A stretch of 36,930 bases of DNA, from assembly GCA_016933955.1 (NCBI GenBank), contig JAFGTT010000017.1, positions 1-36,930 on the forward strand. The letters run 5' to 3'. The translations under genes and the position numbers were made by a program. The DNA comes from Candidatus Zixiibacteriota bacterium. GTDB lineage: Bacteria > Zixibacteria > MSB-5A5 > GN15 > PGXB01. The notes below the pieces were generated by a model. It made no database searches and was not told the origin of the DNA. It was given only the letters and a program-made list of their open reading frames with translations. Every line of letters starts with the position of its first letter. The stretch's first letter is position 1. Positions 1 through 36,930 of this stretch are shown here, in pieces.

Positions 1-12
1 ACGTCTTTTCAT
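1..12 (-). CDS. Start of a gene running off the left edge
   Basis: Only the first four codons (Met-Lys-Arg-Arg) are in the window. The start is supported by a good ribosome binding site on the minus strand, AAAGGAG, six bases before the ATG, and by a plausible promoter further upstream (minus strand, 40-67). It lies about 80 bases downstream of the LigT-like gene on the same strand. The basic first residues would fit a signal peptide or a soluble protein equally well, so no function can be given. Confidence 0.6.
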
Positions 13-39
13 GACTGACTCCTTTGTGAAATCAGCCAC

Positions 40-67
40 AAGATACTCTCTTAGCAACTACTGTCAA
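40..67 (-). promoter_or_regulatory. Sigma-70-type promoter for the left-edge gene
   Basis: On the minus strand there is a perfect -35 box TTGACA (62-67), a 16-base spacer and a -10 box TATCTT (40-45). It lies between the stop of the LigT-like gene and the ribosome binding site of the gene starting at position 12, so the left-edge gene probably has its own promoter. Confidence 0.45.
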
Positions 68-91
68 CTAACGGGGAGCAGTATAATATAA

Positions 92-646
92 TTACCCCTC
101 ATCCCCCAACTTAAAACTCTCGGAGATGGTCCAGCGGTTGGAAACCTTTATGGCCAGGGATAATTCCCCGACCGAGATATTCAACGGCAGATGAGAAGCT
201 ACCTCTTTGTATATCAGCTGTTCGACCTTGGGAATTTCATCATTGCCAAAACCGGCCGCGACTGTAAGATGGGGGATTATTTTATCCGGCGGGATTTCTC
301 CACCAAAAGGCGGGTGATCCGGAAAAGCCCCGGATACCAGGTGAATCATATTCAGTATTTCCGAGTCGGGCGACAATTCCAGGTACAGGATATTATGCTC
401 CCGGAAACGGTTCAGCCTCACCAATTGAAACGAAAACGATGATAACCGGGCGACCGTATCCATAAGGATTCGCCGGGTTGTATCATTCCATGCGGTGCTT
501 TTCAGGAAGGGGTACAGGATGGTGATATGGGCCGGCATCCCGATCGCGCCATCGGTGGTGAATTTTCGCCGGTATGACCCGACCAGTTTCTCGGCCTCGG
601 GAACCATGAGAACCAGCGCCGATTCATCGAATGTGATCATGTTCAC
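92..646 (-). CDS. 2H phosphoesterase / 2'-5' RNA ligase-like (LigT) protein
   Basis: This 184-residue protein carries the two HxT motifs that define the 2H phosphoesterase fold: HIT at residues 40-42 (in AHITILYPF) and HLT at 126-128 (in PHLTVAAG). The spacing of about 85 residues is normal for the family. Members hydrolyse or form 2',5'-phosphodiester or cyclic phosphate bonds in RNA or nucleotides. The substrate cannot be told from the sequence, and the acyl-carrier-type relatives share the same motifs. Length is typical and no signal peptide is present, so it should be cytoplasmic. There is no strong ribosome binding site before the ATG; a second Met two codons later is an alternative start. 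It is probably monocistronic, with the unknown gene upstream on the same strand 100 bases away. Confidence 0.8.
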   Translation of the reverse strand: MNMITFDESALVLMVPEAEKLVGSYRRKFTTDGAIGMPAHITILYPFLKSTAWNDTTRRILMDTVARLSSFSFQLVRLNRFREHNILYLELSPDSEILNMIHLVSGAFPDHPPFGGEIPPDKIIPHLTVAAGFGNDEIPKVEQLIYKEVASHLPLNISVGELSLAIKVSNRWTISESFKLGDEG

Positions 647-753
647 TCATTTGGGGAGGTTTCCGAAAATTTTTATTCGGCATTACCCGCTCCGGTGACT
701 ATTTCATGCCGGTATGAATATATAAAATGGCTTTCGGGAAATCCGGTCATTAC

Positions 754-1284
754 TCACTGCCATTCAACGTACTTATCCAGACAATCCCGGAGTCGAACAA
801 AGAACTTATCCCTCACTTTTTCTATATGCAGGGCCTCACGATAACTCAATACGGCGGTGTCCTGATGTTTGAACCTGTCCGGTTCGACCTGCAGGACATA
901 AGAATTGACCTGTCTTTCCCAAAACCACTCGGCCCCGCAAAATTGAATATTTTCCGGATCGAGAAGCGTGATGCTTTTCAATGTCTCAAGCAATTTCCTG
1001 CCCGGATTATTTTTCTTAACGCAGAAACAAACATAGGCAATCCTGTATTCCACTTCCTTGATGGTATCGGTTACGGGCAGGGGATCGAGGTTATGGGGAT
1101 CTTTCCGATTACCGTAAACAAAATGGCCATAGCAACACTGCAGAGTGAAACAACAGGGTATCCGGTTAAAGGTCCTGATTAAAGCGATTATCGGTTTATC
1201 GATCATGTCATCGCTGAGGCCGGCAGTAGTTTTCCGTTTTTGCCTAGCGAAATTCGGATTGGCCGCCAATTCTCCTGGTTCCAT
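754..1284 (-). CDS. Conserved-looking hypothetical protein with a Cys-rich core
   Basis: I do not recognise a named family. The reading frame is open from 1374 (a TTG codon), but the first 30 codons are AT-rich and look non-coding, so the ATG at 1284 (protein starting MEPGELAANPNF, 176 residues) is preferred; the start is uncertain. The most striking part is IPCCFTLQCCYGHF, two Cys pairs next to a His, followed by a CFC sequence about 45 residues later. This could be a metal or redox site, but that is inference. There is no signal peptide or membrane segment. A plus-strand frame opposite it (727-1182) is open as well, but its protein looks like a reverse shadow. Confidence 0.5.
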   Translation of the reverse strand: MEPGELAANPNFARQKRKTTAGLSDDMIDKPIIALIRTFNRIPCCFTLQCCYGHFVYGNRKDPHNLDPLPVTDTIKEVEYRIAYVCFCVKKNNPGRKLLETLKSITLLDPENIQFCGAEWFWERQVNSYVLQVEPDRFKHQDTAVLSYREALHIEKVRDKFFVRLRDCLDKYVEWQ

Positions 1285-1463
1285 GTATGTATCCAATGGC
1301 ACTGTCCCCGTTGATATTCCCTGTTTACGAAGATATTTATTTTCAATAATAATATGGGATTTAAATATCGGCAATGAGAATATTTCGGCAAGCCATATCG
1401 ACGGCCGATTGAAATAAAAAATTTCGGGCCTTTTTTCGGGTAATTCGTATTATATTATTACAG

Positions 1464-2567
1464 ATGAAAGAAACCCGGGAAATTATCAACGAAAAAGCCT
1501 GTCTGATCGGATTGGCCTGGAAAAATATCCGGAAGAGCGAGGTCGAGCAGTCGCTGGTCGAACTGGCCGAGCTGACGGTTTCGGCCGGGGGGCGAGTTTC
1601 CGACCGGTTGGTACAGTCCCGTCCGCCGGATCCGAAATATTATATCGGCAAAGGGCTGGTGGCGCAACTCAAGGAGCAGTTCGCCGGTAACGGGGTTAAT
1701 CTGGTTATTTTCGATGATCCTCTCTCCCCGGTCCAGCAGAGGAATCTCGAGGAGGCTTTCGAAATCAAGGTCATCGACCGCTCGATTCTGATTCTGGATA
1801 TATTCGCGCTCCATGCCCTTACGGCCGCGGCCAAGCTCCAGGTGGAACTGGCCCAGCTGGAATACATGCTTCCCCGGCTGACCGGGGCCTGGTCGCATTT
1901 CAGCCGTCAGTACGGCGGGGTCGGGATCGGTTCCAAGGGGCCGGGCGAAACCCAGCTGGAGATCGACCGGCGGCAGGTGCGCAAGAAAATCGCGCACCTG
2001 AAAAAGGAAATCGAGCGGCTCGGCCAGCAGAGGGCCACCCAGCGCAAAGGACGACAGAATCTGTTTAAGGTTTCATTGATCGGTTATACCAACGCCGGCA
2101 AATCGACCCTGTTTAACCGGCTGACCAAATCCGAGGTCTCCACCGCGGATGCGCTTTTCACTACCCTGGACTCGACCACCCGCGAGATGTCGGCGGGATA
2201 CCCGGAGAAGATTCTTTTTACCGACACGGTCGGATTTATCCGAAAACTGCCGCATCAACTGGTGGCCTCGTTTAAATCGACCCTCGAGGAGATTACCTAT
2301 GCCGATCTGCTATTGCAGGTGATCGATTTTTCCGACCCGAATCATAGCGCCAAGATCGAGCAAACCCGCTCGGTCCTGGGTGAGATCGGCGCCAGGGATA
2401 TCGATAATCTCTTGATTTACAATAAGATCGACAGGCTGAAAGAACCCCGGATAAATGTTGTCAATGGCCGGGAGGTCTTTTATATCTCAGCTCTTGAGGA
2501 TATCGGGCTGGATCGGCTTCGGGAGGAACTATCGCTTCGGTTACAACTCTTTTCACAAAAGCGATAA
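1464..2567 (+). CDS. hflX: GTPase HflX
   Basis: HflX is a ribosome-associated GTPase that rescues or splits stalled ribosomes under stress. The 367-residue protein has the HflX N-terminal domain (about 1-160), including the glycine-rich GIGSKGPGETQLEIDRR linker (154-170), a short helical segment, and then the G domain. G-domain motifs are all present: P-loop GYTNAGKST (207-215), a TTLD segment in the G2 region (233-236), DTVGF (254-258), NKID (320-323) and ISALE (341-345). It is shorter than the E. coli protein (about 426) because the C-terminal tail after the G domain is minimal. No clear ribosome binding site precedes the ATG. A response regulator follows 50 bases later on the same strand and may be co-transcribed. 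Confidence 0.95.
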   Translation: MKETREIINEKACLIGLAWKNIRKSEVEQSLVELAELTVSAGGRVSDRLVQSRPPDPKYYIGKGLVAQLKEQFAGNGVNLVIFDDPLSPVQQRNLEEAFEIKVIDRSILILDIFALHALTAAAKLQVELAQLEYMLPRLTGAWSHFSRQYGGVGIGSKGPGETQLEIDRRQVRKKIAHLKKEIERLGQQRATQRKGRQNLFKVSLIGYTNAGKSTLFNRLTKSEVSTADALFTTLDSTTREMSAGYPEKILFTDTVGFIRKLPHQLVASFKSTLEEITYADLLLQVIDFSDPNHSAKIEQTRSVLGEIGARDIDNLLIYNKIDRLKEPRINVVNGREVFYISALEDIGLDRLREELSLRLQLFSQKR

Positions 2568-2617
2568 AGTTAACTGCTTATTTTGCCGATTCTTATATCA
2601 AGAAGAGAGCATAAATT

Positions 2618-2974
2618 ATGGGCAAAAAAATATTAATTGTCGATGATAATCCGAATATGTCCAGTCTCCTGGTGGAGATGCTGGAGGTATTTCAGTATGA
2701 CGCCATTCGGGCTACCGACGGTCATGATGCCCTGGCCAGGGTCGATCAGAACGATATCGCCATGGTCATCACCGATATGCGGATGCCGAAAATGTCGGGA
2801 CTGGAATTGCTGAAAGCCATCAAGGATAAAAAACCGAAACTCCCGGTGGTAGTGATTTCGGGTTATTCGGTCGATGATGTCGATTCCAATATCGTTTCCT
2901 CGAAAGCCGATGGTTTCCTGAACAAGCCGTTCATGATGTCGGATATCGAGAAACTGCTGAGTGATCTTCTTTGA
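2618..2974 (+). CDS. Single-domain response regulator (CheY-like)
   Basis: The whole 118-residue protein is a receiver domain with no output domain. Key residues are present: acidic pair D9/D10, phospho-acceptor D53 (in VITDMRMPKMSG), S81 in the Thr/Ser switch position, and K103 followed by Pro. It therefore should accept phosphate from a histidine kinase and act through protein-protein contact. No kinase lies next to it; its neighbours are hflX (50 bases upstream) and an Smr gene. The partner kinase cannot be assigned. Confidence 0.9.
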   Translation: MGKKILIVDDNPNMSSLLVEMLEVFQYDAIRATDGHDALARVDQNDIAMVITDMRMPKMSGLELLKAIKDKKPKLPVVVISGYSVDDVDSNIVSSKADGFLNKPFMMSDIEKLLSDLL

Positions 2975-3067
2975 TTGACTGCTCGCACCTGCTCCCATAA
3001 GACGGATTTTTCGCAGTAAACAATATCCTCCTTGCTTAACGGCCGCCGGTTGTTTTATTTGTCCGCT

Positions 3068-3355
3068 ATGGATGATGACCGGCCGGATTTCGTGGAATTG
3101 CCGATCGACGGGACGCTGGACCTGCATACCTTCCAACCCCGCGAGGTCAAACAGCTGCTTCCTGATTATATCGAAGCCTGCCTTGAGAAAGAAATATATC
3201 AACTGCGAATCGTACACGGCAAGGGCACCGGGGTCCTGCGCGATATTGTCCATTCCCTTCTAAACCGTCATCCGGCGGTAGTGAGTTTCCGCCACGAATC
3301 CGGAAGCGGCGGCTCGTGGGGCGCGACCGTGGTCGATCTTAAGAAACCATCCTGA
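3068..3355 (+). CDS. Small Smr-domain protein (MutS2 C-terminal type)
   Basis: The protein is essentially one Smr domain, the module found at the C-terminus of MutS2 and in small stand-alone proteins that nick DNA or cleave RNA at stalled ribosomes. Diagnostic motifs are LDLHTF near the N-terminus and the loop IVHGKGTGVLR in the middle, followed by a Gly/Ser-rich turn (ESGSGGSWGATVV). The ATG at 3068 gives 95 residues; a TTG at 3032 would add twelve residues without a better ribosome binding site, so the start is not firm. A role in ribosome quality control next to hflX would fit but is inference. Confidence 0.85.
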   Translation: MDDDRPDFVELPIDGTLDLHTFQPREVKQLLPDYIEACLEKEIYQLRIVHGKGTGVLRDIVHSLLNRHPAVVSFRHESGSGGSWGATVVDLKKPS

Positions 3356-3471
3356 TATTATTGCATGTATATTCCGGCGGGAGTCGCGGTTTAATGGTTA
3401 TGTTCATTGAACCGTAAGATACATTTGATACGTTTCGTGGATTATATTTATCATCAATCCGGGGCGATGAC

Positions 3472-3500
3472 TTGACATTGACGGCGGTGTCTTTTATTAT
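3472..3500 (+). promoter_or_regulatory. Near-consensus sigma-70 promoter of the KamA-family gene
   Basis: A perfect -35 box TTGACA (3472-3477), a 17-base spacer and a -10 box TATTAT (3495-3500) lie just upstream of the radical SAM gene. Transcription would start around 3507, giving a leader of about 50 bases before the ATG at 3556. Confidence 0.7.
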
Positions 3501-3555
3501 AAAATATCATATTATTCACGGCCGCTTTAATCGGGGTTATTAATCTCGGGGTATC

Positions 3556-5340
3556 ATGAAAGGGATAAAGTATAATCTGGAAACATTGAAAGCCGAGGGG
3601 GCGGACTTTTTTCAGCTGGCTGGCTCCTCGAGAAGTCTCGAGGTTGTCCGGGAGCGGCTTTTCCGCCGGGTTACCCGATACCAGTTCGACGTCTTCGATG
3701 AAACCCATGAACCGGCGATCAACAGTATTGTCCGGGTCAGGGATTGCACCCGGGCCATGCGGTCGATTTTGCGGGCACAGTCGGACCGGCTTTCGGGTTT
3801 CAGCGTTACCCGGGCGCTTTATGATATTGCCTGGGAGAAACCGCGTCCGGATCTGCAAGCCGGTTTTTACGCCGATCTGATTCATATCATTATGGGGATG
3901 CAGGGACGCGGGATTGGCGATGCCCCGTCTGACCAGGTGAAAATCCGTTCGCTTCGGGGTCGTAAGGCGGCCGAGGTCCGATCGCGCGCCCTGGATCGGA
4001 TCTGGAACAGGGTCGAACAATGGATGAATCGTTACCGGAACGGTCTGCTCCCTTCCGCCATCGAACAAAGGGAAAAAAGAAAAAAGAAAATTCTGGGTGT
4101 TCTGGGCGGTTCCGAGTCCGACTGGCGGGACTGGCGCTGGCAGGTGATTCATGTCGTCAAAGACCTCCGGACACTGGAAAAGCTGGTGCCCTTAGACCAA
4201 AAGGAAAGAAAAAATATCGCCCAGGTTCTCGAGGCCCGGTTACCCTTCGGGGTGACGCCTTATTACCTGTCGCTGATGGATGAAAGCAACAATGGCGGCG
4301 ATCGTTGTATTCGGGCGCAGGTTTTTCCTCCGGAGAATTATATCAGGGTGATGTCGGCAAACCGGGGCCGGAGGGAATGCGCTTTCGATTTCATGCTGGA
4401 GCAGGATACTTCGCCGATCGATTTGGTTACGAGGCGTTATCCCGGGATCGCCATCTTGAAACCGTACAACACCTGCCCCCAGATATGTGTTTATTGCCAG
4501 CGCAACTGGGAAATCGAGACAGCCATGGCGCCCGATGCCCTGGCGCCATCGAAAAAAATCGATCTGGCCCTGGAATGGATTGCCGACCATCCGGCCATCC
4601 ACGAGCTATTGATAACCGGCGGCGATCCGTTGGCCCTCAATGACCGGACAATCGAGAAAATCTTGAAGAAAGTCTCGAGCATAAAATCTATCAGACATAT
4701 ACGGATCGGATCCCGAACACCGATAACCATCCCGATGCGTATCACCGATGGTCTGGCCGGTATTATCGCCCGTTATCACCGGCCGGGCCGGCAGGATATT
4801 TCGATTGTCACTCATGCCGAGCACGCTTACGAAATCACGCCGGATACCTTTGAAGCGGTTCAGAAATTTCGCCGGAAGGGTATTCCGGTTTACAATCAGC
4901 AGGTGTTCACTTTCTATACCTCGCGTCGTTTCGAATCGGTTCTGTTAAGGCAGGTAGGCAGACAGATCGGGATTGAACCGTACTACATTTTTAACTGCAA
5001 AGGTAAAAGCGAGACGAAGGACTATATCGTGCCGATTGCCCGGTTGTTACAGGAAATCAACGAGGAGGCGCGCCTGCTTCCGGGCCTGAGCCGGACCGAT
5101 GAGGCGGTGTACAATGTCCCGGGGCTGGGGAAAAACTACCTTCGGGCCCGCCATCACCGCGACCTGGTTTCGATACTGCCCGATGGTTCCCGGGTTTACG
5201 AATTCCATCCCTGGGATCGAAGTATTATCGAACATAAGAATTATATCGGGGTCGATGTACCGATACTCGATTACCTCGATCGGTTGAGGAAAATCGGCGA
5301 GGATATTACCCGCTACCGGACGATCTGGTATTATTACTGA
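3556..5340 (+). CDS. KamA-family radical SAM protein (lysine 2,3-aminomutase-like)
   Basis: The radical SAM cluster motif is CPQICVYC with Cys at 307, 311 and 314, the CxxxCxxC spacing of the superfamily. It is followed by the family's LLITGGDPL (351-359) and, near the C-terminus, PGLGK with K526 at the place where lysine 2,3-aminomutase has its PLP-binding lysine in PGGGGK. This combination indicates a KamA-type enzyme that moves an amino group using S-adenosylmethionine, a 4Fe-4S cluster and PLP. At 594 residues it is much longer than typical lysine 2,3-aminomutase (about 416). The extra roughly 200 N-terminal residues are charged and show no motif I recognise. The substrate cannot be inferred; EpmB-like or beta-amino-acid-forming roles are both possible. 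It stands alone behind its own promoter. Confidence 0.88.
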   Translation: MKGIKYNLETLKAEGADFFQLAGSSRSLEVVRERLFRRVTRYQFDVFDETHEPAINSIVRVRDCTRAMRSILRAQSDRLSGFSVTRALYDIAWEKPRPDLQAGFYADLIHIIMGMQGRGIGDAPSDQVKIRSLRGRKAAEVRSRALDRIWNRVEQWMNRYRNGLLPSAIEQREKRKKKILGVLGGSESDWRDWRWQVIHVVKDLRTLEKLVPLDQKERKNIAQVLEARLPFGVTPYYLSLMDESNNGGDRCIRAQVFPPENYIRVMSANRGRRECAFDFMLEQDTSPIDLVTRRYPGIAILKPYNTCPQICVYCQRNWEIETAMAPDALAPSKKIDLALEWIADHPAIHELLITGGDPLALNDRTIEKILKKVSSIKSIRHIRIGSRTPITIPMRITDGLAGIIARYHRPGRQDISIVTHAEHAYEITPDTFEAVQKFRRKGIPVYNQQVFTFYTSRRFESVLLRQVGRQIGIEPYYIFNCKGKSETKDYIVPIARLLQEINEEARLLPGLSRTDEAVYNVPGLGKNYLRARHHRDLVSILPDGSRVYEFHPWDRSIIEHKNYIGVDVPILDYLDRLRKIGEDITRYRTIWYYY

Positions 5341-5397
5341 CAAGTCACTCAGGCCGTATGGCTTATCTTCGAGTTGACGGATAGATTAAGTATTTAT

Positions 5398-5425
5398 TTG
5401 ACACGGGATCGATTTTGGGTATATT
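5398..5425 (+). promoter_or_regulatory. Sigma-70 promoter of the first dockerin/beta-helix gene
   Basis: A perfect TTGACA (5398-5403), a 16-base spacer and TATATT (5420-5425) lie about 80 bases before the ATG at 5504. The ribosome binding site is strong (GGGGGAGG). Confidence 0.6.
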
Positions 5426-5503
5426 TTTTATATACTGTCTTATTATTTGGTCCACAGTCTGAAATGCTTAAAAATCTTTTATCCGTAATAGGGGGAGGAT
5501 GAA

Positions 5504-7288
5504 ATGAAACTCACCTCAATGATCTTTTTTCTTCTTGCCATACTGCCACTCTGCGCTTTGGCCATGCCGATAGACCAATCGAGTAATATCGGTCATCAGG
5601 CCATGATTATAACGGCCATATCCAGTGAAGCAACCTTAACTTATGACGGGCCGGTCTGGTGGGTGTCATCGTGGACCGGTAACGATTTGACCGGTGAAGG
5701 GACTTTTGACCTGCCCTTTCAGACGATTCAAAAGGCCATAGATATGGCCCATTCGGGGGATACCGTGATAGCCATGAGCGGTCAGTATTACTATGACGGT
5801 AACCGCGATCTGGATTTCGGCGGGAAAAACCTGTATCTGCACTCGGTGGCCGGACCGGATTCAACCCTGATTTACTGCCACGGAACCGAAACCGACCGTC
5901 ACCGCGCCTTTTATTTCCATTCGGGTGAAGATTCCTCCTCGGTGATCGAGGGTTTCACTATCGGCAAGGGAAGCCAATATATGGGCGCCGGGGTGCTGAT
6001 CGAAAATTCCTCGCCGACTTTCATAAACTGCTTTTTTCGCGAACACCACACTTACCCCGTAAGTGATATCGCCTATGGCGGGGCGATATGTGTCATCAAC
6101 TCGACGTCGCGTTTCATAGATTGCACCATCAAATACAACTGGTCGCCATTCGGGGCCGGAGTATACATTTCCGGCGGAGCGCCGGTTTTTGAAAACTGTA
6201 ACATCGCCCGCAACACCGCCGAACCGGTGGCTTTCACCGCCTCCGGCGGAGGAATATACTGTGATAACAGCGCGGCCATATTCGACTTTTGCCGGATCAC
6301 CTGGAATACGGCCGTTGATGCCGGTGGCATGGTGATCGCCGAGGGCTCGCCGATTTTCAACAATTGCACCGTTGCCGCCAATGAATCCACCGATAACAGC
6401 AGTGCCGTCAAAATTATCAGCTCCGATTTTGACATCTCGCCGATTTTTACCAACACCCTGATCGCTTTCAATCAGGGAATCGCGGTCGAATGCAGCGAGG
6501 GAGCGGCGGCAATCATGCCGTCATTCAGCAATTGCGATATTTACGGTAACGGCCTGGGCGACTGGAGCGGATGTATCGCCGGGATGGAAACGGAAAATTA
6601 TAACACGGCGGTCGACCCGCTGTTCTGCAGTCTGAATAATGCCATCTACACGCTCGAATTCAGATCTCCGTGCCTGGCCGGCAACAATCCGGCCGGGGTG
6701 CAGATCGGGGCTCTCGGGTATGGCTGCGGCGACCGGAAAACGGAAATCGTGCCGGGATTCATGTATGCCTACTATGCCTTTTCGGTTGATTCAATCTATG
6801 CCGATATTTATCTCTGGGATATAGAACTGGGGACGAGTGTTCATGATGTCGATACCACCAACGTGCTGATCAATGACGATCTGGTCCCGTTCGACTTTCA
6901 ATATATCGATGACAATGGAATCGAAAAATTGAAAATGTCGGTCGGCCTGCGTCCATTTGTGATGCATTACTGGCCGCTGCGGGACACCACGGCTCAAACC
7001 TATTCACTCAAATGGGTCAGCCTGGGCACGAAGCACTATAAGGAAACATATGGCTGGGTTCGGTTACGGGGACATATTACCGGAGATGTCAATGGCGACA
7101 ACCAGGTCGATATGCTCGATATCACCTACCTGATAAGTTATATCTATCGAGATGGCCGGGCCCCTCTGCCGGTTCCCGAGACGGGCGATATCGATGGATC
7201 AGGTAATATTAATATACTCGATATCACTTATTTGATCAGATATATTCTGGCTGACGGTCTCCCGCCGGTAAAGCCATTTATTGAATAA
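5504..7288 (+). CDS. Secreted right-handed beta-helix protein with C-terminal dockerin-like repeats
   Basis: A signal peptide of about 20 residues (ending PLCALA) is followed by a pectate-lyase-like right-handed beta-helix at about 50-410. It begins with the typical phrase PFQTIQKAIDMAHSGDTV and continues with coils carrying repeated NCxI or FxNC steps. A beta-sandwich-like linker follows, then two dockerin-type calcium loops starting at D528 (DVNGDNQVDMLDITYLI) and D562 (DIDGSGNINILDITYLI). The helix could bind or cut polysaccharide, but no catalytic residues can be pointed out. The dockerin pair would dock the protein to a cohesin or serve as a stability or surface tag. A strong terminator separates it from the next gene, a domain-level paralogue. 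Confidence 0.85.
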   Translation: MKLTSMIFFLLAILPLCALAMPIDQSSNIGHQAMIITAISSEATLTYDGPVWWVSSWTGNDLTGEGTFDLPFQTIQKAIDMAHSGDTVIAMSGQYYYDGNRDLDFGGKNLYLHSVAGPDSTLIYCHGTETDRHRAFYFHSGEDSSSVIEGFTIGKGSQYMGAGVLIENSSPTFINCFFREHHTYPVSDIAYGGAICVINSTSRFIDCTIKYNWSPFGAGVYISGGAPVFENCNIARNTAEPVAFTASGGGIYCDNSAAIFDFCRITWNTAVDAGGMVIAEGSPIFNNCTVAANESTDNSSAVKIISSDFDISPIFTNTLIAFNQGIAVECSEGAAAIMPSFSNCDIYGNGLGDWSGCIAGMETENYNTAVDPLFCSLNNAIYTLEFRSPCLAGNNPAGVQIGALGYGCGDRKTEIVPGFMYAYYAFSVDSIYADIYLWDIELGTSVHDVDTTNVLINDDLVPFDFQYIDDNGIEKLKMSVGLRPFVMHYWPLRDTTAQTYSLKWVSLGTKHYKETYGWVRLRGHITGDVNGDNQVDMLDITYLISYIYRDGRAPLPVPETGDIDGSGNINILDITYLIRYILADGLPPVKPFIE

Positions 7289-7301
7289 TTTTGAATTCAC
7301 C

Positions 7302-7339
7302 GGGGATCCGGAGCATAAACACCCGGATCCCCTATTTTT
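7302..7339 (+). terminator. Rho-independent terminator after the first beta-helix gene
   Basis: A perfect 10-bp stem (GGGGATCCGG at 7302-7311 with its complement at 7323-7332), an 11-base loop and a TATTTTT tract. Confidence 0.8.
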
Positions 7340-7436
7340 GGAATAGACCCCTGAAGGGGTGACATAAAAGAGAAGTTTCAATTCAACCGGCCATAGTCGG
7401 GACGGTATTTTCTGTTAATTCCAAGGGGAGGATACT

Positions 7437-9701
7437 ATGGGATTATTTCGTCCATGCCTGGGGGCTTTTTTATTAATATTGCTCGCTTCGACATCGGGCG
7501 GGACGGTTTTTCGGGCCGGGGCCGAACCGCAAATCGCAGTTGATACTCTTCAGGCGGGTATTCCCTTTACGGTGGATATTTATATCAGTGATAATGTCAA
7601 CGATATAGTCGGGTACAGCCTGCCATTTCATTTCTTCAGCCCTGATGGAAGTATAGACTACGCCGAACACTGGAATGTCGGCGGTTTCAGTGCCGTCACC
7701 ATCGGGGGTGACGGCGTCAGCTATAACGACAGTTCGATCCTGATGCCCAACGGATATGATACCGTCTGGAATATGGTCAACCGCTGGCATGGATTCAGAT
7801 GGGACGGGGTCCTCCCCGATACCATTAACCATGCCGCGGCATCATCGAACGGCTGGCCTGCCGGGACAGATGAAACCCTGATTATTAAATTCGCTTTCAA
7901 AATCGATCAGGGCGGAACATTCTGTATCGATTCGATTCGGCATCCCAACTCCGTTTATGACTGGTTGTTTGATGAACCGGCATCATTCGGCGGGCCGTAC
8001 TGCTGGCAGGTGATTTGCATCGGAGATATCGACTGCGATGGTCTTGCCGATGATCTGGACAACTGCCCATCCACGGCCAATCCCGACCAGGCCGATTCCG
8101 ATTCCGATGGAACAGGTGATGTTTGCGATATATGCCCACTCGATCCCGATAATGATGCCGATGGCGACGGGGTTTGCGGGGATATCGACAACTGCCCGAC
8201 GGATTACAATCCGGACCAGGATGATACGGACAACGATGGGGCGGGGACGGTTTGTGATAATTGCCCTTACCTGCACAATCCCGATCAGGCCGATTTTGAC
8301 GGCGATGGTATCGGGGATGCCTGTGACTCGGTGTTCGTGACATGGTATGTTAAAGCCGACGGGGGCGGTGACGCCCCGACCATCCAGGCGGCTATCGATT
8401 CGGCCACCCATGGTGATATCATCCTGGTTGCACCCGGAATTTACACCGGCGAGGGCAACCGGAATATCGATTTTAAGGGCAAATTCCTCAGGGTGGTTTC
8501 CGAAGAGGGTCCGTACCGAACCCTTATCGACTGCCAGGGTTCGGCTTTGTCGGAAAGCCGGGCGGTGCATTTCCACAGCGGCGAGGACAGCAATTCCATC
8601 CTGGAAGGTTTTACCGTTAAAGGAGGCTATCTTACCTCAGACGATGGGGCCGGTATTTGCTGTGAGGATTTTTCCCGGCCGATGATAAGGAATTGCCTGA
8701 TTACCGGTAATCGAAGTTATGCTCTATCGAACGGGGCGGCCCTTTTCTGCGATAACAGCTCGCCGCATCTGGAAAATTGCACCATTGTTGGCAATTATGC
8801 CGAAAACGGCGGGATTATTTATTTCGAATACGAAGCGGCGCCCGGCCTGCAGACCTGTATAATCGGAGATAATGACGGCCAGGCGGTCACGGCGGGAGTG
8901 ACGGATAATTTTATTTCACTGGAATGCTGTGATGTGTACGGCAACAGCGGTGGCGATTGGGTCGGGGCTATTGCCGATCAGGCTTATGTGGACGGTAATC
9001 TTTCGATCGATCCGCTTTTTTGCGAACCATCGCTGGCCAATTACCATATTGCCTTCAATTCGGTCTGTAATCCCCTGCACAACGATTGCGGCGTCCTGAT
9101 CGGCGCCCTGCCGACCGGCTGTGCTACCGAGCAGACCATCCTGGTTCCCGACACGGTGCAATCGTCGTGGACCGGATCATCGCCGACTGTGACTCTGGCG
9201 ATTTATATCGGTGATATTCTCGACGGTTATACCTCGAACGATATCAGTCAAGCTACCATCCGTATCAACGGTACAATCACCCCGACGGCATCGCAGGTTA
9301 TGGAGCCGGTGGCTGAATTCGTGACTTTAAAACAATCGGCTGATATTCTCGAGGCCATTTTCCCGGCCGGCGGTTTCATCAATAGCTATGGACAGGTTTT
9401 CGATACGGTCAGGCTGGGATACGCGGTATCGGGGAATTTTACGGATGGGCAGGATTTCACGGCCACGGGATATTTTATTATGATTGGTCCCGGATCGAGA
9501 GATATTAACGGTGACGAGCGGATCGATCTGAAAGACGCCACCTACCTGCTGAGATATATATACCTGGGGGGACATGAACCGGTCATTCATCGGCTGGCCG
9601 GGGATGTCGATGCTTCTGGGGCAACCAATATCCTCGATATCACTTACCTGATAAATTACCTGTACCGGGGCGGGCCTCCGCCGCGACCGTTGATGTCGTA
9701 A
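7437..9701 (+). CDS. Secreted multidomain protein: cohesin-like, TSP3 calcium repeats, beta-helix, dockerin
   Basis: After a signal peptide, residues about 33-190 look like a cohesin/CBM-type beta-sandwich (phrases such as AGIPFTVDIYISDNVNDIVG and IIKFAFKIDQGGTFCIDSI). Residues 197-298 are thrombospondin type 3 repeats: DxDxDG loops alternating with DNCP and NPDQADxDxDG, which bind many calcium ions. A right-handed beta-helix (about 305-550) opens with APTIQAAIDSATHGDIILV and is followed by a sandwich domain. Two dockerin-like loops close the protein at D689 and D723. The ATG at 7437 has a strong ribosome binding site (AGGGGAGG). The order of modules and the shared phrase IGAL..GC before the final sandwich show kinship with the preceding gene. 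The function is probably extracellular adhesion or carbohydrate binding; no enzyme residues were identified. Confidence 0.82.
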   Translation: MGLFRPCLGAFLLILLASTSGGTVFRAGAEPQIAVDTLQAGIPFTVDIYISDNVNDIVGYSLPFHFFSPDGSIDYAEHWNVGGFSAVTIGGDGVSYNDSSILMPNGYDTVWNMVNRWHGFRWDGVLPDTINHAAASSNGWPAGTDETLIIKFAFKIDQGGTFCIDSIRHPNSVYDWLFDEPASFGGPYCWQVICIGDIDCDGLADDLDNCPSTANPDQADSDSDGTGDVCDICPLDPDNDADGDGVCGDIDNCPTDYNPDQDDTDNDGAGTVCDNCPYLHNPDQADFDGDGIGDACDSVFVTWYVKADGGGDAPTIQAAIDSATHGDIILVAPGIYTGEGNRNIDFKGKFLRVVSEEGPYRTLIDCQGSALSESRAVHFHSGEDSNSILEGFTVKGGYLTSDDGAGICCEDFSRPMIRNCLITGNRSYALSNGAALFCDNSSPHLENCTIVGNYAENGGIIYFEYEAAPGLQTCIIGDNDGQAVTAGVTDNFISLECCDVYGNSGGDWVGAIADQAYVDGNLSIDPLFCEPSLANYHIAFNSVCNPLHNDCGVLIGALPTGCATEQTILVPDTVQSSWTGSSPTVTLAIYIGDILDGYTSNDISQATIRINGTITPTASQVMEPVAEFVTLKQSADILEAIFPAGGFINSYGQVFDTVRLGYAVSGNFTDGQDFTATGYFIMIGPGSRDINGDERIDLKDATYLLRYIYLGGHEPVIHRLAGDVDASGATNILDITYLINYLYRGGPPPRPLMS

Positions 9702-9751
9702 AGTATATTTTCCCCTGCGCTACATTGGGGAAAATCATAAAGAGATATAAA

Positions 9752-9780
9752 ACCGGTTCTCCTTCTATGGGAGAACCGGT
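9752..9780 (-). terminator. Terminator hairpin between convergent genes, best oriented for sppA
   Basis: A perfect 11-bp stem, ACCGGTTCTCC (9752-9762) with GGAGAACCGGT (9770-9780), and a 7-base loop. Read on the minus strand it is followed by TTTTATAT, so it mainly ends the SppA fusion gene. The plus-strand gene may use the weaker TTTTCCCC/GGGGAAAA hairpin at 9708-9734. Confidence 0.65.
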
Positions 9781-9797
9781 AAATATAATCGCATGGT

Positions 9798-12230
9798 TTA
9801 TTGATCCATCACGGGATATGTCCCCGGAATCATCATCGGCAATGCCCGGCCGTTATGCTCAGCGGCCACTTTCAGATAGCGGAGAATATCATCGTTCTCA
9901 AAATATGTCTCAAAGGGCGACGGTATTTTCGGGAACGGGCTGAAATCGAACAGGCCCTTGTATTTGGGGATTTCGATCAGATCGATTTTGTCCCCGGGAG
10001 CGATTCCCGCTCTGGTACGGGCCGCGGCAACGGCTGTGTTCAATCCGCCGATCCGGTCCACCAATCCGATTTCCATTCCATCGAGGCCCGAATAAAAATG
10101 CCCCTCGGCGATTTCTAAAACTCTCTCGACCGGCAGATCCCGTCCATCGGCAACCTTGCGGACAAAATCATCATAAAAGGCTCGGATCAGGCGTTCCATT
10201 TCGGCGCGCTCTTCCCGATCAAGATTACGGGAAGGGATAGTCATATTGAGAAACGGCAACCGGATACCGAAACCGAGCTCGGCATGCTTGCCCCGCTTGA
10301 CGAAATCGGCCGACATGCCGAGCTTTTCTCCGATTTGTTTATCGTACAGCCAGCCGCCGATTACTCCGATCGATCCGGTGATGGTATTCGGACCGGCGAT
10401 GATTTCATTGCCGTACATCGAAATCCAGTATCCGCCCGATCCGGCCACCCGGCCCTGGCTGATGACGACCGGTTTCTTTTGGGCGCATTCCCGAACCGCT
10501 TCGGCCACCAGATCGCTGGCCAGCCCATCACCTCCGGGCGAATCAACCCGGAAGACAACCGCCTTGATCTGTCGGTTCCGGGCCAGTGAGAGGAAGACCC
10601 GTTCCAGCCAGCGGGCCCGGATACCCTGATCCATGGCGCATTCGCCCAAACCATAAACGATGGCGATTTCCGGGCGGGGTCCCCAATCCTCGCGGTTCAA
10701 GGCCAGATCCAGAAGATCACCTGCGGCCAGACCGCCCAACCGGCGACCATAATAGGCAGTAATAACGTCATTCTTATCCGACCAGCGGGCCAGGGTATCG
10801 ACCAACCCGGCTTCGAGCGCCTCATCGGCCATCAGGAAACCCTGATTATCGACAACATCATCAAACTGCTTTTCGGTCAGGTTACGGGATTGGCAGACAT
10901 CGGCCCGGACGATTTCGTAAGCATCGTCAACAAAATTCTGGCGTTGTTCCCGGTCGGCCTCGGACATGCTTTCGCGACTTAAGGCCTCGGCGGCCGATTT
11001 GTATTTGAAAAACCGCCATTCATCGAAACCAAGGCCCAGTTTCTCGAGAGTGGCCTTGAAAAAGGTTCGGCCCAGAATATAACCCGGCAGTTGCAGGCTT
11101 CCTTCCGGATCCATGACCACCCGATCGGCCACGCTGGCCAGATGGTAATTGGTCATCCCGGCCCGATCAAAAAAGGCGATCACCTTCTTGCCGGCGGCCC
11201 GAGCGGCCTGAAGTTCCTCTCGGATTTCCCAGGCATGTTCCCCGTAGATCCGCAGGGATGAAAGATTGAGTGCAATCACCGCCACCCGCGGGTCATCGGA
11301 GGCGGCCCGGATATAATCCAGAAGGTCTTTGAACCTGAGGGTCTTATCATCGAAAAGGACGTACTTATGATAATCGACCGTACCATTCAAATCGAGCGGC
11401 AGATACCGATTATTTTCATCGAACAGCACCGGCACAAATGATTTTCGCTGGCCACCCAGACGAACATGGTAGCTGTAGGAAGAGAGATCCTGATTTTTAT
11501 CATAATGTGACTGAGCCCCGATACCGTTGCGGCCGAAATTGAAGGTGAACCCGAAGGTGAAAGCTTCACTATCGAAATACCGGCCGACCAGGTTTACTCC
11601 GGGGGCCACTTCCACCGCCGCCCCGGCGCTCCAGGGAGCATCGGAGAAAGACATATCCCGTTCGATAGCCCCGTCGGCAAAGAGAGTCAGGCGTGAATTC
11701 CCCAGCGGCCGGAGACCGACTTCGGCCACGCCTTCATTCCAGTCATCCTCGACCGAAAAATTTCCGACCAGGCCCAGTGAAATATATCGGCAGGGGCGCA
11801 TCAGCATACCGACCGAAGCGATTCTTTTGCGGTCAAACAAATGCTTATCGCCGGTGGTCCAGCCATAGGCCAAACCGAACATGGTTGCCGGCGAACCGAA
11901 GGATGTTCCGAACCTGTAATCGGTTACATGATAATCCCCCTCATTTTGCCGCTGGACCCCGAAGCCCAGATGGGGAACTCCGAGAAATAAGCCCCAGTTG
12001 TTAAATGACGAGGCATCGACACCATCGGTGGACCAGAAAAACCGGCTCTCCATCCGGTTGAGCAATGACAAAGCGGCCGGATTGTCAAACCCGACCAGAC
12101 CATCATCGAAAGCACCGGGCGAAGCCATCAGAAATTGATATCTCGAATAGTAGTCATTGACATTCTGGGCCATGACCGGCATAACGAAAATAGTCAGTAT
12201 CAAGACAAGAATTAAAATAGTCCTGAGCAT
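9798..12230 (-). CDS. sppA: Outer-membrane-type beta-barrel fused to SppA (protease IV) peptidase
   Basis: The C-terminal two thirds are a tandem-domain (67K-type) signal peptide peptidase. The catalytic Lys is K411 in KYKSAAEA and the nucleophile is S598 in AGSGGYWIS, followed by the conserved NTITGSIGVIGG. The two lie 187 residues apart, close to the 200 of the E. coli enzyme (K209/S409). SppA cuts leftover signal peptides and membrane proteins. The first ~290 residues are extra: a signal peptide (ending MPVMAQ), then alternating short strands rich in Gly, Phe and Tyr (for example GVPHLGFGVQ, SLGLVGNFS, FGFTFNFGRNG) that look like a PorV-type outer-membrane barrel. Total length is 810 versus about 618 for E. 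coli SppA. The start has a clear GGAGGA ribosome binding site. It lies between dockerin-bearing genes on the other strand. Confidence 0.85.
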   Translation of the reverse strand: MLRTILILVLILTIFVMPVMAQNVNDYYSRYQFLMASPGAFDDGLVGFDNPAALSLLNRMESRFFWSTDGVDASSFNNWGLFLGVPHLGFGVQRQNEGDYHVTDYRFGTSFGSPATMFGLAYGWTTGDKHLFDRKRIASVGMLMRPCRYISLGLVGNFSVEDDWNEGVAEVGLRPLGNSRLTLFADGAIERDMSFSDAPWSAGAAVEVAPGVNLVGRYFDSEAFTFGFTFNFGRNGIGAQSHYDKNQDLSSYSYHVRLGGQRKSFVPVLFDENNRYLPLDLNGTVDYHKYVLFDDKTLRFKDLLDYIRAASDDPRVAVIALNLSSLRIYGEHAWEIREELQAARAAGKKVIAFFDRAGMTNYHLASVADRVVMDPEGSLQLPGYILGRTFFKATLEKLGLGFDEWRFFKYKSAAEALSRESMSEADREQRQNFVDDAYEIVRADVCQSRNLTEKQFDDVVDNQGFLMADEALEAGLVDTLARWSDKNDVITAYYGRRLGGLAAGDLLDLALNREDWGPRPEIAIVYGLGECAMDQGIRARWLERVFLSLARNRQIKAVVFRVDSPGGDGLASDLVAEAVRECAQKKPVVISQGRVAGSGGYWISMYGNEIIAGPNTITGSIGVIGGWLYDKQIGEKLGMSADFVKRGKHAELGFGIRLPFLNMTIPSRNLDREERAEMERLIRAFYDDFVRKVADGRDLPVERVLEIAEGHFYSGLDGMEIGLVDRIGGLNTAVAAARTRAGIAPGDKIDLIEIPKYKGLFDFSPFPKIPSPFETYFENDDILRYLKVAAEHNGRALPMMIPGTYPVMDQ

Positions 12231-12264
12231 GATTCCTCCGGGAATTTAAGGGTATAATGACCGA

Positions 12265-12293
12265 ATTATAGATCATAGCTTTCAATAGTTAAA
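12265..12293 (-). promoter_or_regulatory. Possible promoter of the SppA fusion gene
   Basis: On the minus strand, a perfect -10 TATAAT (12265-12270) lies 17 bases after a poor -35 (TTTAAC, 12288-12293), about 35 bases before the ATG. The weak -35 keeps confidence low. Confidence 0.3.
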
Positions 12294-12386
12294 GCAAAAA
12301 AACACTCTTCGACGGATAAAAAGATCGTCCCCAATCTATCCATGCAGCCGGCGCGCATCACCGCTAAGTTATTGCCAAGATATAAG

Positions 12387-12415
12387 TTGACGGGCGAGGT
12401 GAAAATCTTTATCTT
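12387..12415 (+). promoter_or_regulatory. Sigma-70-type promoter of the M28 peptidase gene
   Basis: TTGACG (12387-12392), a 17-base spacer and TATCTT (12410-12415). The leader would be about 125 bases long and contains a 7-bp GC-rich hairpin at 12437-12454. Confidence 0.5.
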
Positions 12416-12545
12416 ATTTTAAAAGATCTTGTCTTCGGGAGGAGTTGTCCTCCCTATTGCTTACGGCAATTACAGCTGGTTTACAATACGTTCGAGAAAA
12501 ACAAAAGTTTAATTATTTCGGGGTGGAAGCATCCGGGGGGTTATT

Positions 12546-15290
12546 ATGAAAAAGACATTGATAATTTCTTGTTTTATTCTAATGGTCGTGGCCATATCGG
12601 CCAGGGCCGGTGATTTGTATCTGCTCGAAATTGACAGTCAATCCTCTCTGGACCATATCAGGGGGATGATTGACCATGCCTATGGAGTAATCGACGGCCG
12701 TTTTCTGATCGAACTCACCGCTGGTCAGGCAGGCCATCTGAAACAGGCCGGGATCGGGATTGAATTGATCGCGGCCGATTTCGATCATGAACGGTACTAC
12801 CGGGTCGACAAGCTGTATCCTGAAATAGCAATCGTTCCGCTTGTCCTCAAGACCGCATATTCCAAGGGCGACAGCCATATTCTGGAGTTGAACCGGCCGG
12901 AAATTGATATTCTTCAGAGGTCGGGCTACATGGTTAGAAAAATAACCGACCGGGAGACTCCCCTGTTTTACAATCCGCCGCTGGTGGGTCTTCCCGCCCT
13001 GCCCGATTACCCGTCGGATTCACTGGCCGATTTAATCAACCAGGATTCGCTTTACAACTATACCACCCGTCTGGAGACTTTTCAGACCCGTTTTATTTTA
13101 AGCAGCGGGAATGTTCAGGCTCGAAATTGGATTAAAAACAAATTCCAATCGTTCGGGTACACCAATGTCAGTTTGCAAAATTTCGGGATAACGGTGGACC
13201 GGTATGATTACGATCTGGTGGATTATCCCTGTTACAACGTGATCTGCTATAAACCCGGAAGTCAGAAACCGGATAAGCTGATTGTTGTCGGGGCCCATTA
13301 CGATTCAATCAACCTTGACCGGGAAGATGCCGGAATGACATTCGCACCGGGGGCCGATGATAATGCCACCGGGACGGCGGCGGTTCTGGAACTGGCACGA
13401 ATTTTCAAGAATGTGGAAACGGCCTATTCAATGATGTTCGTGGCCTTTTCGGCCGAGGAGTGGGGGTTGTTCGGTTCGGAATATCTGGCTTCGATGATGA
13501 ATGATGACGGGTCCGATGTGGTTCTGATGCTCAATTTCGATATGCTCGGTCATGTTACCTACAATCCCGATGTCGTCAAGTTTTACTGCGGCTGGGCCGA
13601 CGCCTACTATGATGCTTTCTCGGCCGCCGCGGGGCGGGTGGCCGGGTTGACTTCCGTTAATGAAGGGGATATTTGTTCCTCGGATGATGCATCGTTTTAT
13701 GATTACGGCTTCAGTTCCCTGTGCTCTCATGAGTACGATTTCAACTACAATCTTCACACTGATAATGATGTCTCTTCCATTCTCGATTTCAATTATATGA
13801 ACAAACTGGTTCGGACCGCCGCGGCCGGATTGGGGGTGACCGACAATTCTCCCGAACCGGTGGAGTTTCAAATTCTCGATATCGGCGACGGCCAGTCTTT
13901 ACGGCTGGTGATTGATAACTGCCAGGGTGACTATACGTACCGGGTGGCGTACGCAATCAACTGGTACGATGGACTGGCGGATACTGTCGATGTGTCGCCG
14001 GGCGACTGCTATTTTGATCTTACCGGTCTGCAGACCGGCAAAGGCTATCCCATCGGAATTATAGGCCAACCATCGTCGGGAAACCCGCCTCTGGGTATGC
14101 GGGTTCTGATTGGCCGCCCCAACTTAATTCCGAGCATACCGCGCGATTTTACCCTGGTGTCCGATTCGAGCAATATGACTCTGACCTGGCGGCCCAACCA
14201 GGAGATTGATTTCGACCATTACCGGATTATCCGCAAAGCGGGCACCGAGGATTGGGCTGAATTCGAACCTGAGTATTTCGATACGGTCTTGGTCGATAAC
14301 GATTTGACTCCGTACACCAGGTATTCATATATTATTTTTGCGGTGGACAATGATCTTCATCAATCAGACAGCTCGGACATTGTCAGCGGTATTTTGACCA
14401 CCTTTGACCGGGGTATTCTGATGGTCGAGGAAACCCAGACGGGCGGCAACAATCCCACTGAAAACCAGCAGACGGTATTTTACAATAGGATGTTCGATGA
14501 GTTCGATTACTACCGCCAGCCAATTGATACCCTGACCGATACCTTAAGCGGCGGTCTGGCCGGGCAATTCAACCCGATATTCTGGGTCGATGACGATAAT
14601 ACCATGAAACTGCTGAGCGGTTCGCTCGATACGCTGGAATGGTATTTTGGCTACGAAACCGATTTTCTTCTGGCCGGATGGGGCACGATTTTTGCCATCA
14701 CCGGTCACAGCTATTTCTATTCCGGCGATTTCTATTATGACCATTTCGGGATTTCCTATATCGCCCAGAATATCCTGCCCGATTTTACCGGCGCTACCGG
14801 GGTGGATGGATGGCCCGATCTGACAGTCAGGAACGAAGAGCATTATCTGGGGATACTGCCCAATATCGATATTTTCACGGCCGCTCCCGGGGCCGAGGTT
14901 ATTTACACTTTCGATTCCTATTCGGGAAACCCCTTTTACGGCAATAAACCGGTCGGGATCGCGTTCGATACCCATCACGGCAAACGGGTTATTCTCGGTT
15001 TTCCGCTGTACTACCTGACTGAGGAGTCGGCGCAGGCGCTGGTGGTCAGGGTAATGGAATATTTCGCCGAGGAAACGGTGCTGTACGGCGATGTCAATGG
15101 GGATTGGTCGGTGAATATTCTCGATGTAACATATCTTATAAATTATTTATACCGGGACGGCGCTCAGCCGCCGGATATGAATAATGCCGATCCCAACGGC
15201 AGTTGCGCCGTGAATATCCTCGACGCCACTTATCTCATAAGTTATCTCTATCGGAGTGGGCCGTCGCCGGTAGCGGGATGCGTGGAATAA
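12546..15290 (+). CDS. Secreted M28-family zinc aminopeptidase with dockerin-like tail
   Basis: A signal peptide (about 20 residues) and a propeptide-like region precede an M28 catalytic domain at about 165-430. All expected two-zinc ligands are visible: H251 (GAHYDS), D271 (GADDNATG), catalytic E304 with ligand E305 (SAEEWGLFGSEYL), D332 (NFDMLGH) and H404 (NLHTDND). A fibronectin type III-like domain follows at about 535-620, then a long beta-rich region of unknown role, and two dockerin-like calcium loops from D849 to the end. Families of this type cleave amino-terminal residues from peptides outside the cell. The start has a strong GGGGGG ribosome binding site. It shares the same tail type as the two beta-helix proteins upstream, so all three may use one surface anchoring system. 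Confidence 0.9.
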   Translation: MKKTLIISCFILMVVAISARAGDLYLLEIDSQSSLDHIRGMIDHAYGVIDGRFLIELTAGQAGHLKQAGIGIELIAADFDHERYYRVDKLYPEIAIVPLVLKTAYSKGDSHILELNRPEIDILQRSGYMVRKITDRETPLFYNPPLVGLPALPDYPSDSLADLINQDSLYNYTTRLETFQTRFILSSGNVQARNWIKNKFQSFGYTNVSLQNFGITVDRYDYDLVDYPCYNVICYKPGSQKPDKLIVVGAHYDSINLDREDAGMTFAPGADDNATGTAAVLELARIFKNVETAYSMMFVAFSAEEWGLFGSEYLASMMNDDGSDVVLMLNFDMLGHVTYNPDVVKFYCGWADAYYDAFSAAAGRVAGLTSVNEGDICSSDDASFYDYGFSSLCSHEYDFNYNLHTDNDVSSILDFNYMNKLVRTAAAGLGVTDNSPEPVEFQILDIGDGQSLRLVIDNCQGDYTYRVAYAINWYDGLADTVDVSPGDCYFDLTGLQTGKGYPIGIIGQPSSGNPPLGMRVLIGRPNLIPSIPRDFTLVSDSSNMTLTWRPNQEIDFDHYRIIRKAGTEDWAEFEPEYFDTVLVDNDLTPYTRYSYIIFAVDNDLHQSDSSDIVSGILTTFDRGILMVEETQTGGNNPTENQQTVFYNRMFDEFDYYRQPIDTLTDTLSGGLAGQFNPIFWVDDDNTMKLLSGSLDTLEWYFGYETDFLLAGWGTIFAITGHSYFYSGDFYYDHFGISYIAQNILPDFTGATGVDGWPDLTVRNEEHYLGILPNIDIFTAAPGAEVIYTFDSYSGNPFYGNKPVGIAFDTHHGKRVILGFPLYYLTEESAQALVVRVMEYFAEETVLYGDVNGDWSVNILDVTYLINYLYRDGAQPPDMNNADPNGSCAVNILDATYLISYLYRSGPSPVAGCVE

Positions 15291-15407
15291 GGGGGCGGGA
15301 AATTGAGGTCGGCAATCACGGCATGGCATTCCCGGATGAGAACCTAAGGAATATCTCCTTCGGATTTCGGCATTATCGATTTTTCTCCCTTCATATTGCC
15401 CTCTAAT

Positions 15408-15845
15408 TTATGATATGAGGCTTCCGGGTAATTTCTGCACAAAAATCTTTATTTCATCACGCACTCGATAGTAATGATTAAGCGCCTCCTGTTCGTTCTC
15501 CGCCGCGCGGGCCAGGCGCGGGGGATCATCGAAACCACGGTGAATCACTTTTGCCCTTCCCGGAAAGACAGGGCATGATTCGGCCGCATGATCGCATACG
15601 GTGATGACATAATCGAAATCAATGTCGGGCAGTTCGGAAATATTTTTAGAGTGTTGCCCCGAAATATCGATCCCGGCTTCGGCCATCACCCTAACGGCCT
15701 TATGATCAAGGCCGTGGGCCTTGATCCCGGCCGAATATGGTTCGATCAGGTCTCCCTTGAGATAGCGGGTCCAACCCTCGGCCATCTGGGAGCGGCAGGA
15801 ATTACCGGTGCAGAGAAAAAGTATTTTCAGTTTTTTTTCACTCAT
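15408..15845 (-). CDS. arsC: Thioredoxin-type arsenate reductase ArsC
   Basis: This low-molecular-weight phosphatase-fold enzyme reduces arsenate to arsenite in the cytoplasm. The active-site loop is CTGNSCRS with C12 and R18. Two further cysteines, C84 and C91 (VCDHAAESC), sit at the same spacing as C82/C89 in the S. aureus enzyme, so it should be of the thioredoxin-recycled kind rather than the glutaredoxin kind. Length (145) is normal. It is the last gene of the minus-strand ars operon, 21 bases after the ArsG-like gene. The operon also encodes a small thioredoxin-like protein that could be a reductant, which is inference. Confidence 0.93.
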   Translation of the reverse strand: MSEKKLKILFLCTGNSCRSQMAEGWTRYLKGDLIEPYSAGIKAHGLDHKAVRVMAEAGIDISGQHSKNISELPDIDFDYVITVCDHAAESCPVFPGRAKVIHRGFDDPPRLARAAENEQEALNHYYRVRDEIKIFVQKLPGSLIS

Positions 15846-15866
15846 ATGGGACCTATATCAAACCTG

Positions 15867-16559
15867 CTAAAGGGCTGTTCCGAAAATGTAAATCACGGTA
15901 TAATAAATCCCGGCCAGGATGAAAATTATCCCGGTAATTCGCCGGGCCCATTTTTCGAAACGAGTCAATTTATCGAAAATTCGACCAACCATTCCCGAGC
16001 CCAGCGATATGAGAAAGGCAAATAAGATCACCGGTAATCCCGTTCCCAGTCCATAGAGAAAGGGGATGACCACACTGGAATTATGTTTTAATGATAGAGG
16101 AATCAGGCTTCCGAAAAAAATGGCCGCTGACACGGGGCAGAAAGACAGCGCGAATATTATTCCCAGCAGACCCGCGCCCCATATGCCGGAACGGGAGATA
16201 TGCTTATCGAGGTCGCGGCCGAATCCTGATCCGGGAAATCCGACATGAATTATTCCCAGAAGGAAGATTCCGGTAATAATCAAAACCGGACCGAGGACCT
16301 GGTTAATATTCTGTTGCAGGAAATAGGCCAAATCGGGAATGGACATCAAGCTTTTTATTATTATCAGTCCCAATGCCAGATAGGCCAACATCCGTCCCAA
16401 AACATAAGTCAAACCCGATTGGAACACGCGCTTCGGATCGGATACTTGTTTCCCCAGAAAAGACACGGCCGCAATATTGGTGGTCAGCGGGCAGGGACTG
16501 ATCGATGTCAAAATCCCCAGCCAGATCGCACTGATCGCTCCCAGCAGAAAGGAATCCAT
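15867..16559 (-). CDS. ArsG-like permease (CcdA/TauE-type membrane protein)
   Basis: About six membrane segments with the CcdA-like opening LTSISPCPLTTNIAAV (conserved SPCPL) and a matching SFCPVSAAIFFGSL in the second half. Such proteins next to arsF-type genes are annotated as ArsG, an efflux permease for aromatic aminobenzyl arsenicals in the arsEFG system; the broader family moves electrons or small ions across the membrane. The start ATG overlaps the stop of the upstream ArsF-like gene by one base (TAATG), so the two are translationally coupled. Both halves keep a Cys-Pro, so an electron-transfer role (reducing the ArsF CxxC) is a fair alternative to efflux. Confidence 0.78.
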   Translation of the reverse strand: MDSFLLGAISAIWLGILTSISPCPLTTNIAAVSFLGKQVSDPKRVFQSGLTYVLGRMLAYLALGLIIIKSLMSIPDLAYFLQQNINQVLGPVLIITGIFLLGIIHVGFPGSGFGRDLDKHISRSGIWGAGLLGIIFALSFCPVSAAIFFGSLIPLSLKHNSSVVIPFLYGLGTGLPVILFAFLISLGSGMVGRIFDKLTRFEKWARRITGIIFILAGIYYTVIYIFGTAL

Positions 16560-17071
16560 TACTCCTCACCCAGCATTGCCTTCACTTCGAGGCGGACATA
16601 CTTGATGAATTCATCCTTCTCCCCTTTGAGTTTCCAGACCTGATCAAGATTTTTCCATTCTATTTCCCGGTCATTACTGATTTTGGTAATTACCAGCGAA
16701 CTTGAGTACAGGTGGTAATCATCGAGGAAGTGTTTATTCTCATCCAGATCGGTGTTATACACCAGCACTGTGACCACTCCATTTTTGATTTGTTCGGGGA
16801 ATCCATTCTGAATGGCTTCCAGTGAATAGGCTTCGATTGTCTTGCAGGAAATACAACGCCGATGGCCGTGGAAATAATAGGCTACGATCTTGTCTGCAAC
16901 AGGCTTCAGGCTGTCGGCGGTGCCGGTTAAAAGCGTATCTGTTCGAGTGATATTTTCCGAGGAAGTCGCATCGGCAGCTTTATTGACCGTCATGTCTTTA
17001 TCGGCGGTAAAAGCGGCCGACGACATTGCCGAAATCAACAGAGTACTTATTAAAACTACAAAGGTTTTCAT
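16559..17071 (-). CDS. ArsF-like exported thioredoxin-fold protein
   Basis: The start at 17071 is chosen because it has a GGAAGGA site about nine bases upstream and begins a signal peptide (MKTFVVLISTLLISAMSSAA). A 21-codon upstream extension to 17134 is open but would bury it. After a flexible linker, the core holds AYYFHGHRRCISCKTIEAYS, a CxxC site in a thioredoxin-like setting, as in proteins named nitrophenyl compound nitroreductase subunit ArsF. ArsF with ArsE is reported to reduce the nitro group of roxarsone-type arsenicals. The protein should sit in the periplasm. It is coupled to the ArsG-like permease. Biochemical role here is by family and context only. Confidence 0.78.
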   Translation of the reverse strand: MKTFVVLISTLLISAMSSAAFTADKDMTVNKAADATSSENITRTDTLLTGTADSLKPVADKIVAYYFHGHRRCISCKTIEAYSLEAIQNGFPEQIKNGVVTVLVYNTDLDENKHFLDDYHLYSSSLVITKISNDREIEWKNLDQVWKLKGEKDEFIKYVRLEVKAMLGEE

Positions 17072-17105
17072 AGAATGGATCCTTCCGAAATATGTAACTG
17101 TTTTA

Positions 17106-17342
17106 TTATCCTGAGATAAGTCTCTTGATTTCATCCAACGATGGGATTTTGCCGACGGCTACAACGGTTCCATCGACCACCAGAGCGGGGGTCATCATTA
17201 CTCCGTAGGCGGTTATTTTCATGATATCGGCCACTTTGAGGATATTGCATTCCATCCCCAGTTCCAGGGCGGCCTGCCGAGTCTGCTCCTCCAGTTTTTT
17301 GCATTTGGGGCAGCCGGTCCCGAGAATTTCAATGGTTTTCAT
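17106..17342 (-). CDS. Small thioredoxin-like protein (MTH895/TM0996 type)
   Basis: A 78-residue cytoplasmic thioredoxin-fold protein with a CPKC active site (residues 10-13 in GTGCPKCKKLEEQ) and the cis-Pro segment MMTPALVVDG. These minimal redox proteins often sit beside ArsP-like permeases. It has a good ribosome binding site (AAGGAAGG). It lies 13 bases after the permease gene and 34 bases before the ArsF-like gene. It may supply electrons to arsenate reductase or to the ArsF/ArsG pair, or fill the role called ArsE elsewhere; that assignment is not proven by sequence alone. Confidence 0.85.
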   Translation of the reverse strand: MKTIEILGTGCPKCKKLEEQTRQAALELGMECNILKVADIMKITAYGVMMTPALVVDGTVVAVGKIPSLDEIKRLISG

Positions 17343-17355
17343 ACTTACCTTCCTT

Positions 17356-18654
17356 TTAGAAAAGCAATCCGTAAAGGTATCCAGAGAGACAGGCCATAAT
17401 TATCACCAGTGCGACAAAAACGACTGTTTTCCTGAGACCCATAATCGATTTGATAACGAGCATATTGGGCAGAGATAAAGCGGGACCCGCCAGAAGCAAA
17501 GCCAGGGCCGGGCCTTTACCCATACCGGCCCCGATCAGCCCCTGCAAAATAGGGATTTCGGTCAGGGTGGCAAAATACATAACAGCCCCTACGACCGAAG
17601 CAAACAGGTTGGCCCAAAAGGAATTTCCCCCGACCGCCCGGCTTATCCATTCGGAGGGAATCAATCCCTCATGACCCGGCCGACCCAGTAGTAATCCGGC
17701 CACCAGAACCCCGGCCAATAATAATGGCAGAATTTGCCGGGCGAATCCCCAGCTTTGATTGAACCACTCCCCCGTCTCGTCTTTACCACGGGCGGTAATA
17801 ACCGACAGCCCGATTACGGCCACGCCGAAAGCTATTGGGGGATGATGAGGAAAAATCAGGGCCAGGGCCATTGTCGCAAGAGCCGTAGCCAGAATATAAG
17901 ACCATTTGATATTGAACCAAAGAATCAGAATCAGACCGAAGAATAGAGAAACCAGGGCCGTGATATACCACTTCAGCGCATATACAGCGGCCCAGAAGCC
18001 GGGTCCGGTATCGGGTTTGCCCCAATTGGCAAAAATCAGGATGGCCACCATGGCGGCGAAATACAGGATATTCTTCCACAGGGGACGGCTGACTTCGGAA
18101 TCGGGCAGAACCATTTGTGCTTTCACCTTATCGGTTTCCTCGCGGATAAAAATCAGGTGCATGATAAGGCCTATAACGATACTGAAAATAACCGCTCCGG
18201 CAGCCCGGGCTATTCCCAGCTCCAGTCCCAGAACCCGGGCGGTCAGGATAATCGCCAGAACATTGATGGCCGGACCGGCATAGAGGAAGGCCGTCGCCGG
18301 TCCCAGCCCGGCCCCCATGCGGTAGATGCCGGCGAACAATGGCAGGACGGTACAGGAGCAGACGGCCAAAATCGATCCTGAAATCGAGGCGACCCCATAG
18401 GATAAGATCTTGTTGGCTTTTGCCCCCAGGTATTTCATAACGGCGGCCTGACTGATAAAAACCGCTATCGCACCGGCAATAAAAAAGGCGGGGACCAGGC
18501 ACAAAATGACATGTTCCCTGGCATACCATCGGGCCAGAGCCAACGCTTCAGAGACGGCGTTATCGAAAGGAAGCGACTCAACCGGAAAATAGAAAAAGAC
18601 CAGAAAGGTCACGATGGTCAGGGTCAACCGCCCCAGTTCTTTCCGTAATTCCAT
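17356..18654 (-). CDS. ArsP-like permease (DUF318 / PF03773 family)
   Basis: About ten membrane segments in two halves. The first half carries the family signature SILAVCSCTVLPLFAGIY with a Cys-Ser-Cys, then GPAINVLAI; the second half repeats the pattern with LTEIPILQGLIGAGMGKGPA and GPALSLPNMLVI. Relatives include ArsP, which exports trivalent organoarsenicals, and permeases of unknown cargo found with ArsR and thioredoxin. The ATG at 18654 is one base after the arsR stop; a TTG at 18663 would overlap arsR. Position right after arsR and before reductases supports an arsenic role; whether inorganic or organic cannot be decided. Confidence 0.82.
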   Translation of the reverse strand: MELRKELGRLTLTIVTFLVFFYFPVESLPFDNAVSEALALARWYAREHVILCLVPAFFIAGAIAVFISQAAVMKYLGAKANKILSYGVASISGSILAVCSCTVLPLFAGIYRMGAGLGPATAFLYAGPAINVLAIILTARVLGLELGIARAAGAVIFSIVIGLIMHLIFIREETDKVKAQMVLPDSEVSRPLWKNILYFAAMVAILIFANWGKPDTGPGFWAAVYALKWYITALVSLFFGLILILWFNIKWSYILATALATMALALIFPHHPPIAFGVAVIGLSVITARGKDETGEWFNQSWGFARQILPLLLAGVLVAGLLLGRPGHEGLIPSEWISRAVGGNSFWANLFASVVGAVMYFATLTEIPILQGLIGAGMGKGPALALLLAGPALSLPNMLVIKSIMGLRKTVVFVALVIIMACLSGYLYGLLF

Positions 18655-18655
18655 G

Positions 18656-18976
18656 TTATTCAATCACATGTAATTGTTCACGGGCTGTCGTTTCGATGAC
18701 GGTTTCGACACATTTAAAGAAATTCAGGACACAGGGGATCTTAAGGTGATAATAAATCTGCTGACCCTGGCGCTCATCGCGGACAATACCGGCGTTTTTA
18801 AGAATCGCCAGATGTTTCGAAACGGTCGACATATCATGGCCGACCAGCTCAGTCAGTTCACGGACACATTTTTTTCCGCCGGAGAGAATATCGACCATAA
18901 ACAGCCGGGTTGGGTGGGCCATAGCCTTGATGATATTGGCCCGCGCCTCAAATAAGGCTCTGGTTTTCGAATCCAA
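18656..18976 (-). CDS. arsR: ArsR-family metalloregulator
   Basis: A winged-helix ArsR/SmtB repressor with the core AMAHPTRLFMVDILSGG, a recognition region around MSTVSKHLAILKNAGIV and wing ERQGQQIYYHL. Candidate arsenic ligands are the Cys in GGKKCVRELTE and two later ones in PCVLNFFKCVE. The start is set at the TTG at 18976: a GGAGG sits five bases upstream, and the next upstream ATG (19024) lies inside the -35 box of the promoter and cannot be transcribed from it. First gene of the six-gene ars operon; it should repress it until arsenite or a trivalent organoarsenical binds. Confidence 0.9.
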   Translation of the reverse strand: MDSKTRALFEARANIIKAMAHPTRLFMVDILSGGKKCVRELTELVGHDMSTVSKHLAILKNAGIVRDERQGQQIYYHLKIPCVLNFFKCVETVIETTAREQLHVIE

Positions 18977-18981
18977 AAAAA

Positions 18982-18986
18982 CCTCC
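18982..18986 (-). promoter_or_regulatory. Ribosome binding site that sets the arsR start
   Basis: GGAGG on the minus strand, five bases before a TTG codon. It fixes the arsR start at 18976 and implies a very short leader, about 13 bases from the expected transcription start. Confidence 0.7.
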
Positions 18987-18994
18987 GGATTAAA

Positions 18995-19024
18995 GATTAT
19001 TTGGTAATATGCCCAAATAGTCAA
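18995..19024 (-). promoter_or_regulatory. ars promoter with an ArsR operator inside it
   Basis: On the minus strand: -35 TTGACT (19019-19024), 17-base spacer, -10 AATAAT (18996-19001), each one base off consensus. The spacer and both box edges are covered by an inverted repeat, TATTTGG (18998-19004) and CCAAATA (19013-19019) with 8 bases between; adding flanking bases gives 10-base arms with nine matches (18995-19022). A dimeric ArsR bound here would block RNA polymerase directly. Confidence 0.75.
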
Positions 19025-19194
19025 ATAAAATCAAGACTTTTTTTATAATAATTCCGTTTTGGGCACACCGGGCGAAATCGAGATACATTCCGGGACCATT
19101 TTACCGCTAAATCCCGGGGCCGATTTATCCGATTATAATTATAGGCTACAAACCGATGAAAAAAGCAAAAATTAAAACTATGGCGGAGTTGAAA

Positions 19195-19686
19195 ATGTTC
19201 AGACATCAGAGTCGCAACGAGAGGGGCTTCACGTTAATCGAACTGGTAATTATTATCATCATCCTGGGAATTCTGGCCGCAGTCGCCATTCCGAAATTGT
19301 TTTCGGTAACCCAGGAAGCCGAAACCGCCGCGGTCTCAACCATGGTATCCAGTCTGGAATCAGCTTTATCGATGTATGCCGCCAAGCAGTATATGAACGG
19401 TAATTCCCTGGCGGTTCATAATCCGTTTGATGACCTGTCTAATGTTCCCAGCAATTATAATGGTGTACAGGATCCGGTGACGGCAGTCAATACGCCCGAT
19501 GGAACCTGGTCTTATCGGCCGACGGGCAACTGGATTATGTACAATCCCAAGTCTCCGATCACCGGCGGCTGGCTTAATGGGGGTGAAAGGTTTATCATTT
19601 ACCAGATCCAGCCGGTTCTTGACGGGACCGACACGGTTGGGATTCGGCTGAATACCACCTCCTCATACCAGTATTCCTGGCAATAA
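19195..19686 (+). CDS. Type IV pilin / type II secretion pseudopilin-like protein
   Basis: A class III signal peptide, RGFTLIELV, preceded by a short basic leader and followed by a hydrophobic helix (IIIIILGILAAVAIPKL). Prepilin peptidase should cut between Gly11 and Phe12, and Glu5 of the mature protein is present. The start at 19195 is chosen because GGAG lies six bases upstream and gives an 11-residue leader; an ATG at 19156 would add 13 residues. The mature domain of about 150 residues resembles a minor pilin or GspG-like subunit, with a Gly/Trp-rich C-terminal half. No other secretion genes are nearby, so it is an orphan in this window. Confidence 0.85.
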   Translation: MFRHQSRNERGFTLIELVIIIIILGILAAVAIPKLFSVTQEAETAAVSTMVSSLESALSMYAAKQYMNGNSLAVHNPFDDLSNVPSNYNGVQDPVTAVNTPDGTWSYRPTGNWIMYNPKSPITGGWLNGGERFIIYQIQPVLDGTDTVGIRLNTTSSYQYSWQ

Positions 19687-19705
19687 GACAGGCGGCAAGA
19701 TTTAG

Positions 19706-19736
19706 GGCGGGTGACTGATTCATCCGCCTTTTTTTA
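19706..19736 (+). terminator. Rho-independent terminator after the pilin gene
   Basis: A nine-pair stem (GGCGGGTGA with TCATCCGCC, one G-U pair), a 5-base loop and a run of eight T. Confidence 0.8.
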
Positions 19737-19755
19737 TTGGCCCCCGCCTGATCTT

Positions 19756-20253
19756 TCATTCATTGTCCTCAAACCGGTTATCGGCGTCGGCTCGGTCGTA
19801 TCGCTGGACCTTTCCGGTCAACCACCCGATCCGGTACTTATCATCGGATTCGAAATCGGGTACGTACGGTTTGATATCCAGAAGCGGCGTTCCGTCAATT
19901 ATATCGAGATCCCTGATATGGAGGGTCGTTTTTTCAATTTTGTCCAACCGGATCACCGATAAGCCAATCGGGTTGGGACGGCGCGGGGCCCGGGTGGCGA
20001 ACAATCCGCGGAGTTGATCATCAAGGAAAGGGATTACTTTTAATTTAAAACCCTGCGAAAGATGCAAGTGATAAATCAGAATGATATGCGAAAAACCATC
20101 GAGATCATCGAGAGCCTCGCGGTATTCCGGGAAAACTTCCACGGTTCCCATAATATCGTGACCTCGGCGCGGTTGGATCGGGACTCCCCCGGCTTTCTTA
20201 AACGGGGTGTGAATAATACCGATCGGATTATATTCGATTTTTTGTGTTTCCAT
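19756..20253 (-). CDS. trmO: tRNA t6A37 methyltransferase TrmO (TsaA/YaeB family)
   Basis: TrmO adds a methyl group from S-adenosylmethionine to N6-threonylcarbamoyladenosine at position 37 of some tRNAs. The family signatures are clear: IGIIHTPFK at the N-terminus, LDGFSHIILIYHLH in the middle and FATRAPRRPNPIGLSVI near residue 95. Length (165) corresponds to the catalytic beta-barrel domain without the small C-terminal domain of the E. coli protein. A CCAATT-TT-AATTGG dyad sits immediately before the start codon and may affect expression. It converges on the pilin gene and diverges from the symporter gene. Confidence 0.88.
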   Translation of the reverse strand: METQKIEYNPIGIIHTPFKKAGGVPIQPRRGHDIMGTVEVFPEYREALDDLDGFSHIILIYHLHLSQGFKLKVIPFLDDQLRGLFATRAPRRPNPIGLSVIRLDKIEKTTLHIRDLDIIDGTPLLDIKPYVPDFESDDKYRIGWLTGKVQRYDRADADNRFEDNE

Positions 20254-20359
20254 GATCCAATTTTAATTGGAATGAAGCCCATTCACAAGAAATAAACGGG
20301 GTGGCTGGACATAAATTCGTTTGGTTTGACAAAGCGGTTTTAACGGCCTTAATTCGTTT

Positions 20360-21754
20360 ATGCTCTATTTCTGGGTGATAATGGCCTACCTGGTTATCCT
20401 GATCGGGGTCGGCGCCTGGCGCAGTAAACTGGTCAAAACGCAGGACGATTTTATGGTGGCCGGCCGGAGACTTCCGGCCCGGGTGCTGATCGGGACTCTT
20501 CTGGCTACCTGGATCGGTTCCGGATCGATAATCGGTGGAGCCGGGCTGGCCTATGAGAAAGGCTTGTCGGCGCTGTGGTTCGATGCCGGGGTCTGGGTGG
20601 CTTTGATTGTCCTTTACTTCGTAGCCGGGCGGGCCAGGAGGTTCGGCCAGTACACCGTACCCGATATTCTCGAAGCCCGCTATAACCGGAATGCCCGCCT
20701 GCTGGGAACCATCGTAACGATTGTGGCCTACACCGCCATTGTCAGCTATCAGTTCCGGGCGGGCGGCATGGTTCTTAATCTGGTGACCGGGATCTCGGTC
20801 GATACCGGCATAATTATTACGGCCGTTTTCGTGATTGGCTATACCGTCCTGGCGGGGCTGATATCGGTTGTCTATACCGATGTCGTCAACGGCCTCATCA
20901 TGATAATCGGGCTGTTTGTCGCCCTGCCGTTTCTATGGAGCGATGCCGGCGGATGGAGCGGTTTAACGGCCCGACTGCCGGAGACTCATTTCCGGATATT
21001 GGGCGAAATGAGTCTGTCCGAGGCGCTGAGTTACTCCCTGCCGACTATGCTTCTTCTGCTGGGCGAGTCGGGGATGTACCAGCGATTTTTCTCAGCCCGT
21101 GATGAAACCGCCGCCCGGCGGGCGGTGGTTGGCTGGCTGGCCGGAACGGTGGTTATCGAAACCCTGATTATTTTCCTGGCAGTTATCGGAAGTGCCGTTT
21201 TTATCGGCCTTGATTCGGAAATGGTCATTCTCCATTCCGTCCGCCACGGTCTGCCGGTTGTAGCCGGATGTCTCACCCTGGCCGCCATTGTAGCCGTGAT
21301 TGTTTCTACCGCCGATTCCTTTCTGCTGGTCCCGGCGACCAATATCATGCATGATATTTACCAGCGGTTTATCAATCCGGGACTTCCACAGAAAAAAATA
21401 GTCCTGTATTCCCGGGTGGTGGTTATCATACTCGGCCTGATCGCTTTTATCCAGGTCCGCTTTTTCGAAAAAGTGCTTGAGATGGCTATTTATGCCTATA
21501 CCATGTACGGCGTTGGCCTAACCCCCGCAATCATGGCGGCCTTTTTCTGGAAACGGGCGACCGCGGCCGGGGGAGTGACATCGATTGTCTCCGGGATGCT
21601 GGTGACACTGGTCTGGGAAATTGCCGGGCAGCCGTGGGAAATACCAACGGTGTACCCGGCCCTGGGGATTTCACTTCTCAGCTTGTTGGCAGTTTCATTT
21701 TTTACGTCACCTCCGAACACGGAAAAATGGCAGCCGTTCTTCCGACGGCCATAG
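20360..21754 (+). CDS. Sodium:solute symporter family (SSSF) transporter
   Basis: A 464-residue membrane protein with 12-13 predicted segments. Family landmarks include the start VILIGVGAWRSK, the DDFMVAGRRLPARVLIGTLL stretch, TWIGSGSIIGGAGLAYEKG in the first core helix pair, QYTVPDILEARY, and VSTADSFLLVPATNIMHDIY in the later sodium-binding segment. Relatives carry proline, pantothenate, sugars or carboxylates with sodium; cargo here is unknown. No ribosome binding site is seen before the ATG. A TTGACA lies at 20326-20331, but any -10 is poor. The Ni-SOD gene follows 105 bases later. Confidence 0.88.
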   Translation: MLYFWVIMAYLVILIGVGAWRSKLVKTQDDFMVAGRRLPARVLIGTLLATWIGSGSIIGGAGLAYEKGLSALWFDAGVWVALIVLYFVAGRARRFGQYTVPDILEARYNRNARLLGTIVTIVAYTAIVSYQFRAGGMVLNLVTGISVDTGIIITAVFVIGYTVLAGLISVVYTDVVNGLIMIIGLFVALPFLWSDAGGWSGLTARLPETHFRILGEMSLSEALSYSLPTMLLLLGESGMYQRFFSARDETAARRAVVGWLAGTVVIETLIIFLAVIGSAVFIGLDSEMVILHSVRHGLPVVAGCLTLAAIVAVIVSTADSFLLVPATNIMHDIYQRFINPGLPQKKIVLYSRVVVIILGLIAFIQVRFFEKVLEMAIYAYTMYGVGLTPAIMAAFFWKRATAAGGVTSIVSGMLVTLVWEIAGQPWEIPTVYPALGISLLSLLAVSFFTSPPNTEKWQPFFRRP

Positions 21755-21859
21755 AGCGATCGCTCTGACATTTCCGTAATTCTCATTAAAGTCAACATCC
21801 GGCCATTATTATCCGTATTGGCTTTTTATAATCGAAGAAATAATCAAAGGAGGAAAAAG

Positions 21860-22339
21860 ATGAAAACCCACCTGTTGATGGTATTGCTGACGGCGGGTAT
21901 CCTGATATTATTGCCGCCGATCTCCCGGTCCCATTGCCAAATCCCCTGCGGGATTTATGATGATGCCATGCGCTATGATATGCTCGAGGAACATATCACG
22001 ACGATCGAGAAATCGATGAACCAGATCAATGAGCTTTCAGCCGCCTCGGAGATAAACTATAACCAGCTGGTGCGCTGGATCACCAACAAGGAAGATCACT
22101 GCGGAAAATTCATGGACATCGTCTGGCAGTATTTCATGACGCAACGGATCAAGCCGACGGCGGTCGATGCCGGTGAGGAATACAATGGTTATATCACCCA
22201 GTTAACGACTATGCATGAAATGCTGGTAACGGCCATGAAATGCAAACAGACGACCGACACGGCCAACACCGACCGGCTTAAGGAACTGGTAGCGAAATCA
22301 AAACAGCTTTATTTTAAGGACCACGGTCACGAACACTAA
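21860..22339 (+). CDS. sodN: Nickel superoxide dismutase with an apparent export signal
   Basis: The nickel hook HCQIPCGIY (residues 25-33) is the diagnostic HCxxPCxxY motif of Ni-SOD: His1, Cys2 and Cys6 of the mature enzyme bind nickel and destroy superoxide. The helical body also matches (NQLVRWITNKEDHC). The first 24 residues form a typical signal peptide, MKTHLL then a hydrophobic stretch ending ISRS, so signal peptidase cleavage after Ser24 would expose His1 exactly. Most Ni-SODs instead have a short propeptide removed by SodX, and no sodX is next to this gene. The start has a strong AAAGGAGG site; a TTG start at 21818 is rejected. The mature protein is 135 residues. Confidence 0.9.
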   Translation: MKTHLLMVLLTAGILILLPPISRSHCQIPCGIYDDAMRYDMLEEHITTIEKSMNQINELSAASEINYNQLVRWITNKEDHCGKFMDIVWQYFMTQRIKPTAVDAGEEYNGYITQLTTMHEMLVTAMKCKQTTDTANTDRLKELVAKSKQLYFKDHGHEH

Positions 22340-22405
22340 AAAGGGATCCGGCCGTGCCGCCGGTTCTATTTCCATGTAAGATATAAAGAATCAATCGAAT
22401 ACGCG

Positions 22406-22434
22406 AAGCCCTTCCGATTTCGGAAGGGCTTTTT
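22406..22434 (+). terminator. Strong rho-independent terminator after sodN
   Basis: A perfect 11-bp stem, AAGCCCTTCCG (22406-22416) with CGGAAGGGCTT (22421-22431), a 4-base loop and a TTTTT tract. Confidence 0.88.
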
Positions 22435-22466
22435 CCTGCCGCCCCCCTCTATTCAAACATAACCGC

Positions 22467-22495
22467 TTGCCACCATATCGGGTCGGGGCTATATT
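22467..22495 (+). promoter_or_regulatory. Sigma-70 promoter of the kinase/regulator pair
   Basis: TTGCCA (22467-22472), a 17-base spacer and TATATT (22490-22495), with expected transcription start near 22502 and a 35-base leader to the kinase ATG. Confidence 0.6.
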
Positions 22496-22536
22496 ATTCT
22501 CCATGAAATCGACCCGCGTAAAGAATCGGCGCCCGG

Positions 22537-23748
22537 ATGAATAATCCTAACGATCAGGATCGTATTCGATGGAATCTCGGGGAACGGTTGAAGGAACTCA
22601 CCGCGTTGCATAAAACCGCCAGAATTCTCCAGGATGATAATATTCCCGTTGAGCAGGCTATCAAAAAAGTTGCCGAATTTCTCCCCGATGCCTGGCAGTA
22701 TCCGGAAATAACCGGGGCCAGAATCCAATTTGGCGGCATTGTTCGGGCCACCGAGAAGTTCAGGGATTCCGAATGGGTCCAGAAGGCCGTTTTTTCAATT
22801 CACACCGGGGAATCGGGAAGTATCGAGGTGTGCTATCTTGAGAACCGGCCGCAGATGTCGGAAGGGCCCTTTCTTGCCGAAGAACGGGATTTGATAGAAT
22901 CGCTGGCGGAAATGCTTCGTTCCTATCTTCAGCATAAACGGGCCGATGAGGAACTCCAGAAGGCGCATGATCATCTGGAGCAAATTGTCCGGCAACGCAC
23001 CGAGGAATTAAAGGCCGCCAACGCCGCGCTGAAAAACCAGGTGGCCGAATACAGGGAGGCCGAATCGAAAATCGCCAATTATCAAGGACAATTGAGGCGG
23101 CTGGCCTCGGAATTATCTCTGACCGAGGAAAGGGAACGGCGCAATATTGCCGTCGACCTGCATGATCATATCGGCCAGGCTCTGGCGTTTATAAAAATGA
23201 AGATCTCCGAGGTCGGGGGTTATGCCGTTTTCAGCGGTCTGGAAAGCAGTATCAACGATATAGTCACCCTGCTCAATCAAACCATCGATTACACCCGCAG
23301 TCTGACGTTTGAAATAAGTCCGCCTATTCTTTATGAACTGGGTCTGGTAGCCGCCCTTGAATGGCTGAGCGACCAGTTTCAGCAAAAACATCATCTCCCG
23401 GTCAAAATGGAGGTTCGCCATGATCCCGGAAGACTGAGTGATGAGATACATGTGGTTTTGTTCAAATCGACCCGTGAGCTTTTAACCAATGCCCTCAAAC
23501 ATGGCCATCCCGACCGTGTTCTGATAACGGTCGACAATGATAAAAGGGGAGTTGATATCCGGGTCAGCGATGACGGCCGGGGATTCGATATATCGGTAAT
23601 CGGAACCGGAAGCGGTGACGGGTTCGGTTTATTCAGTATCAAAGAACGAATTCAGTACATGGGCGGGACTTTCGATATCGATTCGACCCCGGGGCATGGG
23701 ACGACAGCATGTCTATATATCCCCCATAACAAGGCAGGAGCGAAATAA
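22537..23748 (+). CDS. NarL-type sensor histidine kinase (HisKA_3)
   Basis: A soluble kinase of 403 residues: an N-terminal region (about 15-130) resembling a degenerate GAF sensor, a coiled coil (about 130-195), the HisKA_3 dimerisation box with phospho-acceptor H209 (NIAVDLHDHIGQ), and an HATPase domain with N-box ELLTNALKHG, DDGRGF and GDGFGLFSIKERI. There are no membrane segments, so it senses a cytoplasmic signal. The stop overlaps the ATG of the response regulator (TAATG), showing they are made together. The signal is unknown; the ammonium transporter downstream is one possible target. Confidence 0.9.
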   Translation: MNNPNDQDRIRWNLGERLKELTALHKTARILQDDNIPVEQAIKKVAEFLPDAWQYPEITGARIQFGGIVRATEKFRDSEWVQKAVFSIHTGESGSIEVCYLENRPQMSEGPFLAEERDLIESLAEMLRSYLQHKRADEELQKAHDHLEQIVRQRTEELKAANAALKNQVAEYREAESKIANYQGQLRRLASELSLTEERERRNIAVDLHDHIGQALAFIKMKISEVGGYAVFSGLESSINDIVTLLNQTIDYTRSLTFEISPPILYELGLVAALEWLSDQFQQKHHLPVKMEVRHDPGRLSDEIHVVLFKSTRELLTNALKHGHPDRVLITVDNDKRGVDIRVSDDGRGFDISVIGTGSGDGFGLFSIKERIQYMGGTFDIDSTPGHGTTACLYIPHNKAGAK

Positions 23749-24398
23749 TGAGGACCCGAATACTTCTGGCCGATGATCACAAATTGTTCACCGACGGCTT
23801 GCGTTCGCTTTTGGCCGAACGGGCTGATTTCGAAGTAATCGGCGAAGCGGGTGACGGATTAACCGCCGTTGATCTGGCCAGGGAAAAGAAACCCCATATC
23901 ATCCTGATGGATATTTCCATGGGAGGATTAAACGGTATCGAGGCGACCCGGAGGATTCTGGCCGACCATCCCAAAATCCGAATTGTCATGTTGTCGATGC
24001 ATTCCGACCGGAGATATGTAGTCGAATCTTTTAGAGCCGGGGCGGCCGGGTATCTGCTGAAGGATTCCGCCCTCGATGAATTGATAACCGCCCTTCAGAC
24101 GGTTCTGCGAAACGATTACTATCTGAGTAGCGGTATCACGAATATCGTCATCCGCGATTATATAAAATTGACCGATGATGAGCAGACCACCGCCTTTTCT
24201 CTTCTCAGCAGTCGTGAACGTGAGGTTTTACAGTTGGTGGCCGAAGGGAAATCCACCAAAGAAATCGCCGCCTTTTTAAATCTCAGTGTTAAAACCATCG
24301 AAACCCATCGCAAGCAAATAATGGAAAAACTGAATATTCACAGTGTCGCTGAGTTGACCAAATATGCCATTCGCGAGGGTTTGACCAGGCTGGAATAA
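23748..24398 (+). CDS. NarL/FixJ-family response regulator
   Basis: A receiver domain (acidic pair D9/D10, phospho-acceptor D55, KDSA near residue 107) followed by a LuxR-type helix-turn-helix (LSSREREVLQLVAEGKSTKE, then LNLSVKTIETHRKQIMEKL). It should bind DNA when phosphorylated by the overlapping kinase gene. Targets are not shown; an AATCAGG-TATTC-CCTGATT inverted repeat (24442-24460) between this gene and the ammonium transporter gene is a candidate operator or weak terminator. Confidence 0.93.
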   Translation: MRTRILLADDHKLFTDGLRSLLAERADFEVIGEAGDGLTAVDLAREKKPHIILMDISMGGLNGIEATRRILADHPKIRIVMLSMHSDRRYVVESFRAGAAGYLLKDSALDELITALQTVLRNDYYLSSGITNIVIRDYIKLTDDEQTTAFSLLSSREREVLQLVAEGKSTKEIAAFLNLSVKTIETHRKQIMEKLNIHSVAELTKYAIREGLTRLE

Positions 24399-24441
24399 AA
24401 CTCTCTTCCGCAGACAGCTTCTCAGGATAATCGCGGTATAA

Positions 24442-24460
24442 AATCAGGTATTCCCTGATT
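24442..24460. repeat. Inverted repeat upstream of the ammonium transporter gene
   Basis: Seven-base arms AATCAGG and CCTGATT separated by five bases, about 80 bases before the amt ATG. No T tract follows, so a regulator site seems likelier than a terminator. Confidence 0.4.
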
Positions 24461-24541
24461 GTCAAAACTCGATTTGCATAATTCTTTTAAATGAAAATTC
24501 CGCATTGATGCGGCGCGCGACTGCTATTGAGGAGGTTTAAT

Positions 24542-25750
24542 ATGTTCGATACCGGCAATACCGGCTTTATGCTGGTGGCGACCAGTCTGGTTATGCTTAT
24601 GACACCCGGACTGGCCTTTTTTTATGGCGGCCTGGTTGGTCGTAAAAACGTCCTGTCAATCATGATTCAAAGTTTTGTCTCCATGGGCGTAACGACCATT
24701 ATCTGGTACGCTATCGGATTTTCGCTGTGTTTCAGCGGCGGTGAAGGCGGTATCATCGGTAATCTCGATATGGCCTTCCTTCGGGGTGTCGATCCCCTGA
24801 CCCCGTTCGGCAACGGCCAGATTCCGATGATTGTCTTTATTTCCTACCAGATGATGTTTGCCATCATTACTCCGGCTCTGATCACCGGCGCTTTTTCCAA
24901 TCGGGTACGCTTCCCCGCCTACCTGCTATTTCTGATAGCCTGGTTGATCCTGGTCTATTTCCCGTTCGTACATATGATCTGGGGCGGCGGACTGCTGGCC
25001 CAATGGGGAGTTCTGGACTTTGCCGGCGGCATTGCGGTCCATAATATTGCCGGGATGGCGGCTCTGGCCTCGGTTCTGTTTGTCGGTAAACGACGAATTA
25101 AAGATGCCGTTCCGCACAGTATTCCGCTGGTAGCCCTGGGGACCGGCCTGCTCTGGTTCGGCTGGTACGGGTTCAATGCCGGCAGTGAACTTCAGGTCGA
25201 TTCAATCACCGCCCTGGCTTTTTTAAACACCGATGTCGCCGCTTCTTTCGCGGCCATCTCGTGGCTTTTTCTGGCCTGGATTCTAGAACGAAAACCGAAA
25301 TTCGTGGGGCTCCTGACCGGAGCCGTAGCCGGTCTGGCAACCATCACCCCGGCGGCGGCTTTTGTCTCAACAGCCAGTGCCGCTGTTATCGGCATTCTGG
25401 CCGGTGTTGTCTGCTATGGTGCGGTCAGCCTGAAAAACCGGTTGCAGTGGGATGATGCTCTGGATGTCTGGGGAGTGCACGGAGTCGGCGGCGCCCTGGG
25501 AATTATAATGCTGGGTCTGCTCGGTTCTACCGTCGTAAACCCGGGCGGGGCGAACGGTCTGTTTTTCGGGGGCGGAAATTTCTTTTTTAAACAAATCGTC
25601 GCCATCGTCATTTCATCGATGTACGCTTTCGTATTCACCTATGCCATGCTCTGGGTGATTAACCTGTTTATCAAAGTGAGGACTTCCGAGGCCGAAGAAG
25701 GAACACTGGATATGTCGCTTCACGGCGAAACCGCCTACGAACAACTGTAA
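24542..25750 (+). CDS. amt: Ammonium transporter Amt
   Basis: An 11-segment channel that brings in ammonium. Conserved features are the opening MLMTPGLAFFYGGLV, DFAGGIAVHNIAG (Asp for recruitment and the first pore His) and DVWGVHGVGGALG (second pore His), with the C-terminal signature LHGETAY that meets GlnK in other systems. The ATG at 24542 has a strong GGAGGT site seven bases upstream; a TTG at 24527 would overlap it. Unlike many bacteria, no glnK (PII) gene accompanies it; a porin-like gene follows 32 bases later, so outer- and inner-membrane steps of uptake may be co-expressed. Confidence 0.94.
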   Translation: MFDTGNTGFMLVATSLVMLMTPGLAFFYGGLVGRKNVLSIMIQSFVSMGVTTIIWYAIGFSLCFSGGEGGIIGNLDMAFLRGVDPLTPFGNGQIPMIVFISYQMMFAIITPALITGAFSNRVRFPAYLLFLIAWLILVYFPFVHMIWGGGLLAQWGVLDFAGGIAVHNIAGMAALASVLFVGKRRIKDAVPHSIPLVALGTGLLWFGWYGFNAGSELQVDSITALAFLNTDVAASFAAISWLFLAWILERKPKFVGLLTGAVAGLATITPAAAFVSTASAAVIGILAGVVCYGAVSLKNRLQWDDALDVWGVHGVGGALGIIMLGLLGSTVVNPGGANGLFFGGGNFFFKQIVAIVISSMYAFVFTYAMLWVINLFIKVRTSEAEEGTLDMSLHGETAYEQL

Positions 25751-25782
25751 CCGGTTTTTTCGGATAAGGAAAGGATCATTTT

Positions 25783-26523
25783 ATGAAACGGTCAAAGTTT
25801 ATATTTATGGCGTTGGTTCTATTACTGGTCGTCAATCTCTGTCCGGGAATTTCATCGGCTCAGTCCGGTCCCGAAATCAACACCGGGGCCGATATTGTCA
25901 GCCGCTATGTCTGGCGCGGAACCGACTTCTGGGCCGCCCCCAATATTCAGCCATCTCTTTCTATCGGCTACGCCGGACTGGAACTGGGCGTTTGGGGGGC
26001 TTACACGCTGGCCAATAATACCGAGGAAACCGATGAAATCGACACCTGGCTGAGTTACACCTATAACATCGAAAATTCCGTCTCTATCACGGTTCTGGCC
26101 ACCGATTATTACTTCCCCAACACCGGAATAAAATGGGGAAACTTCAACGACTATGATAACGATGACGGACCCGGAGCCCACACCATTGAGTTGGGCGCCG
26201 GTATAACCGGACCGGAGGCTTTCCCGCTTTCGGTTTTCGGCTATATCAATGTATATAATGATGAGGGGAACAATGCCTATTTCCAGGCGGATTATCCATT
26301 TCAGGTCAAAGAAACCGAGTTGAACGTCTTTATCGGTGCCGCATCCGGAAGCGAAGACAATCCCGATTATTATGGAACGGACGATCTGCAGGTAATCAAT
26401 CTCGGCGTTCGGGCGGAACGCGACATCAAGATATCCGGCGATTTCACCCTGCCCCTGTCAGTATCATTCATCATGAATCCGAATATCGAGGTGAGTTACC
26501 TGGTACTTGGATTCAGTCTGTGA
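25783..26523 (+). CDS. TorF-like outer-membrane porin (Gcw_chp family)
   Basis: A signal peptide (ending GISSAQ) and about 220 residues of alternating beta strands: DIVSRYVWRGTDFW near the start is the family mark, followed by strands such as GLELGVWGAYTLAN and TIELGAGITG, and a C-terminal strand ending in aromatic-hydrophobic LVLGFSL as expected for barrel insertion. Putative porins of this family are common but their cargo is mostly unknown. Spacing of 32 bases from amt and a shared terminator suggest one transcript, so it could help ammonium or other small solutes cross the outer membrane. Confidence 0.8.
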   Translation: MKRSKFIFMALVLLLVVNLCPGISSAQSGPEINTGADIVSRYVWRGTDFWAAPNIQPSLSIGYAGLELGVWGAYTLANNTEETDEIDTWLSYTYNIENSVSITVLATDYYFPNTGIKWGNFNDYDNDDGPGAHTIELGAGITGPEAFPLSVFGYINVYNDEGNNAYFQADYPFQVKETELNVFIGAASGSEDNPDYYGTDDLQVINLGVRAERDIKISGDFTLPLSVSFIMNPNIEVSYLVLGFSL

Positions 26524-26553
26524 TTTTTTCTGACAGCGCTGACCACATAAAAG

Positions 26554-26580
26554 AAGCCGGGCATTACCCCCGGCTTTTTT
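26554..26580. terminator. Bidirectional terminator between convergent genes
   Basis: An 8-bp stem, AAGCCGGG with CCCGGCTT, a 7-base loop, TTTTTT on the plus side and CTTCTTTT on the minus side. Confidence 0.78.
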
Positions 26581-26597
26581 AAAAAGGTAATTTTACT

Positions 26598-27434
26598 TTA
26601 ATTGCCGTCCCATCCGTAGATCCGGGCCAGGAGCCACCAGAAGGCCTTGCCTTTCTGATAGCAGTTGAAACAGTGTGAATGGGCACATGAGGCGCAGTCG
26701 GCACAGTCATTTTCATCGCACCATTCGTAGCACCATCCGCAGGAATCGGCTTCATCGGGATAGTAAGTCCCATCGGGATCGTAGCTTTCGATATCCGCAA
26801 AGTCGAACAGGATTCGGTCGGTGCTGTCACAATAGTCCCTGATGCGGTTATTGCTGGTGTACAAAGCGCCGTCAACCCCGCCGCCGTCGAGGTGGCCGGT
26901 CATATAGATGAAAACGACCCCGGGGTAAGCCTGCTCCAGTTCGCTCATTTTGGCCAGGTAAATATTAATCCCGGCCTCATCGGTCACCGAACAACCGCCG
27001 CACCACGACCACATGACCATGTTGATATCCGGGTGGGCATTAAGGTAGGTCCGGGTGATGGGAGCCCAGGAGGTGTCGCCGTTCGAACCCAGATCATCGG
27101 AGACTTCCTGGTAATACGGCCGGTTATACATCGTATCCTCTTCTTCAAGCATGATAAGTCCCCGCACGATCTGACTGCCGTGAGAGGTATGGCCGTAGTA
27201 CAGCTTCAAATTTTCCTTGATCGTCTGAAGGTACGAGGTCGGGATCAGATCAAAATCGGCGGCGGCATTATGATCGGCCAAAAGATTGCCGACCGGATTA
27301 CCGGTGGTATCCTGGGTAGTATCCTCGCCGGAACCATTATCGACGACCCCGTTATCACTGTCGCACCGGATGGAAAAAACAATTAAAATCATTAAAACAA
27401 TAGTCAAAGCCAAGCTGGATAATCTGGTTTTCAT
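26598..27434 (-). CDS. Exported Cys-rich protein of unknown function
   Basis: A signal or lipoprotein-type N-terminus (hydrophobic to residue 22, then C24) leads into an acidic Gly/Thr linker. The lipobox SIRC is poor because Arg precedes the Cys. The core has phrases LYYGHTSHGSQIVRGL, WSWCGGCSVTDEAG, FIYMTGHLDGG, NNRIRDYC and LFDFADIESYDPDG, which suggest an SGNH-hydrolase-like or metal-binding fold; I believe similar environmental proteins exist but cannot name a family. The last 60 residues contain eight Cys (SCGWCYEWC to SHCFNC) before KGKAFWWLLARIYGW. No CxxCH heme motif occurs. The ribosome binding site is strong (AAAGGAGG). Confidence 0.75.
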   Translation of the reverse strand: MKTRLSSLALTIVLMILIVFSIRCDSDNGVVDNGSGEDTTQDTTGNPVGNLLADHNAAADFDLIPTSYLQTIKENLKLYYGHTSHGSQIVRGLIMLEEEDTMYNRPYYQEVSDDLGSNGDTSWAPITRTYLNAHPDINMVMWSWCGGCSVTDEAGINIYLAKMSELEQAYPGVVFIYMTGHLDGGGVDGALYTSNNRIRDYCDSTDRILFDFADIESYDPDGTYYPDEADSCGWCYEWCDENDCADCASCAHSHCFNCYQKGKAFWWLLARIYGWDGN

Positions 27435-27593
27435 GGTCTCCTCCTTTCACAAAGAGACTGCCAATATCACATTGGGATTGAATTCAGGCTATATTAATAT
27501 CTTCGGCCGGAACTCGGTCGAAATTGAAAAATTTATGGGGCGACTCAGGTTTTGGAGAATGGGCAGATGTTATTACCGGACAAGCAGATATGG

Positions 27594-28310
27594 TTACTTC
27601 TTTCCTTTTTGTTCAGCTTTTAAACGCTTTAACTCAGATTCACTGTAATAGCGTGTAAAGGTCCGCTGGGCACCTATTTCTGTTTTCAGGGATTTATCCA
27701 TCCTATAATCGCCCGACTCGGTCAAACGGTCGAAAAAGCGCTTGTCCATTTGATAGATAATATACTGCAGGTGGGTCGGGTGGCTGATACTTCCAATACT
27801 GACCTGGAATTCATTGTAGGTTTCGCCATGTTCGCCGATTCCGGCAAAGCATTCTTCACCGAAGATATTGCCGCTCGAATCGGCCGTCCCGACAATTGTC
27901 TGCCAATTACTCAGCCCGCCTTCAGGGATTATTTCACTACGGAGACGGTCGGTTAATTCTTTTTCTCTTTTTTCGGAGTACGGTATCTCGTCAGTTGCCA
28001 TAATGACATAAACCAGGCTGTCACGATAAAACCCGTACATGATGGCGAAATTCAATCCGCCTATTTCGAACACCTGCGGGTACTGACCGTTTTTTGCTAT
28101 ATAGAGACTCAGATTGGTCGCGAATTTATCGGACAAATACCTCTCATTGCTTTTTTCCAGCAGGGGAGTTCCGATCGTCGCCAGTTCCGCCGTCCGGGCG
28201 ATTTGATCGCGACTTGTTCCCCACGCATAGCCGGCGTGATTATCCTGGGCCAAGAGGGCGGCCGGTAACAGGCCGACCAGGATTAATACTCGCAATACTT
28301 TGAACACCAA
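27594..28310 (-). CDS. Exported hypothetical protein
   Basis: A signal peptide (VLRVLILVGLLPAALLAQ) is followed by about 215 residues with no family I can name. The mature start, AGYAWGTSRDQI, resembles periplasmic proteins that begin with a WGTS-type strand, and the C-terminus is highly charged (ELKRLKAEQKGKK). The start is either TTG 28310 or GTG 28307; GGAGG lies five or eight bases upstream, so both fit. It has its own near-perfect promoter and is not obviously part of an operon. Confidence 0.75.
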   Translation of the reverse strand: MVFKVLRVLILVGLLPAALLAQDNHAGYAWGTSRDQIARTAELATIGTPLLEKSNERYLSDKFATNLSLYIAKNGQYPQVFEIGGLNFAIMYGFYRDSLVYVIMATDEIPYSEKREKELTDRLRSEIIPEGGLSNWQTIVGTADSSGNIFGEECFAGIGEHGETYNEFQVSIGSISHPTHLQYIIYQMDKRFFDRLTESGDYRMDKSLKTEIGAQRTFTRYYSESELKRLKAEQKGKK

Positions 28311-28342
28311 AAAGACCTCCGAATATGCCTGATGTTATTTTT

Positions 28343-28372
28343 ATTATATACAAGATAATATATAAATGTCAA
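28343..28372 (-). promoter_or_regulatory. Near-perfect sigma-70 promoter (minus strand)
   Basis: TTGACA (28367-28372) and TATAAT (28343-28348) separated by 18 bases in AT-rich DNA; an alternative -10 TATATA gives a 16-base spacer. It reads into the exported hypothetical protein. Confidence 0.7.
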
Positions 28373-28407
28373 TTTGGCAGTAATTTTTATTTTTCGACTT
28401 TTCTCTA

Positions 28408-28435
28408 TTGACAAGCCTTGCCGGATAAATATTCT
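28408..28435 (+). promoter_or_regulatory. Promoter of the kinase / receiver-transporter operon
   Basis: TTGACA (28408-28413), 16-base spacer, TATTCT (28430-28435), about 80 bases before the kinase start. It is divergent from the minus-strand promoter 36 bases away. Confidence 0.55.
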
Positions 28436-28517
28436 TAATCAATTGCATTAAGCGAAACAGGGCGGCGACTACGGTGGGCAGGCCCGTTCAGGCTATGTTT
28501 TGCCTGAGGAGACCCGG

Positions 28518-30221
28518 GTGGTTATGGCCATTTTTTCGGTAAGGAAATCAAGATCTCTTCCCGACGCTCTTCCTTTCAGGGAGAGCCATTACCGCGATCT
28601 CAAACGCCGTCATATCATCCGCCTGCTGTTGACCTACCTCGCCCCGCTGATGATTCTGGTGGTTTATTTTTTCTATCAGTACAACCAGGTAATTCTTGAG
28701 GGACAGCGAATGCATCTGCGGGCAATTGCCGAAAACCAGGCCAACACTCTCAACCTTTTTCTTTCGGAGCGGCTGGTTAATCTTTCCAACCTGATCGATG
28801 ATCCCAAATTTCATTTTCCGCCCGAATCGGAGGCCATGCCGGTTTATCTCAGGAAACTGCAGAGTAACAGCGAGGCCTTTGTCGATATCGGTTATTTTGA
28901 TCCGGCCGGGGTTCAGGAGGCGTATTCCGGTCCTTTTCCCATGCTCGAAAAACGTAACTACAGTTCGGAATCATGGTACCGCGAATTGATCCGGGGTGAT
29001 TCCGATTTTACTATCACCGACATCTATTTGGGATTCCGGGAGCGCCCGCATTTCACCATGGCCGTCAGGCGGATGAGCGACAGCCAGTATGTGGTTCTTC
29101 GGGCCACTCTCAGCCCCGAAAAAATATACGACTATATCCGTTCGCTGGAAGGCGCCGGGGAAGTTTTCACCTCGATTGTCAACCAGGCCGGATATTACCA
29201 GCTGGTGACACCGCATATCGGCACGATTCTGGAATCCTCATCGTTTGTGCCTCCCCGTGAACCCCGGCTGGGGTCGGAGGTGATATCCATTCAGGGCAAT
29301 CAGGTCAGCTATGCTTATTCCTGGCTTCGTAACGCCGACTGGGCGTTGATCACTCAGTGGGCCTCAACTCAGGACACCTCGATTTTCTCCGGTTTCCGCC
29401 TTAGACTGCTTTTAATATCGGCCGGGTTGATTTTGGTCATCATGCTGATAATACTGAATCGGGCCGGGAAACTGGTGGAATCCCAGATTGATTCCGATCA
29501 GACTCGCGCCCAGCTGGAACATGCCGCCAAACTGGCTTCGATCGGTGAACTGGCCGCCGGAATCGCCCACGAAATAAATAATCCCCTGGCCATTATCAAT
29601 GAAGAAGCGGGTCTCGCCAAGGATCTGATCGGTTCCGAATTCGGCGAGCCGATCACTGTCCAGGAGCTGGTCCCGCATCTGAATACCATCCAGGAATCGG
29701 TCTTCCGGTGCCGCGATATCACCCGTAAACTGCTGGGTTTTGTGCGGCGGACCGATCTGGATTTGAAACCGCACGATATCCATTTCCTGATCGACGGTGT
29801 CGTGGATGGTATCCTGGGTAAGGAAATTGAGGTTTCCAATATCACCATCTCGCGCGAGTATGGCCGGGATATCCCCGAGTTGGTCATCGATGGTAATCAG
29901 TTTCAACAGGTGCTTCTGAATATTCTCAACAACGGGATCGATGCCATCGAAGGCCGGCCTGGAAAAATCACCATCACCACTGAGCGGATCGGGAAAAATG
30001 TCCTGATCGCCATTGCCGACACCGGCAAGGGTATGACATCCGATCAGCGCGAGCATATTTTTGTCCCTTTTTATACGACCAAGGAGGTGGGCAAGGGAAC
30101 CGGACTGGGCCTGTCGGTCAGTTACGGCATAATCAAGAATCTGGGGGGTAAAATCGAAGTGGAAAGCAAACCCGGAGCCGGGAGCAGGTTTAGTATCAGC
30201 TTGCCCCTGAAACCTCGATAG
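28518..30221 (+). CDS. Membrane histidine kinase with periplasmic dCache-like sensor
   Basis: Residue numbers are from the GTG at 28518, which has GAGGAG six bases upstream; a TTG at 28500 and an ATG at 28524 are alternatives. A first membrane segment (about 35-55) and a second (about 296-315) bound a periplasmic domain of about 240 residues that looks like a double Cache ligand sensor (VDIGYFDPAGVQEAYSGPF, NYSSESWYREL, FTMAVRRM). Then come HisKA with H351 (GIAHEINNPL), N-box LLNILNNGIDAI, ADTGKGM and GKGTGLGLSVSYGI. First gene of an operon with a CBS protein, a receiver-transporter fusion and a response regulator, so the phosphate most likely goes to those receivers. There is no HAMP domain. 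Confidence 0.9.
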   Translation: MVMAIFSVRKSRSLPDALPFRESHYRDLKRRHIIRLLLTYLAPLMILVVYFFYQYNQVILEGQRMHLRAIAENQANTLNLFLSERLVNLSNLIDDPKFHFPPESEAMPVYLRKLQSNSEAFVDIGYFDPAGVQEAYSGPFPMLEKRNYSSESWYRELIRGDSDFTITDIYLGFRERPHFTMAVRRMSDSQYVVLRATLSPEKIYDYIRSLEGAGEVFTSIVNQAGYYQLVTPHIGTILESSSFVPPREPRLGSEVISIQGNQVSYAYSWLRNADWALITQWASTQDTSIFSGFRLRLLLISAGLILVIMLIILNRAGKLVESQIDSDQTRAQLEHAAKLASIGELAAGIAHEINNPLAIINEEAGLAKDLIGSEFGEPITVQELVPHLNTIQESVFRCRDITRKLLGFVRRTDLDLKPHDIHFLIDGVVDGILGKEIEVSNITISREYGRDIPELVIDGNQFQQVLLNILNNGIDAIEGRPGKITITTERIGKNVLIAIADTGKGMTSDQREHIFVPFYTTKEVGKGTGLGLSVSYGIIKNLGGKIEVESKPGAGSRFSISLPLKPR

Positions 30222-30293
30222 TGATAACAAATATGTTAGGCTCTGCCGGTTTATATCCGATGACAAAGACCGGCTGAAAGTTTGGATAGTATT

Positions 30294-30848
30294 ATGGATA
30301 CAAAGCGTGTCAAAGACTTGATGGTGCCGCTCAATGAATATGCGACGGTAAGCGAGGATACCACTTTGCTGGAAACCATCGGTAAATTTGAGGAGGCTCA
30401 AAGAAAACGCGATCGCCGACGCCAGCCGTTTCGCGCTGTCCTGGTTCTCGATAAGGAGGGCCGGGTGGTGGGCAAGCTGGGGCAACTGGCTTTTCTGAAG
30501 GCCCTGGAACCGGAGCGAACCGTCCTGGGGGATATGGGCAAACTGGCCGTGGCCGGTGTCAGCGCCGAGTTTATCAATTCCATGATGAGCCATTTCCGAT
30601 TTTTCCAGGATAACCTGACCGATCTCTGCTCACGGGCACGGTATCTAAAAGTCAAGGATGTCATGCACCCGGTAACGGAGTGCATCGATGAAAATGCATC
30701 CATGGGCGAGGCCATTACCAAAATGGTGGCCTGGCAGACTCTTTCGATTCTGGTCTGCCGGGGACAAAACCGGGAGGTGGTCGGGCTTCTGAGATTATCC
30801 GATCTGTGCCAGGAAGTCGCCGAATTCATGAAATCTTTGCCGGAATGA
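30294..30848 (+). CDS. CBS-pair protein in the receiver-transporter operon
   Basis: Two CBS motifs, the first at about 5-75 (KRVKDLMVPLNEYATVSEDT, then AVLVLDKEGRVVGKLGQLAF) and the second at about 115-180 (KVKDVMHPVTECIDENASM, then ILVCRGQNREVVGLLRLSDL). CBS pairs bind adenosine nucleotides and often gate transporters or enzymes by energy state. There is no other domain and no signal peptide. A TTG at 30282 would add four residues. It lies 72 bases after the kinase and 26 bases before the transporter fusion, so a direct effect on that transporter is a reasonable inference. Confidence 0.88.
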   Translation: MDTKRVKDLMVPLNEYATVSEDTTLLETIGKFEEAQRKRDRRRQPFRAVLVLDKEGRVVGKLGQLAFLKALEPERTVLGDMGKLAVAGVSAEFINSMMSHFRFFQDNLTDLCSRARYLKVKDVMHPVTECIDENASMGEAITKMVAWQTLSILVCRGQNREVVGLLRLSDLCQEVAEFMKSLPE

Positions 30849-30874
30849 AAATAATAACGAGGTGGAGCTGATTA

Positions 30875-32908
30875 ATGCCGAAAGTACTGCTGGTCGATGA
30901 TGAGGATCAATTTCGCGAATCAATCGCCAAACGTCTGAGATTGAGAGAATATGACGTCATCCAGGTCGATAATGGCGAAGACGCCATCAAGGCCGCCCGG
31001 AGCGACCGGGAGATTGATGTCGTTCTCCTGGATCGGAAAATGCCGGGAATGGATGGCGAACAGGTCCTCAAGGAACTCAGGGAATTCCGGCCGGAATTAC
31101 AGGTCATTATGCTGACGGCCTTCGCCAGCATGGAGTCGGCCATGGCAACCGGCAAGCTGGAAGCCTATGCTTATATGGAAAAACCCTGCGACTTCGGGGA
31201 GTTGGTCAAGGTTATCGATTCGGCTCGCGCCGATCGGGTTCACCTGATGGCCCGCCAGGAAATCCCCCATGTGGAGCGCGGTTCGTTCCGGAAGTGGCTT
31301 AAGGGATCGCATAATTCTCGGCCCGGTATAATTATTCTCGGTATCATCCTCTTTGCGGTTTTGGTTCTGATGCCCACCCCGGATCGCCTGATGACGCTCC
31401 TTTCGAGCCCCAAAACGGGTGAATTGAGTGATCCCGACCTGGGTTATGCGAGCTACCGGAAAATGGAAAAGGGCGAAAATGTGGCGCATTATTACAGCAA
31501 GTCCTCGAAGATGGATAAGGTGAGTTATGATGCTGAAGGCAAAAAAGTAGCCGAACCCCTGACTCCATCCGAGGTGGCCACGCGCGCCAAAATTATGCTC
31601 GGGGTCCTTCTCATGGCGGCCCTGTTCTGGGCCAGCGGAGCGGTTCCGGTGGGAATTACCGCCTTGGTGGTCGGGGTGGGAATGTATTTCGGCGGGATAT
31701 TGCAGCCGGATGATATTGCCGGGGCTTATGCTAAGGATGCCGTCATATTCATTTTCGGTGTCCTGGCGATGTCCAAAGCAATCGGCAAAACCGGGCTTGA
31801 CCGCCGGATCGGTCTTCTCCTGCTCGGCCCGGCGAAAACTCTGCCGCGGTTGCTTTTCATCTTTTTGCCATTGATGGCAATTTCCTGTTCAATTGTTTCT
31901 GAACATGCCATGGTGGCCTTCATTATGCCCCTGTTTCTGATGGTCTATGCCACCTCGACCCGCGCTTCGGGAATAAAACGAGATAAAGCCCTGATGGTTA
32001 TGCTGGCTCTGACCCTCTGCTACACGGCCAATTCGGGCGGACCCGGATCTCCGGCCGCAGGCGGGCGCAATGCCATCATGATGGGCATTCTGGCCGATTA
32101 TGGGATTCAACCCACTTTCGGGCAATGGGTCCAGTACGGCATGCCGTTCGTCCCGGTTATGGCCCTGGTTATCGCCACTTATTTCTATTTCACCTTCCGT
32201 AACAAAATCCAGGTCCGCGATCTTAATATCTCGGCCATTGTAAAGGATGCCGATCAGAAAATCGGACCGATGAATCGGAACGAATATATCACTGCCGTGA
32301 TCCTGATCGGTTTGATCATCCTCTGGGTTACGGCCAGTGACAGATTCGGGATGGGCGGCCCGGTTATCCTGGCGATCGTCCTTCTTAATATTTTCCGTAT
32401 CCTGCGATGGCGTGATATTGTCTCCATTCCCTGGGATGTGGTGGCTCTCTATGCCAGCGCCAGCGCCATCGGCAAAGGACTGGCGGTTACCGGGGGAGCC
32501 TTATTTATGGCCGACAGCTTTATAAATATCCTGCCGGAATTTCTGCGAAGCGGCGAATGGCTGGCGGTTGCCGCCAGTCTTTTTACCGGGCTGACGACCA
32601 ATTTCATGTCCGATGGCGCCACTGTTTCGGCGATCGGGCCGATAACCGTGCCGATGGCCCAAATTGCCGCCACCAACCCATGGATGGTCGGCTTCGCCAC
32701 CGCTTTCGCTTCATCTTTTGCCCATACCATGATAATCGGAACACCGAGCAATGCCATTGTCTATGCTCTGGCCAAGGATCCGATAACCGGAGAACAGCTG
32801 GTGACCCTGGGTGATTTCTTCCGGCATGGCATAATCATTCTCCTGCTTTCATTTGTAGTACTGTGGGGCTGGACCATCTTCGGTTACTGGAGAATTATAG
32901 GTTTTTAA
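30875..32908 (+). CDS. CheY-like receiver fused to a DASS/SLC13-type anion transporter
   Basis: Residues 1-120 are a complete receiver: D8/D9 acidic pair, phospho-acceptor D53 (VVLLDRKMPGMDG), T81 switch and K103-P104. A linker leads to a first membrane segment (about 151-167), a 70-residue polar loop, and then a DASS/SLC13 (sodium:dicarboxylate/sulfate) body of about 10 segments. Family marks are PVGITALVVGVGMYFGGIL, FIFGVLAMSKAIGKTG and SFAHTMIIGTPSNAIVYALA. At the two SNT positions it has SEH (342-344) and SDG (579-581). No DNA-binding or enzyme output domain exists, so the transporter itself is the likely output of phosphorylation. A ribosome binding site (GAGGTGGAG) precedes the ATG. Sequence is continuous with no sign of a frameshift or misjoined genes. 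Cargo is unknown. Confidence 0.92.
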   Translation: MPKVLLVDDEDQFRESIAKRLRLREYDVIQVDNGEDAIKAARSDREIDVVLLDRKMPGMDGEQVLKELREFRPELQVIMLTAFASMESAMATGKLEAYAYMEKPCDFGELVKVIDSARADRVHLMARQEIPHVERGSFRKWLKGSHNSRPGIIILGIILFAVLVLMPTPDRLMTLLSSPKTGELSDPDLGYASYRKMEKGENVAHYYSKSSKMDKVSYDAEGKKVAEPLTPSEVATRAKIMLGVLLMAALFWASGAVPVGITALVVGVGMYFGGILQPDDIAGAYAKDAVIFIFGVLAMSKAIGKTGLDRRIGLLLLGPAKTLPRLLFIFLPLMAISCSIVSEHAMVAFIMPLFLMVYATSTRASGIKRDKALMVMLALTLCYTANSGGPGSPAAGGRNAIMMGILADYGIQPTFGQWVQYGMPFVPVMALVIATYFYFTFRNKIQVRDLNISAIVKDADQKIGPMNRNEYITAVILIGLIILWVTASDRFGMGGPVILAIVLLNIFRILRWRDIVSIPWDVVALYASASAIGKGLAVTGGALFMADSFINILPEFLRSGEWLAVAASLFTGLTTNFMSDGATVSAIGPITVPMAQIAATNPWMVGFATAFASSFAHTMIIGTPSNAIVYALAKDPITGEQLVTLGDFFRHGIIILLLSFVVLWGWTIFGYWRIIGF

Positions 32909-32927
32909 TATAGAGAGGAAGGAAATT

Positions 32928-33416
32928 ATGCCTGACAAGATCAAGCTCCTTATAGTCGATGATGAAGTTAAATTCCTGGATTCGATTGCCCGGCGTTTGG
33001 AACTCCGGGGATTTGATGTCACCAAGGCGATTAATGGAATGGAGGCCATTGAAGCTACCAGGAAAGACAAGTTTGACCTGGCCCTGCTCGATCTTAAAAT
33101 GCCGGGAATGGATGGTAAAGAGGTGCTCGAAATCCTTAAGAAGGAACATAAATTTCTCGAGGTCATCATTCTGACCGGCCACGGGTCGATGGATTCGGCC
33201 GTTGAATGTACCAAGCTGGGGGCTTTCAGCTATCTGCCCAAACCCTACGAACTGGAAAAACTTCTGGAAATTCTGGAGCAGGCCTACAAAGCCCGGCTGG
33301 AGAAAAAATTCAGGCTCGACGAGGTGCGTATGCAAAAGCTGGCCAAACTGGCCGCCGGTTCGAGCGCCCTGGGCATTCTGCGCGAGATGCAGAAACTTGA
33401 TGATGAAGAGAAGTGA
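32928..33416 (+). CDS. Stand-alone receiver protein paired with the transporter fusion
   Basis: A receiver of about 120 residues with D11/D12, phospho-acceptor D55 (LALLDLKMPGMDG), T83 and K105, followed by a charged helical tail of about 40 residues that is not a known output domain. It is the closest relative in this window of the receiver fused to the transporter (both have PGMDG and a similar first helix), suggesting duplication. It starts 19 bases after the transporter stop with an AGGAAGG site. It may compete for the kinase, act as a phosphate sink, or contact the transporter; the sequence does not decide. Confidence 0.9.
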   Translation: MPDKIKLLIVDDEVKFLDSIARRLELRGFDVTKAINGMEAIEATRKDKFDLALLDLKMPGMDGKEVLEILKKEHKFLEVIILTGHGSMDSAVECTKLGAFSYLPKPYELEKLLEILEQAYKARLEKKFRLDEVRMQKLAKLAAGSSALGILREMQKLDDEEK

Positions 33417-33474
33417 AATTACCCATTATGATTTGCGTAAAACCGTCCGGGATGAAGATATCCGCGAGCCGTTT

Positions 33475-34098
33475 TTAACTGCCGCCACCATCCTTCATCC
33501 GGCCTTGAATGACAATCTCGGTTAAAGGCTTCCGGTCATTGGGCTGTTCGGATTTTTTCATATCGTCATCAAGCTTTTCGCGGTCGCCGTAACGTCCAAT
33601 GGCAAAAGCGGCGATTACCCGATAATCATCCGGGGAGATATTCAGGGTTTGGCTGGCTTTCTCGGTATCGAATCCCGCCATGGCATGAGTGTACAAGCCC
33701 AGCATCCGGGCCTGAAGCGTCATCGCCATCCAGGCCGCTCCGCAATCGAACTCCGCCCAGTGATTTGATTTATTGTTTTTGCCAAATCGCCGCCGAGCGA
33801 GAATAAAACCGACAACCGGCGCGGTGGCTGTCCAGATTTGGTTGAATTCGCTCAAAACCGAGCGGTAGCGCCTCAGATCATCCGGTGAAGTGGCATAACA
33901 GAACAGCCACGGCTGTTCGTTATAACAGGATGGTGACCAGCGGGCGGCTTCGAACAAACTCCGGATGATATTGTCATCGAGCGGCTCCGGATCGAAAGCC
34001 CGCGGTGACCAGCGGTTGATAAAAATCGGATCTATTACATATCCCGGTCGACGTTGATTGATGATTTGTATGCCGCTGTCTTTATACAGTTTTGTCAT
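33475..34098 (-). CDS. Nitroreductase-family FMN protein
   Basis: A 207-residue flavoprotein of the NfsB/Frm2-like fold. Diagnostic parts are NRWSPRAFDPEPL near the N-terminus, the FMN-binding AARWSPSCYNEQPW, and the later LDCGAAWMAM-type helix (here FDCGAAWMAMTLQARMLGL). Such enzymes use NAD(P)H to reduce nitro groups, quinones or flavins. The cellular substrate is unknown. A role in nitroarsenical reduction with the ars operon 15 kb away is possible but unsupported by position. Ribosome binding site AAAGGATG. It converges on the receiver gene. Confidence 0.88.
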   Translation of the reverse strand: MTKLYKDSGIQIINQRRPGYVIDPIFINRWSPRAFDPEPLDDNIIRSLFEAARWSPSCYNEQPWLFCYATSPDDLRRYRSVLSEFNQIWTATAPVVGFILARRRFGKNNKSNHWAEFDCGAAWMAMTLQARMLGLYTHAMAGFDTEKASQTLNISPDDYRVIAAFAIGRYGDREKLDDDMKKSEQPNDRKPLTEIVIQGRMKDGGGS

Positions 34099-34633
34099 GA
34101 ATCATCCTTTCTTCTTAATGCCATTTACTACTTTAACACCCGGCCATATACCGGGTTCCGTCGATATCGGAAAATCGTCGCAGGGAAGCCATATTTTGAT
34201 TGACACGGCCGGGCTAATTATCTATATTTATATTGAATTGGGAGACTGTTTGTAAGATACCCCGGGTTTGATTGGGAATCGCAATACCCGCATTTCACCT
34301 CAAAAGCTCTTCAGCGTTGTGGCTGGATTAATATTTATGCATTTTAGAAATACATTCGAATGCTGTTGGATTGCAATAATGAGAAACAAGCATACTTCGG
34401 CATCAACCCGGCCGGGCCTCATTATGAGAAATATTCTCCCGGCGAAAAGTATGACATCCTTTAATTGCGATAATTAAAGATGGGAATTAAGGAAGGGAGG
34501 TGAGTAGCAGAGGGATTTTCTCTCAACATTCAATACTATTCTTATAAATAATTTCCTTTTCCGGGCGGCGATATGTGATTGCCCGTAACCGGGACGCCTC
34601 CCGAAAGGATTCTGGTAATGAAAGGAGAAAAGA
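34099..34633. other. 535-bp gene-free stretch with several hairpins
   Basis: No convincing gene. Visible structures are ACCCGG/CCGGGT (34138-34156), a perfect CTTTAATT/AATTAAAG dyad (34459-34479), a strong GGGAGGTGA ribosome-binding-like sequence near 34495-34503 with no real frame behind it, and a CGGGC/GCCCG hairpin in 34561-34585 just before the large secreted gene. I could not match a known riboswitch class. Confidence 0.5.
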
Positions 34634-36930
34634 ATGCCAAAGAAATTTATTGTTATTATGATTTTCTCGCTACTGCTGATTGCTGTTCTGGCGCTGAACG
34701 CCATGGCGGTAGAATCGGCCCAGAAGAATATCTGGAAGCAGAGGGAAAATATCACCAAAAATTCCAAAACCAGGCTTGCTGGTGTCGAGAGTAATATCGG
34801 TTATGTCCCGCCATCGCTTCAACAGGATCTTAGTTTTGACGCCATCCGTTCGCTCTCCCCGGGTATGGATATCGGTATTACCACCCATGATTTCCAGAGT
34901 AACGGACGTCAGAACCGCATGGTTGACTGGCGAAGCAACGAGATGGTTCATTTCATCTGGATGAAATCGACAACCATGGATAACAGCAGCCTTGACGGCG
35001 GAACGGCCTATGAGATTTGGGATTCCGATGAAGCGACATTCGTATTTGAAGGAACCGGCGGCGGTTGTGATATCCATCCGCGTATGGGTCTGGGAGTCAA
35101 TTTCTCAGGTTATGTAGCCCTGGATGTCGATACCGAGGGAAAAGCCGTTATCGCCAATCACCACGATGAGGGTGCTGGTTGGGCTTCGACCGTCTGGTAT
35201 GATTTTGACGCCGGCGCCTGCTTCTTCTCCCCATATAAGCGCCGGGTACCCGATTCCCTGATGGAATACGGCGTTCCTCCATCCGATATCGCCGCCGGTA
35301 ATGGCGTTTTTGTCTGGCCGTCAATGGAATACCAGGTTTATGACGGTGATACCGTAACCCACGTGATCGGCCATCAGATTGAGGGCGATCGCGATCCGGA
35401 ATCATCCTACGAGAATTATTTCCGTCGGATCGGCTCCGATACCGTTGGCGCCTGGGATTATCCGCCGGTCATTATCGATACCATTCCCTGTATCGCCAAT
35501 ACCGTCACGGCCTCCCGTATCAGCGGCAAAGTGGCTCTGACCTGGCTGGCTCCTCCGGGAGAGTATCCGGGCGATCCGGAATCACTGGCCCGCGACTGGC
35601 TCGATCCGGGATTGGGCGTCAACCAGCGAACCAATGATGTGTATGCCATGATCTCTTATGATATGGGCGCAACCTGGCAGCCGAAATTCAATGTCTCCAA
35701 GTATGATTCAACCAAAGGCGGCTGGCTCGGCCACAGCGATATCTCGGCCCTGCTGGATACCGATGACTATCTGCATATTGTCTGGAACGCCCGTGAGATC
35801 ATTCCCGCCGATGAAGGTCTCGGTGAATATACCAATTTCTGGGGTTCCCGTGTCCTCCACTGGGATGAATTCAACGATGAGATTAGAACGGTTAAGGACG
35901 CCAACTGGAATATAGCTGATGAGGCTTTCAATGACAGTACCTGTACCGGTGGCGCCTGGAACGAAATGAGCCTGAGCAAACCGATGATCTCGGAATGCGA
36001 TGGCAAGTTCTACACCATCTTTGTCCAGTTCCTCGACATCGCCAATGGTATCCATGATGACTGCGCCCTGCTTCGCTGGGAAGGTGCCGGTTATGCCGGA
36101 ACCGCCAATGGCGAATTGTATATTTCGGTTTCCGATAACGGCGGTTATAACTGGGATATTGCCCGTAACCTGACCAACAGTTACACGCCGCTTTGCGATA
36201 CCGCCACCGGAACTACCAATCCGTGCGATGCCGATCACTACCCGGCTATGCCGCGCTATGGCATGGAAGTGGTTGATGGCGATTTTACCGGCGTGCCGAT
36301 TGTCGATCCTTCCGGATCGTACAGCGGTGATTTTTATCTTGATGTTCTTTACGTCAACGATAAATTCCCTGGTTCGGAATCCCAGGATGCGGGTATCTGG
36401 ACCACCAACCCGGTCAAGTGGTTCCGGGTTCCCTGCGTGGAACCGGTTCCCAATCCGGTGCTGGCTTACTCGCCGCAGCAGATTGCTCCTCCAACCTGGA
36501 CCAAGCCAGGTAATCAGCTCGATTCCGTGATCAAGCTGGAGAACATCGGTAATGCGCCTTTGACGATCAACAGCATTACGATTGCCGTGACACCCGGCGA
36601 TCCGGCCTGGCTCGATGTCAGCAACTATGGCCCGATTACGATTTCTCACCTGTCGCCAAACTTCACTACTGTTGATTTGTACATGAACGACGGCGGGATT
36701 ATAACAACCGGCCCGGATGTTCTGACCGGTTACGTGATTATCAATTCCAATTCCATCGGCGGCAGTATTGACACGATTCAGGTTGATCTGATCGTGGCCG
36801 ATACCGTGCAATTCCCGGAATTGTCTGAAATTCGTACCAACTGCGTCCGTCTCTCCTTCAGCAATGCCGGTGGCATTGGTGATGCCGGCGGTCCGAGCGG
36901 CAACGGCGGTTACAACCTGAACTACTTCAA
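34634..36930 (+). CDS. Large secreted protein with Asp-box motifs (partial, runs off right edge)
   Basis: The frame is open from the ATG at 34634 (AAAGGAG site upstream) to the window end, 765 codons, with no stop. A signal peptide (IVIMIFSLLLIAVLALNAMA) is followed by a large extracellular region. Two Asp-box (BNR) motifs are visible, SYDMGATW (341-348) and SDNGGYNW (500-507), typical of sialidase-like beta-propellers, although no sialidase catalytic set is seen. After about residue 600 an Ig-like/ASH-type domain begins (LENIGNAPLTINSITI). Only the N-terminal part is present, so a C-terminal dockerin or sorting tag cannot be checked. A minus-strand frame across 35708-36811 is a shadow. Confidence 0.88.
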   Translation, partial: MPKKFIVIMIFSLLLIAVLALNAMAVESAQKNIWKQRENITKNSKTRLAGVESNIGYVPPSLQQDLSFDAIRSLSPGMDIGITTHDFQSNGRQNRMVDWRSNEMVHFIWMKSTTMDNSSLDGGTAYEIWDSDEATFVFEGTGGGCDIHPRMGLGVNFSGYVALDVDTEGKAVIANHHDEGAGWASTVWYDFDAGACFFSPYKRRVPDSLMEYGVPPSDIAAGNGVFVWPSMEYQVYDGDTVTHVIGHQIEGDRDPESSYENYFRRIGSDTVGAWDYPPVIIDTIPCIANTVTASRISGKVALTWLAPPGEYPGDPESLARDWLDPGLGVNQRTNDVYAMISYDMGATWQPKFNVSKYDSTKGGWLGHSDISALLDTDDYLHIVWNAREIIPADEGLGEYTNFWGSRVLHWDEFNDEIRTVKDANWNIADEAFNDSTCTGGAWNEMSLSKPMISECDGKFYTIFVQFLDIANGIHDDCALLRWEGAGYAGTANGELYISVSDNGGYNWDIARNLTNSYTPLCDTATGTTNPCDADHYPAMPRYGMEVVDGDFTGVPIVDPSGSYSGDFYLDVLYVNDKFPGSESQDAGIWTTNPVKWFRVPCVEPVPNPVLAYSPQQIAPPTWTKPGNQLDSVIKLENIGNAPLTINSITIAVTPGDPAWLDVSNYGPITISHLSPNFTTVDLYMNDGGIITTGPDVLTGYVIINSNSIGGSIDTIQVDLIVADTVQFPELSEIRTNCVRLSFSNAGGIGDAGGPSGNGGYNLNYF

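Follow-up and report, generated by a model that had tools for sequence, protein, structure and literature searches.

A receiver domain fused to a DASS-fold carrier in Candidatus Zixiibacteriota: a candidate two-component system with a transporter as output

In ordinary two-component systems the receiver drives a DNA-binding or an enzyme domain, and such systems are commonly regarded as switches of transcription that work slowly. In Myxococcus xanthus, the single-domain response regulator EpsW acts on the membrane enzyme EpsZ, so that a phospho-receiver controls a membrane protein directly and without transcription (PMC12802240). Transporter and two-component parts are found in one polypeptide in the SLC5-STAC kinases CbrA and CrbS, where the transporter sits on the kinase, that is on the input side, and the output is transcription. 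A further arrangement is that of the yeast carriers Pho87, Pho90 and Pho91, in which a cytosolic regulatory domain is fused ahead of TM1 of a DASS-fold carrier. In Pho87 and Pho90 this regulatory domain, which is an SPX domain reading inositol pyrophosphates, restricts flux, and its removal from the N-terminus raises Pi uptake up to eightfold (PMC7381174). The same fold is found in VcINDY and the other Na+-coupled divalent-anion carriers of SLC13. The hairpin tips of VcINDY carry two SNT motifs, which bind carboxylates and help to form the Na+ sites (PMC9098524).

The window analysed here, by which we mean the whole stretch of 36,930 nucleotides, comes from a 3.4-Mb metagenome-assembled genome, and its kin loci are from Candidatus Zixiibacteriota. 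Four open reading frames on one strand, separated by gaps of approximately 72, 26 and 19 bp, encode in 5' to 3' order a Cache histidine kinase, a CBS pair, a receiver fused to a DASS carrier (REC-DASS) and a stand-alone receiver (REC2) (Table 1). The kinase gene starts at a GTG codon (28518) with GAGGAG about 8 nt upstream, and its product matches HisKA and HATPase_c as well as dCache_1, the latter at 38.7 bits and under its own cut-off of 45. The ATG start of the CBS gene at 30294 was picked to fit the N-termini of the orthologues. A promoter consensus scan returned 10 sites, where 5.9 are expected by chance. Searches of an open-access library yielded no earlier description of REC-DASS; a prior mention in lists of response-regulator architectures is possible. 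Elsewhere in the window (22537-25750) a HisKA_3 kinase and a LuxR-type response regulator are located directly upstream of an Amt ammonium transporter, and this set is the ordinary transcriptional counterpart of the REC-DASS locus. In addition, three large proteins between 5504 and 15290 have dockerin type I domains at the C-terminus, accompanied by beta-helix/TSP_3 repeats or an M28 peptidase.

Table 1. Features of the REC-DASS locus and their positions in the window.
Feature	Position	Strand	Evidence
Promoter-like site TTGACA-16-TATTCT, 5' of the kinase gene	28408..28435	+	Consensus scan; weak
Membrane histidine kinase: TM, dCache-like sensor, TM, HisKA, HATPase_c	28518..30221	+	ORF, Pfam
Tandem CBS-pair protein, 184 aa	30294..30848	+	ORF, Pfam 49.4 bits
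REC-DASS fusion, 677 aa, single uninterrupted ORF	30875..32908	+	ORF, Pfam, model
Receiver REC1, residues 1-115; D8/D9, phospho-acceptor D53 (31031-31033), T81, K103	30875..31219	+	Pfam, alignment, fold Z 19.7
Receiver-TM1 linker, residues 116-143	31220..31303	+	Alignment, model
TM1 of the DASS fold, residues ~144-168	31304..31378	+	From residues 141-143 on, the model follows VcINDY/NaCT, beginning at their start
TM1-TM2 insert, residues ~169-235, non-cytoplasmic by topology inference	31379..31579	+	Alignment, model
DASS carrier core from TM2 to the C-terminus (residues 236-677)	31580..32908	+	Pfam, VcINDY alignment, model
First hairpin motif S342-E343-H344, in the place of SNT in VcINDY	31898..31906	+	VcINDY alignment
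Arg398, invariant; the corresponding loop of VcINDY reads PPN	32066..32068	+	VcINDY alignment
Second hairpin motif S579-D580-G581, in the place of SNT	32609..32617	+	VcINDY alignment
Stand-alone receiver REC2, 162 aa, with conserved C-terminal extension	32928..33416	+	ORF; Response_reg 100 bits

The initial annotation had described one continuous gene with an intact receiver and a DASS body, flanked by a kinase, a CBS pair and a second receiver, and this description holds. The fusion is a single reading frame with both of its Pfam domains above their cut-offs, Response_reg (PF00072) at residues 4-114 with 87 bits (cut-off 30.2) and Na_sulph_symp (PF00939) at residues 231-675 with 126.2 bits (cut-off 27), and the neighbouring genes were all recovered with matching Pfam domains. 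The NCBIfam model TIGR00785 'dass' gave 175 bits, below its cut-off of 198.6. A Pfam search revealed no DNA-binding or enzyme domain on either REC1 or REC2, and reported no SPX domain on REC-DASS, the N-terminal domain of which is Response_reg.

An AlphaFold model of the REC-DASS monomer (51 sequences, mean pLDDT 85.3) matches solved receivers over residues 1-123 with Z of about 19-20, and matches the DASS structures of NaCT (Z 39.2, residues 143-677), Pho90 (Z 35.1) and VcINDY (Z 33.2, residues 141-674). In this model the DASS elevator fold is present including TM1, and since the match to DASS carriers extends over residues 143-677, the receiver sits directly ahead of TM1 of a transporter that is not partial. 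The insert between TM1 and TM2 is roughly 65-70 residues longer than that of VcINDY. Conservation is strong in the linker that joins the receiver to TM1 (..ARHEIP.VEKGS..KWL.GSHN.RPG), yet the model is least confident there, with pLDDT under 50 at residues 126-135, and this combination suggests an interface with a partner that is absent from the model. Structure prediction, proposed earlier as a way to see where the receiver packs, thus recovered both folds, whereas with this linker and a monomer model it gave no confident docking of the receiver.

Post-translational control of a membrane protein by a phospho-receiver has a precedent in EpsW and EpsZ. REC-DASS differs from this pair in Myxococcus, where the two proteins are separate and EpsZ is a glycosyltransferase and not a carrier. 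It is not an SLC5-STAC protein either, since its transporter belongs to PF00939 and is placed on the receiver, that is on the output side, and the kinase is a separate ORF. The Pho carriers, of which Pho90 is among the best structural matches of REC-DASS, share its layout, but are eukaryotic phosphate carriers with an SPX domain and without a kinase operon. Taken as an analogy, the SPX domain of Pho87 and Pho90 would be a direct precedent for transport set by a receiver. The same carriers also lend weight to another possibility, namely that a phosphorylated receiver affects how the carrier is assembled, how stable it is or how it is turned over in the membrane, and not the transport rate, as SPX-dependent vacuolar targeting and degradation has been reported for both (PMC7381174). 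Their turnover runs by eukaryotic endocytosis, however, and in the loci compared the operon is without a conserved protease or adaptor gene, and we therefore consider a turnover role highly improbable.

The substrate site departs from that of the canonical DASS carriers. VcINDY and a DASS protein encoded elsewhere in the source genome (L169) have SNT in both hairpins, whereas REC-DASS has SEH and SDG in their place, and Arg398 aligns to a proline of the Na1 loop of VcINDY. These three features are invariant in all REC-DASS rows, and two of the residues, Arg398 and Asp580, are kept throughout the REC- and CBS-linked families described below. In the exchanger LaINDY, basic side chains fill the Na+ sites (PMC7553777). 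By analogy, Arg398 and His344 might act in the same way, although probably not from the same positions, and make REC-DASS a Na+-independent or proton-coupled carrier. The substrate may well be other than a classical Na+-coupled dicarboxylate or sulfate. The earlier label of an anion transporter is consequently upheld as regards the DASS fold, by structure and Pfam, but not as regards an anion as the substrate, both SNT motifs being replaced and the arginine invariant. Gene neighbourhoods of the relatives contained SMC, helicase, P-type ATPase, PPDK and Na/Pi cotransporter genes, and gave no consistent hint of a substrate.

The gene, or large parts of it, was found in 34 of the 132 genomes of its own phylum (the source genome included). 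Outside it, full-length fusions were recovered from the phylum of an Acidobacteria bin (7 of 297 genomes), from that of a Desulfobacterium locus (2 of 345) and from that of a Fibrobacteria bin (1 of 168). A single-ORF fusion with an adjacent kinase is present in 37 other genomes. An assembly or annotation artefact, absent from relatives, which was named at the outset as a finding that would count against the proposal, is ruled out by these full-length orthologues in several phyla. A tree of 102 transporter domains groups the 34 REC-DASS rows, without exception, in one branch (SH-aLRT 100), whose neighbours are unfused carriers of Desulfobacterota with the same motifs. The single clade indicates that the fusion originated once and spread across phyla later. 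In one genome (G115) the REC-DASS operon lies in two parts (L066 and L081) of the same contig, separated by about 0.68 Mb, and its two carrier pieces share some 44 residues; this is an inversion or a misassembly. Apparent frameshifts break the frame of REC-DASS in two draft or long-read genomes (L065 in G114 and L197 in G076).

The composition of the operon was tabulated by a uniform tblastn search of the 37 other genomes with an intact fusion. The kinase is immediately upstream of the fusion in all of them, REC2 is downstream in 36, and the CBS gene lies between kinase and fusion in 28 and is missing in nine; the neighbourhood seen in the window is thus kept among the relatives. The residues needed for phosphorylation are kept as well. 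D53, T81 and K103 of REC1 are invariant (33/33 sequences), D11, D12, D55, T83 and K105 of REC2 are conserved, and H357 (numbered from a start at 28500), the HExxN motif, the N-box and the G-boxes of the kinase are invariant across 31 aligned homologues, its phosphatase motif being HEINN. A conserved fusion of receiver and transporter, with intact phosphorylation residues and an adjacent kinase, is therefore supported, and we infer from these sequences that the kinase would pass phosphate to D53. With all key residues intact, a degenerate pseudo-receiver was rejected for the copy in the window.

Comparison of the REC1 sequences revealed that D9 is present in 30 of 33, and that the three exceptions are exactly the copies lacking both kinase and REC2. 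These are second REC-DASS copies (L078-L080, in G062, G063 and G064) in which the CBS gene is kept, all three receivers carry D9Q (VDD to VDQ), and the carrier is still 71-72% identical to that of the window. We accept these three as degenerate pseudo-receivers. As they form one clade in the tree, the loss of D9 may have been a single event. The opposite deletion is found in three other genomes (G077, G078 and G083; loci L083, L082 and L084), where kinase and REC2 lie side by side without REC-DASS or CBS. Together, the two types of natural deletion indicate that the kinase tracks REC2, that CBS tracks the carrier and not the kinase, and that only copies accompanied by the kinase have an intact phosphorylation site in the receiver. 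The energy-state input first proposed for the CBS protein, which is absent from nine of the 37 operons, is not supported in that form. The D9Q substitutions in kinase-less copies suggest that, in operons with a kinase, phosphorylation of the fused receiver is important, and we take this pattern as the best sequence evidence that such phosphorylation is used. The retention of the receiver in the kinase-less paralogues may point to a phosphate-independent structural role too.

The pairs of kinase and REC2 without a carrier show that REC2 is of use even where the carrier is missing, and REC2 could be the main partner of the kinase. The proposal that the transporter is the only output is therefore not supported in that form, with REC2 as a putative second acceptor. 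The same pairs, by giving REC2 an output of its own, agree with a reading in which the carrier is a sensor that reports flux or occupancy through its receiver to the kinase pathway, with REC2 as relay and without phospho-gating. Transporter-kinase fusions such as CbrA and CrbS are known, and some sensor kinases receive such reports from transporters. The domain fused here is a receiver and not a kinase, however, and receivers normally accept signals; furthermore, the kinase-less copies keep an intact carrier core, so that the carrier is useful with no kinase to report to. A sensor role is on balance unlikely.

Among the 22 receivers of the source genome, REC1 and REC2 match each other best over the whole domain (47%), and their kinase-contact (recognition) helices are 60% identical. 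Another receiver (L180) matches REC2 equally well over this helix, and for this reason the likeness is suggestive, and no more, of a shared kinase. A common contact helix and a second receiver in the operon would also fit a design in which REC1 serves chiefly as a phosphate sink or as a kinase anchor, which co-locates kinase and carrier and tunes phosphorylated REC2 while the carrier is constitutive. A sink, however, needs no fusion to a large polytopic carrier, and would leave the strong conservation of the linker to TM1 unaccounted for, which makes this role decidedly unlikely.

The same parts recur in other DASS families. A second family (L071-L077, L144, L145, L148, L159 and others; 25 tree rows), 31-36% identical to REC-DASS, has SDH/ADG motifs and a long TM1-TM2 insert and is found in operons of the order HK / REC-REC / DASS / REC-CBS. 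Next to one of its members (L145:9454-11499, minus strand) the kinase has an N-terminal receiver of its own (REC-HK). A third family, 36-38% identical, has CBS as sole partner in several loci, and unfused sister carriers adjoin a kinase and stand-alone receivers (L146-L148, L150). A distant DASS protein (L086:4977-6845, minus strand) has a C-terminal receiver with Asn replacing the phospho-Asp; its relative in the source genome of the window (L168:5750-7597, minus strand) differs in the C-terminal tail. REC, CBS and DASS have thus been fused repeatedly and in varied orders, Rosetta-stone evidence which argues that these parts work together.

Direct gating of the carrier by the fused receiver is, as far as the sequences go, the simplest reading. 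The Cache kinase would detect a signal outside the cytoplasm and phosphorylate D53 in the receiver that precedes TM1. The phosphorylated receiver may then shift its seat on the scaffold, or pair with the partner receiver of a carrier dimer, and the conserved linker to the scaffold helix TM1 would transmit this change and turn transport up or down. REC2 probably receives phosphate from this kinase too, and would serve either as a competing sink or as an additional output, and the CBS protein would be an accessory working with the carrier. We consider it moderately probable that this is a two-component system in which the carrier, and not a gene, is the output, with transport activity set by receiver phosphorylation. 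The wider proposal seems to us evenly balanced: a class of response regulators with a secondary transporter as output, in which receiver phosphorylation gates a non-canonical, possibly Na+-independent DASS carrier, and in which wider DASS clades are under the same interchangeable REC and CBS parts.

REC-DASS marks a large branch of DASS carriers that breaks the textbook SNT rule at the substrate site. If the receiver gates the carrier, an outside signal could alter transport across the membrane without new protein. The natural variants, that is the kinase-less D9Q copies, the carrier-less pairs of kinase and REC2 and the re-ordered REC, CBS and DASS parts, make the idea of gating directly testable, and the REC-DASS system could become a model of how phosphorylation controls an elevator carrier.
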